NCBI RefSeq assembly: GCF_001898575.1
Contig: NZ_MKUD01000010.1
Location: 485,110-549,109 of the forward strand
From: Spirosoma sp. 48-14
GTDB taxonomy: Bacteria > Bacteroidota > Bacteroidia > Cytophagales > Spirosomataceae
Reading direction: 5' to 3'
Length of the DNA: 64,000 nt
Part shown: piece after piece, positions 1-64,000 of the stretch
Numbering within the stretch: position 1 is the stretch's first letter
Layout of the letters: the number at the start of each line of letters is the position of its first letter
Position numbers and translations under genes: made by a program
The notes under the pieces: generated by a model
Databases searched by the model: none
Told to the model about the DNA's origin: nothing
What the model saw: only the letters and a program-made list of their open reading frames with translations

Positions 1-44
1 TTATTGGCATCATTATCGTAATTCTTGCTGTAAGTGTTTTTCAT
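1..44 (-). CDS. Start of an unidentified gene, cut by the window edge
   Basis: A frame opens at an ATG ending at 44 and runs leftward off the window without a stop, encoding MKNTYSKNYDNDAN. It begins 38 bases after the GH28 stop and lies on the same strand, so it may be the next gene of the glycan locus. Only about 14 codons are visible, so no function can be given. Confidence 0.3.
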   Translation of the reverse strand, partial: MKNTYSKNYDNDAN

Positions 45-82
45 TAGAATTATGCCATTGAAGCTGCTATCCACATAGTTAA

Positions 83-1675
83 TCACTGAAAATTCGATTT
101 CTGGATGGCATTGGCCTCCGGTGCTGGCAGTTTTAGGTTATGCGTACTAACATTCGTCGAATTATTGAGCAGGATAACGGGCATCTCTTTGGCCGTTGGA
201 ATCTGCACCTCCGTCAGCGTTGTATTCTTGACATCGTCCAGGACGACAGCGGGGCGGAAATCTGCCTCCTTGTACTGTAAGCGCACATTTTTAAGTTGAA
301 TGCCCTCAGCATGGCGCATATAAAAACCCCAGGCCGGTAACTCACCGAACATCGAAAAATCGGGGTAATTGGCTTCATTTTCGGGTACGGAGGTGACCTT
401 ATCGAGCGGAATGTGGGCAATGTTTTTATCGGCCCGACCGCCATAGGTGATGGTAATATCTTCGAGAACGACATCCTGAACGGGGTAACCGGGGATGCCG
501 ACGATGGACGAAGGAATTAAGTTATAGGGCAACCACGGATGCCCGTAAATATGGAAACTGGATGGCCGTTTGGGCATCTTGTCTTCGCCGGGGCGCAGGT
601 GGTCGGGTGGGCCTTCAATCGGGTAGCCCTGATCGGGTTTGTGGAGGGGCGTTTCAACCGTAACATGGGCGATATACACGCCTTTTAACGTACCTACATG
701 GCCGGTTTTGTTACGATGGCCCCGGCGGATAAAAATGGCGTTTCCGGTATTTTTGGCGTTGACATACTGAATGTCGATACCTTCGAGCGTTCCTCCATCG
801 ACCGACTCCAGCGCAATGGCCGAGCGGTAGGTATCAAAAACGGTCAGGTGGCGGACTTTAATGTTCCGAAAACCGCCGTGTGAGGCTGTTCCCAATTTAA
901 ACCCGTTGGCACTTGACCGAAGAATGCAACTATCGATGGTGACATTTTCGCAGGCCATAGCTGGATTCTCTGATTTCAGGCAAATGGCATCATCGGAGGC
1001 ATTAATGAAACAGTTGGTTATCCGAACGTTCCGGCTGTCGGTAATATCCAGACCATCGTTGTTCCAGTAGGCGGTACTCTGCACAGTCATGTGGTCGATG
1101 GTTACGTTGGTACACTGCCGATAGTCCTGCACCCACTCCGACGAATTCTTGAGGCTGATCCCCGAAATCCGTACGCCCGTACACCCAAGCATAAACACAA
1201 GAAACACCCGGTCGTTGGGGCGTTTCACCCGCCAGATTGTGTCCTGTACCATTTCACCACTGCGCAGCAGCTTAAAAATGTCGAGCATGAGTTCCTGGCC
1301 CTGCCCGTCGATGACACCCTGCCCTGTGATGGCTACGTTGGTTTGGTTCAACGCCGAAATCAGGGCGGGTCGACTGGGTTTATTGCTATAGTCGTTGCGT
1401 TTGGTAGAGCCAAGTAGCCGTCCTCCTTTCTCAATATGAAGCTCAACACCGGATTTGAGGTAAATAGAACCTGTCATGAAGTTCCCGGCGGGGACAATGA
1501 CACGACCACCGCCCGTTGAAGAAACCTTATCGATGAGTTTTTGGATAGCAGCCGCGTTGTTGGTTTCGCCATCGGCTACGGCCCTATAAGCGGTAATCCG
1601 ATAGTCTTTGCGCTGGCTGAAACCATCGGTTGCATACAGTAATAAAGCGAGTAAGAGTAGGTAGTGGGTTTTCAT
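83..1675 (-). CDS. Glycoside hydrolase family 28 (polygalacturonase-like), secreted
   Basis: Likely hydrolyses alpha-1,4-galacturonide or related bonds in pectic glycans outside the cytoplasm. Residues 1-20 form a signal peptide ending GFS-Q. The N-terminal DYRITAYRAVADG segment with NNAAAIQKLID is the usual opening of bacterial GH28 right-handed beta-helix enzymes. The expected active-site series is visible: NNDGLDI (205-211), SDDA (227-230) and SHGG (265-268); the later RIK motif is replaced by YRSAIAL. At 530 residues it is a normal length for the family. It is the last clear gene of the leftward glycan locus, 6 bases after the upstream gene. The exact substrate is inferred; rhamnogalacturonan or xylogalacturonan are also possible. 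Confidence 0.88.
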   Translation of the reverse strand: MKTHYLLLLALLLYATDGFSQRKDYRITAYRAVADGETNNAAAIQKLIDKVSSTGGGRVIVPAGNFMTGSIYLKSGVELHIEKGGRLLGSTKRNDYSNKPSRPALISALNQTNVAITGQGVIDGQGQELMLDIFKLLRSGEMVQDTIWRVKRPNDRVFLVFMLGCTGVRISGISLKNSSEWVQDYRQCTNVTIDHMTVQSTAYWNNDGLDITDSRNVRITNCFINASDDAICLKSENPAMACENVTIDSCILRSSANGFKLGTASHGGFRNIKVRHLTVFDTYRSAIALESVDGGTLEGIDIQYVNAKNTGNAIFIRRGHRNKTGHVGTLKGVYIAHVTVETPLHKPDQGYPIEGPPDHLRPGEDKMPKRPSSFHIYGHPWLPYNLIPSSIVGIPGYPVQDVVLEDITITYGGRADKNIAHIPLDKVTSVPENEANYPDFSMFGELPAWGFYMRHAEGIQLKNVRLQYKEADFRPAVVLDDVKNTTLTEVQIPTAKEMPVILLNNSTNVSTHNLKLPAPEANAIQKSNFQ

Positions 1676-1681
1676 GAAGAG

Positions 1682-3382
1682 CTAACGTAGGTAAATACGA
1701 TGGTTAAAGGGCGTATAGCCAGTTACGTAAACCGTTGGCGCGTCCATTGCCGGTAACGCTCCGCGCAACTGAACACCTTTATGTTCGGCTTTGCCGGGGC
1801 CGAATTGGATCGTATCGGAGCCAACGGTATACGTGCCTGATTCGCCCGAAAGCAGGTACGCGTTGTCGCGTTTTGGGTGTTTCATAACGCCCGACAGTGT
1901 ACCTCCCGGCCGGAAAATCAACTCCAGAGCAACGGGAACGTTGTCAGTACCGCCCATAGAGACGTCGATTTCGAGGCCGTTGGCTACTTCCGTTACCTTC
2001 ACTACCGTTTCAAATCGCTGCACTTCGCTTTGCTGGCGATTGGTTCGAGGCATTTTATCCCAGTCGCCGTTGGGGTCGATCTTATCGGAGGGGAGTGGTT
2101 GGAAGTAAGGGCCATCCAACGTTCGGCGCATAACCCAGCTATTGCCCTCCTGTTCAATCTTTTCGGTCTGAAACTGCCCTTTTCCGAAGAACGAAGCCGC
2201 TACCCGCATACCTTGCAATACGGCATTGCCTTTGTGGAAGGTAAGCCAGGTTGCGTTGTTCGACAGGAGCGTGCTGTCCCAGTTGCCACGCCGAATGCGT
2301 ACTACACCCGAATACGGAAAAGCTTTGGCGTAGTTGGTGGGCATGGGTTTGCTGGCGGGTAGCTCTTTCCAGAGGGTTGGGTCTTCCAGGAAATAATCGA
2401 GGTATCCGGCCAGTTGCTCTTTGGGGCAGGTTTGTTCAATGAGTCGGCACATGGCGGCCATTTCGCCGTTATTGTCGCGTAGGGCCATGTAGCGGTAGCA
2501 GTAATAATACCGCGACATATTGCCAATGGTGCCTTTATCCTGCCGATTGGAGGCTTCGGTGACGACTTCGCCATTGGGGTGAACATAGTAGAGCGTCATC
2601 ATCAGGTTTCGTCGGACGGGTTCAAACAGTTCGGGTTTATTCAATCCACGGGCCATGATGATTAATGAACGGTCGACAACGGGCGAGTATGTATTCGTAC
2701 TTTTTTCGTTGAACTGCCCATCTGGGTCAAGGTCGATGTGTTCGGCCAACCACTGATTAATACGGTTGATATAGCGCGGGTCAGGAAATAGTTCATTCAG
2801 TTTGGTTAACGCGGCTGACACTACCCAGCGGTGATTGGGTGTATGAATGCCGCCAACGCTGAGCGCATTTCCGGCTTTCGTTAGAAAGGCTTTAATGGCG
2901 TCGGTTGCCGAATCTGTACCCTTAAATGGCTTCAGAAACTTATAGGTTGGAACAATATTCTCCAGAACGAATGCTACATCGGGCGTCGAGTGAAAGTTGG
3001 TATCCAGTAAATCGATGGTGCCGTCGTCGTGCTGCATGTTCAGTAACGCCCTGGCGGCTGCTTCAATTTCCTTCAATAACTCTTTTGACTGGTAATGACC
3101 CGATTCTGGGGTTGCAAACAACATACTGGCCTTCATCAGGAAACCGCTTGTGGTATGCGGATTGGGCATTTCGTAATCGTTCATGTAGCCACCCACAAAC
3201 CGATTGGCCGGGTCTGTAACCTTCAACGGCTTGTAATTGGCCAGTTGCTGGTCATTGATCGTAATCCAGTCGAGGAGCCAGGCTGGTTTGGTTTGACTTG
3301 TACGAGCAAAGCCCTTGAAACCTAGCATTGGAGTAATGGCGAGGGTGCTTGCTCCAAGGGTTATAAAATTTCTTCGGTTCAT
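1682..3382 (-). CDS. Tat-exported protein with lyase-like helical plus beta-sandwich architecture
   Basis: I do not recognise an exact family. The N-terminus (MNRRNFITLGASTLAITPML) is a twin-arginine signal, so the protein should be exported folded. The first ~350 residues are rich in amphipathic helices with repeated H/W/Y positions (NMQHDDGTID, HTPNHRWVVSAAL), and the last ~200 are beta-rich. This layout resembles helical-toroid polysaccharide lyases such as heparinase II/III-like enzymes. The position between GH28 and DUF1080 genes in a SusCD locus supports a glycan role. A catalytic lyase function is inference only; it could be a glycan-binding or hydrolase protein. Confidence 0.55.
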   Translation of the reverse strand: MNRRNFITLGASTLAITPMLGFKGFARTSQTKPAWLLDWITINDQQLANYKPLKVTDPANRFVGGYMNDYEMPNPHTTSGFLMKASMLFATPESGHYQSKELLKEIEAAARALLNMQHDDGTIDLLDTNFHSTPDVAFVLENIVPTYKFLKPFKGTDSATDAIKAFLTKAGNALSVGGIHTPNHRWVVSAALTKLNELFPDPRYINRINQWLAEHIDLDPDGQFNEKSTNTYSPVVDRSLIIMARGLNKPELFEPVRRNLMMTLYYVHPNGEVVTEASNRQDKGTIGNMSRYYYCYRYMALRDNNGEMAAMCRLIEQTCPKEQLAGYLDYFLEDPTLWKELPASKPMPTNYAKAFPYSGVVRIRRGNWDSTLLSNNATWLTFHKGNAVLQGMRVAASFFGKGQFQTEKIEQEGNSWVMRRTLDGPYFQPLPSDKIDPNGDWDKMPRTNRQQSEVQRFETVVKVTEVANGLEIDVSMGGTDNVPVALELIFRPGGTLSGVMKHPKRDNAYLLSGESGTYTVGSDTIQFGPGKAEHKGVQLRGALPAMDAPTVYVTGYTPFNHRIYLR

Positions 3383-3426
3383 AATGAAAAGTACACAGTA
3401 ATTCGATTCCTAGAGGCTTACGAATT

Positions 3427-3522
3427 GTAGCGGACAGCATCCTGCTGTCTAGCCCTGTGGGCTATAAGAACATTTACAGCTTTCTTAGCCTGACGGCTGA
3501 ACAGCAGGATGCTGTCCGCTAC
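3427..3522. repeat. REP-like inverted repeat (22-bp arms, nested hairpins)
   Basis: The left arm (3427-3448) and right arm (3501-3522) are perfect reverse complements of 22 bp. Each arm also folds on itself (GACAGCA-TCC-TGCTGTC on the left, ACAGCA-GGA-TGCTGT on the right), and the spacer holds two further small hairpins (TAGCCC/GGGCTA and AGCC/GGCT). It lies in the gap between the Tat protein start and the DUF1080 stop. The layout resembles interspersed REP or REPIN elements. Confidence 0.75.
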
Positions 3523-3540
3523 GGCGACCAGAAAGTGCTA

Positions 3541-4914
3541 CTACAACTCTCTGATCTTGATACTCCTGAACTGCACTTCATCGCCATGATCCTGAAACAG
3601 GATGTGTCCGGCGGGGGCCTGTGCAAAGTTGGGGTAGGTGTTGTATTTACTCTTGGCCACCAGATTACGAAAGATCTGCGAATGCCGGTCATACTCCACC
3701 ATTTTGAGGTTATTCAGCCAATGTTCAACGTGTCCGTCTTTGGCTACGATGCGTAACTTGTTCCACTTGCCGGGCACATTCATGCGTTTATCAGTGCCGC
3801 CTTCCGAAAGATTTTCGGCCGTTATGAGGTCATAGAGCGAAGCGGTTGTGCGGTTGCCGTTGACACCCTCTTTGGCGTCGGGATGGACTTTATCGTCCAG
3901 AATCTGGTATTCCGGCCCCGCGCCCGTGCCAGGACGTTTCTTCGGATCATCGACCACAAAGTATTTTACCCCGCTATTGGCCCCGGTTGTGAGTTTGAAA
4001 TCAAGCTCCAGTTCAAAATTGGCAAACTCCTTGACGGTTTCGATGTCACCTCCTTTGCGGACACTGTCTTTTTTAGAGCCCAGCACTTTCAGTACGCCAT
4101 CCTGCATGGCCCAGCCTGCCGTTGGGAAATTATCGGCATTCGCCAGTTTCCAGCCGTTCGACGTTTTACCGTCCCACAGGAGTTTCCAGCCTAGTTTCTG
4201 CTCGCGTTCGGTCAACTGGTTTTGTAAATAACTCACCTCCTGAATGCCGTCGCCACCCTTTATGATAACGCTTTGCAGATTTTCGGTGGCAATTCGGATG
4301 TTTCGCCATTGAACGGTTAGCCCGTTTTGTTCCTGACGTTTAATCTGGTGTACCTGCAAGGCGATGAACCCGCGAGCCGTTTGGTTGTCCCAGACATCGG
4401 CGCAGGGTATACCGTTGATCCAGGTCTTGAGATGCGGACCAATGGCTTCGATATGGTAGCGGTTCCAATCCCCACTTTTGAAGGCTTTTTGCCCTTTCGG
4501 GTTGATCGACAACGGATAGAGCCAGCCACTACGGGCTTCGTCGTAAATACCCCCACTCCAGGCACGATTGCCGGGGTCAATCTCGACCTGATAGCCGTGA
4601 ACGCGCCCGTTATTCTGGTTGGGGTCGCTCAGGCTTCGGATCTGAATGCCCGAATTAAGTCCTTTTTCGACTTTGACGTCCATTTCCAGCACAAAATCGC
4701 CATAGGTTTCTTCGGTGCAGAGAAAAGTATTGGGCGTGTTAAGCTGCGAAACGCCCACAATGGTTTTATCGACGATCTTGTATTCGGCATTGCCATTGCG
4801 TTTGACCCAGCCTTTCAGGTCTGTTCCATTGAACAGGTCTTTCCACCTGGCCTGACCAAACGAGGGTATGGTGGACAGTACAAATAAAGAAATAAGAAGA
4901 CGGTGCTTCAGCAT
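3541..4914 (-). CDS. Secreted protein with two DUF1080 (3-keto-disaccharide hydrolase) domains
   Basis: DUF1080 proteins have a concanavalin-like fold and include 3-keto-disaccharide hydrolases and glycan-binding proteins. Two copies are readable: one opens WKDLFNGTDLKGW after the signal peptide, the second opens WKLLWDGKTSNGW near residue 250. Each has the family pattern of E-rich strands (DFVLEMDVKV and NFELELDFKL), SGIQ or SGVKY, and a W-x-YHIEA or WNKLRIVA strand. I chose the ATG ending at 4914 because MLKHRLLISLFVLSTIPSFG is a clean signal peptide; an upstream in-frame ATG would add 18 residues that hide it. It probably acts with the SusCD system on imported glycan. Substrate unknown. 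Confidence 0.85.
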   Translation of the reverse strand: MLKHRLLISLFVLSTIPSFGQARWKDLFNGTDLKGWVKRNGNAEYKIVDKTIVGVSQLNTPNTFLCTEETYGDFVLEMDVKVEKGLNSGIQIRSLSDPNQNNGRVHGYQVEIDPGNRAWSGGIYDEARSGWLYPLSINPKGQKAFKSGDWNRYHIEAIGPHLKTWINGIPCADVWDNQTARGFIALQVHQIKRQEQNGLTVQWRNIRIATENLQSVIIKGGDGIQEVSYLQNQLTEREQKLGWKLLWDGKTSNGWKLANADNFPTAGWAMQDGVLKVLGSKKDSVRKGGDIETVKEFANFELELDFKLTTGANSGVKYFVVDDPKKRPGTGAGPEYQILDDKVHPDAKEGVNGNRTTASLYDLITAENLSEGGTDKRMNVPGKWNKLRIVAKDGHVEHWLNNLKMVEYDRHSQIFRNLVAKSKYNTYPNFAQAPAGHILFQDHGDEVQFRSIKIREL

Positions 4915-5140
4915 AGCGGTTATACTAAGACAGTAGATGCAGGGGGAGTTGTAGAAAGGATAGGTCAAAAAAAGGGGAAGAGAAAGTAAATTCTCCCCCT
5001 TTCTGAATCATTCGTGACGGCTGGAGTTCGAAAGAATTTGTCCAGCCCTCCCAAATTGTGGCCGTTTCCGCAAAGGCGGTCTGGTATCGGATGGATATGG
5101 GTTCCGTCCTGGTTTCTGACCCGATAAGGGACAGGTCAGG

Positions 5141-5216
5141 GTATTGTCCACAGAGGTCCAGAGCTATGACACTCAACCAACCTTTTACATAGGCTCTGTA
5201 CCTCTGGGGACAATAC
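5141..5216. repeat. Imperfect inverted repeat with 24-bp arms
   Basis: Arms 5141-5164 and 5193-5216 are complementary at 22 of 24 positions (GTATTGTCC, CAGAGGT and CAGAGC shared) around a 28-base spacer. It fills the only non-coding part of the 316-base gap 4915-5230, directly after the SusD stop on the minus strand. It may be an mRNA 3'-end hairpin separating SusCD from the downstream enzymes, or an interspersed element. Confidence 0.6.
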
Positions 5217-5230
5217 GATAAGACGGCTGC

Positions 5231-7102
5231 CTAGTACCCTTCGTTTTGGGTCATTGGCGGATATGATAAGTCAATTTCCCCCTGCGGAATGGGTCGTAGA
5301 TAATGTTTGTCGGTGATGGATGCACTTTTAGCGGCCCAGGGGTTGTATTTTTTGACCCGTTCGATCAGTTTCCCCGTCCGCTTCAGATCGAACCAGCGAT
5401 TGTACTCACCCATTAGTTCGCGGGCGCGTTCGTCCAGAATCAGGTCGATACTGATGTTGGCAGGAGTAGCCCGGTACGAAACCGTTTCCAGCGATTTCAG
5501 GTTCTCCGGTGATTTGGCACACTGAGGATCGATTCCTTTTTTGGTTAAAGCCCGATCCAGCACTTTGTTGTAATACACATCGGCAGTGCCCAGTTTTCCG
5601 TTTTTCGCTCCTTTTACAATGGCTTCAGCGGCAATCAAATACGCTTCGGCCGACCGGAAGACAATTTCGTTAAGCGTACCATATGCGTCGCCATAGGGGA
5701 TGCCCGGTTGCCAGAATTTCCACATCATGGGATAATCGCCAGGGAAACCGCTGACGTTTACAGCGCTGCCGTTAATAAAGCCGTAGCCACCGCCGTACTC
5801 TTCCAGATTCACGACCGAATAGTTCTTTTTGCCCCCATAATCGACACCTCGTTCGGCTAGCGTCAGGGCAGGTTTGTTCCAGGGGCGGAAATAGACCACC
5901 GTATCACCAGCCTTAATGTCGACTTTGAGGTTTGCGTTGGTCGTAGGCAGAGGTTTGAAGCCCGCTACAGCCTGTAAAGCATAACCGACTTCAACGAAGT
6001 TCCAGTCGTAACGAGAGTCGTTGTCTGGGTCGAAGAAACGATAGGCAGCGGGATTGGTGACGTGGAAGGGCTGATGCCGATTGTAGTCGGACGTCCGGCC
6101 TTTCGTACCTGGGTAGCCTTCGCCACTACCGCCAAATACCGAATGAAGGTTACTGCCGCCAGCGGCATCCTGGGTAAATGAAGGGTCAGTTTTATTGGTC
6201 AGAACATCCGTGTTGTACTGTACCGCAAAGACAATCTCCGCATTTTTGTCGTTCTGGGCACCTGTATACTGCTTCAGTGGATTCTCCGAATGTTGTGGGA
6301 ACAGTGCGCTATACGTAGCCGCCAATGGATAGGCATCGATGATCTTATCGGCATACTGAAGGGCCAGGTCAAAATCGGCGGCTGTTCCACCCAGCGCGTT
6401 TTTGAAGTTCCAGCCACGGGTTAGATATACACGGGCTAGCAGAAACTGAGCGGCTCCTTTCGTTGCCCGTCCGTAGTTCGATGCCGTTACGGGGAGTTTG
6501 GTTTCGGCGTCCAGTAAGTCGCTGAGAATCTGTTTGTAAATATCGGCTGAGGCAACCCGTTTTGCTTCTTTGCTGGCGGTAGTTTGTTCGGTTAACGGCA
6601 TCGGTACATCGCCCCATTGCTGAACCAGGTAGAAATAGCATAAGGCACGCAGAAACTTGGCTTCACCAATACGGGCATCTTTGGTGGCCTGGGCCATCGT
6701 TGTAATGCCATCGGCACGACTAAGAACCGTGTTCGTCCGGGCAATCTCAGCGTAGAGTAGCGTCCAGAGGGTTTGCAAATCGGCCAGACTCGCATTCAGT
6801 CGCACATCGTAATGTTCCAGTGGACTGGTGGAGAGGGTGGCAAACTTGGGATCGCTAAAGCCCGATTGAGAAAAAATATCGGTCCCGTTCAGCACCAGTG
6901 TCCGGGCCTGATGAATGTTTCTAAGTAAGGGATAACAAGCCCGGACCAAGTCTTCAAAGCCTGCTTCCGTGGCATAATATACGTCGGTGGTTAAGGTAGT
7001 AACGGGTTTTTCATCCAGAAAATCTTCTTTGCAACCTGCCAGCACTGTACACATCAGGGCAAGGGCGAAAGAGGTAAACCGTTTATTGACTAATGATTTC
7101 AT
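5231..7102 (-). CDS. SusD/RagB-family glycan-binding lipoprotein
   Basis: SusD proteins cap the SusC channel on the cell surface and capture glycan. The N-terminus has a lipoprotein signal with the lipobox LAGC at residues 20-23, followed by KEDFLDEKPVTTLT, the usual SusD opening. Helical TPR-like segments follow (ARIGEAKFLRALCYFYLVQQWGDVP; AAQFLLARVYLTRGW), and the C-terminus has the classic ILDERARELMGEYNRWFDLKRTGKL block and a LRPIPQGEID ending. At 623 residues it is a usual length. It lies 27 bases downstream of susC and is surely co-transcribed. Confidence 0.95.
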   Translation of the reverse strand: MKSLVNKRFTSFALALMCTVLAGCKEDFLDEKPVTTLTTDVYYATEAGFEDLVRACYPLLRNIHQARTLVLNGTDIFSQSGFSDPKFATLSTSPLEHYDVRLNASLADLQTLWTLLYAEIARTNTVLSRADGITTMAQATKDARIGEAKFLRALCYFYLVQQWGDVPMPLTEQTTASKEAKRVASADIYKQILSDLLDAETKLPVTASNYGRATKGAAQFLLARVYLTRGWNFKNALGGTAADFDLALQYADKIIDAYPLAATYSALFPQHSENPLKQYTGAQNDKNAEIVFAVQYNTDVLTNKTDPSFTQDAAGGSNLHSVFGGSGEGYPGTKGRTSDYNRHQPFHVTNPAAYRFFDPDNDSRYDWNFVEVGYALQAVAGFKPLPTTNANLKVDIKAGDTVVYFRPWNKPALTLAERGVDYGGKKNYSVVNLEEYGGGYGFINGSAVNVSGFPGDYPMMWKFWQPGIPYGDAYGTLNEIVFRSAEAYLIAAEAIVKGAKNGKLGTADVYYNKVLDRALTKKGIDPQCAKSPENLKSLETVSYRATPANISIDLILDERARELMGEYNRWFDLKRTGKLIERVKKYNPWAAKSASITDKHYLRPIPQGEIDLSYPPMTQNEGY

Positions 7103-7129
7103 CGCTCTGTTCGAAGATTAGGTACAAGG

Positions 7130-10100
7130 TTAGAAGCTGAAGTTTACGCCAAGTGTATAGACTGCCGAAGGAACGTCGTCCTGATAAATGGCTGAATTGA
7201 ATTCGGGATCAAAACCTGTGAATTTGGTAACGACAATCGGATTCAACACTTGCGTATAAATACGGGCGTTCGAGATTTTCCAGCGATCGACCAACGATCT
7301 GGGCAGGGTGAAGCCAAGGGTAATGTCTGAAATGCGTAAGAAGCTGGCATCCTGATAGTTGATGGCGCTCCGGTACGGATTCGCAGCAACAACGCCGAAA
7401 TAGGTGTTGGAGGGGTTATCGCTACGCCAGTAATCGAGAGAGGCCAGTTTGTTGTACCGGGTGTTGTTCATTTCGCCGAACGTACCCGATAAGGTGCTGT
7501 TGTTATACTGCACCCCGTTTCGATAGTAGGTGAAAAACGAAAAGTCGAAGTTTTTGTATTTGAATCGGTTCGTTACGCCCAGAATCCAGTTGGGGAGCTG
7601 CGTGCCCAGAATAACCCGGTCGTCGATGGCATCGGTCGATGAAATCTGCCCATCGTTGTTCTGGTCGACCACACGAACCGAGCCGGGCTCCTGCTTGTAT
7701 TTCAGCGCCAGGTCTTTATCGGCCGTTTGCCAGATGCCCGCAAACTGGTAATCGAAATTGGATTTGATTGGATAACCGACGAAGAGTTTGTTGCCTTTAT
7801 CGACCGTTTGACCATCGCCATACAACGACAGCAGTTTATTTCGGTTCAGGGTAAAGGCGAACGTACTGTTCCAGTTGAAATTCTGCTTACTAATGTTTAC
7901 TGTATTGAGCGTCAGCTCGATACCTTTGTTCTCGATGACCCCGACGTTGGTAACGACCTGGTTGAAGCCCGTAACGGTTGGTATTTTCTGGTTCAGAATC
8001 AGATCGACTGTTTTGCGGTGATACAATTCCAGCGAGGCTGCAATGCGGTTTTTAAAGAAACCGAAATCGATACCGAGGTTGAACTCTTTACTGCGTTCCC
8101 ATCTGAGGTCTTTATTGGCCAGATTAGCGGGGGCAAACCCATAAGCCGCCGTACCATCAAAATCATAGCCCGTATTGATCAAACCAGCCTGGGTGCTGTA
8201 TGGGGCCACCGTCGAGTTTCCTACCTGTCCATAGCTGATCCGCATTTTCAGGTTCGAAAACACATTAAGGTTACTGATGAACGGCTCGTCACCCATCCGC
8301 CAGGCCAACGCTACCGAGGGGAAAAACGCCCATTTGTTTCCTTCTGCCAGTTGAGAAGCACCGTCCGAACGGCCGGTTACGGTCAGCAAATACTTGTCGT
8401 TGAAGGTGTAGTTGATTCGCCCCATAAACGAGAGCAGCGAGCGTTCGGTAAGCGAACTGGCATAGGACGTAACGGTACCTGTGGACAAAGCATACCAATC
8501 CGACGCATAGGGCAGGTCTTTGGCTGCGATGGTGTAGGTTTCATTGCGCTGATAAAAAGCACTTTGCAGCCCCGTAACCGTCAGCTTATGCTTGCCCATA
8601 TCCAGGTTGTAATTGACAATGTTGTCGAGGGTATAATTGCCCATGGTACGGTTGTCGTACTGCGCTCTGGGTTTGGTACCGATCTGCGATTTTGACCATT
8701 GCCCCCGAAAATCACCGATTTTGGTAGCACTGTAGGAGGCTGACAACGACGAGCGGAAAGTTAATCCTTTTACGATAGACACTTCGGCATAGGCATTCCC
8801 TAGTGCGTTCATAATTGTCGTCTGTAATTTGGAATTAGCCGGTTCAACATCGACCAATGGGTTTGGTACCTGTTTGTCGTTGATACCCATCCAGTACGCG
8901 TATCCGTCGATGTTAAAATCCGAGTTTTCGGACGGATTGGCCAGGTCTGAAAAATAAACGGTTCCAGTTGGGCGGGCGCGATACGCTCCCCGTAACGATT
9001 CCTGAGAACCCACATCCTGATTGCTATAGGTCAAATACGACGTGAACCCAACCTTTACCCGTTCGCCCAACTTACTATCCAGGCCCGCATTCAGGTTATA
9101 TCGTTTAAACCCCGTATACAGCACGTTTCCATTTTCGTTCAGATAGCCGCCCGAAAATCGATAGGTTGTTTTTTCACTACCACCCGATACGCTCAGGTTC
9201 TGGCTCGTCTGAACGGCGGAACGGGTAATCAAATCGACCCAATCGGTGCTTCGTCCACTTTTAATATTGTCCAGTTCCGCAGCGGTGAATGTGGCCCCCG
9301 TAGCGCCTTCGAGCACGCGGTCGGTATACGTTGCTTTATAAAATTCCTGCGCATTCATCAGGCGGGGAATGTGGGCGGGCGTCTTTATGCCGATGTAACT
9401 ATCGTAACTCACGCGGGGCTTACCCGATAACCCCTTCTTAGTCGTTACGATAACCACCCCATTGGCTCCCCTCGCTCCGTAAATGGCGGTTGATGAGGCA
9501 TCTTTGAGGACGTCCATCGACTGGATGTCGTTCGGGTTCAGGTTATTCAAATCGCCCCCGATTAATCCGTCGATTACCACCAGTGGTTCTGTCGAGTTGT
9601 TGATCGTATTTTCACCGCGAATGGTGATGCTGTATCCGGCGCCGGGTTTATTGCTCGACTTGGTTACGGTGGCACCGGCTACCTGACCCTGAATGGCGCG
9701 CGCTGCTACAACCGGATTGGCCCGAACAATATCTTTCGACTGGATCGACGCAACGGCCCCTGTCAGATCCGTTTTTTTGATTTCGCCGTAACCAACGACA
9801 ACAATTTCGGTCAGTTGTTTTAAATCGTTCTTTAAGACAATGTCAAACAAGGTCCGATTGCCCACTTCAATACTTTGAGTTTCATAGCCGATAAAGCTAA
9901 TAATCAACGCTGCACTTTTATCGGCAACTGAAAGCGAAAATTTACCATCCGAATCGGTTGTTGTGCCTCTCGTTGAGCCTTTTACGATCACGCTGGCCCC
10001 AACAATTGGCTCGCCTTTTTCATCTCTGACACTTCCTTTAAGGGGTATATCAGCCGAATTGTCGACGGATAAAACAGGCGGTTGTTGCTGAATAAGGCTC

Positions 10101-10471
10101 GTCTTAGGTTCAGATCGGTTCAATACAATTTGTTTACCTAAAACTCTATAATCCAGTTGCAAAGGCTTAAGCAAACTTTCCAGAATAGTTCCTAGAGTGG
10201 TGTTATCGAGATTGAGCGTTATTTTACGTTCAGAACGAATGAGGCTTGAACTATAAATAAAGCGGATCTCGGCTGATTTTTCGATTTCACTAAGTACTTT
10301 TTTTATAGACTGGTTCTCAACTTTTAAGCTGATTCGCTTATTCAGTAATTCCTGTCCATAGCCATCATGGGCTACGGATATACCAAAGAAGAGCATTGAT
10401 AGGGCTAACTGAGTCAGAAATACCTGAAACAATCTGGGAGGGACCCTAAATAGTTGTACATAATTTTTCAT
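7130..10471 (-). CDS. SusC/RagA-family TonB-linked outer-membrane transporter with STN domain
   Basis: A TonB-dependent barrel that imports oligosaccharides with SusD. Order of domains: signal peptide (to about residue 40, ending GYGQ); STN secretin/TonB short domain (about 45-115, from ISLKVENQSIKKVLSEIEKS); carboxypeptidase-like regulatory domain (about 145-225, LKGSVRDEKGEPIVGASV); TonB-box-like EIVVVGYG; plug (VVIDGLIGGDLNNLNPNDI and DASSTAIYGARGANGVVIVTT); and a long beta-barrel ending in an aromatic residue (GVNFSF). The STN domain normally contacts a FecR anti-sigma factor, and such a gene with its sigma factor lies just upstream, so substrate binding probably feeds back on transcription. 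Confidence 0.95.
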   Translation of the reverse strand: MKNYVQLFRVPPRLFQVFLTQLALSMLFFGISVAHDGYGQELLNKRISLKVENQSIKKVLSEIEKSAEIRFIYSSSLIRSERKITLNLDNTTLGTILESLLKPLQLDYRVLGKQIVLNRSEPKTSLIQQQPPVLSVDNSADIPLKGSVRDEKGEPIVGASVIVKGSTRGTTTDSDGKFSLSVADKSAALIISFIGYETQSIEVGNRTLFDIVLKNDLKQLTEIVVVGYGEIKKTDLTGAVASIQSKDIVRANPVVAARAIQGQVAGATVTKSSNKPGAGYSITIRGENTINNSTEPLVVIDGLIGGDLNNLNPNDIQSMDVLKDASSTAIYGARGANGVVIVTTKKGLSGKPRVSYDSYIGIKTPAHIPRLMNAQEFYKATYTDRVLEGATGATFTAAELDNIKSGRSTDWVDLITRSAVQTSQNLSVSGGSEKTTYRFSGGYLNENGNVLYTGFKRYNLNAGLDSKLGERVKVGFTSYLTYSNQDVGSQESLRGAYRARPTGTVYFSDLANPSENSDFNIDGYAYWMGINDKQVPNPLVDVEPANSKLQTTIMNALGNAYAEVSIVKGLTFRSSLSASYSATKIGDFRGQWSKSQIGTKPRAQYDNRTMGNYTLDNIVNYNLDMGKHKLTVTGLQSAFYQRNETYTIAAKDLPYASDWYALSTGTVTSYASSLTERSLLSFMGRINYTFNDKYLLTVTGRSDGASQLAEGNKWAFFPSVALAWRMGDEPFISNLNVFSNLKMRISYGQVGNSTVAPYSTQAGLINTGYDFDGTAAYGFAPANLANKDLRWERSKEFNLGIDFGFFKNRIAASLELYHRKTVDLILNQKIPTVTGFNQVVTNVGVIENKGIELTLNTVNISKQNFNWNSTFAFTLNRNKLLSLYGDGQTVDKGNKLFVGYPIKSNFDYQFAGIWQTADKDLALKYKQEPGSVRVVDQNNDGQISSTDAIDDRVILGTQLPNWILGVTNRFKYKNFDFSFFTYYRNGVQYNNSTLSGTFGEMNNTRYNKLASLDYWRSDNPSNTYFGVVAANPYRSAINYQDASFLRISDITLGFTLPRSLVDRWKISNARIYTQVLNPIVVTKFTGFDPEFNSAIYQDDVPSAVYTLGVNFSF

Positions 10472-10570
10472 CGGTTATACACGGGTTTATTGGGGGTAGG
10501 AGTAAATACAGTTACAAATAAATTACTTTCCTGTAACGCGATGCTGCCCGGTAAAAGCAGTCTGTAGTGT

Positions 10571-11671
10571 TCAGGGGCAACCTTTAACCTGAAGGATTAT
10601 TTTGTTGTCGACTTCTTTATACGTAGCCTCGAGGGCAGCACAAATTAACTCTAGTTTTTCCATGAGCGGCTCATCCGACAGATGTGCAGTTAATTTGCAG
10701 TTAGTGAGCTTATTTTTTTCAAAAACTATATCGATACCGTATGCTTTCTCCAGTTCTGTAAGTACATCAACAGCGGGCGCTTCGTCAAAATTGAAAGTGA
10801 GTTTTTGAATCGGTAAGCTGAGTGATTCCTGGTCAATCCGGGTAGGTTTTTTAATACTAAACTCAGCCCCATTTACTTGTACGCGTTCATTCGCATTTAG
10901 GACTAGTCCGGTAAGAGAAGTAGTCGTTAATTTTTTTAATTTATTGGCGTCATGTTGTAAAAAAACCGCCACCCTTCCTGTTTTAACAACAACCTCCATA
11001 TCCGCACTTGTAGGCTGACTTTTAATGAAAAAGCTTGTGCCTAATACTTTGGTTACCAGTTCATTGGCGTATACGAAGAACGGTTTTTGACGATTTTTCT
11101 GGACTTCAAAAAAGGCTTCTCCTGAAAGGATTACTTCTCGTTTTGACTGGTTGTATTGCTTCGGAGAATAACAGATTTTACTGTTTGGCTGTAAAATGAC
11201 AGAACTTTTATCGGGAAGATTTATCAGTATAGGTAGTTTCGTTAAATTAACTTTTTCGTAAATTTCTCCCGTTGAATTTTTTGTCAATTTGACCAGTTTT
11301 TCATAAGTGACAGGTTTCGGCTTTTTGAGCTGATTCCAACTGAGCCAACCCGCAACCAAAATAACCAGCGCTGCCGATACCCAACGGCCAATTCTGTAAA
11401 AATCAGATGAATTAAGTACGCGTATAGAAGGCGATTCTGCCGGTATGTCAATTATAGGCTGATCTAGTTGTTGATGTACTTTTGATAATCCAGACTCTAT
11501 ATCAAAGAGGTATTGTGGGTGTTGCTGTTCCCATTCATCCAGATATTGATAATAAACTTCTTTATTCTGTGGGTTATCAAGCCATTCTTCGACCATTTTA
11601 CGTTGAATAGACGTACTTTTTCCATCAAAATAGTCGAATAAGATTTTTTTTGTTAATGGTGTATTATCCAT
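10571..11671 (-). CDS. FecR-family anti-sigma factor
   Basis: Inner-membrane regulator that holds or activates the neighbouring ECF sigma factor in response to the SusC STN domain. The cytoplasmic part (about 1-95) contains the family-typical LTKKILFDYFDGKSTSIQRKMVEEWL; one membrane helix follows (VSAALVILVAGWLSW, about 103-118). The periplasmic part carries the FecR core (ILINLPDKSSVILQPNSKI, GEAFFEVQKNRQKPFFVYANELVTKVLGTSF) and an STN-like C-terminus (LTFNFDEAPAVDVLTELEKAYGIDIVFE). I prefer the ATG ending at 11671 (MDNTPLTK); an ATG 15 bases upstream is also possible. Confidence 0.93.
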   Translation of the reverse strand: MDNTPLTKKILFDYFDGKSTSIQRKMVEEWLDNPQNKEVYYQYLDEWEQQHPQYLFDIESGLSKVHQQLDQPIIDIPAESPSIRVLNSSDFYRIGRWVSAALVILVAGWLSWNQLKKPKPVTYEKLVKLTKNSTGEIYEKVNLTKLPILINLPDKSSVILQPNSKICYSPKQYNQSKREVILSGEAFFEVQKNRQKPFFVYANELVTKVLGTSFFIKSQPTSADMEVVVKTGRVAVFLQHDANKLKKLTTTSLTGLVLNANERVQVNGAEFSIKKPTRIDQESLSLPIQKLTFNFDEAPAVDVLTELEKAYGIDIVFEKNKLTNCKLTAHLSDEPLMEKLELICAALEATYKEVDNKIILQVKGCP

Positions 11672-11711
11672 GATTTTATTTATCAAAACCGCTTTATTAC
11701 AGTGATGTCTA

Positions 11712-12407
11712 TTAACTTAAATAGAAAAGGAAAATAGATAATAAATAGTGAGCTTTAAGTTCTTCTCTGATTTTAGCTAATGCCCTGCTAATAAGCCGCT
11801 CTACGGCACTTACAGTTAGGCCCATTTCACTGGCAACTTCTGCATATTTTTTACCTTCCAGCCGATTTAATTGAAAGGCCTTTTTAGCCTGCTGTGGTAA
11901 ACCCTGAATGGCTGCATCCAGCTTTTGACTTAATTCATGAAATTGAGTGATTTCATCAGGTCGTAAAACCGTTGTATTGTTAACATCCTGAAAGTCGATG
12001 GAACTGCTTTCGAAGGTAACATTTCGATTTAATTCGAGTTTCAAACAATTATGGGCCCGATTCCTAACCGATATGTATAGATAAGCCCGATACGACATGG
12101 TAATCTGTTCGTAGGCTTTATTCTTCCAGAAGTTCGTAAATACCTCGGCCACAATGTCTTCAGCTAGTTCCTTTGAATACACATAGCGAATGGCATGGTT
12201 ACAGAGATTGGTGTAGTATTTGCGAAAGAGCAGCTCAAAACCTTCTCTCGGCGATTGGTCAAAACATTTTTTTATAAAGTATTCGTCCGAAACCACTTTC
12301 GTTTCTGGTAGATCCTTCGAAACCCGAACGTAATGCTTTCCAACAGTAAAATCATCGCTCTCCTGATTCGCCTGTATCATGATTTGGTGGGTAAGCTCAA
12401 TGGTCAA
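11712..12407 (-). CDS. ECF-type RNA polymerase sigma factor
   Basis: Sigma-70 family, extracytoplasmic-function type, probably directing transcription of the following glycan genes. Region 2 is visible (FELLFRKYYTNLCNHAIRYV, then ELAEDIVAEVFTNFWKN), and region 4 is the helix-turn-helix KYAEVASEMGLTVSAVERLISRALAKIRE. The N-terminus is about 40 residues longer than usual (MTIELTHQIMIQANQ...VVSDEYFIKKCF), so a start at a later codon is possible. The gene precedes fecR by about 40 bases and heads the SusC/SusD locus. Confidence 0.92.
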   Translation of the reverse strand: MTIELTHQIMIQANQESDDFTVGKHYVRVSKDLPETKVVSDEYFIKKCFDQSPREGFELLFRKYYTNLCNHAIRYVYSKELAEDIVAEVFTNFWKNKAYEQITMSYRAYLYISVRNRAHNCLKLELNRNVTFESSSIDFQDVNNTTVLRPDEITQFHELSQKLDAAIQGLPQQAKKAFQLNRLEGKKYAEVASEMGLTVSAVERLISRALAKIREELKAHYLLSIFLFYLS

Positions 12408-12872
12408 TACTTGTTTACTTATTCGGGCAACTATGCGTTAGAAAGGGTATTTTAGTAAACCAGGAATAGTCGCCTTCAATACCAAAGCTCTACTTAGCTA
12501 ATCTTGTGTACTGACTGACAATGGGTCACATAATGCAATGATCAATGTCGATACGTCAACAAACAAGGACGGCCAGCTATCAGCTGGAGTAGAATACTGT
12601 TTGAAAATATTCTAATTCAAAGACAAAGTTTTATTATTTCACCCCACACTCTGGTGAATATTTTTTTCTCTTTGGCAAGATTCTCTAATTGATGGCCTTA
12701 TGTCTGAGTATTTACAGACTATGAAGATGAGTTGGGTAAGGCTTCCCATGCAGGCAGCAAAGGGCTGATAATTTGTCTTGGAACAGCTTTATGTGAAAGC
12801 TTTAAGTAGGCTTCTTGCGTTACTATTCGTTAGTTACCAGTGTAATGAGTATTTATATATTGACTAATAGGC
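12408..12872. other. Intergenic region, 465 bases, no gene seen
   Basis: This stretch separates the sigma factor start from the end of the first receiver-only regulator. I see no open frame with coding character on either strand, no strong terminator hairpin and no repeat. It should contain the sigma-factor promoter, but no TAnnTTTG box could be placed with confidence. Confidence 0.5.
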
Positions 12873-13298
12873 TTATGAAGCAGGCAATGTATTGATCTCG
12901 TACCAGTATGATTTTAATGTGTCCATATACGTTTTCCAATCCTGTAAATTTGACGGCTTGGTCGTAAAAGCGGTGGCTCCATCAGCATAGGACTGCCACA
13001 CATGTTGCTGATTCTCTGAATTAGTGAGCATAATGATCGGAACCTGACCATTGAAATGGGTACGTAATTCCTGCAATAAGATAAAGCCATCGGCATCACT
13101 ACATAAGGCAATATCTAATAGAATCAGCTTTGGACGCTTTTCAGGATTTGAATTCAAATACGCTAACGTAGTTGTGGGAGAGGCCAAAGAGATAAATGTT
13201 GCCTCTGGAAAATATTGCCCTGCAAGCCGCTGTAGTAGCTCAAAAGTTAGTTGATCATCCTCGACAACTAATACATCGAATGATTGTTGAGTAAGCAT
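12873..13298 (-). CDS. Receiver-only response regulator (CheY-like)
   Basis: A stand-alone REC domain of about 141 residues with no output domain, so it should work through phosphotransfer or protein contact. The acidic pair is in VLVVEDDQ, the phospho-acceptor Asp in KLILLDIAL, the Thr/Ser position in PIIMLTNSE and the Lys in FTTKPSN. I chose the ATG ending at 13298 (MLTQQSFDVLVVEDD), since the longer form adds 14 residues outside the fold. It follows a paralogous REC gene by about 100 bases. Partner kinase unknown; no kinase of matching type lies in the pair. Confidence 0.85.
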   Translation of the reverse strand: MLTQQSFDVLVVEDDQLTFELLQRLAGQYFPEATFISLASPTTTLAYLNSNPEKRPKLILLDIALCSDADGFILLQELRTHFNGQVPIIMLTNSENQQHVWQSYADGATAFTTKPSNLQDWKTYMDTLKSYWYEINTLPAS

Positions 13299-13399
13299 GA
13301 TGTTGCCCTGTTTAAAGACTAACGGGAAAACGATAAACAAATTTAAAAAGTTTATGGGCTTAAATGAAACGATCTTTCAATGATTGCCGCCCTTTATTC

Positions 13400-13882
13400 C
13401 TAAAGCCTGTAATTAACATTGGGTAAATGTACCGTTTCCCACCAGTATTGACGAAGATGGGTAAAAACCCGGGTCCATTGTTGGGCATCTTGTGGTTTAA
13501 TCATATACGCTGATGCGCCTGATTGATAAGCAGACTGTATATCGCTTCGTGCTCCTGATGCGCTGAATATGACCACTGGAATTGAGCTAATGGCAGGTTC
13601 CTTCGATTTTATTTTCTGGAGTAAAGAAAGGCCATCAGATTGGTGGGGCAGGTATAAATCGAGTATGATCAACTTCGGAAGCCCTAGTTCCTGCTCTGTC
13701 CATTGGTTAATCAGGCGTAGCGCTTCTTCGGCTGTGGCAGCATGCTGGCAAGTCACTTCATGCAGCGAAGATTTAAGAGCCTGTTGAATCAATTCCCAGT
13801 GGGAGTTATTGCTTTCGATAACCAATAGCTTGGCATTATTAAAATTAGTAGTGAGATGCAGCTGACCCTGAATAGGTTTCAT
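13400..13882 (-). CDS. Receiver-only response regulator, paralogue of the following gene
   Basis: A second stand-alone REC domain. The phospho-acceptor Asp is in KLIILDLYLPHQSDGLSLLQKI, the Ser/Thr in IPVVIFSASGA and the Lys in AYMIKPQD. The first acidic pair is altered: where REC domains usually have DD or ED the sequence reads LLVIESNN, so Mg binding may be weakened. I chose the ATG ending at 13882 (MKPIQGQLHL); an upstream ATG at 13957 would add 25 residues. Its placement before a similar REC gene suggests tandem duplication. Confidence 0.8.
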   Translation of the reverse strand: MKPIQGQLHLTTNFNNAKLLVIESNNSHWELIQQALKSSLHEVTCQHAATAEEALRLINQWTEQELGLPKLIILDLYLPHQSDGLSLLQKIKSKEPAISSIPVVIFSASGARSDIQSAYQSGASAYMIKPQDAQQWTRVFTHLRQYWWETVHLPNVNYRL

Positions 13883-14132
13883 AACGGCTAAAAAACTGGT
13901 GTTAACCAAGGTAACCGAATGAATAATGAGTTGGTTATCAGTTTTTTTGTTATTCAATAGCGCATACTCTTTTTTACTCTCTTTACTATAAAGCGAGCTG
14001 AGCCCCTGGCAGCAACTACTTATGCGGCTGGATTTCGGTGCTGGAAGCGCAATTGAGTGTTCAGAAGTTGGCTAAATGTGCGGCTTGTACACACCTTGGC
14101 CGTGGAAATGCTTAAACTAAGCGGACGTCGAA

Positions 14133-15548
14133 CTACGAGAAAGACTTCACAGGTTTTTCATCAACCGATCGACCATCGTTGGGAGTAGGTAAAATGACAT
14201 GAGCACTTGGTAGAGTGATTCGGAAGGTAGTGCCTACACCAACTGTCGATTCTACTTTAATCTGGCCTCGGTGAAGTTCGATAATACGTTGCGTAAGGGC
14301 CAGGCCGATGCCATGTCCTTTTACAGTCATCGTCGTTTCAGATCGGTAGAAAGGCTCGAAAATATGCGGCAAATCGCTGGCAGGAATGCCGAAACCATTG
14401 TCGGCAAAGGTGAGTTGCACTTGCCCAGGTTCAAAGGCAATACGAACCGATACACGCTGATCCGTTGAGTACTTACACCCGTTTTCTATTAAGTTCTGGA
14501 AGGCTGTTTGCAATAGTGATTCTTCGCCGTTAATAACTAAATCTTCTTCCTGGTCAGGTAAATTATCGAAGTCGATATCGATTTGGTACTCCGGTTTTTT
14601 ATTGACTAAAAGACTTTGAGCCTGCCATAACAACTCGTCGATTCGAACAGGCTGATAATTCAGCGTTACGACGTCAGAACTGGCTCTGGCTAATTCAAGC
14701 AACCCATTAACCAGGCGAATCATACTTTTTACTTCATCCAGTAATGCATCGAACGCAACTTCATATTCATGGGTTGAGCGGGCTTGTAGACGGGTGACTT
14801 CAATCTGACCCATCATTACTGTTAGAGGGGTTCGTAGCTCGTGAGAAGCATGTGATACAAAACTCTTCTGAAAGACAAATGCTTCTTCAAGCCGGGTAAG
14901 CAGATCATTGAATGTACGGGCCAGATCAGCTAATTCATCGCGCTGCCTACCCACGCGTAATCGTTCGTGGATGTTCGTAGCGGATATGGCGTTTACCTGC
15001 GTGATGAGTTCAGATACAGGGCGCAGGGCGTCAGTGGCAAACAGATACCCTGCAATCCCGACAATAAACAGACTTAATAACCACCCGAAGAACAAAATCT
15101 CCCGCAGTCGATCCAGTTTGCTAAATCCGTAGCGATCATTTGCTGAGGCAACAATAAATAAAGATTCGCCCCGTGAGTTGATGTGTCGTACACCAATGGC
15201 TTCAAGATCGCCAGCACGGCCATATTGAGGATGATGTAGGGTTATTTTAGAGAGGAAATCAGGTGAGATCGGGAAGCGAGGGCGTTGATTATATTGATTG
15301 TATAGGATAACTCCCCGCGAGTTATAAACAGTAACCTGCTCGTCGGCCATGACGGGCAAATCATTCTGGGGAACTTCGCCAACATCTTCCCGTAACCGAA
15401 CGGTTGTCAGCGCTTTTTCTTCGAGTCGTTGCTCAAACTCCTGTTGACGGAATTGATCGTACAGGTAATACACGGAGATGGTAAAGAGCAGCATGATCGA
15501 AGCGACCAGCAGCACAAAAAGCAGCGTAAGACGAGTACGGATGTTCAT
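14133..15548 (-). CDS. Sensor histidine kinase (CusS-like)
   Basis: Membrane two-component kinase. One membrane helix spans about residues 8-28, an extracytoplasmic sensor about 29-150, and a second helix about 155-175 (ILFFGWLLSLFIVGIAGYLF); HAMP follows. The HisKA box is SHASHELRTPLTVMMGQIE with the phospho-His; the ATPase has N box NLIENGCKYS, G1 DNGFGIP, F box FEPFYRSE and G2 GHGIGLAL. It lies 100 bases after its OmpR-type partner, with a long palindrome between them. Metal sensing (copper or silver) is inferred from the nearby CusA and CopA genes, not from sensor residues. Confidence 0.92.
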   Translation of the reverse strand: MNIRTRLTLLFVLLVASIMLLFTISVYYLYDQFRQQEFEQRLEEKALTTVRLREDVGEVPQNDLPVMADEQVTVYNSRGVILYNQYNQRPRFPISPDFLSKITLHHPQYGRAGDLEAIGVRHINSRGESLFIVASANDRYGFSKLDRLREILFFGWLLSLFIVGIAGYLFATDALRPVSELITQVNAISATNIHERLRVGRQRDELADLARTFNDLLTRLEEAFVFQKSFVSHASHELRTPLTVMMGQIEVTRLQARSTHEYEVAFDALLDEVKSMIRLVNGLLELARASSDVVTLNYQPVRIDELLWQAQSLLVNKKPEYQIDIDFDNLPDQEEDLVINGEESLLQTAFQNLIENGCKYSTDQRVSVRIAFEPGQVQLTFADNGFGIPASDLPHIFEPFYRSETTMTVKGHGIGLALTQRIIELHRGQIKVESTVGVGTTFRITLPSAHVILPTPNDGRSVDEKPVKSFS

Positions 15549-15560
15549 GTTAGTAAGGAG

Positions 15561-15648
15561 TTAGGATTGAGAAGCAAGGAGTGAGAATGGCTGACGCATT
15601 AAGAAAAGTTTGCGCCAGCCATTCTCACTCCTTGCTTCTCAATCCTAA
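15561..15648. repeat. Long near-perfect palindrome inside the two-component operon
   Basis: Arms 15561-15593 and 15616-15648 are perfect 33-bp reverse complements; allowing one mismatch they extend to about 38 bp, leaving a loop of about 12 bases. The right arm ends at the base next to the response-regulator stop codon (15649-15651). In mRNA it would make a very stable hairpin between the regulator and kinase cistrons. Confidence 0.9.
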
Positions 15649-16326
15649 TTACTCTTCTTTAAGCATATAGCCCATTCCAATTACTGTGTGAATGAGTTTT
15701 TTCGGAAAGTCCTTGTCGATTTTCTTACGCAGGAAATTTACATATACATCAATTACATTGGTGCCTGTATCGAAATGTATGTCCCAAACTTTTTCCGCAA
15801 TATCGACACGCGACACAACGCGACCACGGTTGCGAATCAGGTATTCGAGTAAACCAAATTCTTTGGCTGTCAATTCAATTCGTTTAGATCCCCGGCGGGC
15901 TATTTTTTCGTTCAGATCCAGTTCTAAATCGGCCACTTTCAACACGTTCGCCTGCATACTGCCTTCGGTGTTACGCTTGGTGAGGGCACGCAGGCGAGCC
16001 ATCAGTTCACGAAACTCAAACGGTTTGACCAGGTAATCGTCAGCTCCGGCTTCGAATCCAGTTAACTTATCATCCACAGAGCCCATAGCCGTGAGCATGA
16101 GGACAGGGGTGCGATTTTTCTCCTGTCGGATTGACTGAACGACATCGAATCCGTTCATTTTTGGTAGATTAATGTCCATAATAATCACATCATAGAGATT
16201 ATTAAGGGCCATTGTACGGCCAAGTTGACCGTCGTAGGCGACATCGACTTCACAGGACTGCTCCTCCAATCCTTTTCGGACAAAGGATGCTAATTTGGGC
16301 TCATCTTCAACTACCAGAATCTTCAT
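15649..16326 (-). CDS. OmpR/PhoB-family response regulator (CusR-like)
   Basis: DNA-binding regulator paired with the kinase downstream. The receiver domain (about 1-115) has the acidic pair in ILVVEDEP, phospho-Asp in VIIMDINLPKMNGFD, Thr in LMLTAMG and Lys in DYLVKPFEF. The winged-helix output domain has ELTAKEFGLLEYLIRNRGRVVSR and DVYVNFLRKKID. I chose the ATG ending at 16326 (MKILVVEDEP) over one 15 bases upstream. Orthologous CusR/CopR regulators control copper efflux; the neighbouring cusA-like gene makes that plausible here. Confidence 0.92.
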   Translation of the reverse strand: MKILVVEDEPKLASFVRKGLEEQSCEVDVAYDGQLGRTMALNNLYDVIIMDINLPKMNGFDVVQSIRQEKNRTPVLMLTAMGSVDDKLTGFEAGADDYLVKPFEFRELMARLRALTKRNTEGSMQANVLKVADLELDLNEKIARRGSKRIELTAKEFGLLEYLIRNRGRVVSRVDIAEKVWDIHFDTGTNVIDVYVNFLRKKIDKDFPKKLIHTVIGMGYMLKEE

Positions 16327-16556
16327 GTCGGCAACATACATAGCTCTTGTCTGATTTAAAAACCGCAGAACAAATTATTAGTTTCCAAAAAGCAAATTGC
16401 ACGCTGATTTGGTAATTCGATCAGAAAGAAAAAGTACGTGCCTGCTTATAGGTTCAAGGTCGGCTGAGCGAATTAAAAGCAGTTGAAAAGGCTATTAAAA
16501 AGATGTTAAAGACTCTGGAAATATGATTAAATGAACAAGTCGAAATAAAACAAAAA

Positions 16557-16581
16557 AGCCGCTCCGAAAATCGGGGCGGCT
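16557..16581 (-). terminator. Rho-independent terminator downstream of the RND pump gene
   Basis: An 11-bp stem (AGCCGCTCCGA pairing with TCGGGGCGGCT, one G-U) around an AAA loop. The A-rich run at 16543-16556 gives a T-tract on the minus strand, so it ends leftward transcription from the cusA-like gene. It is the only clear element in the gap 16327-16824, which otherwise should hold the response-regulator promoter. Confidence 0.85.
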
Positions 16582-16824
16582 TTCCGCTTCTATCCACACC
16601 ATTTCAAGATTGACGACCGGGCGGCCGCCAGATCTTGATGTTCAACCTTCCCTTTGTAAAGGATTGTTATGCGAAACTACGCAATTTCTTTAAATACAAA
16701 GCAAGTTTTTATCAAAAAGACTTTTTTGCTCTCAAAATCCTGCTTTGAACTAATAGCACAAATGTTAAATAATATTTGAAATAAAACGGAAAAGCCTGGT
16801 ATAAAATTACCTAACGGCGTGTTT

Positions 16825-19800
16825 TTAATTCTCATCTAATTTCTGACGATAAAAACCATAGAAAATAAGTGGAAATATAAACAGGGTCAGCAACGTAGCC
16901 GTGATCAATCCACCGATAACAACGATCGCCAGCGGACGGGCTGTCTCTGAGCCTATGCCGTGCGATATAGCTGCTGGAATCAGGCCAATACCAGCCATCA
17001 TGGCGGTCATCACAACTGGCCTGATACGAGACACTACCCCTTCCCGGATGGCGTTTGTCAGGGTCAAGCCACTTCGAAGGTTTTTCTTGAAAACCGAAAT
17101 TAATATAACGCCATTCTGGATGCAAATACCGAAAAGGGCGATAAAGCCAATACCTGCTGATATGCTGAAATTTACGTGTGTGACGAGTAAGGCCGCAATA
17201 CCCCCAATGATGGCAAAAGGAACATTGAACAGAACTAATCCCGCATCCTTCACATTTCCGAATAGCACAAATAAGATGAAGAAGATAGCCAGCAAACTAA
17301 TGGGGACGACCTGCGCTAACCGGGCAGTTGCCCGTTGCTGGTTTTCAAAGTCACCAGCCCATTTTACGGTATAGCCTGCAGGCAGCTTCACATTCGCCTG
17401 AACTTTTTGCTGAGCTTCAGCTACCGCACTACCCATATCGCGTCCACGAACCGAAAACTTCACCGCACCGTACCGCTGATTGGCTTCCCGGAAAATCAGG
17501 ACCGGGCCTGTCTGCGTGTATACATGCGCGATTTCTTTGACGGGTATCATACTGCCCGTCTCGGTTGGGACCATCAAACGGCTAATCTGCTCTTCATTCG
17601 AGCGGAACGGCAGATCATAGCGTATTCGCAAATCAAACTTGCGTTCACCTTCGTAAATCTGAGTAGCCGCTTTGCCACCAATTGCCATTTCAATGACAGC
17701 TTCGGCATCGGACTTATTCACCCCATACAGGGCAAGCTTTCGTTCGTCCAGTTCTACGCGCATTTCAGGTTGCCCGGTAGTTCGAATAACGCCCAGATCT
17801 TCGATCCCGTTGACAGTTGCTAACTGCTTCTGAATTTCAGTGGCTTTCGTTTCCAGTATTGTCTGATCGGGGCCATAGATTTTTACGGCAATAGACCCTT
17901 TTACACCCGAAACGGCTTCTTCCACATTGTCCATGATCGGTTGCGAGAAATTGAAGTTTACCCCCGGGAATACCGACAACTTTTCCTGCATTCGATCGAC
18001 GAGTTCCTCTTTGCTAATTTGGCTTTTCCACTCTTCCTGCGGATAAATATCAACCAGAAACTCAATGTTGTAAAATCCGGTGGGGTCGGTGCCGTCGTTC
18101 GGTCGGCCCGTTTGCGAGATAACTCCTTTGACCTCGGGAAATTGTTCGAAGATGTGTCGCATCTGTACCGTCTGCTTTACCGATTCGGGCAAGGATATGG
18201 CCATAGGCATGGTTGCCCGTACATAAATGGAACCTTCGTTCAGCTCGGGCAGGAATTCGGTACCGAGCAGACTAAAGCCAGAGAGGCCCACGATTACTAA
18301 CAGCGTTGTAACAATAAGGCTGATCCGTTTATGGGCGAAGGTGAACCCAAAAATCTGCGTGGCGTATTTAGTGACGAAATTGACGAATGGATTGTGCTTT
18401 TCCCGTACATTTTTATTGAGGAGCATGCTTGCCAGCACGGGCACCAGCGTTAAGGTAAAGAGTAGCGCACCCAGGAGAGCGAAACCAAGAGTCCAGGCCA
18501 GGGGCGAAAACATTTTACCCTCTACTTTCTGGAACGAGAAAATAGGAACCAGACAGGTGATGATAATGAGCTTGGAAAAGAAAATAGCCTTCCCCATTTC
18601 CGTACCTGTTTTACGAAGTATCCCCAGTTTGGCCAGCCTGTTAAATTTGGGCATTCCTTCTTTATGGGCTAGTTCATCGAGCGTTACGAAAATACCTTCT
18701 ACCATCACCACCGCTCCATCTACGATAATTCCGAAGTCGATGGCACCCATCGAGAGCAGATTGGCCGACATGCCTTTAAGGCGCAGACAGATGAACGCGA
18801 ATAATAAAGCCAGCGGAATTACAATCGATACCGTGACGGTGGTTCGCCAGTCGGCCATGAAAATAAAGACGATAACCGTTACGAAAATGATACCCTCAAT
18901 CAAATTGTGGGTTACCGTATGTGTGGCAAAGTGAATGAGCGTTTCCCGGTTATAAAACGTGTTGATCTGGACATCGGAGGGCAAGATATTGTTGTTCAGG
19001 TCATTGATCTTGTCTTTAACCCGTTCAATGACTTCGCTTGGATTCTCGCCTTTACGCATGATCACAATACACTCAACAACATCATCCTGCCGATCGCGCC
19101 CTGCCTGGCCCAGTCGGGGTAATGCCGATTGCGAGACCTGAGCCACATTCCGCACCATAATGGGTGTTCCGTTCACATTCTTGATGATGATATTCTGGAT
19201 ATCCTGCTGATTACGCAACAGGCCAATCCCCCGAACGACATAGGCTTCAGAGTTTTTCTCAATCACATCACCCCCTACGTTCACATTAGAATTGGCAACA
19301 GCCTGATACAATTGTAGTGGCGTAATATTGTAATCCATCAGCCGGCGGGGGTCTACCGAAATCTCATAGGTTTTCACTTCCCCACCAAAGCTCACCACAT
19401 CAGCAACCCCCGGAACGCCTTTCAACTGGCGATCAATAACCCAGTCTTGTAAGGTTTTAAGCTCGCGGGCTGTACGGGTTGGCGACTGAAGCGTATACCG
19501 GAAAATTTCGCCGGTTGGCCCATAAGGCGGCTGAACATCTGGGCGGATGCCTTCGGGTAACTCAACGCCACTCAGCAGGTTATTGACCTGTTGGCGGGCA
19601 AAAGCATCATCAACACCATCGTCGAACATCACTTTCACCACCGATAAGCCAAAGAGTGAGGTCGAACGAATATCGGTCCGTTTCTGAACGGAGTTGAGGC
19701 CAATTTCAATGGGAATGGTAACGAACTTCTCGACTTCTTCGGCCGACCGGCCCGGCCATTGCGTAATCAGCGTGATTTGTGTATTGGTAACGTCTGGAAA

Positions 19801-19923
19801 AGCCTCAATGGGGGTATTCTGGTAACTGATAATTCCCGCTACTATGGCCAGGGCCGTCAGAAAAAAGATAAAAAACTTATTCTTAAGCGAGAAGGACAGG
19901 ATACTTTTAATGAACTTATTCAT
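16825..19923 (-). CDS. Heavy-metal efflux RND transporter (CusA/CzcA family)
   Basis: Inner-membrane proton-driven pump that exports metal cations through a tripartite complex. The 1032 residues match full family length. N-terminal helix and IEAFPDVTNTQITL opening are typical; the proton-relay segment in the fourth membrane helix reads GAIDFGIIVDGAVVMVEG, the HME signature. Two blocks of membrane helices flank large periplasmic loops. A TMPMAISLP segment lies where CusA places metal-site methionines, so Cu(I)/Ag(I) is plausible, but cobalt-zinc-cadmium cannot be excluded. No membrane-fusion (CusB) or outer-membrane (CusC) gene accompanies it in the window. It is divergent from the chaperone/ATPase pair. 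Confidence 0.93.
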   Translation of the reverse strand: MNKFIKSILSFSLKNKFFIFFLTALAIVAGIISYQNTPIEAFPDVTNTQITLITQWPGRSAEEVEKFVTIPIEIGLNSVQKRTDIRSTSLFGLSVVKVMFDDGVDDAFARQQVNNLLSGVELPEGIRPDVQPPYGPTGEIFRYTLQSPTRTARELKTLQDWVIDRQLKGVPGVADVVSFGGEVKTYEISVDPRRLMDYNITPLQLYQAVANSNVNVGGDVIEKNSEAYVVRGIGLLRNQQDIQNIIIKNVNGTPIMVRNVAQVSQSALPRLGQAGRDRQDDVVECIVIMRKGENPSEVIERVKDKINDLNNNILPSDVQINTFYNRETLIHFATHTVTHNLIEGIIFVTVIVFIFMADWRTTVTVSIVIPLALLFAFICLRLKGMSANLLSMGAIDFGIIVDGAVVMVEGIFVTLDELAHKEGMPKFNRLAKLGILRKTGTEMGKAIFFSKLIIITCLVPIFSFQKVEGKMFSPLAWTLGFALLGALLFTLTLVPVLASMLLNKNVREKHNPFVNFVTKYATQIFGFTFAHKRISLIVTTLLVIVGLSGFSLLGTEFLPELNEGSIYVRATMPMAISLPESVKQTVQMRHIFEQFPEVKGVISQTGRPNDGTDPTGFYNIEFLVDIYPQEEWKSQISKEELVDRMQEKLSVFPGVNFNFSQPIMDNVEEAVSGVKGSIAVKIYGPDQTILETKATEIQKQLATVNGIEDLGVIRTTGQPEMRVELDERKLALYGVNKSDAEAVIEMAIGGKAATQIYEGERKFDLRIRYDLPFRSNEEQISRLMVPTETGSMIPVKEIAHVYTQTGPVLIFREANQRYGAVKFSVRGRDMGSAVAEAQQKVQANVKLPAGYTVKWAGDFENQQRATARLAQVVPISLLAIFFILFVLFGNVKDAGLVLFNVPFAIIGGIAALLVTHVNFSISAGIGFIALFGICIQNGVILISVFKKNLRSGLTLTNAIREGVVSRIRPVVMTAMMAGIGLIPAAISHGIGSETARPLAIVVIGGLITATLLTLFIFPLIFYGFYRQKLDEN

Positions 19924-20180
19924 GCCGGTGGCGATGCGAGTACGGGTATTTTTACATGGGCAAAAATGCTCTACCGGACTTAAATTGGCCTTAACGAATT
20001 GTTAAAAGGACGTTAAAAGAAACAGGAAGTCTGAAGTGCAGCCTATAGATCGTAATCTTATACGCTCCGCCAACAATTCTGTAACAGCATTGAATGGACT
20101 GCTTACGACCTTTGTTATGCAAATAGAAAAGTCAACCCGAAGGGCATGATAAGCCCGACGGATTTATATACCAATTAATT

Positions 20181-20390
20181 ATGAATCAGTCCATTCAATT
20201 TAAGACCAATATCAAGTGTGGTGGTTGTATTGCCACAGTGACCCCTTTTCTGAACGAGGCCGTTGGTGAAGGTAACTGGAAAGTAGATGTTCAAAATCCA
20301 GATAAAGTCCTGACCGTAGAAACTGCTGATTCTTCCCTTGTGAAACAGGCCGTCGAAAAAGCGGGCTATAAAGCCGAGCAGTTGGCGTAA
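20181..20390 (+). CDS. Heavy-metal-associated domain protein, copper chaperone (CopZ-like)
   Basis: A 69-residue HMA (ferredoxin-like) domain with metal-binding motif KCGGCIATV at residues 12-20, where most family members have MxCxxC; here the Met is Lys. It probably carries Cu(I) to the downstream ATPase, whose start is 4 bases after this stop. Divergently placed from the RND pump, so the 257-base gap 19924-20180 should hold both promoters. Confidence 0.9.
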
Positions 20391-20394
20391 GGCA

Positions 20395-22680
20395 ATGACG
20401 ACTAACGATCTAGCTCCAATCAATAAAGTCGCTGGTAAAGCACTATCATCGGACATTCGGAAAACGTTTCCGGTTCTGGAGATGAGTTGTGCGGCTTGTG
20501 CCGTTAGTGTAGAGTCGATGCTGAAGAACACACCGGGAGTAAGCGATGCCGGGGTTAATTATGCCAATCAAACGGCATGGGTCGCTTTTAACCCGAAGCT
20601 CGTAACCGAAGCTGGTCTGCAACAGGCTGTTCGTTCCATTGGATACGATTTGGTAGTTGAAGCAGAAGACCCTCAGCAGGTTCAGGCAGAAGCCCAGCAA
20701 CAGCACTATCAGCAATTGAAACGGCGAACGCTGTGGGCGTTAGGGCTTTCGTTGCCGGTGGTGGTACTGGGCATGTTTCTGATGGATTGGCCCTATAGCA
20801 ATATCATTTCGATGGTAGTAGCCGCTGTGGTTGTCTTTGGTTTGGGCCAGCCGTTTTTTGTCAATGCCTGGAAACAGGCTCGCCATGGCAAAGCCAATAT
20901 GGATACGCTGGTGGCCTTAAGCACAGGTATTGCCTTTTTGTTTAGCGCATTCAACACGCTCAACCCTGCATTCTGGCACGATCGGGGGCTCCATCCGCAT
21001 GTGTATTTCGAAGCTGCTTCGGTCGTGGTTACGTTTATTCTATTAGGCAAATTGCTGGAAGAACGGGCCAAATCGAACACATCATCGGCCATCAAAAAAC
21101 TGATGGGGTTGCAACCAAAAACGGTACGAGTAATTGACGGAAACACCGAGCGCGAAATCCCTATATCGGCGGTTAAGGCCGGGCAACAGATTCTGGTACG
21201 TCCGGGCGAGCGGATTCCGGTTGATGGTAAAGTTGAAGCAGGGCATTCCTTTGTCGATGAAAGTATGATAAGCGGAGAACCTGTACCCGTTGAAAAGCAG
21301 GGAGGCTCTTTTGTTTTTGCCGGGACGATTAACCAAAAAGGTAGCTTTCAGTTTCGGGCCGAAAAAGTGGGATCGGATACATTGCTGGCTCAGATCATTC
21401 GTATGGTGCAGGAGGCACAGGGCAGTAAAGCGCCTGTGCAACAGTTGGTTGATCGGATTGCCGGAATTTTCGTCCCTACCGTGTTAGGCATTGCTTTGCT
21501 GACCTTTGTCTTCTGGCTGGCTTTCGGGCATTATTTCGTACCCGATGCTGATCCGTTTACGACGGCGTTGATCACCTCGGTTACGGTGTTGGTTATTGCC
21601 TGCCCCTGTGCGCTGGGACTAGCCACGCCTACGGCTATTATGGTTGGCGTCGGAAAAGGGGCTGAAAACAACATCCTGATAAAAGATGCTGAAAGCCTTG
21701 AACTCGCTCATCGTATTAATGCCGTTGTGCTTGATAAAACAGGTACGATAACTGAAGGGAAACCCGTGGTAACCGACCTCAAATGGCTTGGCCCTGAGCG
21801 TGACCGTACAATGCTTCAGGGGATTCTACATTCGATGGAGTCGCGTTCTGAGCACCCATTGGCTGCCGCCGTTTCCTCGTTCCTGTCCAGTGCAGAATCG
21901 GTAACGCTCGACACATTCGAGAGCTTAACGGGTCAGGGTGTCCGGGCCACCTATCGACAGCTAACCTATCTGGTCGGTAATCGACGTTTGATGGATGATA
22001 GCCGGATTCGGTTATCGGATTCGTTGTTAGAGCAGGTGGCTGAGTGGCAAAATCAGGCGAAAACGGTCGTCTTTTTTGCCTGCATAGGCGTGGATAGAGA
22101 AGCCGAAATTTTAGGGATTATTGCGATTGCTGATCCAGTCAAGCCAACATCGAAACAGGCCGTACAAACCCTCAAAAGCCGGGGAGTTGCCGTATATATG
22201 CTTACCGGCGATAATGCCCAGACGGCTGCCGCTGTGGCCAGACAGGTTGGTATAGAGCAGGTCGAATCGGAGATGATGCCTACCGACAAAGCCAATTTTG
22301 TGAAGCAGTTACAGGCAGAAGGTAAACTGGTAGCCATGGTTGGCGATGGTATTAACGACTCACAGGCACTGGCCCAGGCGGATGTAAGCATCGCCATGGG
22401 AAAAGGCTCAGATATTGCCATGGATGTTGCCCGGATGACACTAATAACGGCCGACTTGAATAGTATTCCGAAGGCCTTACAGTTGTCGGGGCAAACGGTA
22501 CAGGTGATTCGTCAAAATCTATTCTGGGCGTTTATCTACAACGTGATCGGTATTCCAGTTGCGGCTGGCGTTTTATACCCTGCCTTCGGATTTTTGCTCA
22601 ATCCGATGATTGCCGGAGCGGCCATGGCCTTGAGTTCGGTATCGGTAGTGAGCAATAGTTTACGGCTCAGAGGTATGTAA
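20395..22680 (+). CDS. copA: Copper-translocating P1B-type ATPase
   Basis: Exports Cu(I) from the cytoplasm using ATP. An N-terminal HMA domain has [10 protein letters not shown] near residue 25. Membrane helices precede the actuator motif (ISGEP). The transmembrane metal site CPC lies in [11 protein letters not shown] near residue 403, the phosphorylation motif DKTGT near 446, the nucleotide-binding HP in [13 protein letters not shown] near 602 and GDGINDS near 648. The C-terminal helices carry the P1B-1 signature residues (YN in [17 protein letters not shown] and [24 protein letters not shown] segment). The 761-residue length is normal. It forms an operon with the chaperone and ends in a clear terminator. 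Confidence 0.96.
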
Positions 22681-22702
22681 AGCGGACATCTCGGATTACA
22701 AC

Positions 22703-22739
22703 AAAAATGCCCTCCTGAATATCGGGAGGGCATTTTTTT
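22703..22739. terminator. Bidirectional terminator between copA and the L25 gene
   Basis: A 9-bp perfect stem (ATGCCCTCC with GGAGGGCAT) is flanked by A-run on the left and seven T on the right. It lies between the convergent copA (+) and L25 (-) genes and can serve both. Confidence 0.9.
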
Positions 22740-22775
22740 GATCTATTAGTAATAAAAAAGGCTGTACTGCTGCGA

Positions 22776-23339
22776 TTACTTGAGTGAACCCCGCAGTGCC
22801 CGTGGAATTTCGATGCTGGCAACTGGGTTTGACGCCTGCTCAAGCATTTCGATATTTTTAACTGGAATCTGACCTACGCGAACCGATTTGCCCAGATCAA
22901 GGCCTGATACATCAACATCGATGAAATCAGGGATGTTACTTACGGTACCTTTCACGCGCAGTTTACGCACGCGGGTTACCAGTTTACCGCCTTTCTGTAC
23001 ACCCGGAGCCGAACCTGTCAACCGTACGGGAACCGCCATTTTAACAGGCTTATCATCGGTAACAAGTAGGAAGTCAGCGTGCAGCAGAATGTCGCTAACA
23101 GGGTGGAACTGGGTTTCCTGAAGGATAGCCCGGTATTCCTCGCCCTCGATGTTCAGGGCAACTTCAAAAATATTAGGCGTGTAAATTAAATCACGGAACA
23201 AAATAACAGGTGCATAGAAATGAACCTGATCAGCGCCACCATACAATACACAGGGAACATTGCCCTCGGCCCGAATCGCCTGTGATTCTGTGCGGCCGAG
23301 ATTCGCTCTTTTATACCCTACAATCTCGATTTTTTTCAT
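22776..23339 (-). CDS. rplY: Large-subunit ribosomal protein L25, Ctc-type
   Basis: Binds 5S rRNA in the large ribosomal subunit. The N-terminal L25 fold reads EIVGYKRANLGRTESQAIRAEGNVPCVLYGG, followed by the C-terminal Ctc/TL5 beta domain (HADFLLVTDDKPVKMAVPVRL, then GSAPGVQKGGKL). I chose the ATG ending at 23339 (MKKIEIVGYK); an upstream ATG would add 24 residues that read through the palindrome at 23351. It follows the prs gene, a common arrangement in Bacteroidota. Confidence 0.94.
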   Translation of the reverse strand: MKKIEIVGYKRANLGRTESQAIRAEGNVPCVLYGGADQVHFYAPVILFRDLIYTPNIFEVALNIEGEEYRAILQETQFHPVSDILLHADFLLVTDDKPVKMAVPVRLTGSAPGVQKGGKLVTRVRKLRVKGTVSNIPDFIDVDVSGLDLGKSVRVGQIPVKNIEMLEQASNPVASIEIPRALRGSLK

Positions 23340-23350
23340 GACAAAATAAT

Positions 23351-23434
23351 TTAAAGAGTGAAAGAGCGCATGAGCGAAAGAGTGATAAGCGCTGAAATCA
23401 CGCTCTTTCACTCTTTCACTCTTTCGCTCTTTAA
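23351..23434. repeat. Long imperfect palindrome between prs and rplY
   Basis: An 84-base imperfect palindrome built from GAAAGAG-like heptads: pairing is nearly continuous from 23351/23434 to 23384/23401, with a few mismatches. Its right end overlaps the prs stop codon (23431-23433). Its position matches the palindrome after the response-regulator gene, though the sequence is unrelated. Confidence 0.85.
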
Positions 23435-24372
23435 TTTTTTATAAACAGTGAACTAATAGATTCATGGTCTCGAATGCGGCCGATGGCTTTGGCAAATAAC
23501 TCAGCTACCGACAACACGCGTATTTTAGAGTTCGGTTGGCTGAGGGGAAGCGTGTCGGCAACGACCAGCTCCTCCAGAACCGAATTGGAAATGTTTTCGT
23601 GCGCTTTCCCCGACATAATCGGATGCGTACATACAGCTCGTACAGATTTAGCCCCCTTATCCATAATGATCTGGGCTGCTTTGGCCATTGTTCCGCCCGT
23701 ATCGATCAGGTCATCGACCAGTACGACGTTTGCTCCTTCCACATCACCAATGACCTGCATTGACGCGATTTCGTTGGCCCGTTTCCGGTGTTTATCGCAG
23801 AGTACAATATCCGCATTGAAATGCTTGGCAAAAACACGAGCGCGGTTGGCCCCACCTACGTCTGGGGAAGCGATCACCAGGTTTTCCAGATTAAGGCTAC
23901 GGATATAAGGTACAAACACCGACGTTCCTTCCAGGTGATCAACCGGAAAATCGAAAAAGCCCTGAATCTGACCAGCGTGCAGGTCGATCGTCATCAGGCG
24001 GTCGGCTCCTGAGGCAGCCAGCATATTGGCAACCAGTTTGGCGGCAATCGATACACGGGGTTTATCTTTCCGATCCTGACGGGCGTAGCCGAAATAAGGA
24101 ATTACGACCGTAACGTAGTGGGCAGAAGCACGACGGGCTGCATCGACCATCAGCAACAATTCCAGCAGGTTATCGCCGGGAGGAGGGGTCGATTGAATTA
24201 AGAACACATCACAGCCCCGAACCGATTCTTCAAAGCTGGGCGACATCTCGCCATCACTGAATCGGCGGCAGGTATAACCGCCTAAGTCTTTGCCGTAGTA
24301 ATGGGCAATTTTTTCGGCCAGGTAAGTAGATTGACTTCCCGAAAAAATCTTAACCGGATTAAACGATGCCAT
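23431..24372 (-). CDS. prs: Ribose-phosphate pyrophosphokinase
   Basis: Makes PRPP from ribose 5-phosphate and ATP for nucleotide, histidine and tryptophan synthesis. Motifs: FSGSQSTYLAEKIA (start), FSDGEM, RQDRKDKPRVSIAAKLVANML, the Mg-binding DLHAGQIQGFF, and the PRPP loop VVLVDDLIDTGGT. I chose the ATG ending at 24372 (MASFNPVKIF), giving about 313 residues, the usual length. A TACCTTTG box on the minus strand (24394-24401) lies just upstream and may be its -7 element. Confidence 0.96.
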   Translation of the reverse strand: MASFNPVKIFSGSQSTYLAEKIAHYYGKDLGGYTCRRFSDGEMSPSFEESVRGCDVFLIQSTPPPGDNLLELLLMVDAARRASAHYVTVVIPYFGYARQDRKDKPRVSIAAKLVANMLAASGADRLMTIDLHAGQIQGFFDFPVDHLEGTSVFVPYIRSLNLENLVIASPDVGGANRARVFAKHFNADIVLCDKHRKRANEIASMQVIGDVEGANVVLVDDLIDTGGTMAKAAQIIMDKGAKSVRAVCTHPIMSGKAHENISNSVLEELVVADTLPLSQPNSKIRVLSVAELFAKAIGRIRDHESISSLFIKN

Positions 24373-24467
24373 AGGTGCCTGCCAAATTTTCCGCAAAGGT
24401 ACGGAAAAATCCGCCAAGTTGCCGGGATAGGCTAAAGTTTCTTTTTAGCTGAGCTTTTACAAGTTTT

Positions 24468-24923
24468 TTAAATTGTACTATTCTCATAGTCAATCTCCTT
24501 AGGACGAGCAACGGCGTAAGCTTGAACTCCGTCAAATTTTGGGTGACTATTTACGGCGTCCCTAAATCGCTGGTCGATGATAAGAGCCATTTTTCGATTA
24601 GAAAGTAAAATAGCTTTCAGATGCCAGTAATCCTTATCTAAACGCTGGCACTTCTCATCCAATTTTTTAGGAAAGTTCAGAGCTTTCAACTGTTCATTGG
24701 AGATCATAACTATCCGTTCGTCCTTTGTAAGGCGAGCAATGATACTCAAAATGCTTTGCCCATAATTACCCCGGTTGCTATCGTGATATTCTTTCAGCAG
24801 TTTTTGTGAAAGTACCAGGTACCCTTCATTGTATAGCCACTGAATCAGTTTTTCGTACTGGGGATCGGCGGGATTTTTAAAATTCTTGGCAACGTTATTA
24901 TCAACAAATAAATCTTTTATCAT
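24468..24923 (-). CDS. Small PIN-like protein, candidate effector of an ATPase pair
   Basis: A 151-residue protein I cannot place in a named family. It opens LFVDNN (Asp8), followed by QKLLKEY (Glu45), LDKDYWHLKAILL (Asp96/98) and ALIIDQRFRDAVN (Asp117), a spacing of acidic residues and strand-helix pattern like PIN-domain ribonucleases. It overlaps the upstream ATPase stop by 4 bases, so the two are translationally coupled. The pair suggests an ATP-driven sensor and a nuclease effector, as in several anti-phage systems; this is inference. A degenerate PIN domain without activity is possible. Confidence 0.6.
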   Translation of the reverse strand: MIKDLFVDNNVAKNFKNPADPQYEKLIQWLYNEGYLVLSQKLLKEYHDSNRGNYGQSILSIIARLTKDERIVMISNEQLKALNFPKKLDEKCQRLDKDYWHLKAILLSNRKMALIIDQRFRDAVNSHPKFDGVQAYAVARPKEIDYENSTI

Positions 24924-26227
24924 CCGATAGCGTGCATTGCAATATCCATAACATCCATTTCATAGGTGTCGAAAAAACCTTGTGGCGCACCCTTTACAGC
25001 GCCTTTCGTTGTAAATTCTATTGGATGAACTGTACTTTTTATTCCGTCGTTTTCAAAATAAAGTACACATACATCTTCTGGCTTTAATTCACCAGTAACT
25101 AACAAAAGACGAATACGATTAATTAAGTATTCACTATGTGTTTCAATAATGTATTGTTTCTGTGTGTGTTTAATCTGATTTACCAAGTAATTCCCAAATT
25201 GTGCTTGAACTTTGGGGTGAAGATGAATTTCAGGTTGAGAAACTGCAAGACAAGATTCGTTTGAGAGTTGTAAATCTGCCACTATAATTGGTAAAAATTG
25301 GCTAATACCAAATCCAACATCGTTAAGCGCAACGTGTTTACTTTTTTTGTGTGTCTTTACATTTAATTCAAAACGACCACTTTTGAATTTAGCTGACTTA
25401 ACATCTTGAAATAATCCCAGTTGGCTGGTAATTGAAATGAGTGATTGATATTCGTCCGATTCTGATTCCTCCCAATCTATAATCTGATCTACGTAACCCT
25501 CACCTGATACTTCAAGCTTAAAGTCCGGTTTAGATTGACGGTAATAAGTACGACTGGGTGGGAGTCTGAAAGAACCGATATAATTAAAGTCAAATTTTCC
25601 ATTATATTTTAAATCTCGAAAATACTCTGATATATCGTTTCCCGTGATTTTCTCTACTTTGTATATGACATCAACTGGATGTAAATCATATTTGAATAAT
25701 AGATTGCTTACCTCGACAGATGATGTATCATGATGTTCTAATGTGAAATTAACTATTCCATCTGTTTCAGAGAGACGTTTTTGTATTTCTTCTGGAGTCT
25801 CATGAAAAAATCTGTTAAATTTCAACTTAAAATCAACTCTATGTACTTCATCTTCCAGTCTGTATGATAGCTCAAGCCATGTATCTTTGAAATACAGTGA
25901 TACAATAAACGGCAAGTCATTATTGGCAGCCATCCAAACCGATTTGATATTAATCTCATATGTTTTATTAAAAGAAATATTTATTTCAAAAACTTCCTCT
26001 TTGCTATTTCGCTTAGCCATCTCATGATAGCTGCCTAAGTTTGCATATTGACCATTAGGAGATAGAAAATATGGAAATTGCTCAGTTTGTAATACTGCCA
26101 GAATTGCATTTATCAAGGAACTCTTGCCGCTGCTGTTGGCACCCGTTAGTAAGGTAATGGGCGCAAACTTGACGTCGAGTTCTTCAAAGCATTTGAAATT
26201 CTTCAGGCCGAGGGAGTTAATGAGCAT
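24920..26227 (-). CDS. AAA/ABC-type ATPase of the DUF3696 group
   Basis: An SMC/OLD-like P-loop ATPase. Walker A is GANSSGKSSLI (29-39); the ABC signature-like helix is GFGISQFLPI (305-314); the Walker B region is AVSQPEIHLHP (328-338), and the switch His is in ETHSEYLINRIR (362-373). A C-terminal APQGFFDTYEMD segment is typical of DUF3696 proteins. Related proteins usually show EQPE at Walker B; here the first acid is Ser, so hydrolysis may be slow or the protein a switch. The central insert (about 90-280) is likely sensory. It pairs with the PIN-like gene by a 4-base overlap, between housekeeping prs and glyS. Confidence 0.85.
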   Translation of the reverse strand: MLINSLGLKNFKCFEELDVKFAPITLLTGANSSGKSSLINAILAVLQTEQFPYFLSPNGQYANLGSYHEMAKRNSKEEVFEINISFNKTYEINIKSVWMAANNDLPFIVSLYFKDTWLELSYRLEDEVHRVDFKLKFNRFFHETPEEIQKRLSETDGIVNFTLEHHDTSSVEVSNLLFKYDLHPVDVIYKVEKITGNDISEYFRDLKYNGKFDFNYIGSFRLPPSRTYYRQSKPDFKLEVSGEGYVDQIIDWEESESDEYQSLISITSQLGLFQDVKSAKFKSGRFELNVKTHKKSKHVALNDVGFGISQFLPIIVADLQLSNESCLAVSQPEIHLHPKVQAQFGNYLVNQIKHTQKQYIIETHSEYLINRIRLLLVTGELKPEDVCVLYFENDGIKSTVHPIEFTTKGAVKGAPQGFFDTYEMDVMDIAMHAIG

Positions 26228-26290
26228 AATTTTTGTCAGAAAAGCTACTGCCGAAAGTTAGCCAATTTCGGGGATTTTCGGTGTAACCTC

Positions 26291-26298
26291 TATCTTTG
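26291..26298 (+). promoter_or_regulatory. Promoter -7 box (TATCTTTG) for glyS
   Basis: TATCTTTG matches the Bacteroidota -7 consensus TAnnTTTG and lies 18 bases before the glyS ATG. A TTTCG at 26266-26270 sits 20 bases upstream at the -33 position. Confidence 0.7.
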
Positions 26299-26316
26299 CG
26301 GACTTAGTAACTGATT

Positions 26317-27813
26317 ATGACAGAGCAGAAAGTTTCTCCCGCGACCTCTCTACAGGATATTATCGCGCACGCCAAAGAATATGGCTTTGTATTTCCATCT
26401 TCCGAAATCTACGATGGCCTTCAGGCAGTGTATGATTATGGCCAGAATGGCGTTGAACTCAAAAATAACCTTAAAACGCTGTGGTGGAAGGCTATGACCC
26501 AACTCCACGACAATGTAGTCGGGATCGATGCGGCCATTTTTATGCACCCGCTCACCTGGAAAGCCTCGGGCCACGTTGATTCGTTCAACGACCCGATGAT
26601 CGATAACCGCGACTCAAAAAAACGCTACCGTGCCGATCAACTAATCGAGCTGAAGGCCGAAGAAATTGAAAAAGCGGGTGATACGGCCCGTGGTCAGGCC
26701 CTGCGCGATGAATTGGGTCGCCTGCAAAGCGCGGACGATATGGAGGGGCTGCGCAATCTAATTATTGCGGAAGGAATTAAAGATCCGGTTTCGGGAACAG
26801 CCAACTGGACCGAAGTGCGTCAGTTTAACCTGATGTTTTCGACTCAGGTGGGGTCAGTAGCTGAAGATGCCAGCCTGATCTACCTGCGCCCCGAAACGGC
26901 TCAGGGTATCTTTGTTAACTTCCTGAACGTACAGAAAACGGGCCGGATGAAGGTCCCGTTTGGGATTGCCCAGATCGGTAAAGCCTTCCGCAATGAAATT
27001 GTCGCCCGACAATTCACCTTCCGGATGCGCGAATTCGAGCAGATGGAGATGCAGTTTTTTGTGCGCCCTGGCACCGAAATGGAGTGGTACGAACGCTGGC
27101 GCGATACGCGTATGAAGTTCCACCAGGCATTGGGTCTACCCGCCGAAAAGCTGAAATTCCACAAACATGAAAAACTGGCACACTATGCCAATGCGGCCGT
27201 GGATATTGAATATGAATTTCCGTTCGGTTTCCGTGAAATGGAAGGGATTCACTCGCGTACCGACTTCGATCTGAAGTCGCATCAGGAGTTGAGTAAAAAG
27301 AAGCAACAGTATTTTGATAACGACATCGACGAAGCGACGGGTAAACCATATGGAAATTACATTCCTTACGTGGTGGAAACGTCTGTTGGTGCCGACCGTC
27401 TGTTTTTAGCTACGTTCTGCAACGCATTTACCAAAGAAACCGTTGGTGAGGGCGATCAGCAGAAAGAACGGACATACCTCAAGCTGCATCCGGCATTAGC
27501 ACCTGTAAAAGCGGCTGTGTTCCCGCTGGTTCGGAAAGATGGGCTGCCTGAAAAGGCAGAGGCTATTGTGAAGAGTCTGCGTTCGGAGTTCCGGGTGATC
27601 TATGAAGAACGGGATGCCATTGGTAAACGCTACACCCGTCAGGACCTGATTGGTACGCCCTTCTGTATCGCTGTTGATTATCAGACGCTGGAAGACGATA
27701 CCGTTACAATTCGGTACCGCGATACCACCGAACAAATCCGTATTCCGATTAGTGAGCTAAAAGCACGCATCGGGCAGGAGGTTTCGATGGAGCGGATTCT
27801 GGAGCAGTTGTAA
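26317..27813 (+). CDS. glyS: Glycyl-tRNA synthetase, class II (dimeric type)
   Basis: Charges tRNA-Gly. The opening IIAHAKEYGFVFPSSEIYDGLQAVYDYGQNG is characteristic of the alpha2 bacterial/eukaryotic type. Motif 2 lies around FRNEIVARQFTFRMREFEQMEM and motif 3 around VVETSVGADRLFLA; the C-terminal anticodon-binding domain starts near LHPALAPVKAAVFPLVRKDG. The 498-residue length is normal. Upstream is a TATCTTTG promoter box; the divergent ATPase starts 89 bases away. Confidence 0.96.
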   Translation: MTEQKVSPATSLQDIIAHAKEYGFVFPSSEIYDGLQAVYDYGQNGVELKNNLKTLWWKAMTQLHDNVVGIDAAIFMHPLTWKASGHVDSFNDPMIDNRDSKKRYRADQLIELKAEEIEKAGDTARGQALRDELGRLQSADDMEGLRNLIIAEGIKDPVSGTANWTEVRQFNLMFSTQVGSVAEDASLIYLRPETAQGIFVNFLNVQKTGRMKVPFGIAQIGKAFRNEIVARQFTFRMREFEQMEMQFFVRPGTEMEWYERWRDTRMKFHQALGLPAEKLKFHKHEKLAHYANAAVDIEYEFPFGFREMEGIHSRTDFDLKSHQELSKKKQQYFDNDIDEATGKPYGNYIPYVVETSVGADRLFLATFCNAFTKETVGEGDQQKERTYLKLHPALAPVKAAVFPLVRKDGLPEKAEAIVKSLRSEFRVIYEERDAIGKRYTRQDLIGTPFCIAVDYQTLEDDTVTIRYRDTTEQIRIPISELKARIGQEVSMERILEQL

Positions 27814-27849
27814 ATTAACGTTTCGGAAGCTTTAGAAGTTGTTTGCGTT

Positions 27850-27960
27850 AGTGCGGGCAGGTTCTTATAACCTGCCTCGTGAGGTTTCTCAAAACGAACG
27901 GTATGTCTGGCTCAGTTTTGAGAAACCTCGCTAGGGCAGATTTAAGAATCTGCCCGCACT
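27850..27960. repeat. REP-like cruciform with 46-bp arms and nested hairpins
   Basis: Arms 27850-27895 and 27915-27960 are mostly complementary. Each arm contains its own hairpin: GCAGGTT/AACCTGC on the left and GCAGATT/AATCTGC on the right. The difference between the arms is compensated inside each hairpin (GG/CC versus GA/TC), which suggests that the local hairpins matter. It sits between glyS and a terminator, in a gene-free stretch of about 290 bases. Confidence 0.85.
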
Positions 27961-28027
27961 CTACTTAGGCAAAACGTTCTGAATTGACTAACTCAAACAA
28001 CTCTTAGGCTGTTTCGTCATTTGAAAA

Positions 28028-28081
28028 ATAACAAACAAAAAATCCCCAACCAGCGCTGGTTGGGGATTTTTTGTTTGTTAT
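28028..28081. terminator. Perfect 54-bp palindromic bidirectional terminator
   Basis: Every position from 28028 to 28081 is reverse-complementary about the centre 28054/28055. The GC core (TCCCCAACCAGC with its complement) is flanked by A-run and T-run, so it can end both glyS (+) and cysN (-) transcripts. Confidence 0.95.
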
Positions 28082-28105
28082 GGAGCGGGTTTCCACCCGC
28101 TTTAC

Positions 28106-29371
28106 TTAGGCTTCACCGATGAGCATGAGCGCTCCAACGGTTACGTTTGAGGTTTCATCGATGAGAATAGCTCCGCCCGTAGCCCGATTTTTTTGATACG
28201 GATCGAAACTGATGGGTTGGGCAGTCCGTAAAACAACCTTCGCCAGATCGTTCAGTTTGAGGCTGTCAACGTCTTCGATTTCTTCGTAGGTATTGACGTT
28301 CAGTTGGTAAGCAATGTCACGTACTGAGCAACGCGTACGGAAGGTACCCACCTGAAGAAGGTATTTGTTACCCACTTTGAACTCTTTCGTATCCATCCAG
28401 CAGAGCATGGCTTCAACCGTCTGGCTGATGATGGGCTGACTATCCGAACGAACGATCAGGTCGCCCCGGCTGATGTCTACATCTGTAGCCAGATGCAAAA
28501 CGACCGACATGGGCGTTGCTGCTTCATCAAAATGTGTTTCGGCAATTTCGATGGCGTCAATCGTTGAGGTTTCGCCAGAAGGAAGTACGGTAATGGCATC
28601 GCCTTTCCGGAAAACACCGCTTGTGATTTTTCCGGCATACCCCCGGTAATCGTGCAGTTCAGCCGTTTGTGGGCGAATGACGTATTGAACCGGGAACCGG
28701 GCCGGATGATGATCTTCGGTTTCGCCATTGGCATCATCATCAATGGTCACAGTTTCCAGATGTTCCAGCAGTGTAGCACCTTCGTACCAGGGCATCGCCG
28801 ACGATTTGTCTACGACATTGTCACCATTGAGGGCGCTCATTGGAATGTACGTTACCTGATGTACATTCAGTTTTTTGGCCAGTTCGGCGTACTGGATACA
28901 GATATCGGAAAACACATCCTGCGAGTAATCGACCAGGTCCATTTTATTGATCGCTACCACAATGTGCGGAATCCCCAACAGGGAGGCTATGAGCGAGTGC
29001 CGACGCGTTTGTTCCACAACGCCATGCCGTGCATCAACCAGCACAATAGCCAACTGACAGTTCGACGCGCCCGTAACCATATTCCGGGTGTACTGTATAT
29101 GGCCTGGTGCATCGACAATGATAAACTTCCGCTTAGGCGTCTGAAAATAGCGATAGGCAACGTCAATTGTGATGCCCTGTTCGCGTTCGGAACGTAGCCC
29201 GTCTGTCAGAAGGGCCAGGTCGATTTCGCCGTCGTCGCGGCTTTTGCTGGCTCGTTCAATAGCTTCGAGCTGATCGGCCAGAATGGATTTGGAGTCGTAG
29301 AGAAGCCGGCCGATGAGCGTACTTTTGCCGTCGTCAACGGAACCGGCAGTTATAAATCGAAGGAGATCCAT
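28106..29371 (-). CDS. cysN: Sulfate adenylyltransferase, GTPase subunit
   Basis: With CysD, activates sulfate to APS; GTP hydrolysis drives the reaction. G1 is AGSVDDGKSTLIGRLLYDS at the N-terminus, the switch region has EREQGITIDVAYRYF, G3 is DAPGHIQYTRNM and G4 is NKMDLVDY. Translation-factor-like beta domains follow. At 421 residues it matches the shorter, non-fused form without an APS-kinase domain. Its ATG directly abuts the HepT stop codon, so translation is probably coupled to a toxin gene, which is unusual. Confidence 0.96.
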   Translation of the reverse strand: MDLLRFITAGSVDDGKSTLIGRLLYDSKSILADQLEAIERASKSRDDGEIDLALLTDGLRSEREQGITIDVAYRYFQTPKRKFIIVDAPGHIQYTRNMVTGASNCQLAIVLVDARHGVVEQTRRHSLIASLLGIPHIVVAINKMDLVDYSQDVFSDICIQYAELAKKLNVHQVTYIPMSALNGDNVVDKSSAMPWYEGATLLEHLETVTIDDDANGETEDHHPARFPVQYVIRPQTAELHDYRGYAGKITSGVFRKGDAITVLPSGETSTIDAIEIAETHFDEAATPMSVVLHLATDVDISRGDLIVRSDSQPIISQTVEAMLCWMDTKEFKVGNKYLLQVGTFRTRCSVRDIAYQLNVNTYEEIEDVDSLKLNDLAKVVLRTAQPISFDPYQKNRATGGAILIDETSNVTVGALMLIGEA

Positions 29372-29815
29372 TTATCTGATTTGATTGAAGTCAATGTGAC
29401 GATAATAGTCACTGGCTTTTGAAATGTCGTATTCCGTATTGTCGAAATTATTCTGGTCGAGTTCGGTACGAATAATGTGTTCGATGGCTTGTTTAAGTTC
29501 AGGAAGACGATCTGTAATTGTCTGGAAAACAATTAGTTTATCAACTCCGACATAATCGTGGGCAACTATATTGCGAAAGGTTTTGATACTTTGCCATGGA
29601 ATTTGTGTATAGACTGTTTTCGTTTGCTCGCTCATTCGATTAACCTGTTCGCCAATATGTAGCAGTTGCAGAAGACTGGCGTTAAAATCTTTCTGGTCAT
29701 TCGCTTCAAAGAAAACAAATGGGTCATCGAAACCTGTCGCATATACATCGATTTTGCCAATAGCTTCCAGAATTCGCAGGCAATAAACAAGATCTGTTTT
29801 ATGATTTGATGGCAT
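29372..29815 (-). CDS. hepT: HepT-like HEPN ribonuclease toxin
   Basis: A helical HEPN (DUF86-type) protein, toxin of a type VII HepT/MntA module. The RNase motif R-x4-H-x-Y is present as RNIVAHDY near residue 98. In known pairs MntA adenylylates the Tyr next to the His and so blocks the RNase. It overlaps the MntA-like gene by 17 bases and lies directly before cysN, inside the sulfur operon. Confidence 0.85.
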   Translation of the reverse strand: MPSNHKTDLVYCLRILEAIGKIDVYATGFDDPFVFFEANDQKDFNASLLQLLHIGEQVNRMSEQTKTVYTQIPWQSIKTFRNIVAHDYVGVDKLIVFQTITDRLPELKQAIEHIIRTELDQNNFDNTEYDISKASDYYRHIDFNQIR

Positions 29816-30089
29816 ACTTTACATCTTTCAATGCCCGATGCAGAATAATTGGTTCAGCATATTGTCGGAGCATCACATCAATGGGAATTTTCAAGTCATC
29901 CTGAAGTTGTTCCCTTAACGCGATGAGTTGCTGGTAGGGGATGGGTTCTTCAAGTAGAATGTCAATATCCTGGTAGGCTTCACCACGGGCAAATGAGCCG
30001 AAGACACCAATCCGACTTAGGCCGAAACGGTCAAATATGTTCTCCTGCGTCAGGTATGCCTGAAAAGACTGAAAGTTATTGACCATCAA
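29799..30089 (-). CDS. mntA: MntA-like minimal nucleotidyltransferase antitoxin
   Basis: A 96-residue minimal nucleotidyltransferase with the pol-beta motif GSFARGEAYQDIDIL (GSx10DxD; here Asp-Ile-Asp) and a later third carboxylate in IDVML. Members paired with HepT adenylylate the toxin. A second Met follows the first, so the start is uncertain by one codon. Position: after cysD, with 17 bases of overlap to hepT. Confidence 0.87.
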   Translation of the reverse strand: MMVNNFQSFQAYLTQENIFDRFGLSRIGVFGSFARGEAYQDIDILLEEPIPYQQLIALREQLQDDLKIPIDVMLRQYAEPIILHRALKDVKYAIKS

Positions 30090-30147
30090 ATTGAGTTATT
30101 GAGTGAAGAGCGTCATAGCAGCGATTCGTTTAATTACTCAATCTCAG

Positions 30148-31050
30148 TTAAAAATACCCGCCTTTCTTGCGGTCTTCCATAGCGGCTTCGGAAAGCTGGT
30201 CGTCCATGCGGGTTTCGCCCCGTTCGGAGATGCGTGTAGCCTGAATTTCGTTGATAACTGCGTCTAAGGTATCCGCTTCTGATTCGGAGGCTGCTGTACA
30301 GGAGATATCGCCGACGGTACGGAACCGAACCCGACGGGTCACAAGCTGGTCATCTGGTTCGGGTTTGATAACACCACCCGCCGTAGCCATCAGTTTGCCA
30401 TCCCGCACGAGTAGTTCGCGTTCATGCGCAAAATAGATGCTCGGCAATTCGATTTTTTCCCGACGGATATAATTCCATACGTCGAGTTCGGTCCAGTTCG
30501 AAATGGGGAATACGCGGACGTTCTCACCTTTATGAATCCGGCCGTTGTAAAGGTTCCAAAGTTCGGGGCGTTGGCGTTTGGGGTCCCAGGAGCCAAATTC
30601 ATCCCGTACTGAAAACACCCGTTCTTTGGCCCGTGCTTTCTCTTCATCCCGACGAGCTCCACCGATGCAGGCATCGAACTCAAATTCTTCGATGGCATCG
30701 AGCAACGTAAAGGTTTGCAGACCGTTGCGGGTTGCATTGCGTCCGGTTGGTTCTTTGAGTTTCTTTTCGCGGATGGTGTCTTCTACATACCGGACGATGA
30801 GTTTTTCACCAATCCGTTCGGCCAGATTATCCCGGAAGTCGAGTGCTTCCTGGAAGTTGTGACCCGTATCGACGTGAAGCAGTGGGAATGGAAATTTACC
30901 CGGCCGGAACGCTTTCAAAGCCAGATGCACCAGCGTAATGGAATCCTTACCACCCGAAAAAAGAAGGGCCGGACGTTCAAACTGCCCCGCTACCTCCCGC
31001 ATAATGTGGATGGCTTCCGATTCAAGCTGATCTAAATAATCGAGTTTCAT
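30148..31050 (-). CDS. cysD: Sulfate adenylyltransferase, small subunit
   Basis: The ATP pyrophosphatase subunit that forms APS with CysN. The PP-loop is LLFSGGKDSITLVHLA near residue 30; LHVDTGHNFQE and the C-terminal RFRTVGDISCTAAS...EADTLDAVINEI block are family-typical, and the C-terminus RKKGGYF is characteristic. I chose the ATG ending at 31050 (MKLDYLDQL); an upstream ATG would add 23 residues read from the palindrome at 31067. Length about 300 fits. Confidence 0.96.
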   Translation of the reverse strand: MKLDYLDQLESEAIHIMREVAGQFERPALLFSGGKDSITLVHLALKAFRPGKFPFPLLHVDTGHNFQEALDFRDNLAERIGEKLIVRYVEDTIREKKLKEPTGRNATRNGLQTFTLLDAIEEFEFDACIGGARRDEEKARAKERVFSVRDEFGSWDPKRQRPELWNLYNGRIHKGENVRVFPISNWTELDVWNYIRREKIELPSIYFAHERELLVRDGKLMATAGGVIKPEPDDQLVTRRVRFRTVGDISCTAASESEADTLDAVINEIQATRISERGETRMDDQLSEAAMEDRKKGGYF

Positions 31051-31066
31051 TTCAAGGATTGACTTG

Positions 31067-31119
31067 TTGAAGGATAGAATGATTGAATAAGTCAACAAAT
31101 CAATCATTCTATCCTTCAA
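31067..31119. repeat. Palindrome between cysH and cysD (20-bp perfect arms)
   Basis: Arms 31067-31086 and 31100-31119 are perfect reverse complements around a 13-base loop. The right arm ends 3 bases before the cysH stop codon (31123-31125). A degenerate counterpart occurs next to the cysD stop at about 30091-30147. Confidence 0.88.
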
Positions 31120-31122
31120 TCA

Positions 31123-31857
31123 TTAAGCTTTAAACACTTCTTCGTGCGTATGTAAACCGCATTCTTTCTTGGAGTTATCCTCCCACCACCAGCGTCCCGC
31201 CCGGAAATCTTCTCCTTCCTGAATGGCCCGGGTGCAGGGCTGACAACCAATACTGACAAAGCCCCGGTCGTGAAGGGGGTTGTAGGGGACGTTATGCTCT
31301 TTTACATATTGCTTTACCTGATCAAATGTCCAGTCCATTAGCGGATGGAATTTGAAAAGCTGATGAGCTTCGTCCCATTCGAGTTGGGTCATGTCCTGGC
31401 GGTTGGCCGATTGCTCGGCGCGTATACCCGTAATCCATATTTTCTGACCTTTCAACGCCCGGTTCAGTGGCTCAACTTTACGAATTCCGCAACACTCTTT
31501 CCGGTTTTCGACTGACTCATACATGCTGTAAGGCCCTTTACCAGTCATCAGCTTTTCAACAGCATCGGCCTGAGGATAGTATGTTTCGATGTTGATCCCG
31601 TACCGGTCGTTGGTTTTTTTCCAAACTGAATACGTTTCAGAAAACATCCGGCCCGTATCGAGTGTGAAAATACGAACTGGTATATCGTTTGAGGCAATCA
31701 GGTCGGTAATAACCTGATCCTCATAGCCGAGGCTGGTCGAAAAGACGATCTGGCCAGGGAATAGTTCGGCCAGTGTCCGTATAGCTTCCACATTGCTCAG
31801 GCCGAGCAATCGCTCGCTAAGACTTTCGAGCGTGTGTGAGGTAGGTTCAGCAATCAT
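31123..31857 (-). CDS. cysH: Adenylyl-sulfate (APS) reductase, thioredoxin-dependent
   Basis: Reduces activated sulfate to sulfite. The substrate loop is near IVFSTSLGYEDQVITDLIA. Two cysteine pairs that ligate a 4Fe-4S cluster are visible, KECCGIRK near residue 122 and GCQPCTR near 205, which marks the APS-using rather than PAPS-using type. The catalytic C-terminal motif is KKECGLH. APS use fits the absence of an APS-kinase gene in this operon. It lies between metZ and cysD on the minus strand. Confidence 0.93.
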   Translation of the reverse strand: MIAEPTSHTLESLSERLLGLSNVEAIRTLAELFPGQIVFSTSLGYEDQVITDLIASNDIPVRIFTLDTGRMFSETYSVWKKTNDRYGINIETYYPQADAVEKLMTGKGPYSMYESVENRKECCGIRKVEPLNRALKGQKIWITGIRAEQSANRQDMTQLEWDEAHQLFKFHPLMDWTFDQVKQYVKEHNVPYNPLHDRGFVSIGCQPCTRAIQEGEDFRAGRWWWEDNSKKECGLHTHEEVFKA

Positions 31858-31891
31858 ACGAGTGACTATATATAAAAAACATGGCCCTGCA

Positions 31892-33100
31892 TCAGGCTAC
31901 TTTCTCTTTGAGTACCTCAGCCGACTTTGTGGCAGCCTGGGCAAAATCGTCGATCAGGTCTTCAATGGCTTCCAGACCTACAGAAACCCGAATCAGACCG
32001 GGCGTGATGCCTAATGCCGCTTTTTCCTCTGGCTTCAGTTTGGCGTGCGTAGTCGTGTTCGGGTTGGTCACAATCGTACGCGAATCCCCCAGGTTAGACG
32101 AAAGCGTAGGAATGGTTAAGGCATCGTAAAAGGCTTTTACCCGCTCAAAACCACCTTCGAGTTCAATCGTAACAATGGCACCACCCGCACTCATCTGTTT
32201 CTTCGCCAGGTCATACTGTGGATGCGATGGCAAAAATGGGTAGAGCACACGGTCGACATCAGGATGACTTTCCAGGGCTTCGGCCAGTTGTAAGGCATTG
32301 CGACAGTGCCGTTCCATGCGCAGATCCAGCGTTTCCAGACTCTTTGATAACACCCACGCATTAAAGGGAGAAAGCGAAGGTCCTGTATGACGGGCAAAGA
32401 AACGGATAGGTTGTATCAGATCGGCCCGACCCACTACAATACCTCCTAACACACGACCCTGTCCATCCATATATTTTGTCGCTGAATGTATGGACAGATC
32501 AGCACCATAATCGAGTGGAGTTTGCAGGATGGGTGTCGCAAAACAGTTATCGACGTTCAGGATGAAGCCGTATTTCGCTTTCAGACGGGCCAACATTTCC
32601 AGATCCACCAGTTCCAGGCCGGGGTTCGATGGGGTTTCCAGATACACCATTTTTGCGGCTGGCGTTCCGGTTGTTGGCTGAATGGCGGCTTCCCAGTCGG
32701 CTTCAGTAGCGGTGGCATCTACATACGTATGGGTAATTCCCCACTTACTCAGAATCTGCGTGATGATCTGATGGGCTGAACCGAACAACGCCCGGCAGGC
32801 TACAATATGATCGCCCGATTTCAACAAACCTGCCATACTGGCAAAAACCGCAGCCATTCCCGTCCCCGTTGCAATACCATCTTCAGCATTTTCTAGCATA
32901 CATACCTTCTCCACAAATTCCGAAACGTTCGGGTTCGAGAAGCGTGAGTAAATGTTGCCTTCTTCGGTTTCATCGAATAGCGCTTTGCCCTGCTCAGCAC
33001 TGTCAAAGGCAAAGCTCGATGTGAGGTATAACGGGACAGAGTGTTCGCGGTTCAGCGATTTGGCCGTTTGGATGCGAATGGCTTTGGTTTGTTTTTTCAT
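31892..33100 (-). CDS. metZ: O-succinylhomoserine sulfhydrylase-like PLP enzyme
   Basis: A trans-sulfuration family enzyme that would use sulfide from sulfate reduction to make homocysteine. The PLP lysine is in SIHSATKYMDGQGRVLGG, a pattern typical of MetZ; YSRFSNPNVSEFVEKVCMLE and GTGMAAVFASMAGLL are family blocks. 402 residues is normal. The operon context (sulfate activation and reduction) supports direct sulfhydrylation. Cystathionine gamma-synthase or O-acetyl specificity cannot be excluded. Confidence 0.88.
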   Translation of the reverse strand: MKKQTKAIRIQTAKSLNREHSVPLYLTSSFAFDSAEQGKALFDETEEGNIYSRFSNPNVSEFVEKVCMLENAEDGIATGTGMAAVFASMAGLLKSGDHIVACRALFGSAHQIITQILSKWGITHTYVDATATEADWEAAIQPTTGTPAAKMVYLETPSNPGLELVDLEMLARLKAKYGFILNVDNCFATPILQTPLDYGADLSIHSATKYMDGQGRVLGGIVVGRADLIQPIRFFARHTGPSLSPFNAWVLSKSLETLDLRMERHCRNALQLAEALESHPDVDRVLYPFLPSHPQYDLAKKQMSAGGAIVTIELEGGFERVKAFYDALTIPTLSSNLGDSRTIVTNPNTTTHAKLKPEEKAALGITPGLIRVSVGLEAIEDLIDDFAQAATKSAEVLKEKVA

Positions 33101-33176
33101 AGACTTATTTCGACAGTATTAACAGGTTGTACAAGTCTGCTTTTACGCCTAAATCCTGTAGCCCCAGTTAATCCTA

Positions 33177-34244
33177 TCAGAAAAACTTAATGATTTTCCG
33201 CAAACTTACGATGATGATAACAATCCCTACCAATATCATCATAGTTTTAACAGGTAGTTTTTGTGCCAGCCGGGCGGCAATCGGAGCGGCAATCATACCG
33301 CCAAGAATTAGACCGATAATAACCAGTCCGTAATTATCGAGACCTGCGTATAGGGCGAAGACAACCGACGAGGCAAACGAGACAAAGAACTCCGCCAGAT
33401 TGACTGACCCAATAGTATAACGCGGATGACGACCAGCGGCAATAAGTGTCGAGTTGACGATAGGGCCCCAGCCTCCACCACCAATGGCATCGACAAACCC
33501 ACCGAACCAGGCCAGCAATCCAATCTGACGAACCGGCTTTTTCTTCTGACGTTTAACGAGGGCCTTTTTGAGAATCAAAATACCAAGAATAGCCGTGTAA
33601 ACGGAAATAGCAGGACTTAAGTAGTTGGCTACCAGTTCCATATCGGCCAGTTTCGTAATGAGAAACGCGCCTAAAGCCGCACCTATAACTCCTGGAATCA
33701 GGACGACTTTGAACAAGCGGCTATTCACATTCCCGAACTTAAGGTGCATATAGCCCGACACACCACTGGTGAAAATCTCAGAGCTGTGTACACTGGCCGT
33801 AGCAAAAACCGGACTGATTCCTACACTGGTCAAAAACGTTGTAGCCGTTACGCCATACGCCATGCCTAGGGCTCCATCAATCATTTGGGCCACAAAACCG
33901 GCCATAATGAAATAGAAAATGTCGGGTGTAACATGAATAGTGTCGGCAATGATCGTGAGCCGGTCGAGGGTGAAATAGCTAAAGAGCAAATGCCCGACAA
34001 TCATCAGGGCAAGTGCTGCAAAAACATAAATAGCGATTTCGGTTCGGTTCCGACGCCGAAGCAGGGGTTGTGAGCTGCCGGTTTCAATAGTAGCCGTTGG
34101 ATAGGCTGCTCGCAATACCTCCGCCTGTCTGGCAGCGTTAGTTCCTTTTAACGTAATCGTAAGTCCATTAAGGTCGATTTCTGGGCCTGTTAATGTAATT
34201 GAATTACCTGCCGCATCAGGCGTGGGGGCTAGGGGTTGGCTCAT
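33177..34244 (-). CDS. TauE/SafE-family membrane permease
   Basis: Family members move sulfite, sulfonates or related anions; here sulfate uptake or sulfite export is plausible from the operon. A hydrophilic N-terminal part of about 70 residues (LTGPEIDLNGLTITLKG) precedes about eight membrane helices. Conserved pieces: MAGFVAQMIDGALGMAYGVTATTFL and the second-half counterpart GFVDAIGGGGWGPIVNSTLI. It is the first gene of the sulfur operon, 76 bases before metZ. The N-terminal extension is unusual for the family and may be a regulatory or sulfur-carrier-like domain. Confidence 0.88.
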   Translation of the reverse strand: MSQPLAPTPDAAGNSITLTGPEIDLNGLTITLKGTNAARQAEVLRAAYPTATIETGSSQPLLRRRNRTEIAIYVFAALALMIVGHLLFSYFTLDRLTIIADTIHVTPDIFYFIMAGFVAQMIDGALGMAYGVTATTFLTSVGISPVFATASVHSSEIFTSGVSGYMHLKFGNVNSRLFKVVLIPGVIGAALGAFLITKLADMELVANYLSPAISVYTAILGILILKKALVKRQKKKPVRQIGLLAWFGGFVDAIGGGGWGPIVNSTLIAAGRHPRYTIGSVNLAEFFVSFASSVVFALYAGLDNYGLVIIGLILGGMIAAPIAARLAQKLPVKTMMILVGIVIIIVSLRKIIKFF

Positions 34245-34286
34245 ACAGTATAAAACCTATCGAATTAATGGAGTAATGTATTTATG

Positions 34287-34310
34287 AAAAACGGCACATC
34301 CACGTGCCGC
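34287..34310 (-). terminator. Attenuator-like hairpin in the leader of the sulfur operon
   Basis: On the minus strand a stem CGGCAC/GTGCCG (34304-34309 with 34292-34297) is followed by five T (34287-34291). It lies between the promoter box at 34364-34371 and the permease start at 34244, so it may terminate transcription conditionally. The transcript start region contains GGCAC, which could pair with the 3' arm and prevent termination (inference). Confidence 0.65.
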
Positions 34311-34363
34311 TTGTTCCAATTGATTTTCGAGTTTGTAACGTCAGACAAGACTTGAAAGTGCCA

Positions 34364-34371
34364 CAAAGATA
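34364..34371 (-). promoter_or_regulatory. Promoter -7 box (TATCTTTG) of the sulfur operon
   Basis: Read on the minus strand, TATCTTTG matches the TAnnTTTG consensus; a TTGC at the -33 position lies about 20 bases upstream. It is about 120 bases before the permease gene and would drive tauE-metZ-cysH-cysD-mntA-hepT-cysN. Confidence 0.7.
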
Positions 34372-34395
34372 CGGTATGAATGCGGAAAGTTGCAA

Positions 34396-34438
34396 GAAAA
34401 CGATTAGACGTCGTCAAGAGTGGTGCCTAATCGTTTTC
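34396..34438 (-). terminator. Terminator hairpin after the subtilisin-like gene
   Basis: A 12-bp perfect stem (34396-34407 with 34427-34438) encloses a 19-base loop, and the stem's T-rich arm gives a weak T tail on the minus strand. It lies between the protease stop and the sulfur-operon promoter and would insulate the two. Confidence 0.75.
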
Positions 34439-34488
34439 TTTTTAGCTGAATACCGTATCCCAGATGGATGTAGAGAGCCTTTCGCACA

Positions 34489-35688
34489 TTAGTTGCCTTC
34501 CCCCGCCATTGGGTCAGCTTTTCCGTCTGGATCACCCGTAACGGTGCCGTGAGTAGGCAGGTTAGCCCCCCGAATATACAGTAAGCCCGCTACGTGTGGA
34601 GCAGCCATGGATGTACCACTTAACGTAGCATAAGCCGCATTTTTATATGTAGATGTGATTCGTACCCCGTAGGCGCAGACATCTACGCTGGTGCCAAAAT
34701 TCGAGAAGGAAGCAAACTGATTTTTACTGTCCATCGCCGACACCGTAAATACATTGGCGTGATTAACCCGCGACGGTGAGTAATTATTGGCATCTTTGCC
34801 GTCGTTGCCAGCCGCTATAGCAAAGAGAATGCCCAGATTAGCCGCTCGGGTTATGGCTGCATCGAGTGTCGATGACGTACTTTCTCCGCCCAGACTCAGA
34901 TTGACCACATCGCCCGACTTCCCATTTTGTGCTACGTAATTGATAGCCTGAATAATGCCGGAGAGCCGCCCTTCACCGTCATCATCCAACACACGAAGCG
35001 AAACCAGTGTAGCGCCAGAAGCAATACCCGTTACGCCAATGCTGTTGTTTTTAGCACCGATGATACCCGCTACATGCGTGCCATGTCCATTTTCGTCATC
35101 GGCAGAGGTATTGCCGCTAACGAAGGATTTGCTTCGACTGACATCTACATTCAGATCGGGATGGTCGAGGTCGATGCCGGTGTCGATAATCCAGACGGTT
35201 TTGCCGGTTTGTAAATCGCCCCGACCGTAACCCGTCTGTTTGATATTCCAGGATAATGTCGACGTAGTGGCTACATCCACACAACTACAGATCGACATAA
35301 TCCGGTCGGGTTCTACCAGCAGTACATCGGGGTCCTGGCGTAATTGCTCGGATTCGTTCTCGGTAAGGTGGGCCAGAAAGCTGGTTTGTTCGCCAGATAC
35401 TAAAAGATCGGCCTGTGTATCGGCAATCTGATAATCGGCCAGGAGTTGTTCGAAGCGAGCTTCGGTTGCTGCTACTCTGGCCCCCGACACCCCTGACAGC
35501 GTTTGAGTGGGCTGATAGGTAACAATGTATGAACCTGCTATGGCAACCCCGCTATTGGAAGAGGCTTTTACCAGACAGTCGGCCGAGATACTGGTAGGCT
35601 CTACACTACTATCAGCCTGACAACCAAACAAACCGATACCGGTTACGGCGACGTGGATAAGTGTCGCGAACGGGAAAAAACGTCGCAT
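34489..35688 (-). CDS. Subtilisin-like (S8) serine protease, predicted lipoprotein
   Basis: Secreted endopeptidase. The N-terminus has a lipoprotein signal with GLFGC. An I9-like propeptide follows (about 45-130, IAGSYIVTYQPT...LLVEPDRIM). The catalytic triad is visible: Asp in VWIIDTGIDLDHPDL, His in NGHGTHVAGIIG, Ser in SGTSMAAPHVAGLL; the oxyanion Asn is in AIAAGNDG. The C-terminus (DPDGKADPMAGEGN) is short, so there is no cell-wall or secretion domain. It is monocistronic, flanked by a terminator. Confidence 0.95.
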   Translation of the reverse strand: MRRFFPFATLIHVAVTGIGLFGCQADSSVEPTSISADCLVKASSNSGVAIAGSYIVTYQPTQTLSGVSGARVAATEARFEQLLADYQIADTQADLLVSGEQTSFLAHLTENESEQLRQDPDVLLVEPDRIMSICSCVDVATTSTLSWNIKQTGYGRGDLQTGKTVWIIDTGIDLDHPDLNVDVSRSKSFVSGNTSADDENGHGTHVAGIIGAKNNSIGVTGIASGATLVSLRVLDDDGEGRLSGIIQAINYVAQNGKSGDVVNLSLGGESTSSTLDAAITRAANLGILFAIAAGNDGKDANNYSPSRVNHANVFTVSAMDSKNQFASFSNFGTSVDVCAYGVRITSTYKNAAYATLSGTSMAAPHVAGLLYIRGANLPTHGTVTGDPDGKADPMAGEGN

Positions 35689-35857
35689 AACGTACGTACG
35701 AAAATAGATTAGGAAAAAGCTGAATCGTAGAACGTTAGGCCATAGAAATAGAAGAATCGCTGCGGTTGTACGTGAACGATGCGTTGGGCGTCAAATCCAC
35801 TTTATTGGTTATACGTATAAAACGAAATGGCCGTTGCAACTCTTGCTGTTGAGTAGA

Positions 35858-37708
35858 CTATTTTTTGGGTAAAATGGGGAGAAAAACAACCTGCCCGGCA
35901 CCGGGAAAATGCGTTCGAGCGATGGGGTTTCCATATCGCTGGTAGAATTGAGCAACCTGATCAGAGGTCAGTAAGTCAGGATATAGGTTTATTCCGGCGA
36001 AATGGTTCTTTTGGAGGAAATTATCGAGAAATTGCCAGTCTTGTTCGGTAAATCGTCGGCCTGGCGTTAGGAGCCGGGGCCAGCCATCCCGAAGTAAGGG
36101 CTGAATCTGATCGGGGTGGAGTCGGCCAAAATATTGCCCAACACCATTTTTATCGTAAAATCGCCGGAACGTAAATACGGCATTTTGCTGGTCATAATAG
36201 GGGCAAAGCCCTTCGGGACCACCTGGTCCATTGGCCCCTATGGTACAGAAAGGCCAGTCGAGTACAGCTACTCCTGGTTGCCGACGAACCACGTTACAGT
36301 ACTGCAATACCTGATCTGAAATAACATGGCTTGGGTATCGAAAGCGCGGATAATAGCCTGTAAACCATTCAATGAGCATCAAGGCAATTGTCAGAAAAAG
36401 AAACAGTTGTCTGGATAAGTAATGGGGCCATTTGATAGGTAGGGCCAGCAGGCAAAAGAGAACGGGGTAAATCAGGCTGGCTCTGCCGCCATGTCGATTA
36501 AAGCTGAACCAGGGGAAAATTTTCAACGTAGGAATGAGCACTGGATGATAAAGCAGGCATAAAACCAGCATAACTACAATAGGTAGCCAGATCGTAGCCC
36601 GCCGTCGAATCTGCCAGAAACCGATACCTCCAGCTATAATCAGGTAAAGCCCCGGACTGCCCTGGCCGTAGCTTTCGTACGCATCCTCAAGCCATTGATC
36701 GTATGGTTGAGCATAGGTATGTAAGCCCGGTAAATGGGGGATGAATAAGCGGAGCGGATGCGACCAGGCCCGTATTTCAGGTACATCGGTAAAGTCGAAC
36801 TCCCAGGCTGTAAAGGCGATCTGTAAGGTAAGCGGTAAATACAGATAAAGGCTGATGCCGATGAGTACCAACCCGGCTACAATACCCAGTTTGTGATGAC
36901 GCCACTGTTCTTGTACATAGCTGGTCAGGAGGGTAAACCAGCGTATAGACTTTCCTTGTCGTGTTGTGGATTGTCGGGTATTGCGGAATAACGCCAGCGC
37001 GATGAATGGAGCAGCCAGCGTTGTGAACGTCAGGGAGAAGCCAGCTACATAACCGAGTTCCTGGCTCAGCACCTGCACATGAAGCCACACCCAGACTAAC
37101 ACAAACGGGGCTGAAACGGGTTTTTGATCAACCGTATCGTACAGCAGCCGATAAGTGGCTACCATGCACAGCGTTGTCCAGTGGCCCACCCCTACGTTCA
37201 TGTGAACAGGGAATTTATAGATCGCGTAAAAGTTAAATACTGATACGATTAGCCCCGCAACAAAGCTTTTCAATCGGCCAAATCGGGGTTCCAGCAACAG
37301 AAACGTACCGATAGCCGCTGTCAGAAGCGTATATAAGTAATAGGATTGAAGATAAGGTCCCGGTCCATCCAGGAGTAGGTAGCAGGCCCTATACCAGTAA
37401 TCGCGCTCAAACCCCCAATCCAGAAAAACCTGATTTGTACCATATGGATAAAACGTTTGCGTGTTAACCAGATTCAGGTGCGGAAATGGATTGAAGGATA
37501 GGTTCTTTGTGAAGAAATAACCTACGTATTCAAACTGATCTGTATCGTTGCCATCGGAGAGAGGATGACTAAAGTCACCGATAATTCCACAGCCCAGTAG
37601 GGTCGTCAGTAATCCTAAACCAATCAGCAACAGCCAATACGATGGATCTGTGGGCGCTAAGGATGAGTTGGTTAGGGCAGGAGAAACAGACGGACGGACG
37701 CGATTCAT
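35858..37708 (-). CDS. Polytopic membrane protein, glycosyltransferase-C-like
   Basis: About ten or more hydrophobic helices and a long soluble C-terminal part of about 150 residues (from RYPSHVISDQVLQYCNVV). An acidic DTDQFEY-like motif sits in the first non-cytoplasmic loop (SDGNDTDQFEYVGYF), as in GT-C glycosyltransferases, where an acidic residue acts in catalysis. A lipid-linked sugar transferase role is possible but not shown. I chose the ATG ending at 37708 (MNRVRPSVS); an upstream ATG adds 17 residues. Its neighbours give no pathway. Confidence 0.6.
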   Translation of the reverse strand: MNRVRPSVSPALTNSSLAPTDPSYWLLLIGLGLLTTLLGCGIIGDFSHPLSDGNDTDQFEYVGYFFTKNLSFNPFPHLNLVNTQTFYPYGTNQVFLDWGFERDYWYRACYLLLDGPGPYLQSYYLYTLLTAAIGTFLLLEPRFGRLKSFVAGLIVSVFNFYAIYKFPVHMNVGVGHWTTLCMVATYRLLYDTVDQKPVSAPFVLVWVWLHVQVLSQELGYVAGFSLTFTTLAAPFIALALFRNTRQSTTRQGKSIRWFTLLTSYVQEQWRHHKLGIVAGLVLIGISLYLYLPLTLQIAFTAWEFDFTDVPEIRAWSHPLRLFIPHLPGLHTYAQPYDQWLEDAYESYGQGSPGLYLIIAGGIGFWQIRRRATIWLPIVVMLVLCLLYHPVLIPTLKIFPWFSFNRHGGRASLIYPVLFCLLALPIKWPHYLSRQLFLFLTIALMLIEWFTGYYPRFRYPSHVISDQVLQYCNVVRRQPGVAVLDWPFCTIGANGPGGPEGLCPYYDQQNAVFTFRRFYDKNGVGQYFGRLHPDQIQPLLRDGWPRLLTPGRRFTEQDWQFLDNFLQKNHFAGINLYPDLLTSDQVAQFYQRYGNPIARTHFPGAGQVVFLPILPKK

Positions 37709-37862
37709 CAGGAAGTTTATGCATTCATCGACACAAGCGATAGACAAAAGTGCTTGCAAACGGCTATTTTTTACGGTGGTTTACCTTAACTAGCTGTTTT
37801 GTAGTCGTTTAAAGCCTATATTAGTAGGTTTCAGGAAAACAATAGTAAAACTTAGTGTCAAA

Positions 37863-37997
37863 TCAGTTCAACGGCAACAGAAAAACCTTGTTATAGGTCG
37901 GGCCTACTCGTTCGTAGATTGTGCCAACCTGGACACAGAATCGAAGCCCGATAAATTGGGGTTCGATGACTAGCTGCCAATCACTGTAATAGTTCAT
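37863..37997 (-). CDS. Small ORF (44 residues) at the left prophage edge
   Basis: An ATG-to-TGA frame encodes MNYYSDWQLVIEPQFIGLRF and further residues. A TACCTTTG box (38002-38009, minus strand) is only 4 bases before the ATG, so a transcript would be almost leaderless. It lies just past the terminator of the last prophage gene. I do not recognise it; it may be a small phage or host gene or a remnant. Confidence 0.4.
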   Translation of the reverse strand: MNYYSDWQLVIEPQFIGLRFCVQVGTIYERVGPTYNKVFLLPLN

Positions 37998-38022
37998 TTC
38001 GCAAAGGTAAGGCATAGACAGC

Positions 38023-38052
38023 AAAACACCCGGTTCGTTGGCCGGGCGTTTT
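38023..38052 (-). terminator. Terminator after the leftward phage block
   Basis: Stem AAAACaCCCGG with CCGGGcGTTTT, flanked by A and T runs on both sides. It follows the stop of the last minus-strand phage gene by 8 bases. Confidence 0.85.
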
Positions 38053-38059
38053 TGTTTGA

Positions 38060-38428
38060 CTAGATCAGCATTCTACGTAATACGGAAATTCTATTCCGCG
38101 AAAACCGGGCGAATTTTTCGGAGTACTGCCAACTATCCGGGTTTATATCAAATACTAACCGTTCTTTTGGCGAAGTGCTATAAGTGACTAAAAGTGTTTG
38201 CCAAACTTCTTTATTGCTGAAATGATATAATAAAATCCTACCTCTATGTAAAATCCGGCTCTGTTTAGGCGATAAGTCTTGTTTGTATTCCGGCTGTAGT
38301 ATGTCGGGCAACGATAAGGCGCACGATTCTGGATTTATTTGTTTCAACAAAAATAGGCCTAATTCTACGTCAATTAGTTGCCGAATGCAAAGGGTGTTGC
38401 TATAAGGGAATGTCCTAGCGGTATTCAT
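38060..38428 (-). CDS. Phage protein of unknown function
   Basis: A 122-residue protein with no family I recognise. It is basic at the C-terminus (FARFSRNRISVLRRMLI) and has a hydrophobic patch RQLIDVELGLFLLKQ. It overlaps the upstream membrane-protein gene by 4 bases and is the last gene of the leftward phage block, ending in a terminator. It might be a lysis or superinfection protein given its partner, but nothing in the sequence proves it. Confidence 0.6.
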   Translation of the reverse strand: MNTARTFPYSNTLCIRQLIDVELGLFLLKQINPESCALSLPDILQPEYKQDLSPKQSRILHRGRILLYHFSNKEVWQTLLVTYSTSPKERLVFDINPDSWQYSEKFARFSRNRISVLRRMLI

Positions 38429-38643
38429 TTTAAAAGTTGAATGATAAGGCCCGTTAAAATACTGAGAATACCAACAACAGCAAACGCGCTACCTAGTACA
38501 AAAGTACCCGTTTCCGATGCGTCAATAAATGAAGCCCAAACCTGTTTGTTGCCGAATAATCTAACAACAGAAACGAAAATAATAACGGCCAATATAAAGG
38601 CAATTGCGCCCACTTTGGCCCCGCTAATCAGGTAATTTGTCAT
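38425..38643 (-). CDS. Small two-helix membrane protein, holin candidate
   Basis: 72 residues with two hydrophobic helices (GAIAFILAVIIFVSVVRLF and FVLGSAFAVVGILSILTGLII) joined by a short polar loop. Size and topology fit class II holins. It is coupled by a 4-base overlap to the following gene and stands apart from the replication-type block by a terminator. No endolysin is adjacent, so holin function is only a suggestion. Confidence 0.6.
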   Translation of the reverse strand: MTNYLISGAKVGAIAFILAVIIFVSVVRLFGNKQVWASFIDASETGTFVLGSAFAVVGILSILTGLIIQLLK

Positions 38644-38671
38644 TTTTTGATTTTGATAAAAATTGAACCAT

Positions 38672-38696
38672 AAAACCGGACTTTACAGCCCGGTTT
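38672..38696 (-). terminator. Terminator between RecE-like gene and holin candidate
   Basis: An 8-bp perfect stem AAAACCGG/CCGGTTTT around a 9-base loop, with A/T runs on both sides. It separates the early block from the two terminal genes, which therefore need their own promoter. Confidence 0.8.
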
Positions 38697-38758
38697 TGTT
38701 TGTGTGTGTTTGATTACTGCAACCGACGCGGCAATTACCAAAAGCCAAAAGACAATTC

Positions 38759-39466
38759 TTATGCGACTAGCTCAGGTTTGCGGCTCCAACTACTCGGTTT
38801 CCAGCCGTTCGGCTTCTTCGCTTCTTCGGCGGCTTTACGCAACCAAAACGCATTTTTTTTGCGGCCTTCGTCAACGATCTTTTTACGGTCAGCAGACAAC
38901 GCTAGATTGATTTCAAAAACAGTAAATGGGCTATTCTTTTGAACGCAAACAAAGCGAAAATTATAATTGCGTTCAATGCCTAGCGAGTCCAAATAAAACG
39001 CGGCTTGCCTATCGTACCCGTATTTGATAATACTGTCGTAGAAATCTTGTGGGTTTCTATAGGACGTTGTTTTAAGGTCAATAATTAACGGCCCTTGTAT
39101 CGGTAAGTTAGTCCCTGCAAAAACGTTATCTAACTTAGCCTTTAACGGTAATCCGGTAATTGGACAATCCCATAGCTTAACAACTTCGGATTTGCCTTGC
39201 TTGATACAATCTAAAGTAAATTCATCTACACTCTTAACGAAATTTTCAACCATTTGCATCAGTTTATAACGCTCTTTTACGTGTATCAGGCTCCAATCTA
39301 ATTCCTTTTCGGGTTCGAGAATCATAGCGTGAAAGAACGTCCCAAATAGCGCGGTTTTGGGGTCGATTGGCTTGTTTTTCTCGAACGTGGGTAACATTAC
39401 CCGGCTCAACTCTAATAGGTCGCTATTCGAGTAGCGGGGTAACTGGCGGTAGGCTTCGTCTGTCAT
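38759..39466 (-). CDS. PD-(D/E)XK exonuclease, RecE/exonuclease VIII-like (DUF3799 type)
   Basis: Likely 5'-3' double-strand exonuclease for phage recombination or DNA degradation. The core reads GTFFHAMILEPEKE, then LPLKAKLDNV (Asp), LIIDLKTT (Asp-x-Lys) and YDRQAAFYLD, the standard order of this family. The C-terminus is positively charged. It overlaps the upstream YopX gene by 4 bases. No RecT or Erf-like annealing protein is recognisable nearby; the unknown 217-residue early protein is a possible partner. Confidence 0.85.
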   Translation of the reverse strand: MTDEAYRQLPRYSNSDLLELSRVMLPTFEKNKPIDPKTALFGTFFHAMILEPEKELDWSLIHVKERYKLMQMVENFVKSVDEFTLDCIKQGKSEVVKLWDCPITGLPLKAKLDNVFAGTNLPIQGPLIIDLKTTSYRNPQDFYDSIIKYGYDRQAAFYLDSLGIERNYNFRFVCVQKNSPFTVFEINLALSADRKKIVDEGRKKNAFWLRKAAEEAKKPNGWKPSSWSRKPELVA

Positions 39467-39969
39467 TGGTTGAGTAGTTCAGGGTTTTCGTAGATATTAC
39501 CGATTACTTCGGTTTTGTCGGTTTCGTCAGCAAATACGCCGTAGGTTTCCTGTAGAATCCAATCTAACGTATCATCCTGACGGGGTTCTAAGCCTGTATA
39601 TTGGCGGTATTCGTCCAACATTAACCAAGAAAAACGCGACCATTCAGTTATATAAACACAAACGAAATAATGTAAGTCCTGACCTTCACCCATTGGACGA
39701 TCTATTAGGTCGGCTTTTATGTCGCCCTCGTAAATTTCTTTACCGTTTTTGTCGATCAATCCAGTAAACTGCATTAGAATAGCAGAATGGTTATCTGAAT
39801 TTAACCAGCCTGATAGCGCGTTTTCTTTATGAGCAACATTTGCAGGGATATACAATAAATTGGCTTTATATAATATGTCGGCTTCATCGTTATTACCCGC
39901 CATTACATTAAAATTCATCGTACATCTATGTAAATCCCAAGCTCTAAATTTTATAATTCGTTGTTTCAT
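39463..39969 (-). CDS. YopX-family phage protein
   Basis: 168 residues with the family pattern: start KFRAWDLHRCTMNF, then MQFTGLIDKNGKEIYEGDI in the middle and a conserved C-terminal VIGNIYENPELL. YopX proteins are common in phages of Bacillota and Bacteroidota; their molecular role is not settled. It is translationally coupled to the RecE-like gene. Confidence 0.9.
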   Translation of the reverse strand: MKQRIIKFRAWDLHRCTMNFNVMAGNNDEADILYKANLLYIPANVAHKENALSGWLNSDNHSAILMQFTGLIDKNGKEIYEGDIKADLIDRPMGEGQDLHYFVCVYITEWSRFSWLMLDEYRQYTGLEPRQDDTLDWILQETYGVFADETDKTEVIGNIYENPELLNQ

Positions 39970-39973
39970 TTTG

Positions 39974-40174
39974 TTATAAAGTTTTAGGCTTATCTGCCCG
40001 TTTTTTAACGTTGTTACTGCTTACATTTTTAACGGTTCCGTCGTTGGCGTTTTTGACTTTTAATAAGCCGTTGGGCGTCCAATTTAAAACCGTAGCGTTG
40101 TATTTTCCGCGCTCGTAACCTTTAATAATTCGGGTAACTTGTACCCGGTCGCCTTCGCTAATTACTTGGTTCAT
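39974..40174 (-). CDS. Small phage protein, SH3-like barrel suspected
   Basis: 66 residues, basic, with alternating beta pattern (GDRVQVTRIIKGYERGKYNATVL, then GLLKVKNANDG) that resembles KOW/SH3-type small barrels. No family is assigned. It abuts the following gene (start overlaps the previous stop by one base) within the early block. Confidence 0.6.
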   Translation of the reverse strand: MNQVISEGDRVQVTRIIKGYERGKYNATVLNWTPNGLLKVKNANDGTVKNVSSNNVKKRADKPKTL

Positions 40175-40377
40175 TAGAGGTCTTTAAAATGTTCGTTCAA
40201 TAAATCCGAAAACGTACAAAATTCATCGGCTTCACCGTCTTTGAGTTTTATACACCAATTGCCAATGTGGTCGGAATAGTAAACGTCTTCTACTTTATCG
40301 TTATGCTCTAACAATTCTTCCAGAAGTTGAGCGAAAGAAATAGCGTTACTTTCCTGTATTTGTTTTTTAGTTGCCAT
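40174..40377 (-). CDS. Small acidic phage protein, unknown
   Basis: 67 residues from the ATG ending at 40377 (MATKKQIQESN), strongly acidic (LLEELLEHNDKVEDVYYSD and KDGEADEFCTFSDLL). I chose this start because the longer frame reads through the preceding gene. Acidic size suggests a DNA mimic or protein-binding role, but there is no evidence. Confidence 0.6.
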   Translation of the reverse strand: MATKKQIQESNAISFAQLLEELLEHNDKVEDVYYSDHIGNWCIKLKDGEADEFCTFSDLLNEHFKDL

Positions 40378-40381
40378 AGCT

Positions 40382-40681
40382 TTAGTATTCGTCTTTATGT
40401 CCGCAATTTCTACAGTGATACCAACCGGGGAAATCCTGTTCACCATGAACCCCGTATCCAGTGCCGCCCGGACTACTAAAAACGTCTGTAGAGCCGCACT
40501 TTTCGCAAACTTTAGCCCCGCCGTAAAAGGCGTTTACATATTCTACGGGCGCGTCTGGTGAATTGTCCGCGTGTTCGTTACAGGACGGGCAATGTTTAGT
40601 TGCCGCGTCCTGTTTAATAAAATCGCCTTCGCACTTGCAGACCCAAAAATGAGGGGTAGTTACTTGCTCTAAATTTGGCAT
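40382..40681 (-). CDS. Phage protein with zinc-ribbon-like cysteines
   Basis: 99 residues with cysteine pairs CKC, CPSC, CEKC and CRNC, of which VCEKCGSTDVF and WYHCRNCGHK form a zinc-ribbon-like half pair. It probably binds zinc and perhaps nucleic acid. No named family; early block location fits a DNA-related or regulatory role. Confidence 0.65.
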   Translation of the reverse strand: MPNLEQVTTPHFWVCKCEGDFIKQDAATKHCPSCNEHADNSPDAPVEYVNAFYGGAKVCEKCGSTDVFSSPGGTGYGVHGEQDFPGWYHCRNCGHKDEY

Positions 40682-40685
40682 TGGA

Positions 40686-41651
40686 TTAACGGATAGAGGG
40701 TAGGGGGTGAATTGAGTTATAACAGGCTAAATCTTGTTCCAACGTCGGGCCGTAATTGACTAACTTAGGCATAAGCGGTTTTACGGTTGGTTCGACAATT
40801 TGATTAAGCCGATCACGTACAAACCCTTCGCGTAGGTAGTTGGGTAAACCGTTTATTAGAACCCGATACGTGTCTAAGCCAATCGCATACGCTATATATG
40901 CTTCGTGAATCCCGTTAATGTGGTTAACGATATTAACCAATGATTGATGAAAAGCCCGAACGTCGATTGTGTCGGTTATATACCGTTCTATTTCTCGATT
41001 CGTTGACGATATGCGAAGCCGACAAAGTAGGTCGAAATAGGTTGTATAGCCTAAATCCTTGCAGATAACCCGTAATTGGTCGTTGTTGACGTTTTCCAGT
41101 ACTTGCCCGGTCGATTGATTGCGTAGGGCAATACGCGGGTTTGTCTGGTAAACCTGAAATTGTTTCTTTACTGATTTTCGTCGGGTATCAGCTACGAAGT
41201 CGTTTAATGTCTCCGCGCTGTCGGCATTGTTATCTATTCGCCAAATCTGGAACGGTTTAACTACCCCATATCCATAAAAATTAATTGACTTGGGGTAATA
41301 TCCAGCTACAACCAATGCGTTAACCTTACGCCGTATTTGGTCTTCATTGGCTAAATAAAACCCTTGTGCGGCTAAGAACGCCCGCGCTGAAAAGTAAACG
41401 CTGTAGTAGGCTTGTGGGAATATCCAATGTAACGACGATTGCAAATACTGTTCGTCGTTTACAACCGGCGTAATCCGTAACGCGTATTCAGCCGATAGGC
41501 CATTACTAAGCAGTTTAAACGCGTTTTTGTGGATCGACTCAACGTTAAACGGCTTGAAATTCGGAAAATTCGGATTAATGCGAACCGGGCCGGGTATGTG
41601 CTTACTTTGGATGTAGCTATCTAAGGCCCGAAAGTTATCTAGGAATATCAT
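40686..41651 (-). CDS. Phage protein of unknown function, helical
   Basis: 321 residues from the ATG ending at 41651 (MIFLDNFRALDSYI). I reject the ATG at 41741 because it would run through a terminator hairpin at 41666-41698. The sequence is mainly helical; the stretch QAYYSVYFSARAFLAAQGF resembles the second helix of HEPN proteins, but a clear R-x4-6-H motif is not seen, so HEPN assignment is weak. One of the larger early genes with no recognisable family. Confidence 0.6.
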   Translation of the reverse strand: MIFLDNFRALDSYIQSKHIPGPVRINPNFPNFKPFNVESIHKNAFKLLSNGLSAEYALRITPVVNDEQYLQSSLHWIFPQAYYSVYFSARAFLAAQGFYLANEDQIRRKVNALVVAGYYPKSINFYGYGVVKPFQIWRIDNNADSAETLNDFVADTRRKSVKKQFQVYQTNPRIALRNQSTGQVLENVNNDQLRVICKDLGYTTYFDLLCRLRISSTNREIERYITDTIDVRAFHQSLVNIVNHINGIHEAYIAYAIGLDTYRVLINGLPNYLREGFVRDRLNQIVEPTVKPLMPKLVNYGPTLEQDLACYNSIHPLPSIR

Positions 41652-41665
41652 ACAGGTAGAAAAAA

Positions 41666-41698
41666 GGCCCGTTGACGCCCTTTCGACGTTAACGGGCC
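41666..41698 (-). terminator. Terminator inside the early block
   Basis: A 12-bp stem (41666-41677 with 41687-41698, one mismatch) is followed on the minus strand by a T-tract (A-run 41659-41665). It ends or attenuates transcription after the 217-residue gene. Confidence 0.8.
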
Positions 41699-41709
41699 GG
41701 GTTAGTGGA

Positions 41710-42363
41710 TTAGTTGGATTGGGGCAACATTTCCGGCTCAAACGGTGGAGCCGTAAACGGGTTATAGAAGTTGTAGGCCGACTTAATGTTTGCTATGTCG
41801 GTTAGTGTTTCGACCCGGAATATTTTACGGTCTTGTGCGTATTCTTTCAGCGTAGCCGTCGTAACCGCGTCGGCAATCTTATAGGTGAATGAAGCAATGT
41901 AGTAGGTTGCTTTAGAGCCGCCTTCGCCTTTGTTATTCTCTTTCCTCTCAGCGATTGCCGTTATTACTACGTCGGCTAACGTAAGGTCGTCATAGTATAA
42001 CGGCTCGATCAGACGAAAGATATTATCCACACTGTAGCCGTGAAACAGGATAGCCGAAACACAATTCTTTTCGTCTATAAAAAAGATTTCCGCCCAATTC
42101 TTAGTACCCATATTCAGAATGTTGTCGGTGAAAATCCGCCATGCAATCGGCTGGAACGTAATCATACGGCCTAGTTTTTCCGTACCGTTGATGTTAAAAA
42201 CCCCTTCTTTGGCATCAAATCGGTATTGGCGGGGGTGTCCTTCCAAATAGCGGAATCGGTCTACTACTTCGCCCGTCAGTTCGTGTACTTTCTGATAGGC
42301 TTTTAGATTACCTTCGGCTACAGCAGTAGCGAGTGCGTTGGTTGTCAAATGGTCAGTACGCAT
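41710..42363 (-). CDS. Phage protein of unknown function (217 residues)
   Basis: Mixed alpha/beta protein with no family I recognise. It contains ITFQPIAWRIFTDNILNMGTKNW and a long NAEIFFIDEKNCVSAILFHGYS-like beta segment. Upstream lies a 76-base gap, downstream a terminator, so it may be expressed strongly on its own. Such placement before a RecE-like nuclease raises a single-strand DNA-binding or annealing role as a guess only. Confidence 0.6.
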   Translation of the reverse strand: MRTDHLTTNALATAVAEGNLKAYQKVHELTGEVVDRFRYLEGHPRQYRFDAKEGVFNINGTEKLGRMITFQPIAWRIFTDNILNMGTKNWAEIFFIDEKNCVSAILFHGYSVDNIFRLIEPLYYDDLTLADVVITAIAERKENNKGEGGSKATYYIASFTYKIADAVTTATLKEYAQDRKIFRVETLTDIANIKSAYNFYNPFTAPPFEPEMLPQSN

Positions 42364-42439
42364 AATTGTACAAAAGTTAGAAAGTGAAAGTAAAAAAAAT
42401 TGAAAAGTCTCGAAAAAGGCCGGGTTTATACTTTGTGTA

Positions 42440-42859
42440 TTAGCCCGATATTGTACTATTTGAAGATTTCGCCCTTTGAAGCATTTTGGTTAAAGGTTCG
42501 GGTTCTGATTTCATCCCTTTTATCATATTCGCAGATGCTTCTATGATTCGTAGGTTAGAAATATCCGCTATCCAATCACAAGGCAAACCGTACCTAAATC
42601 CATCGGTAACGGATACGATATGGTCAAGTTGATAAGTGGTAAAGTCGCGCTTATCATAATTAGGTAAGGTGTGTAAAGGCTGTGCCTTTGTTAGCTTCCA
42701 TACCGTATCAGAATAGAGTTTCCAAGCCTGTTTCTTTTCACGCATTAGCCGCGCTTCTTCGGCTTTTTTGGCTCTATTCTGCTCAATTTGAGCCGTCCTC
42801 TGTTTCTCTTTTTGGTGCTTATCGTGCTGTAGTTGATACCAGCCTTTAAATCGTTCCAT
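42440..42859 (-). CDS. HNH-type endonuclease-like protein
   Basis: 139 residues. The first 60 form a charged helix (HQKEKQRTAQIEQNRAKKAEEA). The C-terminal part reads YQLDHIVSVTDGFRYGLPCDWIADISNLRIIEASANMIKGMK, the DH ... N ... N-K order of phage HNH endonucleases that lack the zinc-binding cysteines. It may nick or package DNA or be a homing nuclease. Confidence 0.75.
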   Translation of the reverse strand: MERFKGWYQLQHDKHQKEKQRTAQIEQNRAKKAEEARLMREKKQAWKLYSDTVWKLTKAQPLHTLPNYDKRDFTTYQLDHIVSVTDGFRYGLPCDWIADISNLRIIEASANMIKGMKSEPEPLTKMLQRAKSSNSTISG

Positions 42860-42867
42860 ATAATATT

Positions 42868-43047
42868 TTAATTGAATAGGCTGGAATATTGCCCGGTAAA
42901 AAACTTGTGATAGTGCCGTAGATTGGCCTTTGTGACGTTGTTTTTGACTTCGACAAAATCAATACTCGAACCATCGGGGAAAAACGTTCTATGTTTAGCC
43001 TTTCCCTTTGGGACTAATTGGTTAGAATCGTATAGGAGCGTAGCCAT
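42868..43047 (-). CDS. Small phage protein (59 residues)
   Basis: An ATG-to-TAA frame that fits exactly into the early operon: 4 bases after the preceding gene's stop and 8 bases before the HNH gene. It encodes MATLLYDSNQLVPKGKAKHR and ends QYSSLFN. Charged and probably a single small domain; no family recognised. The operon spacing is the main support. Confidence 0.65.
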   Translation of the reverse strand: MATLLYDSNQLVPKGKAKHRTFFPDGSSIDFVEVKNNVTKANLRHYHKFFTGQYSSLFN

Positions 43048-43051
43048 AGGG

Positions 43052-43315
43052 TTAGTTTTGCGGTAAATCGTCGGCGTATTCCTGTTGCCGCCGTTCCCAT
43101 TCTACCGGCAACATTTCCAAAATCATTAGAAGCGTTTCTAAGTCGATGCCGTTAAACTCGCCAAATGGCTTTGTATCGGATACGCGCAAATCGTAGGACT
43201 CTACGTTAAACAGTCCCTCTATGGCTAAGTCGGTTATAACGATCTTAACCGATTGCCCAACCGTTACAACCTGTTCGCGGCCGGGGGTGTGGGGGGTAGG
43301 GGTAAAGCCGTCCAT
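43052..43315 (-). CDS. Small phage protein, unknown
   Basis: 87 residues from the ATG ending at 43315 (MDGFTPTPHTPG). This start overlaps the previous stop as TAATG, a typical coupling; a further-upstream ATG would overlap more. Sequence: mostly beta in the middle (VVTVGQSVKIVITDLAIEG) with an acidic C-terminal helix. No function assigned. Confidence 0.6.
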   Translation of the reverse strand: MDGFTPTPHTPGREQVVTVGQSVKIVITDLAIEGLFNVESYDLRVSDTKPFGEFNGIDLETLLMILEMLPVEWERRQQEYADDLPQN

Positions 43316-43671
43316 TAGGGTATTAATTGAATGCCTATAGACGGCCACCAAAGGCGTTCGGCAAGTTTTTTATTAATAAGCTCCGTAATTGCGTCAAACT
43401 CAGACGTTGGAATCTCTTGCACCAATTCAACTAAAAATTGGTCTTCGTCTGCTACATCGCTTTGGTCGGCTACATGGTCGATAACCATTTCTTTTATACA
43501 ATCAGGCGAAATGGAATAGGTAGTAGGCTCGTTATCTAAAATCCAATAAGTCCGCGTAGCCAGATATTCGGCGGCATCTTCAAACGATTCAGCCCGACAG
43601 CCACCATCCACAACGCATTGGCTGTACCCTTCGGCGGTCGCTTCGGCTACGGTCATTTTCAGGCTTTCCAT
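43315..43671 (-). CDS. Small acidic phage protein, unknown
   Basis: 118 residues, strongly acidic (HVADQSDVADEDQFLVELVQEI). Ends with WWPSIGIQLIP. It starts about 90 bases after the previous gene. No family recognised. Confidence 0.6.
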   Translation of the reverse strand: MESLKMTVAEATAEGYSQCVVDGGCRAESFEDAAEYLATRTYWILDNEPTTYSISPDCIKEMVIDHVADQSDVADEDQFLVELVQEIPTSEFDAITELINKKLAERLWWPSIGIQLIP

Positions 43672-43763
43672 AGTAAAGGGGTTGATTTGATGAATTGGCC
43701 GGGGGAATAGACCCGCCCCGGCTTTCGGGTTGCTCTTATGTATGGGTTAGGCTTAAACGCTGG

Positions 43764-44009
43764 TTAATTCCACTCTTTGAAAAATTGCGCGGCTGATTGG
43801 TCAGGCGTTAACCCCGCTTCGTAATCATTCAAAACGAGTTCTCGCATAGGCCAAAAGGAGTATTTACGATGTTCCCCCATTGCGCGTAATTTCTGTATAG
43901 TCAGCGTGAAGAACTTATAGGGGTCCATTTCGGATTTCTTTTTGGCCTTTGGATAGGCCATATAGCGTTCTGAAATAGATGTAGCGTAAGCAAGTGACTG
44001 TTTATTCAT
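43764..44009 (-). CDS. Small phage protein, unknown
   Basis: 81 residues, basic (YPKAKKKSEMDPYKFFTLTIQKL) with a C-terminal DQSAAQFFKEWN. It lies between small early genes. No family recognised. Confidence 0.55.
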   Translation of the reverse strand: MNKQSLAYATSISERYMAYPKAKKKSEMDPYKFFTLTIQKLRAMGEHRKYSFWPMRELVLNDYEAGLTPDQSAAQFFKEWN

Positions 44010-44068
44010 TGTCGTAAGGTTGATTTATTGGCCCGACCGTAAAGCCGGGCCGTATGTGAACGGATTGA

Positions 44069-44359
44069 TTAAGCGATTATCAGACGATCAGCGCGGAACG
44101 AACGCCAGCCGCCTACGGTCATATCGTAGTATTTAATCACAAGGCCCGTTATAGATAGGTCTTTAGGGGCGTGTTCTTCGCCGTAAAATCCGATTGCTTC
44201 GCGGATTTCGCCCGTATCCTTTACGTAGGAGAATTGGACGGGTTCAGTAAACATTTTATAGCGTAGGCGAAGGATTGCCCAGGCTCGTTTAAACGCTTCT
44301 CTCGATTTAAAGCCTTTCCCGCGTAGGAAGTTGGCTAAGGTAAACAAAGACTTTTTCAT
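44069..44359 (-). CDS. WYL_2-like (DUF2693) small phage protein
   Basis: 96 residues. The core VQFSYVKDTGEIREAIGFYG matches the K-x-dGtiREA pattern of the Sm/SH3-like DUF2693 (WYL_2) family found in Bacteroidota phages, preceded by a helical, basic N-terminus. Likely a small nucleic-acid-binding or regulatory protein. It is the first gene of the leftward block, so it may sit near a key early promoter. Confidence 0.75.
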   Translation of the reverse strand: MKKSLFTLANFLRGKGFKSREAFKRAWAILRLRYKMFTEPVQFSYVKDTGEIREAIGFYGEEHAPKDLSITGLVIKYYDMTVGGWRSFRADRLIIA

Positions 44360-44394
44360 GTGTTTTTTCTGTTGTTGAATTACGGTACTAAGTA

Positions 44395-44405
44395 CGGTAT
44401 AGTTC
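44395..44405. promoter_or_regulatory. Candidate operator between early and late blocks
   Basis: GTACT-A-AGTAC is an 11-base palindrome in the divergent region 44360-44506, flanked by two direct copies of TACGGTA (44391-44397, 44403-44409); a related CGGTACTTAA lies about 40 bases further right. It could bind a phage repressor or activator. Confidence 0.45.
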
Positions 44406-44487
44406 GGAAAATATGCAAGAAAATAAACAAGAATTTTGTAAAAGATCGGTACTTAACTAACAGCTTCGTATTATTGTGGTAATGACA

Positions 44488-44506
44488 GGCTTTACAGGAC
44501 TGAGCT
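44488..44506 (+). ncRNA. Late-gene hairpin element, copy 1 (variant loop)
   Basis: Stem GGCTT/GAGCT (two wobble pairs) with loop TACAGGACT at 44493-44501. The stem ends at the base before the terminase small-subunit ATG. A loop variant of the copies before other late genes, two substitutions from TACAGGCCC. A TATTATTG at 44469-44476 may be a -7 box. Confidence 0.6.
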
Positions 44507-45115
44507 ATGGAATCTATAGACCCCGACTTTGCGCCGGATAATGAGGACAACGAAGACACTAACGAGTATAAGGGGCCGGACTACTTTAACGCGCTCAATG
44601 TTCGCCAACGGTTATTTGTAGAGGAATTTGTAAAATGTGGCAATGCGACGAAGGCCGCGAAGAAAGCCGGGTATTCGACTAATCTAGCTTCGGCGGCTAC
44701 TATTGGCTACAGATTGTTGAGAAATGTTGAGATTTCTAAGGCAATCGAACAGTATTTAGACGACAGGACGCTAAAAACAAATCAAATACTATTTAAGCTG
44801 TCTCAAAAGGCCGAAGCGTCAATAGAACCGTTTGTAGAGTCCTACGGCCGGGGAATGATGTTTGATTTTTCCTCAAAAAAGGCGCGGGCCGCGTTCCATA
44901 CGATCAAGAAGTATAAAACTGGAAAGTACGGGGCTGAAATTGAATTTCACGACCCTATACGCGCTATGGTAGCTATAGAACAGATACGTCATAGAGCATT
45001 TGATAAAAAGATAGTACCCCCGGCAAATAGCCCAATTACTGACGATGTAAGCCAACTTACGGACGATGAACTACAACGCGAGATTGAGGAACTTGCACGA
45101 AGAACGGCTTCGTAG
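44507..45115 (+). CDS. Phage terminase small subunit
   Basis: Recognises phage DNA for packaging. The Terminase_2 pattern reads LNVRQRLFVEEFVKCGNATKAAKKAGYS, a helix-turn-helix DNA-binding domain near residues 30-65, followed by helical oligomerisation segments and an acidic C-terminus. 202 residues fits. It overlaps the large-subunit gene by 50 bases and starts the late block. Confidence 0.88.
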   Translation: MESIDPDFAPDNEDNEDTNEYKGPDYFNALNVRQRLFVEEFVKCGNATKAAKKAGYSTNLASAATIGYRLLRNVEISKAIEQYLDDRTLKTNQILFKLSQKAEASIEPFVESYGRGMMFDFSSKKARAAFHTIKKYKTGKYGAEIEFHDPIRAMVAIEQIRHRAFDKKIVPPANSPITDDVSQLTDDELQREIEELARRTAS

Positions 45116-46559
45116 ATTGCGGCTATTGGATTCTAGCAACTCAAAAGACCGTTTCTATCATTATTTATCACACATAGATTCAGCCTATAAATTGCAATGG
45201 TTTCACCGCGTTATTGCGGAAAAACTGCAATTGGTGCATGAGCGTAAGATTAAAAAACTTATGATTTTCATGCCGCCCCAACACGGCAAAACGTCAGCGT
45301 CTACCCGAACGTTTCCCGGTTGGGTATTAGGTAAAAAGCCTGATACAAAAATTGCTGTAGTCTCTTATTCTGCAACCATTGCCCGCCGTTTTAATCGGGA
45401 TATAAAACGCCGAATGTCTACCCAGGCATATAGGCAACTATTCCCCGAAATTTTATTAGGTGATACAAAAAACGGTTATACCAATAATAATGATATAGTT
45501 GAAATTGTCGGCAAAGATGCCGCTAAAGAGGGGTTTATCTATACCGTTGGCGTTGGCGGTTCTCTTACGTCGGTAACGGTCGATTTAGGGATTATTGACG
45601 ACCCAATTAAAGACCGGAAAGATGCACTAAGCCCAACGATACGCGAAAATATTTGGGGTTGGTATTGTGATGTTTTCGAGACTCGCTTACACAATGATTC
45701 CGCCCAAATACTTATACAAACGCGTTGGCATGAAGACGACTTAGGCGGGCGATTGCTCGAACGTGACGGCCTGTATTGTGAATCTAACCCGACCGGCTGG
45801 GTAGTTGTATCCTTTCCCGCGCTTCGTACTCCTGACATTAACGACTTCGACCCCCGGCCCGTTGGCGCGGCTTTATGGCCCGAAAAACATAGCCAGGCTA
45901 AAATAGAAAAAGTCAAAAAAGATAATCCGGTAACGTTTAACGCGCTTTATCAGCAAGACCCGAAACCCTCGCCCGATTCGCTGGTTTTCCCGAACTGGAT
46001 AGAAATAGATGAATGGCCCGAACATTTAGAAACACAATACGGCATCGGTGGTGATTTCGGTTTTACCAATGACCCGACAACCTTTATACGGATTGCCCGC
46101 GAAGGCTACAAACTGTATTTGGACGAACTTGTATATGAAACCGGATTAACCAACCAAAAGATTTTACAACGCTACTACGAAAAAGGAATACCCGCCGAAA
46201 TACAAAGCATATGGGATAAGGCCGAACCGAAATCTATTGCAGAATTAAAGATTGGTACGTTAATCGAAACGTCCGAAGGTATATATAGTTTACCGGGTAT
46301 CAATGCGAAGGGTAGCGACAAAGGGCCGGGTAGTGTCGAAGCCGGTATAAGCAAGCTAAATGAATTTGAAGTCTATTACACGGCTCGAAGCCTTAATATA
46401 AAGCGGGAAAAGAACCATTATCAGTACGTCATGCACAACGGCGTATCGACTAACATTCCTATAGGTGAACATAATCATACTATGGACGCTATACGCGGGT
46501 ATGTATTTACAAAATGGGGCCGACCGCAACGGGTTATGTCCGGCCCGAATAACGATTAA
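45066..46559 (+). CDS. Phage terminase large subunit
   Basis: ATP-driven DNA-packaging motor and nuclease. Walker A-like MPPQHGKT near residue 70, Walker B DLGIIDDP with the catalytic acid near 175, ATPase coupling TRWHEDD. The nuclease acids are in IGGDFGFTNDPT near 325, and HNHTMDAIRGYVF near the C-terminus. 497 residues is normal. It starts inside the small subunit gene and is followed by a terminator. Confidence 0.95.
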   Translation: MNYNARLRNLHEERLRRLRLLDSSNSKDRFYHYLSHIDSAYKLQWFHRVIAEKLQLVHERKIKKLMIFMPPQHGKTSASTRTFPGWVLGKKPDTKIAVVSYSATIARRFNRDIKRRMSTQAYRQLFPEILLGDTKNGYTNNNDIVEIVGKDAAKEGFIYTVGVGGSLTSVTVDLGIIDDPIKDRKDALSPTIRENIWGWYCDVFETRLHNDSAQILIQTRWHEDDLGGRLLERDGLYCESNPTGWVVVSFPALRTPDINDFDPRPVGAALWPEKHSQAKIEKVKKDNPVTFNALYQQDPKPSPDSLVFPNWIEIDEWPEHLETQYGIGGDFGFTNDPTTFIRIAREGYKLYLDELVYETGLTNQKILQRYYEKGIPAEIQSIWDKAEPKSIAELKIGTLIETSEGIYSLPGINAKGSDKGPGSVEAGISKLNEFEVYYTARSLNIKREKNHYQYVMHNGVSTNIPIGEHNHTMDAIRGYVFTKWGRPQRVMSGPNND

Positions 46560-46563
46560 TAAA

Positions 46564-46588
46564 AAGGCCCGGTTAGTTGCCGGGCTTT
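46564..46588. terminator. Terminator after terminase
   Basis: Stem AAGGCCCGG with CCGGGCTTT (one wobble). It ends terminase transcription and, read leftward, the small minus-strand gene whose stop codon lies in the loop. Confidence 0.8.
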
Positions 46589-46893
46589 GTTGCGTTTCGT
46601 ACCTCTTCAATCAATCTTAGTAACGCGGCTTCGTCTATCAGTTCGTTGTAAAACGTATCGGCTATAATTCCTTTGCCGATTAGGTAGGCTTTCAGTTTGG
46701 GCAAAAAATACGAATTGATTAACCGACCCCGATTTAGTAAGTCGTGCAAAATATCATTCATATCCTTAGCGATATACTCGAAATCGCCGTCGATAATATG
46801 CCACATTATAACAGGCCGTTGCTCTAGTGTCATTGGTTGATTATAGGTTTTAGCTCCGTCAAAGGTAAAATAATCCTTCCTATTTACTTGCAT
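46573..46893 (-). CDS. Minus-strand gene inside the phage late block (moron candidate)
   Basis: 106 residues from the ATG ending at 46893 (MQVNRKDYFTFDGAK). It runs against the late genes, between the terminase terminator and a strong late promoter. Its region is AT-rich relative to neighbours. Helical C-terminal half (ELIDEAALLRLIEEV). This is the standard arrangement of a moron, a lysogenic conversion or immunity gene. No family recognised; function unknown. Confidence 0.65.
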   Translation of the reverse strand: MQVNRKDYFTFDGAKTYNQPMTLEQRPVIMWHIIDGDFEYIAKDMNDILHDLLNRGRLINSYFLPKLKAYLIGKGIIADTFYNELIDEAALLRLIEEVRNATKPGN

Positions 46894-46943
46894 ATTATAC
46901 GTACAATAAAACGGTATATTAGCAATTATTTTGTAAAAAATAT

Positions 46944-46972
46944 TTTGCCGTTTCAGATTCTTTCTATTTTTG
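46944..46972 (+). promoter_or_regulatory. Late promoter (TTTG ... TATTTTTG)
   Basis: TTTG at 46944-46947 and TATTTTTG at 46965-46972, spaced 17 bases, resemble the Bacteroidota -33/-7 pair (usual spacing 19). It precedes hairpin copy 2 and the first virion gene after terminase. Confidence 0.6.
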
Positions 46973-46988
46973 TCGCAAATAGGTGAAA

Positions 46989-47005
46989 CGACTACAGGCC
47001 CGTCG
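46989..47005 (+). ncRNA. Late-gene hairpin element, copy 2
   Basis: Stem CGAC/GTCG with conserved loop TACAGGCCC (46993-47001). It lies 34 bases before the ATG at 47040 and about 16 bases after the -7 box, near the expected 5' end of the mRNA. Confidence 0.65.
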
Positions 47006-47039
47006 AACAACCTACCATCTGTTTTTATCTCGTTATACG

Positions 47040-47663
47040 ATGATTTACCAAGATTGTAGCGCAATCGCGGCGGCTTTACAGCTAGTAACAGCCGACCAAT
47101 GTAGTACGCTCATTCAACAGGTTAGACGGGTTATTATTCAGCGTATGGGTAACGCGGCCGTAACGACGGCCAACGCCAACACGCTTGGAACCTGGACAAC
47201 CCCGTTAGCCGCTTCGGATAATACCCGAATGGTTTCCATTATTAACAAGTTCTACGACCCTGCTATTACGGGTTCTGAGCCTGTTAAGATTGGCAACAAC
47301 GATAACACCACGCCGGGGGGCAAAACCCAAATTGTAGGCGAAACGACGCCCGACTTTAGCGGGATGTTTACCGGCCTATCGGTTCAGGCATTTACCGACC
47401 TACGCACCTTGTTTGCAGAGGGGCAAAGCTCGGTTGATATTGACCGGCTGGGGGCTTACATCATTTGCGGTGACAATCAATTACTGATGCACAAAAACGG
47501 CGGGCCTATCCCTATTCATATGCCGTTTGTCGGTACGCCATCGGGCGGCAAACTCCATGAACTAACCCAATTCCGGGTAACATGGGAGTTTGACAAGGAA
47601 TGGTACACAAACGCCGGGGTTCAGAAATTGACGTTTAACCCGGCCTTGTTGGTGAACCCCTAA
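47040..47663 (+). CDS. Phage virion protein, unknown (near portal)
   Basis: 207 residues from the ATG at 47040 (MIYQDCSAIAAAL); an ATG at 46983 would run through the hairpin element and is rejected. Rich in Thr, Gly and Asn with beta pattern (WTTPLAASDNTRMVSIINKFYDPA; FRVTWEFDKEWY), typical of head or tail structural proteins. Its position between terminase and portal, with its own promoter and hairpin, suggests an abundant virion component. No family recognised. Confidence 0.65.
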   Translation: MIYQDCSAIAAALQLVTADQCSTLIQQVRRVIIQRMGNAAVTTANANTLGTWTTPLAASDNTRMVSIINKFYDPAITGSEPVKIGNNDNTTPGGKTQIVGETTPDFSGMFTGLSVQAFTDLRTLFAEGQSSVDIDRLGAYIICGDNQLLMHKNGGPIPIHMPFVGTPSGGKLHELTQFRVTWEFDKEWYTNAGVQKLTFNPALLVNP

Positions 47664-47719
47664 ACCCGGCTCTACTAACCTGTAAATAGTTGTAAAACGC
47701 TTTTAAACCAAGTAGAACA

Positions 47720-47926
47720 ATGGTTAAGATTCAGGAAGCCGATAGCGGCCACGGTCAAAACTTAGGCCGGGTTCAGGAAGTAACCGAACAGCATTTTGAG
47801 GACTTGAAAAAGTTGGACAAGAAACTAGGAGTTACTACATGGGTAGAAGTCCCCAAAGACGCCAAAGTTACCGACGAAGCCGGAACCCAGGCCGTCGAAC
47901 CAACCGAACCCAAATCTAAAAAATAA
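47720..47926 (+). CDS. Small phage protein between virion gene and portal
   Basis: 68 residues, charged (EQHFEDLKKLDKKLGVTTWVEVPKDAK) with a Pro/Glu/Lys tail. Ends 6 bases before the portal gene. Possibly a head accessory or assembly protein; no family recognised. Confidence 0.6.
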   Translation: MVKIQEADSGHGQNLGRVQEVTEQHFEDLKKLDKKLGVTTWVEVPKDAKVTDEAGTQAVEPTEPKSKK

Positions 47927-47932
47927 CCGGCC

Positions 47933-49771
47933 TTGCTTTCACCTAACGACGATATTGTAGCAAAAGCCGACGTAAAAGCGTTACGGGCGGCTGTTTATGA
48001 CGATCAGAGACACAGGCTACACGCCGAATCTGCTACGTCAGAAGCGGCCGCTTCTCCCTATTTCAAAAGATGGGTTCGGGAGTTTGTAACGCCCGTTATT
48101 ACGTCCGCGTCGAAGCGTCGGCAGGTGCTTAAACAAATGGTTTGGCCCCCGGTAACGGTTGAACTCGTTGACGAAATCGTAGATATGGCGTCGGCGGTAC
48201 ACCATGCCGAAGACCGTTTTGTTAAGCTCGATTTTACCGACGCGTCACTAGAAGCCGATTGGAATGCCTACGCAGAACGGGCGGGTATCTGGCAGTTCAT
48301 TACCCGAAATTGCCATAGTGCGTTATTTTCCCGGCCTAACTCGCTGGTTGTTGTCGATCTGCCTAAAGTCCAAACTACGGACTTTCCAGAGCCTTACGTA
48401 TATCTATTACCGTTGGAACGGGTTCGGGCCATGAAAGCCCTAAACGGGCCGTCTGATTCGGGACTACTCGAATTTGTTTGGTTCGATACCGACCAAAAAG
48501 ACGTTACCGCGCTGTTTGATACGGTCGATATATCGTTTTGGAAAAACGACGGCAATGGTAAATGGGTACAGGTAGGCGAAGACATACCGCACAATCAACC
48601 GATTTGCCCGGTTTTCAAGATGTGGGACGATGTAGAGGACAGCAACCCGCTAACCTCTAACACGATGTTACGCCCGGTTTTAGGCTGGTTAGATAGGTTG
48701 ATGTTTTGGGATTCGGGCGGGGAAAGTAACGACCTAGCGGCCGCGTTTTTGATGTTTTGGTACTATGAAGCAACCAAAAAGCAGGAGCCAGCCAGCCAAC
48801 CGACTGTAGGATTATCCGGCCCCAAACCCGGCGTTCTAAAGGGTGGTAAGATGATCGACGGTAAGCCCTATACGCCAAAGGACGATAAAGGCGGCTGTGA
48901 TGAAGAAGACAAAGAATCTATTTACGGCCCCGGTACAAAGTTAGGCGTTCCGGCTCCATTGGCGAAGGATGAAGCCGACCTACGGCCCCCGGCCGGTTGG
49001 ATTGCCGCCCCAATCGACAATTTGGAGTATATCGCTAACAAGGTGGTTAACATCCGGCAACGGGTACGGCAAACGGCAACGGGTTACGACGGTGGGGCGT
49101 CCGGTCAACCGATGAACGAACGGCAAATCATGCAAATACTAGAGCGTTCGCGGATAATCTACAACTATTTGGCAGAACACTACGAAGTATTAACCAAACG
49201 CGTTTTAGAGGTATTCGGCCGCTATCGGTACGGCCCCTATTTCGTCGGTGCAACCGTTTCGTTAGGTCGTCGGGTTTCAATGCTTACCGGCGATCAGTTG
49301 ATAGCTCTTTACCAGACGGCGAAGGATGCCGGTTTAGGTGCATGGTTACTCGAAGAACTTACGCTAATGCAACAGGAATACTTCGCCCGTACCGATGCCA
49401 GCCGCAAACTACGCTATAAGGTTCTAAGGGATTTAGACACGTATTCAAATTACAGCCCCGACGAACTTTACAATTTAGGTATCAATACCAGTGACCCCGA
49501 AGGGTACGCTATCAGCGTCGGCCTTATGGGGTTTGTCTACCGATTTGAACGCGAAGCGGATATACTGATAGAACAGTTCTGCAACGCGCCCGACTACGAT
49601 AACCGGATTTCTCAAATTAAAACTTCTTTTAAACGCTATGTCTCAGAACAAAAGCCAATCCAGCCCAACCCCGCTAACGACCCCAACGCCCCCGGCAACA
49701 ACCCCGGAAAGTCAGGCAACAGCAACCCAGGCAACGGACGCAAACGCAAGCCAGCCAACCCCGGAACCTGA
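47933..49771 (+). CDS. Phage portal protein (TTG start)
   Basis: Portal ring through which DNA enters the capsid. The 612 residues and the order TerS-TerL-(two genes)-portal-scaffold-capsid support this. Typical pieces are YFKRWVREFVTPVI, then KVVNIRQRVRQTATGYDGGASGQPMNERQIMQILERSRIIYNYLAEHYE, the C-terminal portal helix. It uses TTG at 47933, since no ATG lies nearby in frame. Its last 134 bases overlap the next gene in another frame and encode a Pro/Asn/Gly-rich tail. Portal identification rests on context and pattern, not on a hit. Confidence 0.8.
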   Translation: MLSPNDDIVAKADVKALRAAVYDDQRHRLHAESATSEAAASPYFKRWVREFVTPVITSASKRRQVLKQMVWPPVTVELVDEIVDMASAVHHAEDRFVKLDFTDASLEADWNAYAERAGIWQFITRNCHSALFSRPNSLVVVDLPKVQTTDFPEPYVYLLPLERVRAMKALNGPSDSGLLEFVWFDTDQKDVTALFDTVDISFWKNDGNGKWVQVGEDIPHNQPICPVFKMWDDVEDSNPLTSNTMLRPVLGWLDRLMFWDSGGESNDLAAAFLMFWYYEATKKQEPASQPTVGLSGPKPGVLKGGKMIDGKPYTPKDDKGGCDEEDKESIYGPGTKLGVPAPLAKDEADLRPPAGWIAAPIDNLEYIANKVVNIRQRVRQTATGYDGGASGQPMNERQIMQILERSRIIYNYLAEHYEVLTKRVLEVFGRYRYGPYFVGATVSLGRRVSMLTGDQLIALYQTAKDAGLGAWLLEELTLMQQEYFARTDASRKLRYKVLRDLDTYSNYSPDELYNLGINTSDPEGYAISVGLMGFVYRFEREADILIEQFCNAPDYDNRISQIKTSFKRYVSEQKPIQPNPANDPNAPGNNPGKSGNSNPGNGRKRKPANPGT

Positions 49772-50258
49772 AAAAACGTTTACCGCCGATCAGGTTAAAG
49801 CCATTGCCGCCGAAACCGCTAAATCGGTATTGGATGCCTACAAAGCCGAAGAAGCCGAAAAAGCGAAGGCGCAACGGGCGTATATGGTTGGTACGCCAAT
49901 TGAACAGCCAACCGTAGAGCAAAAAACCGATGAGGTTAAGCCAGCTACGAAAGAGTTGTACGGCAATAAGGATAAAAAGAAACAGTTCAACATTTCCCCG
50001 TTGATTCCTTCGCTGAAAGGGTTGCCCGACGATAAGTTTATTATGATTGGGTTAAAGTATCATAAAAACGCGGACGGCACATTAGTAGAGGACGCAAGCG
50101 GACGACGGGCGCAAATTGTCGCGCCGGGCGATTATCAGAACTCTACCCAGCCGATTACGAAAGGGGCGTCTGATAATTTCTATGATGTGATTTATGGCAA
50201 ACCCGGCGACGGGGGCGGCTATGTCGTCGTACATGAGCCGACCAAAGTAGAGCAATAA
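49638..50258 (+). CDS. Phage head-associated protein overlapping the portal gene
   Basis: 206 residues. The first 45 are Thr/Pro/Gln/Ala-rich and lie inside the 134-base overlap with portal. Then a helical FTADQVKAIAAETAKSVLDAYKAEEAEKAKAQ segment and a beta-rich C-terminal part (IMIGLKYHKNADGTLVEDASGRRAQIVAPGDY). Possibly a capsid decoration or minor head protein. Unknown family. Confidence 0.7.
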   Translation: MSQNKSQSSPTPLTTPTPPATTPESQATATQATDANASQPTPEPEKTFTADQVKAIAAETAKSVLDAYKAEEAEKAKAQRAYMVGTPIEQPTVEQKTDEVKPATKELYGNKDKKKQFNISPLIPSLKGLPDDKFIMIGLKYHKNADGTLVEDASGRRAQIVAPGDYQNSTQPITKGASDNFYDVIYGKPGDGGGYVVVHEPTKVEQ

Positions 50259-50274
50259 GATAACAACCCCGATA

Positions 50275-50310
50275 GGGGCGGTCGGTTTCTTTCGGGTTTC
50301 TGACCGCCCC
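50275..50310 (+). terminator. Intergenic hairpin before the scaffold-like gene
   Basis: A perfect 9-bp GC-rich stem (GGGGCGGTC/GACCGCCCC) with an 18-base loop, without a T-tract. It may process or stabilise the late mRNA rather than terminate it. Confidence 0.6.
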
Positions 50311-50337
50311 GTAACTAATCAATCAACCAGTTTAAAA

Positions 50338-50362
50338 CCATAGCCTACAGGCCCGATTATGG
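50338..50362 (+). ncRNA. Late-gene hairpin element, copy 3 (contains the ATG)
   Basis: Stem CCATAG/TTATGG (one G-U) plus a closing C-G around loop TACAGGCCC (50346-50354), with a C-A mismatch. The ATG of the scaffold-like gene (50359-50361) lies in the 3' arm, so folding would hide the start codon. Confidence 0.7.
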
Positions 50363-51270
50363 ATATTACAGTAGAAAACATTGCCGGGATTGAGATTCCC
50401 GAAGACTTACAGGCCGCTATTTTCGCTAAACTCGAAGCGAAAGCCCCGGATTATCTAACCGGAAAAGGCTTTATTGTAAAGCCAAAAACCGATTACGATA
50501 ACGAGTTATCGACCTACGCCGAACAAGCCGTAACCAAAGCTGTAGGCGAAGAATCGGCTAAGTTGTACGGCAGTATCGACGGTCTGTTAGCTATTGCGCT
50601 GGATGAAGCCAAACCTGATGGTATGAGAACCGCCGTTTGGGTGAAACAGCTACAGGACGCCGGTAAGTTGCCGCTTTCGGATGAAGCTATGAAGGCTATC
50701 CGGGACAAAATAAAAGGGTCGGCCGCAACCAAAGACGCGGTTATTGACCAACTGAAAGAGCAACTTAACACCGAAAAAACCGCCCGCGAAAACGATAAAG
50801 TAGAAACGGTAAAACAGGCCGTTCGTTCTACCGTTAACGCCGATTTGCGTACCGCCCCGGTTGTTATTCCTGGCGATCTGAAAGACGAAGCCGCCAAAAC
50901 AGCCGCCAAAAATACCGCAATTGCCGACCTGAAAGAGTATTTTAATACGCTCTACGAAGGCAAACGCAACGACGACGGCGACATTTATTTTGTCAAAAAA
51001 GGGACGGATAGACCCCTAATGAATGCCGCCGAAAACCGGCCAATGACGCCAACCGAAATTATCCGGGCTAACCACTCTATGTATTTGGCTCCGGTTAGCC
51101 ATAAACAGGAAGGGGGCGGAACAGGCAAACCCGATACAGGTGGTCAACCCGGCGCGTTTACGTCGTTGACGGAAATTCGAGTTTATGCTATTAACAAGTT
51201 GGGTTACGCGCCAAATACGCCGGAGTTCTTCAAGTTTATTGATGAGGAACGCAAGAAAGCCAAACTGTAA
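50359..51270 (+). CDS. Scaffold-like phage head protein
   Basis: 303 residues, strongly helical and charged in the middle (IKGSAATKDAVIDQLKEQLNTEKTARENDKVETVK) with a Gly-rich hinge (HKQEGGGTGKPDTGGQPGAF) before a C-terminal helical cap. It directly precedes the capsid gene, the normal place for scaffold. No protease domain is visible. Function is inferred from order and composition. Confidence 0.7.
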   Translation: MDITVENIAGIEIPEDLQAAIFAKLEAKAPDYLTGKGFIVKPKTDYDNELSTYAEQAVTKAVGEESAKLYGSIDGLLAIALDEAKPDGMRTAVWVKQLQDAGKLPLSDEAMKAIRDKIKGSAATKDAVIDQLKEQLNTEKTARENDKVETVKQAVRSTVNADLRTAPVVIPGDLKDEAAKTAAKNTAIADLKEYFNTLYEGKRNDDGDIYFVKKGTDRPLMNAAENRPMTPTEIIRANHSMYLAPVSHKQEGGGTGKPDTGGQPGAFTSLTEIRVYAINKLGYAPNTPEFFKFIDEERKKAKL

Positions 51271-51321
51271 TAAATCCTTAAAAATAACAGGTAGGATTCC
51301 CGCGCAGTTTCGCGCCTACCC

Positions 51322-51342
51322 GTTGCCTACAGGCCCGGCAAC
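51322..51342 (+). ncRNA. Late-gene hairpin element, copy 4
   Basis: Perfect stem GTTGCC/GGCAAC around loop TACAGGCCC (51328-51336), 32 bases before the capsid ATG. Confidence 0.7.
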
Positions 51343-51374
51343 AGCAACAGGGATAAAAAATCCTTTTTACTGCT

Positions 51375-52418
51375 ATGGCTAACGTCATAACAAATTTGCT
51401 CTTACCTAACGTCATGTTAGACGTTAACCCGGCCGGGTTTGGTCGTCTGGAAAACCGTATGTCTCATTACGGCGCGTTGAATACGTTCTACAACAATACC
51501 CCGTTGTTGTTCGACGCTGAAACGCTTGCTAAAATCCGGGCGATTCCCTACACGCGGACAATTCAAATTCCTGTGTTGAACGGGGTTGATTGGACGATTA
51601 TAACGGTTCGGACTTGTGCCATTACAACCCAGGCACTAGGCGCAACGCTTAAAACGGTAGTGCGTTTTCACGTTGAATTTGACGTAGATATTATTCCTTC
51701 GGAATACCAAAATAACTACGTTACCTACCAAGCCGCGTTAGCCGCCAAAATTAAAAACGCCAAAAAAGCGGTTTACAAGTATCTCGATCAAATGTGCGCT
51801 ACGTTCCTAGATGCCAACAAGGAAACGACGCAAACGATTGGGGCAAACCTGCTCTATACGGGCGTTGCCGGGGAGTACCAAGTACCGAAGCTGATTGATT
51901 TCTATAATAACCTCGGCGCTATTATGGAAATGATGGATACGGAAGGCCCGTACTTCGACATTGCGAATACGGCGGCTTTGGCAGACCAAAACTGGTTAAA
52001 CAATCCGGGCGGGGGTGCAATCTACGATACGGCGGCAATCAAAAAGGCGGCTAATATTGCCGAATTTGATTATACAAACCGGATTAGTCCGGGGGCCGGT
52101 CAACGGGGTATCCACTACGTCGGGCCGATGGGTTCGATTGGTATTGTGAACTTTATTGACTTCGACTATCAGGGTTTGCCCGACCTGAACGCTATTGACG
52201 TAACCGACGAAAAGGATATTTCGGACGTTCGTTTTTGGGGCCGAATCAATGATAACGTTTACCCAACTTGGGAATGGGGAACCCAACAGCTTTTAGACTG
52301 TACAGGCGGGGCAAAATCGTATGGTGTTAAACACGCTGCCGACTTCGCACTTTTTGCCGACTTTACCCGCGTTGCCGGTGAATCGCCTATCAAGCGGTTT
52401 AGCGTAATGAACGCGTAA
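51375..52418 (+). CDS. Major capsid protein candidate
   Basis: 347 residues. The order portal, scaffold-like, this gene, then a strong terminator points to the major capsid protein. The pattern is N-terminal arm, long helix (AALAAKIKNAKKAVYKYLDQMCATFLDANKE), and beta/loop domains (VGPMGSIGIVNFIDFDYQGLPDL). No clear named capsid family is recognised. Identification is from context. Confidence 0.78.
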   Translation: MANVITNLLLPNVMLDVNPAGFGRLENRMSHYGALNTFYNNTPLLFDAETLAKIRAIPYTRTIQIPVLNGVDWTIITVRTCAITTQALGATLKTVVRFHVEFDVDIIPSEYQNNYVTYQAALAAKIKNAKKAVYKYLDQMCATFLDANKETTQTIGANLLYTGVAGEYQVPKLIDFYNNLGAIMEMMDTEGPYFDIANTAALADQNWLNNPGGGAIYDTAAIKKAANIAEFDYTNRISPGAGQRGIHYVGPMGSIGIVNFIDFDYQGLPDLNAIDVTDEKDISDVRFWGRINDNVYPTWEWGTQQLLDCTGGAKSYGVKHAADFALFADFTRVAGESPIKRFSVMNA

Positions 52419-52446
52419 TCTTTGCTCAATTGAACGTGGATTGTCT

Positions 52447-52483
52447 AAAATCCCTCTCCGAGTTGTGAGGGGGATTTTTTTTT
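52447..52483 (+). terminator. Terminator after the capsid gene
   Basis: Stem AAAATCCCTCTC with GAGGGGGATTTT (one wobble) followed by nine T. A terminator after the capsid gene is common and would allow capsid mRNA to exceed tail mRNA. Confidence 0.88.
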
Positions 52484-52499
52484 AAACCTCAACTAGAAC

Positions 52500-53756
52500 A
52501 TGGTCGATACTATTTCACTTTCTAAACTGTTGGCCGGGGTGGTTGGCCTTTACCCAGGCTTCGCGGCTGGCTCCGATCAACCGGCCGGGTATCACCGTGA
52601 ACCCGTCGTTTATCTGTCGGACGCCCATAAGCTACTAAGGCCCGATATATTGCACGATTTAGGGCCGAATCTGGCTAAAATCGACTACCCGGCTTACAGC
52701 CCAACTAAAACGTATTTTCGATACGATGTGGTAAAGGGTAACGACGGCAAACTTTACGAGAATCAGGTAAAGGGCAATTTAGGCCATGCCGTCAGCGAGT
52801 CAGATTACTGGCAACCGACAACCGCGCTAAGTGCATGGTATAGCCGAATTGAACGCGGGGCAATTTCTAAACTGGCTTTACTGCTTGCGTCGGGTTCGGT
52901 TCCGCTTCTGGATAATCAGGCTATTTTTAGCTTAGAGGGTAACGCGTCCGATACGATCAACAAACAAAATCGGTTTGTTGGTTGGCGTATCTACGTATCT
53001 GGCAACGATACCGCGTTAGAGGTATTGAAAGCCGCGTTACAACTTTCCGGGGCCGTCGAAAACTTTCCGTTATACCTCTATCATTCGACACAGGACGCCC
53101 CGCTAACAGTTTTGAATCTTACAGGTAATACGCCCGGTCGGTCGATCTGGAAGGACATTAACGAAACGCTCTATCAGCGTATCGGCGGCTATTATCTGTT
53201 TGGCTACTACGAAAACGACCTACCAACAAACGTTTTTGCAATCGGGGCGAATCGCTCGTTTGCTGTAGGCGCGGCCTGTCGTAGTTGCGGGGGTGGGGTG
53301 GATGCCTATTTGCTCGAAGGTCGAAGCCCGTTTATTGCCATTGAGCCGGTTTACATCCCGAACGTTTCGACCCCGTTAACGATGGATTTAGCCGAACTGT
53401 CGGCGGTTCAGGTTTCTTCTCAAACATGGGGGTTAAATCTGGTTATATCGGCCAAATCTGACGCAACCCGGCCGCTAATTGCCAATAAGGACAATTTGGT
53501 TAACGCGCTTCTGTATTCGATTGCTTGCGACGTTCTGGAAGAAATTTCTACCTCTGACCGGGTAAACGCTACGGCTAAGAATATGACCAATCAAGCCTAT
53601 ATAGCTCTAAACGGCCAGAAGGACACCGACAAAGGACTAAAGGCCGAACGTAACAAAATCATTGCCGATACAAAGGCAACGTTTTCGACAATTTCACCCG
53701 CAACGCCCCCCGAAAAACAACGGCCCGGTATTTCTATCGGTAGCATGTGGGATTAA
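52500..53756 (+). CDS. Phage structural protein, unknown
   Basis: 418 residues, after the capsid terminator. Mainly beta and loop segments; a YRRIGGYYLFGYYENDLP-like aromatic stretch and a CRSCGGG cysteine motif (near residue 265). The C-terminal charged helix (LKAERNKIIADTKATF) may aid assembly. Likely a head-tail connector or tail protein; no family recognised. Confidence 0.7.
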   Translation: MVDTISLSKLLAGVVGLYPGFAAGSDQPAGYHREPVVYLSDAHKLLRPDILHDLGPNLAKIDYPAYSPTKTYFRYDVVKGNDGKLYENQVKGNLGHAVSESDYWQPTTALSAWYSRIERGAISKLALLLASGSVPLLDNQAIFSLEGNASDTINKQNRFVGWRIYVSGNDTALEVLKAALQLSGAVENFPLYLYHSTQDAPLTVLNLTGNTPGRSIWKDINETLYQRIGGYYLFGYYENDLPTNVFAIGANRSFAVGAACRSCGGGVDAYLLEGRSPFIAIEPVYIPNVSTPLTMDLAELSAVQVSSQTWGLNLVISAKSDATRPLIANKDNLVNALLYSIACDVLEEISTSDRVNATAKNMTNQAYIALNGQKDTDKGLKAERNKIIADTKATFSTISPATPPEKQRPGISIGSMWD

Positions 53757-53761
53757 ACACG

Positions 53762-54208
53762 ATGGACGGGATAACGCTACATAACTGTTTTGTGGCTCCG
53801 CTTTTGCGGATAACGCCCGATATGCTCAACCGGGTTTTATCGGATGTAATAGCGGCCAACGCCGTATTAATAGCCGATCTGAACCGGAAACAACTTGCGG
53901 CCGGTATTCGCGCCGATAACTCAGCAATAAGCCCGTACTATCGACCGGATACGGTTCAAATAAAACGGGATAAAGGTCAACGAACCGACCGGGTTACGTT
54001 GCACGATACGGGCGATTTTTACGAATCAATTTTTACGGCTGTGTTCGATCAGGCTTTCGACTTAGAAGCAACCGACCCCAAAACCGAAGAATTGAAAGCA
54101 AAATACGGTGACGACATTTTAGGGCTAACCCCCGAAAACCGGGCCGTACTGATTGAAGTGATTAAACCGCAATTTATCGACCTGTTAAAAAAAGAAATTG
54201 CATTATGA
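53762..54208 (+). CDS. Head-tail joining or tail-completion protein candidate
   Basis: 148 residues from the ATG at 53762 (MDGITLHNCFVAPLL); an earlier ATG adds 5 residues. The segment VQIKRDKGQRTDRVTLHDTGDFYESIF resembles the loop of HK97 gp10-like tail-completion proteins (R-x-L-x-TG-x-F). It overlaps the next gene by 4 bases. Assignment inferred from motif and position. Confidence 0.65.
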   Translation: MDGITLHNCFVAPLLRITPDMLNRVLSDVIAANAVLIADLNRKQLAAGIRADNSAISPYYRPDTVQIKRDKGQRTDRVTLHDTGDFYESIFTAVFDQAFDLEATDPKTEELKAKYGDDILGLTPENRAVLIEVIKPQFIDLLKKEIAL

Positions 54209-54390
54209 AGCTCTTAAAAAAGATAACAGACTTTGGGGTTATCTCACTATCTGGCACATATGTAAAATATGCAAAGGAATATCCATTCTCACTGAATATA
54301 AACCTTTGGTATATATCAATTGCCATGGTAGCATGGGAAATAGGCGCGTATATCGGTGAAAAGCTAATGGATTTAATCAGTAGTTTCTAA
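54205..54390 (+). CDS. Small phage membrane protein
   Basis: 61 residues with one hydrophobic helix (INLWYISIAMVAWEIGAYIG). Coupled by 4-base overlaps to both neighbours in the head-tail module, where a membrane protein is unexpected. Confidence 0.6.
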   Translation: MKLLKKITDFGVISLSGTYVKYAKEYPFSLNINLWYISIAMVAWEIGAYIGEKLMDLISSF

Positions 54391-54944
54391 TGAGCCAGAA
54401 CCTAACCCCGCCCGTTGGTATCGTTACCGATCAAACCGGCATAGACGAAGTAATAGCAATCATTCAGGAGCGATTAACTACGCTCGATTGGCTGGAAGTA
54501 TCGTTAGGCCGCGTTCGACCGGCTATCAAAACGGCGGGCGGATTGCCTGAACCCTGGATTTACAAAGAAGACGGCGAAAGTTACCGGGCTTACCCGAACG
54601 ATACGCTAAAATCCTTTACGTGTCTGTACGCACACGACGACGAAACGATTAAAAACGAGGTTTTCGGCATTCGGACGCTATCTGTTATCTGTTGGGCCAA
54701 CCTAAAAACGTTAGGTATCGAACCGCCAACGGTCGAAGGCTTAAAACAGCAAGTTATTAGAAAGTTACTCGATTTGTATTGCGTCCTATCGGTTAATAAA
54801 TCGTTCGACCAAACGACAGCCGGGGCAACTGGTATTTACCCAGGCTTCGACGTTTCGGGGCTAGAAAGCTCGTATCTATCGTATCCATACGGCGGCTTTC
54901 GTATCGAATTGACCGTCCATTATACCAACCTGTGTAACTCTTAG
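54390..54944 (+). CDS. Phage neck or tail-terminator protein candidate
   Basis: 184 residues, beta/alpha with helix IDEVIAIIQERLTTLDWLE and C-terminal beta (GGFRIELTVHYTNL). Size and position between gp10-like and tail chaperone genes fit a tail terminator or neck protein. No family recognised. Confidence 0.6.
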   Translation: MSQNLTPPVGIVTDQTGIDEVIAIIQERLTTLDWLEVSLGRVRPAIKTAGGLPEPWIYKEDGESYRAYPNDTLKSFTCLYAHDDETIKNEVFGIRTLSVICWANLKTLGIEPPTVEGLKQQVIRKLLDLYCVLSVNKSFDQTTAGATGIYPGFDVSGLESSYLSYPYGGFRIELTVHYTNLCNS

Positions 54945-54947
54945 GCC

Positions 54948-55202
54948 ATGTACCAATATTTAGTCCTTTGCTCTCTAATTGGCGTTACGGGCGTTATCCT
55001 AGTCGATAAATGGAAGGTTGATAATTATATGAACGTTCGCGGGGTTCGCTGGTGGCCGCGTGAACCTTGCCGACTTTGCCGGGCTTTCTGGTTTGGTGTA
55101 ATCTGCTACGTCAGTCTACTACTTTGGCCGTCGATCATTTACCTGTGGGTTCCGTTGGCCTGTATTCCTATTCAAAAAATCGTCGGTAAACTATCAACCT
55201 AA
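54948..55202 (+). CDS. Small phage membrane protein with CxxC
   Basis: 84 residues with hydrophobic helices at both ends (LVLCSLIGVTGVILV; FWFGVICYVSLLLWPSIIYLWVPLACI) and a PCRLC motif. Its last base overlaps the next gene. Could insert into the host envelope; role unknown. Confidence 0.6.
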   Translation: MYQYLVLCSLIGVTGVILVDKWKVDNYMNVRGVRWWPREPCRLCRAFWFGVICYVSLLLWPSIIYLWVPLACIPIQKIVGKLST

Positions 55203-55618
55203 TGCAAACTATCACACTACCGGGCGGCTCTATCGTATTATACGATTCGCCCAGCCGTTTACCAGAATCCCGACGCGTGTTATACACCTACTATATGGCT
55301 TTCCATAGTGGAATAGGGTCAACAATGGGCGATGTGGATAGGCATTTTGAGCCAATAGTAAGTTTAATTGGCGCAAATGAAATCGAATCGGCTATAACCG
55401 AAATCAACAACCTTCGGTATTTGCTCTTTGGGCTTATGAATAAGCAAACAGCCCCTAACGCCTTAGCCTTTTGCTGTTGCATTCATTCGGTAAATAATGT
55501 TCGTTGGGACGATTTCGTAGAAGAGGGATTAGAAAAGCTTTTAGGCCAATTAAGCGAGTACGGGCTTACACAAGAACATATCGTTTCCTATCATCAGCTA
55601 TACGAAAAAAAGTCTTAG
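55202..55618 (+). CDS. Tail assembly chaperone, short form (gpG-like)
   Basis: 138 residues directly before the tape-measure gene, the position of lambda gpG. Terminates QLYEKKS with TAG at 55616-55618. The end of the frame carries the slippery site used to make the long form. It probably binds the tape measure with the long form during tail assembly. Sequence identity to known gpG families is not recognised; size and signal support the role. Confidence 0.82.
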   Translation: MQTITLPGGSIVLYDSPSRLPESRRVLYTYYMAFHSGIGSTMGDVDRHFEPIVSLIGANEIESAITEINNLRYLLFGLMNKQTAPNALAFCCCIHSVNNVRWDDFVEEGLEKLLGQLSEYGLTQEHIVSYHQLYEKKS

Positions 55619-55980
55619 GCCCGTTGCAAAAATCGTTTCCTAGGCATTTCGTAGACACAAAAACGGAATACTATGAGTTACTGCAACGGGCTTTTTTGGT
55701 TCAGGCAACCGAACTACTCAACCCCGAAGACCCAAGTTTAGAAGTTAGGCGACAAGGGGTAGAAAGAGAGTTTATTGAGCGCATAAAGCCTACCGTTTTA
55801 GTTGGGTCAAACAATATGCCCGATATGATTCTAAAAGCGTACAGAAAGAATAAATTTTTGCTTATCAGTGAAGGTCTGCCAGTAAATGACGAAACCTCAA
55901 CACATGAGTTTTGGGGCTTTATGACAGACTTAGAAGATAAGTTTTACAGCCAAATTAACGGCAATAATAGTAACGACTAA
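55202..55980 (+). CDS. Tail assembly chaperone, long form by programmed -1 frameshift (gpGT-like)
   Basis: Ribosomes slipping -1 at A AAA AAG (55606-55612) join the first 137 residues of the short form to 122 more read in the -1 frame (from GTC at 55612: VLGPLQKSFPRHFVDTK...) and end at 55980, about 259 residues. The -1 frame is open for the whole required distance and needs no start codon of its own. Lambda gpGT and its relatives have the same arrangement and similar sizes. An independent start in this frame at 55504 is possible but would overlap by 115 bases and is not needed. Confidence 0.85.
55606..55693 (+). promoter_or_regulatory. Programmed -1 frameshift signal
   Basis: Heptamer A AAA AAG in the zero frame (GAA AAA AAG) at 55606-55612, spacer TCTT, then a 12-bp stem (55617-55628 with 55682-55693, one G-U at the base) with a 53-base loop. 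A AAA AAG is the strongest known bacterial -1 heptamer (dnaX). Confidence 0.85.
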
Positions 55981-56001
55981 ACTACAGGCCCGTATAGTCG
56001 T
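55973..56001 (+). ncRNA. Late-gene hairpin element, copy 5
   Basis: Stem ACGACTA/TAGTCGT, an A-A mismatch and AC/GT closing pairs around loop TACAGGCCC (55983-55991). It begins inside the last codons of the gpGT frame and ends 29 bases before the tape-measure ATG. Confidence 0.7.
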
Positions 56002-56030
56002 CAGTAACCAAACCCCTTATTTCTACGGGC

Positions 56031-59000
56031 ATGAACACAATTCAATTTGAAGACGTATTCGGTTATTCTAAATGGTTAGAGTGCATAAAAAACCTTACAG
56101 TTGCCAATGATAAATTAGGCGATAATTTAGAGGGCACTAGTAGCCGGGTTAAAAAATCACTTTCTGAACAACTTGCCCTTTTAGAGCAGTATGCAAAACA
56201 AATAGAGAGCCTTCAAAAAGCGGGCAATATTGTTGGCATTGCCCCGGACTTCCAAAAGACATACGAAGCGGTTAAGAGCAACAAAAAGATTCTTCAGGAC
56301 AATAAATCAATTGTCGATGAAAATAACGAGGTAATACAGTTAATGCAAAAGCGATTAGCTGAACTTCGTGCCGAATACGGAAAGTTAGACTTAGCCCAAA
56401 AAGAAGACCAAAGACGGGCGAAAGAAATTAGTCGAGAGTTAACACAGACTACGAAATCAGTTAACGGATTAATAGTAGCTACAGATTTAGCTGGTAGAAG
56501 TGTAAAAGGAGCCGAAGGGTCGTTTAATGCGTTTAAACAGCAAACACGTGATCTAAAACGCCAGCTCGACGGACTTCCCAATGCTTACGATAAAATAACG
56601 GGCAAAATCAATGAGCAAAACCGGGCGGCTGTTGCTCTAAATGAGCAGTATCAAAAAAATATAAAGTCCATTAATGACATTAAGCGAAATCAGAAAGATT
56701 TCACTCCCAATGTCGGTAATTACCCACAGGTATCTAACAATAAAGGGTCTGGACTATCCACGGTAGGCGCATTTGCAGCCGGGGCGGTTGGTATAGGTTC
56801 GGCAAGTATTTTAGCTGACAAAATACTATCAGGAATCAAAAGTGCAGGTGAAATAATCCTACAATTCGATTCCCTTGATTCTGCTTTACAAGTCGTTTCT
56901 AATGATACAGCACTATTCACTCAACGTCAGATTATGCTACAGCGCGTTTCTGATGATTTGGGGCAAGATTTGTCTGTTGTCGAAAAAACGTACACCAATC
57001 TAACCGCTTCAAGTAAAGGAACAAGGCTTGAAGGAGAAGCAACTGACAAGATTTTTACAGCCGTTACCGGAACAATGGGTCGGCTTAAAAAGTCAGGCGA
57101 AGATACCGAGGGGGCATTACTGGCAATTGGTCAAATGATGTCAAAAGGTACAATCCAAAGTGAAGAGCTACGCGGGCAGTTGGGCGAAAGAATACCGGGG
57201 GCGTTCAACATTATGGCCCGCGCTTTAGGGGTTACAACGTCAAAATTAGGCGATATGCTTAAAAATGGTGAAGTATTGGCTTCGCAAGCTTTGCCAAAAT
57301 TTGCTATTGAACTTGAAAGGACGTTTAATCCTAACCGTGAAAAGCGAGTAGAGGGATTGACGGCCAATTTAGCCCGCTTACGAAACGAAGGCGTAGAATG
57401 GGTAAAAGGTTTAAATATCGGAGATACAGCCGGAAATTTTATAGGCTACATAACTTCAATGTCCCGATCTGTTAGGCTGTTTTTCAGTTCTAGTGTTGAA
57501 GAATCAAGCCGAAAATTAGCCGAACAAACCGAAAAGGTTAATCAATTGGAATCAACCTTGCCCAGCCTATTGAGTCGATATGATGAATTGAAAAGTAAAT
57601 CAAAGCTTTCAGCCGACGAACAAAAGGAGTTACAGACAGTCGTTAACGACCTTGCAAATATTGCTCCCTCAGCCGCAACAGGTTTCGATGCTTACGGAAA
57701 TGCGTTAGATGTAAATAAAAGTAAGGTTGTAGGTTTTGCTCAGGCCCAACGCGAATTAAACGCTGAACTAAATAAAGCTGCAATTCAGGCTCTACGCGAT
57801 CAGACAACCGGGCAAATGCAACGGGCGCAACAGACACAAAATACCCTTAACCGAGGGACTAAACAACGGTCGTTTAACTTAAAGCCTTTTCTTTTAATGT
57901 CCGCCGAAGAGCGTCGGCAAGCAACGACCAAAGATGCCGGGAAGCGTCGGGAAGTAGCCTTATCTGACGACGATCAACGAGACTTAGCAGGTAGCTTACA
58001 AAAGGAAAATAAAGCCATTGAGCTAAGTATTTTACAGCGGTTACAGTTGGGCGACAAACTCACCCAGGCAGATAAACTTTATATTGACGAAGGGGCTAAC
58101 GTTAACCTAAAACGGTATAAGGTGATAGAGGATTACAATAGTAAGATAGCCGAATTGGATACCAAACAAGCCGAACTGTTTATTAAAGGCGACCGGGATA
58201 GTTTAAAAAAACGTGAAGACGTTTTAAAGGACTTAAAAACCTATCAGGACAAAAAACAGGCCATTCTATTCCCGTCACTTACAAGTAAAAAGGATGCAGT
58301 CGATGAACCTACAGCGAAAAAGGCAAAAGACGAGGAAACGGTTTTAGAAAAGATCGACAAACAAATCAAATCCATTGAAGCAACCTTACAAAAACAGGCT
58401 ATGCGGGATTTGAAAGCGGGCCGGATTATCGACGTTGACCCGAAGCTAGTTGAAAAGGTTCAGAAGCTAAAGTTAGAGTATGAAGCTATTCGGGCTATGC
58501 AGGAAGCCGTAGAAAATGGTACGTATGGCAAAAAGATAGCAACCCCCAATAAATTAACCACAAGCGATTTAGACCGCTTAGGAGAACGCCCCTATGTTAG
58601 TTACCGACTAGATGATAAGGGTAGGCAAATGTCAGGGTCGGATATTACCGAAGCCGACGCAAAGCGAACCGCACAATTAGAGGAAAACTTAAAAGATCAG
58701 TCAAATATCATGGCGTTGTACTACGTCAAACGCAAACGACTTGAATACGACCTAAATAATTCTCTTAGCGGTTTAGATCAAAACCGACAAAAACAATATT
58801 TGGATTTATTAAACCAAATAGAGTTAGCCGAAAGAGCAAAGGATAAAGATAAAGTGCAACGACTAAAGGAGGAATACGCCCAAATGACCGAAGAAGACAG
58901 GGCTTATTTTTCAAGGAAAGCAGAAATTCAAGAGAAGTATATACAGGCGGGTACGACGCTTGTAAACGGCTTATTCGAAATAGAGCAACAAAAGAATCAG

Positions 59001-59789
59001 AATCGTCTAACCGCACTCGAAGCCAGTAAACAGGCTGAATTAGATGCCGTTGGGGATAATGAAGGGGCAAAAGTTGCGATTGAAAAAAAATACGATCAAC
59101 AGCGTAAACAAATCCAACATCAACAAGATGTTTCAGCTCGAACCCAAGCCCTCTTTAACGTGGGAATAAGTACAGCCGAAGCGATAATGAAGGTTTATGC
59201 AACTTTGCCTCCGCCAGCCGGAACGCCGTTAGCGATTGCTACAGGTGTCTTAGGTCTCGCCCAGGCGGCTATTATTATGGCTAAACCCCTTCCGCAATAC
59301 TTTACCGGAAAAAACATCGACGGGATTACAAACGACAATTATAGCGGCCCCGCCTTAGTTGGCGACCGTTACGGTCGGGAGTTATGGCAACATGACGGTA
59401 AAATGGAACTGGTAAATAAGCCTACAATCGTAAACGTTGGCAAGGACGATGTAATTTACCCCAACGCAATGACGGAGCAGATACTACAGTCTAATGCGAT
59501 TGTAGGGCAAATAAACCGCCAAACAATGGCTAACCATCGGTTAACGCAAGGAAGAGACGAATATCAGGTTCGGCAATTGTCTGGTGCTATCAATTGGGAT
59601 AATTTCCCGGTCAAGCGGTTAGCGGATGCAATCGGCGAAGCTAACGAAAAGCTACCGTTTAATATGACTACGTTTGATGAACGAGGGGTTTTAAACTGGT
59701 TTATCAAAGCCAATCAACGAACGCTAGACCATAGTAGAAAGCGCGACCTTAATTGGACGAAGGTTAACGGGGAGTGGCGTAAACGATAA
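56031..59789 (+). CDS. Phage tail tape measure protein
   Basis: Sets tail length and is ejected with DNA. 1252 residues: N-terminal coiled coil (about 10-230), a hydrophobic segment (GLSTVGAFAAGAVGIGSASI, about 240-260), then the tape-measure N-terminal domain with AVTGTMGRLKKSGEDTEGALLAIGQMMSKGTIQSEELRGQLGERI (pieces TGTMGRLKKSG, QMMSKGTIQSEELRGQ, MARALGVTT), more coiled coil, a second hydrophobic Gly/Ala/Pro-rich segment near 1060 (TLPPPAGTPLAIATGVLG), and a C-terminal NYSGPALVGDRYGRELW. Follows the gpG/gpGT pair as expected. Confidence 0.95.
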   Translation: MNTIQFEDVFGYSKWLECIKNLTVANDKLGDNLEGTSSRVKKSLSEQLALLEQYAKQIESLQKAGNIVGIAPDFQKTYEAVKSNKKILQDNKSIVDENNEVIQLMQKRLAELRAEYGKLDLAQKEDQRRAKEISRELTQTTKSVNGLIVATDLAGRSVKGAEGSFNAFKQQTRDLKRQLDGLPNAYDKITGKINEQNRAAVALNEQYQKNIKSINDIKRNQKDFTPNVGNYPQVSNNKGSGLSTVGAFAAGAVGIGSASILADKILSGIKSAGEIILQFDSLDSALQVVSNDTALFTQRQIMLQRVSDDLGQDLSVVEKTYTNLTASSKGTRLEGEATDKIFTAVTGTMGRLKKSGEDTEGALLAIGQMMSKGTIQSEELRGQLGERIPGAFNIMARALGVTTSKLGDMLKNGEVLASQALPKFAIELERTFNPNREKRVEGLTANLARLRNEGVEWVKGLNIGDTAGNFIGYITSMSRSVRLFFSSSVEESSRKLAEQTEKVNQLESTLPSLLSRYDELKSKSKLSADEQKELQTVVNDLANIAPSAATGFDAYGNALDVNKSKVVGFAQAQRELNAELNKAAIQALRDQTTGQMQRAQQTQNTLNRGTKQRSFNLKPFLLMSAEERRQATTKDAGKRREVALSDDDQRDLAGSLQKENKAIELSILQRLQLGDKLTQADKLYIDEGANVNLKRYKVIEDYNSKIAELDTKQAELFIKGDRDSLKKREDVLKDLKTYQDKKQAILFPSLTSKKDAVDEPTAKKAKDEETVLEKIDKQIKSIEATLQKQAMRDLKAGRIIDVDPKLVEKVQKLKLEYEAIRAMQEAVENGTYGKKIATPNKLTTSDLDRLGERPYVSYRLDDKGRQMSGSDITEADAKRTAQLEENLKDQSNIMALYYVKRKRLEYDLNNSLSGLDQNRQKQYLDLLNQIELAERAKDKDKVQRLKEEYAQMTEEDRAYFSRKAEIQEKYIQAGTTLVNGLFEIEQQKNQNRLTALEASKQAELDAVGDNEGAKVAIEKKYDQQRKQIQHQQDVSARTQALFNVGISTAEAIMKVYATLPPPAGTPLAIATGVLGLAQAAIIMAKPLPQYFTGKNIDGITNDNYSGPALVGDRYGRELWQHDGKMELVNKPTIVNVGKDDVIYPNAMTEQILQSNAIVGQINRQTMANHRLTQGRDEYQVRQLSGAINWDNFPVKRLADAIGEANEKLPFNMTTFDERGVLNWFIKANQRTLDHSRKRDLNWTKVNGEWRKR

Positions 59790-59795
59790 AATATA

Positions 59796-59822
59796 AAAGC
59801 CCGACTTTGATAGTCGGGCTTT
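59796..59822. terminator. Bidirectional terminator after the tape measure
   Basis: An 11-bp perfect stem (AAAGCCCGACT/AGTCGGGCTTT) with A and T runs on both sides. It ends the late transcript and, leftward, the toxin-antitoxin transcript. Confidence 0.9.
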
Positions 59823-60090
59823 ATTTATCTCCGTAATGACCATAACATGACAAAATTTCTAATTCATCGTTGGTAAAACTATACACTAATCGGTGTTCTT
59901 GATTGATGCGTCTGGAATAAAGGCCTTTTAGGCTCCCCCTCAATGGCTCCGGTTTTCCAGTTCCCTTTGTCGGGGTTCGACTACATTCTTTTATCAGACC
60001 TTTAATCTTTAAAAATACCTGTTCATCTCTATCGCGCCAATCTTCGTATTCTTCATACGCGTCGTCAACGAAACCGATTTTTCGCCCCAT
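59821..60090 (-). CDS. YoeB/Txe-like ribosome-dependent mRNA interferase toxin
   Basis: 89 residues of the RelE/ParE fold. The pattern YEEYEDWRDRDEQVFLKIKGLIKEC, then GTGKPEPLRGSLKGLYSRRINQEHRLVYSFTNDELEILSCYGHYGD is the Txe/YoeB signature (Glu46-like E, Arg65/Arg-H-R-L-V-Y, terminal H-Y). It overlaps the antitoxin by one base and lies on the minus strand after the late-block terminator. Confidence 0.9.
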   Translation of the reverse strand: MGRKIGFVDDAYEEYEDWRDRDEQVFLKIKGLIKECSRTPTKGTGKPEPLRGSLKGLYSRRINQEHRLVYSFTNDELEILSCYGHYGDK

Positions 60091-60290
60091 TACAGATTAT
60101 CAAACTCTTCCAACGTAAAAACTTTTACATGACCTTCGGCAACCTGCTGTTGCCGTTGTTTGATCTTTTGAACAAACTCCTTGTTGTAGACAGGGCTGTT
60201 AGGCTTACCTGCAAGGGGGTCGAATGCCTTCGTTTTGCGAGTTAAGAAGGCAAATTTACTACCCGTTAATTTGCTTAAACGAACTCCCAT
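60090..60290 (-). CDS. Antitoxin partner of the YoeB-like toxin
   Basis: 66 residues, basic N-terminal part and an acidic C-terminal tail (VAEGHVKVFTLEEFDNL), the usual toxin-wrapping end. Fold unknown; not a typical YefM by sequence. The spacing (toxin start overlaps its stop) and order (antitoxin first) are those of type II modules. Confidence 0.78.
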   Translation of the reverse strand: MGVRLSKLTGSKFAFLTRKTKAFDPLAGKPNSPVYNKEFVQKIKQRQQQVAEGHVKVFTLEEFDNL

Positions 60291-60313
60291 TTTGTGTGTT
60301 TTTTACTATTTGC

Positions 60314-60341
60314 TTGTCAAGGTAACAAGATATTTTGACAA
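60314..60341. promoter_or_regulatory. Operator candidate upstream of the toxin-antitoxin pair
   Basis: Inverted repeat TTGTCAA ... TTGACAA with 14-base spacer, about 25 bases before the antitoxin ATG, where autoregulated modules place the operator. Confidence 0.6.
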
Positions 60342-60400
60342 TTGATTACAATTAATGACATTTTATTGCATATATTCCATCTGATAATCCGAACAGGGCC

Positions 60401-60544
60401 CTAACACAATGTTTTTAGCGCAAAATCTGACTCCCATACTTCAAACGTGCCGTTCGCCAATCCGGGGCTATCATTCGCTAGTTGAAAGCCTGTTTTAAGC
60501 GCAAACGGACGCCCGTTTATTAATAAATCTTTATGGGCAAACAT
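60401..60544 (-). CDS. Small ORF or gene remnant (47 residues)
   Basis: An ATG-to-TAG frame with coding-like composition (MFAHKDLLINGRPFALKTGF, ending SDFALKTLC). The same frame stays open upstream to 60616, just after a stop at 60617-60619, with no ATG at that point. It may be a truncated gene or one with a non-standard start. No family recognised. Confidence 0.35.
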   Translation of the reverse strand: MFAHKDLLINGRPFALKTGFQLANDSPGLANGTFEVWESDFALKTLC

Positions 60545-60791
60545 GCCGGAAAATCCTTCTTCTGCGAACGCGTCGGCATTTTCGACAGTAAACGAGTGAT
60601 ACCGATTTTGCTCAATTTATTTGATTATTATGCATTCTAGTACGGTTTTTAATTTAGGAAAATAATAGATTGCCTTACAGGTTGTTGTAAATTTTGCGGT
60701 TTATATATTTTTAGCGTCCTAACGCCTATAGGTCTAGGAAAAATATTGCTCTATTCGCTTAAAAAGCCGCTTTGTCTCATTTAAAGCACCT

Positions 60792-60901
60792 ATGCCTATA
60801 GGTAAAAAGACCGTAAGGTGTAGGTAAAAAGGCCGATACCTATAGGTGAAAACACCGGGGGGTATAGGCAAAAACACCGAGAGGTATAGGCGAAAAGACC
60901 G
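60792..60901. repeat. Five tandem 22-bp iterons
   Basis: Units at 60792, 60814, 60836, 60858 and 60880, each exactly 22 bp and without gaps. The shared core is a TATAGG-like block followed by Y, R-AAAA and ending RCCG or ACCG (for example ATACCTATAGGTGAAAACACC in unit 3). A sixth, degenerate copy (CCTATAGGT) lies near 60724. Followed by an AT-only tract. Regular spacing of 22 bp places the sites on one face of the helix every two turns. Confidence 0.92.
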
Positions 60902-60950
60902 ACATAATATTATATATAATAATAAAATTAATAATACATTTAAAAAAAAA
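60902..60950. other. AT-rich tract next to the iterons (DUE candidate)
   Basis: Almost only A and T over about 48 bases, directly after the last iteron. AT tracts next to iterons are melted at plasmid and phage replication origins. The role here is inference. The surrounding stretch 60545-60791 and 60951-61012 shows no gene. Confidence 0.6.
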
Positions 60951-61012
60951 GAGATTTCCGACGCTACCGCGCCGGTTTCTAATTTTTTAGTAAGCGTTGG
61001 GCTGTTGGGTGT

Positions 61013-61462
61013 TTAGTCAAGTTCAAATTTTTTACTACCTGTTATTACCCCTTTGGAGCCTTTCGGCTTAAATCCAATAGTTACAAAAACTATCTTAGAT
61101 GCTACCTTATCGGTGTTTTTAAAGTCCTTGTGGTCTAAATACTTTGTTGTGTAGCAAACCCCTGTTGAATCCTTATTTAGCTCCGAGTACTCCCTAAAGT
61201 CGCTGATATTGATCGAGTAGGTGGTATCGTAGATTTGAATAGGTTCGTGATTTTGCTCGTATCCGTGTATTTTTAGGTTGTAAACCCCTGAGCTAGCAAT
61301 TCGCTTATCTGCCTTACTTGCAAAGGTTGTTAGTATTTTGATTCCATCTGTACCCGCCTTTTGTAACGCTATAGACTCTATATATTCAGGAGGTTCATGG
61401 TTTGTGCTACAGCTAGGTAGAAAGAGAATTGATAGGCCAACTAAGTAAAGATACTTTTTCAT
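61013..61462 (-). CDS. Predicted lipoprotein of the prophage
   Basis: 149 residues with a lipoprotein signal (YLVGLSILFLPSC, lipobox LPSC). The mature part is beta-rich and polar (YDTTYSINISDFREYS; KIVFVTIGFKPKGSKG). An envelope lipoprotein in a prophage accessory region may be a superinfection-exclusion or lysogenic-conversion protein, but no family is recognised. Transcribed away from the XRE gene. Confidence 0.75.
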   Translation of the reverse strand: MKKYLYLVGLSILFLPSCSTNHEPPEYIESIALQKAGTDGIKILTTFASKADKRIASSGVYNLKIHGYEQNHEPIQIYDTTYSINISDFREYSELNKDSTGVCYTTKYLDHKDFKNTDKVASKIVFVTIGFKPKGSKGVITGSKKFELD

Positions 61463-61487
61463 AGTAAGATATATTTAGTGAATATAA

Positions 61488-61500
61488 GGGGTTGTACCCC
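61488..61500. promoter_or_regulatory. Operator candidate between lipoprotein and XRE gene
   Basis: GGGGT-TGT-ACCCC is a perfect 5-bp-arm palindrome 26 bases before the lipoprotein ATG and about 90 before the XRE gene; a natural target for the XRE regulator. Confidence 0.5.
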
Positions 61501-61537
61501 TATAATTACTGCCATTAAATAAACCGATACCTCTGTA

Positions 61538-61568
61538 TTTGTGTGTTATATTAAAGGTTTTATATTTG
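61538..61568 (+). promoter_or_regulatory. Promoter (TTTG-N19-TATATTTG) of the XRE gene
   Basis: TTTG at 61538-61541 and TATATTTG at 61561-61568 with 19-base spacing match the Bacteroidota consensus in both boxes and distance. The ATG follows at 61589. Confidence 0.85.
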
Positions 61569-61588
61569 TGTAAAATCCAATACAAATC

Positions 61589-61798
61589 ATGAACTCTCCC
61601 AAGGAAATAGGCGATTACATAAAGAAGTTACGAAAATCGAAAAAATTAACCCAAGCTTCCTTAGCTCAACAATTAGGTATAGACCCTAGTACTTATGCTC
61701 AATTTGAAGCCGGAAGGACTAATATGACCCTAGCAACCATCAATCGAATTGCAGATGCTTTGGGGTATAAATTGCAAGTGTCGTTCATTTTGAAGTAG
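61589..61798 (+). CDS. Small XRE-family transcriptional regulator
   Basis: 69 residues, almost only a helix-turn-helix domain: IKKLRKSKKLTQASLAQQLGIDPSTYAQFEAGRTNMTLATINRIADALG. DNA-binding repressor or anti-repressor of the accessory region. No dimerisation or cleavage domain, so a lambda CI-type switch is not indicated. Preceded by a consensus promoter and a divergent lipoprotein. Confidence 0.9.
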   Translation: MNSPKEIGDYIKKLRKSKKLTQASLAQQLGIDPSTYAQFEAGRTNMTLATINRIADALGYKLQVSFILK

Positions 61799-61817
61799 CT
61801 GTGATTAGATAAAAAAA

Positions 61818-61864
61818 TGGGATATAATAAAATATTTTTTCTTTAATATTGGGATATAATAAAA
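61818..61864. repeat. Two direct repeats, 15 bp, spaced 32 bp
   Basis: TGGGATATAATAAAA occurs at 61818-61832 and again at 61850-61864, 32 bases apart (about three helical turns). Located downstream of the XRE gene and upstream of the antirepressor operon; possibly a regulator's tandem binding site. Confidence 0.7.
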
Positions 61865-61906
61865 GTTATTATTAGTATTGTAAAGTCAATCAGGCGATTG
61901 GCACGT

Positions 61907-61956
61907 CATAAAAAACCCCGCGCTGGCAACTTGGCGGAAGGCAGCAACGGGGCGAC
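61907..61956 (+). promoter_or_regulatory. Structured leader before the antirepressor operon
   Basis: After the run AAAAAA a CCCCG ... CGGGG pair (with inner CTG/CAG pairing) can fold between about 61914 and 61955. It lies 25-65 bases before the ATG at 61981. Could be an attenuator or mRNA leader hairpin. Confidence 0.4.
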
Positions 61957-61980
61957 GTTCACTTAAACAGGTAGTTCAAA

Positions 61981-62373
61981 ATGAACACAGAACAAAGTTA
62001 CTGTGAGGGTGGGGATTCTACAACCTCTAATCCACAAACGGCCCAAAACACGGCCCAAACAGCGTATAACCCGGATAGGGGACAATTCTTAGACGGCCCG
62101 GATGAATATTTTGTTGAAATCGGCAACAACCCCGGCGCGTCAGAGTACCTACGTAGCATAATCCATTCGGTTCGCAATTTCTCGGAGAAAGTAGACCCAA
62201 CTACTACACTGGTTGAGCTTTGCAACGATAAGTTAACCCGTTGCGCTTATTTAGATGAACGCGAAAAGCGTAAAGTCGAAAACGTCCTATCACTTATCGG
62301 CTTCATTAATAAGCTTAGAAGCGATTACGAGAATTTCGCTATTTGGATGGAGGAGGTAGAGGGCCATGAATGA
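61981..62373 (+). CDS. Phage protein of unknown function upstream of antirepressor
   Basis: 130 residues. The N-terminal 35 are polar and low-complexity (QTAQNTAQTAYNP); the rest is helical (SVRNFSEKVDPTTTLVELC, LSLIGFINKLRSDYENFAIWM). Its last 8 bases overlap the antirepressor start. No family recognised. Confidence 0.65.
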   Translation: MNTEQSYCEGGDSTTSNPQTAQNTAQTAYNPDRGQFLDGPDEYFVEIGNNPGASEYLRSIIHSVRNFSEKVDPTTTLVELCNDKLTRCAYLDEREKRKVENVLSLIGFINKLRSDYENFAIWMEEVEGHE

Positions 62374-63187
62374 GATTGTAAAGATTACGACGGATGCACA
62401 AGGTTTGTCTGTCGTTTCGGCCCGCGAACTACACCGATTCTTAGAAGCAAAAACCAAATTTGCAGACTGGATAAAAGCCCGGATTATTAAATACGGATTC
62501 CTTGAAGGTACTGACTATTTGGAGGTTAACGACGACGAAGGGGGTTTTTCCGAAATTTCGGAAAAACCTATTCAGGCTAGTTTTACTAACAATCTAGTAA
62601 AACCCAATCAGGGCGGCAGGCCAACGGTTGATTACGCCCTAACGCTCGATATGGCTAAGGAATTGGCTATGGTTGAAAATAACGATAAAGGACGCGAAGC
62701 CCGTAAGTACTTTATTGAAGCCGAAAAACAGCTACGCAAGACGTTAGCGACCCCCTCTACCGAACAGGTTCTAATTCAGCTTGTAAGTCAAAATAGCCAA
62801 CTGTTAGCTAATCAGCAACAGATTTTAATTAATCAGCAACAGGCGATTGGTCAACTACGCGCCGACGTAGATAGTATAATGCGCGGTCATCGACCGCCAA
62901 AGGGTAAGCTAACTCCGCGATTGATTACCCCGCCAAAGAAGGTAATTACTACCCTACGGCAATTAATCAGCCGCAAGGTAAACGACTATTGCGCTTTTCA
63001 TGGGGCCGAACAGAGCGAGACTTATAATTACCTCTACAAGCGAATGCATGATGTGTACGGGGTTAATGTTCATCGGCTACAGCGCAAGCCAGGTGAGTAC
63101 ATTTTAGATGCTATAGAGCGTTACGGACACTTAGACCGCTTGTACTCGCTTATAATGGCTGAATTAAACTACAACGAAGACAACTAA
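62366..63187 (+). CDS. Phage antirepressor with AntA and ORF6C-like domains
   Basis: 273 residues. The N-terminal AntA/AntB domain (about 15-125) contains SARELHRFLEAKTKFADWIKARI, GGRPTVDYALTLDMAKELAMVE and GREARKYFIEAEKQLR. A linker with Q-rich coil (SQLLANQQQILINQQQAIGQL) leads to a C-terminal ORF6C-like domain (KVNDYCAFHGAEQSETYNYLYKRMHDVYG). These proteins counter phage repressors or control the lysis-lysogeny switch. Overlaps both neighbours (8 bases and one base). Confidence 0.9.
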   Translation: MNEIVKITTDAQGLSVVSARELHRFLEAKTKFADWIKARIIKYGFLEGTDYLEVNDDEGGFSEISEKPIQASFTNNLVKPNQGGRPTVDYALTLDMAKELAMVENNDKGREARKYFIEAEKQLRKTLATPSTEQVLIQLVSQNSQLLANQQQILINQQQAIGQLRADVDSIMRGHRPPKGKLTPRLITPPKKVITTLRQLISRKVNDYCAFHGAEQSETYNYLYKRMHDVYGVNVHRLQRKPGEYILDAIERYGHLDRLYSLIMAELNYNEDN

Positions 63188-63378
63188 TGAACTATCGAAC
63201 ATTTCAACTTTTTGCGGTTGCCTTTCTTTGGTTCATTTTGGCCGCTATATGTGTTCAATGGAGGATTTCACGGATAGAAAACCGTAAAGGGTTGAGATGT
63301 AAAACTCATACCTTTTATGAATGGATCAATAAGCCGAACAGAGTTGATTCGACTAATTCGACGTTTAGACGAATATGA
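63187..63378 (+). CDS. Small phage membrane protein
   Basis: 63 residues with one membrane helix (FQLFAVAFLWFILAAICV) and a basic C-terminal part. Its start overlaps the antirepressor stop (TAATG). Its last 62 bases overlap the HNH gene in another frame. Function unknown. Confidence 0.6.
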   Translation: MNYRTFQLFAVAFLWFILAAICVQWRISRIENRKGLRCKTHTFYEWINKPNRVDSTNSTFRRI

Positions 63379-63655
63379 AGAATGGCGTAGACAGGTTTTT
63401 ATTCGTGACCGTTTTACTTGTCAGCATTGTGGAGCCAGAAACGGGCGAAAACGAGTTATCGAAGCCGACCACATTAAAAGTATTTCTGATTTAGTTTCTG
63501 AGTTTGGAATTACTTCCGTTGAAACGGCTTTAAAATGTCCCGCAATTTGGGATATTAATAATGGTCGGACGCTTTGTCACTCGTGTCACGAAAAAACGGA
63601 AAGTTATCCAACTAACTTTAAGGGTGTAAGTAGAAAGAGAAAGGTTTTAAAGTAA
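63317..63655 (+). CDS. HNH endonuclease
   Basis: 112 residues with the canonical zinc HNH set: CQHCGARNG, EADHIKSISD, NNGRTLCHSCHEKTE. The first CxxC and last CxxC hold zinc, and DH is catalytic. Long enough for a stand-alone phage or homing nuclease; many cos/terminase-associated HNHs look alike, but here terminase is 17 kb away. Start at 63317 overlaps the previous gene; later start codons are absent before the motif. Confidence 0.88.
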   Translation: MNGSISRTELIRLIRRLDEYEEWRRQVFIRDRFTCQHCGARNGRKRVIEADHIKSISDLVSEFGITSVETALKCPAIWDINNGRTLCHSCHEKTESYPTNFKGVSRKRKVLK

Positions 63656-63664
63656 ATTTGGATT

Positions 63665-64000
63665 ATGAAAAACAATATCCCTAAACACCTGCTAAAAATG
63701 GCAGGTGTTTACCAAATTCTAAATACTGTTAACGGCAAATGTTATATAGGGTCAACAAAGAAGTTTTTATATCGCTACAGTCAGCACAAATATGGCTTAG
63801 AAAATCGAAAGCATCATTCTAAGCATTTAGCGAGGGCATACGATAAATATGGAGCAAATTCATTCGAATTTAATCTATTGGAGGTTGTAAGCGAAACAGA
63901 GAGACTTTCGGATTTATTACTTGAAATAGAAAATAAATATATTATACAATATAATTCTATTAACCTTGCTTTTGGTTACAACAAATCTATAGCTATCCCT
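63665..64000 (+). CDS. GIY-YIG nuclease, truncated by the window end
   Basis: Open to the window edge. The motifs GVYQILNTVNGKCYIGSTKKF (GVY ... YIG) and Y-R-Y-S-Q-H, then HLARAYDKYGANSFEFNLLEVV and LLEIENKYI show a GIY-YIG domain. ATG at 63665 is preceded by a TAAATTTG at 63653-63660; another ATG at 63698 starts exactly at the domain. A perfect hairpin (63683-63692 with 63701-63710) covers the second ATG. Follows the HNH gene by 9 bases. Confidence 0.85.
   Translation, partial: MKNNIPKHLLKMAGVYQILNTVNGKCYIGSTKKFLYRYSQHKYGLENRKHHSKHLARAYDKYGANSFEFNLLEVVSETERLSDLLLEIENKYIIQYNSINLAFGYNKSIAIP

Follow-up and report, generated by a model that had tools for sequence, protein, structure and literature searches.

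RNA phage coat-protein operators and lambda-type boxB elements are short hairpins whose conserved loop is read by a phage protein, hairpins bound by CsrA/RsmA carry GGA in the loop, and REP/RAYT-type repeats keep a conserved stem sequence, with a placement that is not tied to gene starts. In the T4/RB69 gp43 (DNA polymerase) operator, as described in the available text of PMC3014915, a conserved-loop hairpin lies ~40 bases before the start codon, and a further sequence overlaps the ribosome site; this operator has a conserved upper stem and serves one autoregulated early gene. The same text presents T4 RegA as one phage factor that acts on many mRNAs, at their start regions, and represses early and middle genes through unstructured, A/U-rich sites. 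For Bacteroidetes phages, the phage bS21 model proposes that ribosomes come to prefer late structural mRNAs (PMC9723584); this model is protein-based, and the words motif and hairpin are absent from the available part of its text. The GUCCY-hairpin is entered in Table 1 of PMC2864571 as a hairpin candidate of uncertain status in Bacteroidetes and Proteobacteria. The antisense of some of the loops described below holds GUCC.

The element reported here, found in a 64-kb stretch of Spirosoma DNA that was analysed as a whole (the window), resembles phage translational operators of the gp43 and coat-protein type in that a hairpin with a conserved loop lies near, and as in gp43 upstream of, the start codon. 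It differs from the gp43 operator in its 2-8 copies per phage, its location before virion genes, its free stems, its other loop and its competing second arm. The likeness to the RegA regulon lies in one factor serving many mRNA start regions, whereas here a hairpin precedes late genes and the reader is putative. Coat-protein operators and boxB, in contrast, are single operators or act in anti-termination before early genes, and their loops differ. With CsrA/RsmA hairpins the element shares a GGA-type loop, variable stems and a position near start codons; GGA is found in the loops of window copy 1 and of the relatives, GGCCC in those of window copies 2-5 and of a sixth copy. A REP/RAYT-type repeat was rejected, as the stems vary and covary and the copies precede gene starts in sense. 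The original prediction knew of no described element of this kind, and we likewise found no description in the literature searched and, for the window and five relative loci, no Rfam 15 match above the gathering cut-off. At relaxed E, all Rfam matches were far below the cut-off, with mir-627 (E 0.94) overlapping a leader in L151.

Hairpin copies in the window

Five hairpins before phage late genes had been predicted at 44488, 46989, 50338, 51322 and 55973, with one loop identical in four of them, and re-examination of the window sequence found all five in place. The 64 kb contain the loop TACAGGCCC exactly four times, always on the + strand (46993, 50346, 51328 and 55983), while the loop of copy 1, TACAGGACT (44493), departs from it at two positions. 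Copy 1 (GGCTT-TACAGGACT-GAGCT, 44488-44506, + strand) has a stem of five pairs, two of them G-U, and directly abuts ATG 44507 of the terminase small subunit gene (PHROG; distance 0). Copy 2 (CGAC-TACAGGCCC-GTCG, 46989-47005, + strand), with four pairs, ends 34 nt before ATG 47040 of a head protein gene (phrog_8193). Copy 3 (CCATAGCC-TACAGGCCC-GATTATGG, 50338-50362, + strand) forms 7 of 8 pairs, with one C-A mismatch and one G-U, and runs across the start of a scaffold-like gene (phrog_7970), whose ATG 50359 lies within the 3' arm, as had been claimed. Copy 4 (GTTGCC-TACAGGCCC-GGCAAC, 51322-51342, + strand), with six pairs, ends 32 nt before ATG 51375, which opens the capsid gene (phrog_7231; annotated in relatives as major capsid protein). 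Copy 5 (ACGACTAAAC-TACAGGCCC-GTATAGTCGT, 55973-56001, + strand) forms 9 of 10 pairs, with one A-A mismatch, and ends 29 nt before ATG 56031 of the tape measure gene (PHROG). Stems with unlike letters thus still pair in all five copies, and the distances agree with the predicted 0-34 nt or overlap. The sixth copy lies in the same genome beyond the window end.

The random-sequence comparison called for by the original prediction went in its favour. When the 12.2-kb region was simulated 1000 times with a first-order Markov model, no 9-mer flanked by 4 or more pairs occurred more than three times (three in 2 sequences), and the observed four copies were never reached; in the window's own 12.2-kb tiles the same count was 1-2, and 3 in a tile overlapping the element region. 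Of the 720 orders in which the 3' arms of the six copies of this genome can be permuted, the true one alone attained the observed number of pairs. CTACAGGCCCG occurs nine times in the 8.68-Mb genome; four of these occurrences are the window copies, and the other five have stems of 1-2 pairs.

Conservation and stem covariation in related phages

The element also precedes homologous genes in five related phages, the capsids of which are 44-48% identical, giving a total of 34 copies in six phages (2-8 in each). The loops of the relatives are altered (TACCGGACG, TACGGACG and TACCGGACT); the expectation that relatives would have the loop before late genes thus stood for related loops before homologous genes, but the identical loop is not kept. 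In 30 of the 34 copies an ATG that starts a frame of 60 or more codons follows on the same strand; the loop end is 4-10 nt from the ATG in eight copies, and the loop is 30-85 nt from it in 26. The count of 34 leaves out the G030 capsid leader, which has the variant loop TATGGACG and a stem of 4, and likewise a candidate in G169. One screen listed 34 pattern matches, of which 13 were kept as copies and 21 dropped, two of the latter with stems of 3.

In an alignment of 23 of the 34 copies (A3), covariation reached 0.689, against 0.185 after shuffling and 0.086-0.144 after sliding; this score is favoured because A3 omits, besides near-duplicates, copies with interrupted or absent stems (window copies 3 and 5 and L010 9902), whereas the permutation test used all 34 copies. 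At least 3 contiguous pairs were present in 30 of the 34 (permuted mean 12.1, maximum 20; 5000 permutations) and in 19 of the 23 distinct arm pairs (permuted mean 5.2, maximum 12; 20,000 permutations). Within the element-phage loci, a stem of at least 3 accompanied the loop pattern in 25 of 33 leader matches versus 7 of 131 in-frame matches, and in 3 of 20 matches in other intergenic DNA, two of which are counted copies. A blind leader scan recovered the element from five of the six element phages and from none of 10 controls. The covariation score, the permutations, the leader-versus-frame counts and the blind scan lend strong support to the predicted element, an RNA-type hairpin before virion genes whose loop is conserved and whose stem covaries. 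Loop conservation, a covarying stem and placement before homologous genes are what the computation shows, along with a second arm that fits its own leader and, for about half the copies, an upstream promoter-like box, both treated below.

The covariance model search that had been proposed gave a divided result. It found clusters of matches in G008, G021 and G030, and among the 222 family genomes clustered matches were confined to these three, but the Spirosoma genome itself (G000) was without a match; the model, built mostly from relatives, scores the window copies low (17-21 bits) and leaves copies 3 and 5 unreported. With strict filters, 34 of the 222 genomes had a match at E up to 0.1. By eye, some single matches resemble complements of tRNA genes, and one lies inside a reading frame (L295). 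Scanning IMG/VR with two 14-base patterns yielded at least 120 loci each and at least 240 together; among the 240 loci listed, two or more loose matches occurred in at least 25 locus-strand rows, and of five loci inspected among the matches listed, only L151 had the element repeated ahead of ATGs. The locus L101 belongs to the L010 contig. A capsid search in 390 genomes of the order revealed no further close relative, and a contig search returned none with the window capsid as query and two with the alignment as query. The closest capsids (P0002-P0009), compared as proteins, are 52-76% identical.

A second arm before the start codon

A second arm before the AUG is a new feature, absent from the original prediction, as are the promoter-like boxes treated below and the variation of the loop from phage to phage. 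In the predicted fold of 20 of the 25 long leaders (those longer than 25 nt), the 3' half of the loop is paired with this arm shortly before the AUG, a pairing that would exclude the conserved hairpin. At copy 5, for example, GCCCGTA (55988-55994, + strand), which comprises the 3' half of the loop and the start of the 3' arm, pairs over 7 bp (p 0.0005) with TACGGGC (56024-56030, + strand), its partner in the competing fold, which abuts ATG 56031. For the 25 leaders, treated as independent, the second-arm pairing has a p of 6.5e-13, which like the other p value is too small because the copies share descent. Own arms outscored swapped arms (405 vs 361, sd 11.7), their score being attained by 1 of 2000 swaps, and the own second arm lay above the mean of the others in just 17 of the 25 leaders. 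L022 13437, with another copy between it and the ATG, was omitted from these tests. The second arm is missing in five long leaders (window copies 2 and 4, L010 9902, L023 11487 and L029 9942), four of which are followed by capsid genes. The conserved hairpin itself is present in the predicted fold of just 6 of the 34 copies; since it is so seldom predicted and many stems have 3 bp, a ligand would be needed.

Candidate readers and proposed control of virion genes

Several candidates for such a ligand or target were rejected. A CsrA site does not fit, as four of the five window loops carry GGCCC and not GGA, and PF02599 is without a match in the host genome, though 3 of 14 control genomes match. 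Genes for bS21 occur once each in G000, G008, G021, G030 and G174, always on the chromosome and outside prophage stretches. As for pairing of the loop to rRNA, loops differ between phages of one host genus (TACAGGCCC vs TACGGACG), so that a single rRNA target does not fit; some leaders bear what we take to be a resemblance to 16S helix 45, and no 16S gene was found in the Spirosoma assembly. The TRAM RNA-binding domain annotated beside the portal gene in phage tant8-1 has a Pfam E of 0.06, below the cut-off, and the window protein has no match. In blastp comparisons of the window-side frames with the other carriers, the carriers had virion genes and a few small frames in common, and no RNA-binding candidate was among these. 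A 206-aa frame (49638-50258) is present in 5 of 5 relatives and 0 of 9 control loci, with no informative family match.

The best explanation, which we hold with little more than even confidence, is a cis-acting RNA element or switch that controls translation of virion-gene mRNAs. The short hairpin, free in its stem letters, would lie next to the start codon or some tens of bases ahead of it and display there the loop UAC(N)GG(A/C)C, which a putative phage or host RNA-binding factor would recognise. Most leaders longer than 25 nt would be two-state switches: in the off state, the 3' half of the loop and the start of the 3' stem arm would pair with the arm (typically ACCGUCC) a few bases before the AUG and bury the start region, while in the on state the factor would hold the short hairpin and free the start region. 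Head, scaffold, capsid and tail proteins would thereby be made together. Action as RNA, the factor, the switching and the identity of the on state are what we infer here; the original prediction had similarly supposed that a phage protein might bind the hairpin to control late translation or mRNA processing.

Promoter-like boxes bear on two other explanations. The host -7 promoter consensus is TAnnTTTG, and such a box lies upstream of 18 of the 34 copies (1.7 expected), as with TATTTTTG (46965-46972, + strand) upstream of copy 2. In 17 of the 18 the box is 10-20 nt before the loop, so that boxed hairpins would begin near +1. This would suit a role in mRNA stability or processing, in which a structure at or near the late-mRNA 5' end blocks 5'-end decay or marks cleavage between cistrons. 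Several internal copies (window copies 3 and 4, L010 8901, L030 8978 and L023 11487) moreover have a stable hairpin ahead of them. The one predicted upstream of copy 3 (GGGGCGGTC...GACCGCCCC, 50275-50310, + strand) is possibly a 3' end or processing site, its membership in the element being putative, as is the link of the predicted hairpin GGTAGG...CCTACC (51290-51321, + strand) that adjoins copy 4. Stability or processing leaves unexplained, however, both the copies that span the AUG or lie 0-10 nt from it and the second arm beside it, and we consider such a role unlikely. The boxes would equally suit a DNA site acting on late transcription, be it for an activator, anti-terminator recruitment or an extruded cruciform, and wobble use does not fix the strand, the counts of G-U and A-C (5 vs 6) being uninformative as to sense. 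Yet a duplex site keeps its half-site letters, whereas these arms vary and covary; no box was found before the scaffold and capsid copies of the window, L010, G008 and G021, and there are copies that abut or overlap the AUG. We consider a DNA site very improbable.

The second arm could also form an H-type pseudoknot, cf. the T4 gene 32 operator, in which stem and loop-to-arm pairing coexist and bring the hairpin next to the AUG. Coaxial stacking is permitted by the order of the arms and by a loop that runs straight into the 3' arm, with no spacer, and distant hairpins would land where near ones already are. However, in most leaders having a second arm its run continues into the 3' stem arm (e.g. 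GGACGGTGA/TCACCGTCC in L010 16799), by only 1-2 nt in many, so that at least the closing stem pair is common to both folds, which would make them mutually exclusive there; a pseudoknot seems improbable. Rather less improbable, but still doubtful, is feedback repression of structural protein synthesis, in which a virion or regulatory protein would sit on the hairpin next to the AUG and obstruct the ribosome. The eight copies with the loop end 4-10 nt from the ATG lie inside the ribosome footprint, and known phage operators chiefly repress, according to the available text of PMC3014915; in the 26 copies with the loop 30-85 nt away, however, the competing fold and not the hairpin covers the start region.

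This covariation-supported RNA element before tailed-phage virion genes, bistable in many leaders, is apparently undescribed. It offers a testable handle on the timing of late phage genes after transcription and on start-site choice in Bacteroidia, the ribosomes of which, according to the available text of PMC9976891, fail to recognise Shine-Dalgarno sequences. The putative loop reader may represent a novel type of late regulator. If translational control by a switch is right, it may tentatively be extended to a virion-gene regulon in these non-Shine-Dalgarno bacteria, with one loop-reading factor turning on head, scaffold, capsid and tail mRNAs together via the bistable leader; such a regulon would be a counterpart, acting through the ribosome, to a late sigma factor acting through the promoter.

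Hairpin copies in the window genome and its relatives

The window holds the late part of a prophage of a Spirosoma genome, and all five hairpins of the original prediction were found there as described. The genes behind them encode the small terminase subunit, the phrog_8193 head protein, a virion protein presumed to be scaffold-like (so labelled from its gene position), the capsid and the tape measure protein. The set also withstood a comparison with random sequence: four 9-mers with paired flanks were never reached in 1000 Markov sequences, the maximum being three, in 2 of the 1000. A sixth copy in the window genome was located beyond the window at C10:555741 (L286 11742-11762), reading TTTCGC-TACTGGCCC-GCGAAA and then ATG, which opens a frame of only 22 codons. 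A longer frame in another register begins shortly behind this ATG, and a TATTTTTG box lies 17 nt ahead of the loop.

Searching with the capsid identified five relatives, phages or prophages, with capsids 44-48% identical, namely L010 (an IMG/VR contig), genomes G030, G008 and G021 (the last from the same genus as the window genome), and locus L029 of genome G174 (Larkinella soli). In all five the element was present before homologous virion genes, with related rather than identical loops. Recurrence of non-coding words, with stems ignored, revealed it ahead of homologous genes as CTACCGGAC in L010 and as CTACGGACG in G008; pattern searches afterwards found it in the remaining carriers. The total is 34 copies: 6 in the window genome, 4 in L010, 8 in G030, 6 in G008, 8 in G021 (five of them read in locus L151, which has leaders matching the G021 ones) and 2 in L029. 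Behind 30 of the 34 comes an ATG with an open frame of 60 codons or more; the frame is short or missing behind the L286, L023 4808 and L151 12225 copies, and the locus end truncates L151 115. Counted by gene, the element precedes the phrog_8193-type head gene in 6/6 phages, the scaffold-like gene in 5/6, the capsid gene in 5/6 (plus a variant loop in G030) and the tape measure gene in all five phages whose tape measure start was seen.

Tandem copies stand ahead of the G030 tape measure gene (L022 13437 and 13489, loops TACCGGACG and TACGGACG). Opposite-strand, back-to-back pairs were observed at L151 2958(-)/3018(+) and 12225(-)/12285(+), about 9.3 kb apart and with similar leaders; one of these four copies is followed by no more than a short frame.

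Stem covariation, blind searches and spread

Stem covariation was assessed on an alignment of 23 of the 34 copies, made without near-duplicates, window copies 3 and 5, and L010 9902. Paired cells amounted to 82.6%, versus 54.0% in shuffles, and the covariation score was 0.689 versus 0.185 in shuffles, or 0.086-0.144 once the partner was slid by 1-3 columns. C-G closes the stem in 22 of the 23, and the second and third pairs are AU, UA, GC, CG or GU and CG, GC or AU, respectively. At least three contiguous pairs were found in 30/34 copies (permuted mean 12.1, maximum 20; 5000 permutations) and, with equal arms merged, in 19/23 (permuted mean 5.2, maximum 12; 20,000 permutations); the counted copies L010 9902 and L029 9942 have no real stem. 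When every loop-pattern match in 14 loci was sorted by place, chosen without regard to stem, stems of at least three pairs occurred at 25 of 33 matches in leaders, 7 of 131 in reading frames and 3 of 20 in other intergenic DNA.

A blind script seeking a hairpin loop word common to most gene leaders of a locus recovered the element in the window, L010, L022, L023 and L030, and missed L029 with its two copies. Ten control loci came from more distant phages, with capsids 23-30% identical; there the script's best words bore no relation to the element, occurring in at most two leaders in eight loci, in three in L041 and in four in L020, where the word was A/T-rich. In the proposed covariance-model search of related phages, 35 matches had an E-value of 1 or less, with overlapping loci counted twice; they correspond to 31 of the 34 copies, 23 of which had trained the model, and the control loci gave zero matches at this threshold. 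Window copies 3 and 5, both part of the original prediction, went unreported, as did L010 9902.

Among 222 host-family genomes, element clusters were confined to G008, G021 and G030. Genome G169 holds a lone candidate at C4:78265 (L291), whose stem has 5 bp and which shows, by eye, GACCGTCC a short way ahead of an ATG; blastp of its surroundings gave two hits among the G008 frames, and the other three sets had none. This candidate's leader has a stretch before the ATG able to pair with the loop, and no related prophage was recognised nearby in that genome. Model matches in L306, L310 and L312 look, by eye, like the complement of tRNA D-arms (AGTCCGGTA), a source of false positives in searches for this motif.

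For the scaffold-like protein, tblastn against 50,697 phage records found nothing. Not all carriers share the large terminase, and the element therefore follows the head-gene module. The window's large terminase (45066-46559) is 59-63% identical to those of L029 and control phage L027, and no match was found among frames of G030, G008, G021 or L010; on these comparisons the pattern is that of a mosaic packaging module.

Upstream boxes and neighbouring structures

Of the 34 copies, 18 have a TAnnTTT(G/A) box no more than 40 nt upstream (1.7 expected from shuffles), with a box-to-loop distance of 10-20 nt in 17 of these 18. If this box is the host -7 element (consensus TAnnTTTG), the boxed hairpins would start at or near +1. 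For the scaffold and capsid copies no such box was found over this distance, and several of these copies come after a stable hairpin. Stable hairpins lie at window 50275-50310 and 51290-51321, immediately ahead of copies 3 and 4, and similar ones precede L010 8901, L030 8978 and L023 11487; they possibly mark 3' ends or sites of processing. At window 60750-60910 the sequence shows imperfect repeats around CCTATAGGT/GGTATAGGC, with AAAA(G/C)ACCG; these could be iterons or operator sites where the late genes give way to the following gene block.

A predicted competing fold at the start codon

Across the 25 leaders whose loop and ATG are separated by 25 nt or more (actual range 30-58), the leader end provides a second arm complementary to the GGACG of the loop and the start of the 3' stem arm, as in L010 16799 (GGACGGTGA/TCACCGTCC) and window copy 5 (GCCCGTA/TACGGGC). 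The combined p-value against shuffles was 6.5e-13, with the copies taken as independent, which they are not. Own arms scored 405 versus 361 (sd 11.7) for arms swapped among leaders, a value reached in 1 of 2000 swaps; leader by leader, the own arm was above the mean of the others in only 17 of 25. Within this set, the second arm was absent from window copies 2 and 4, L010 9902, L023 11487 and L029 9942. Its pairing is part of the minimum-energy fold of 20/25 leaders, and the conserved hairpin is part of that of only 6/34 copies. The conserved hairpin, often of 3 bp, would thus need help to win over the second-arm fold, and for this reason a ligand is expected. No factor reading the loop was found. 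In the literature on Bacteroidota phage RNA motifs, late-gene or translational control and Spirosoma prophages, no paper came up with such an element in its title or opening abstract lines; an unnamed motif may be present in supplementary files.

The position by or before the AUG, a conserved loop whose stem is free to vary and the AUG-adjacent second arm suggest that RNA structure controls translation here. Other possible readings are that the element represses, that it controls stability, or that the stem and the loop-to-arm pairing form together as a pseudoknot. We favour the reading in which a putative factor would hold the short hairpin, and the start region would be freed.
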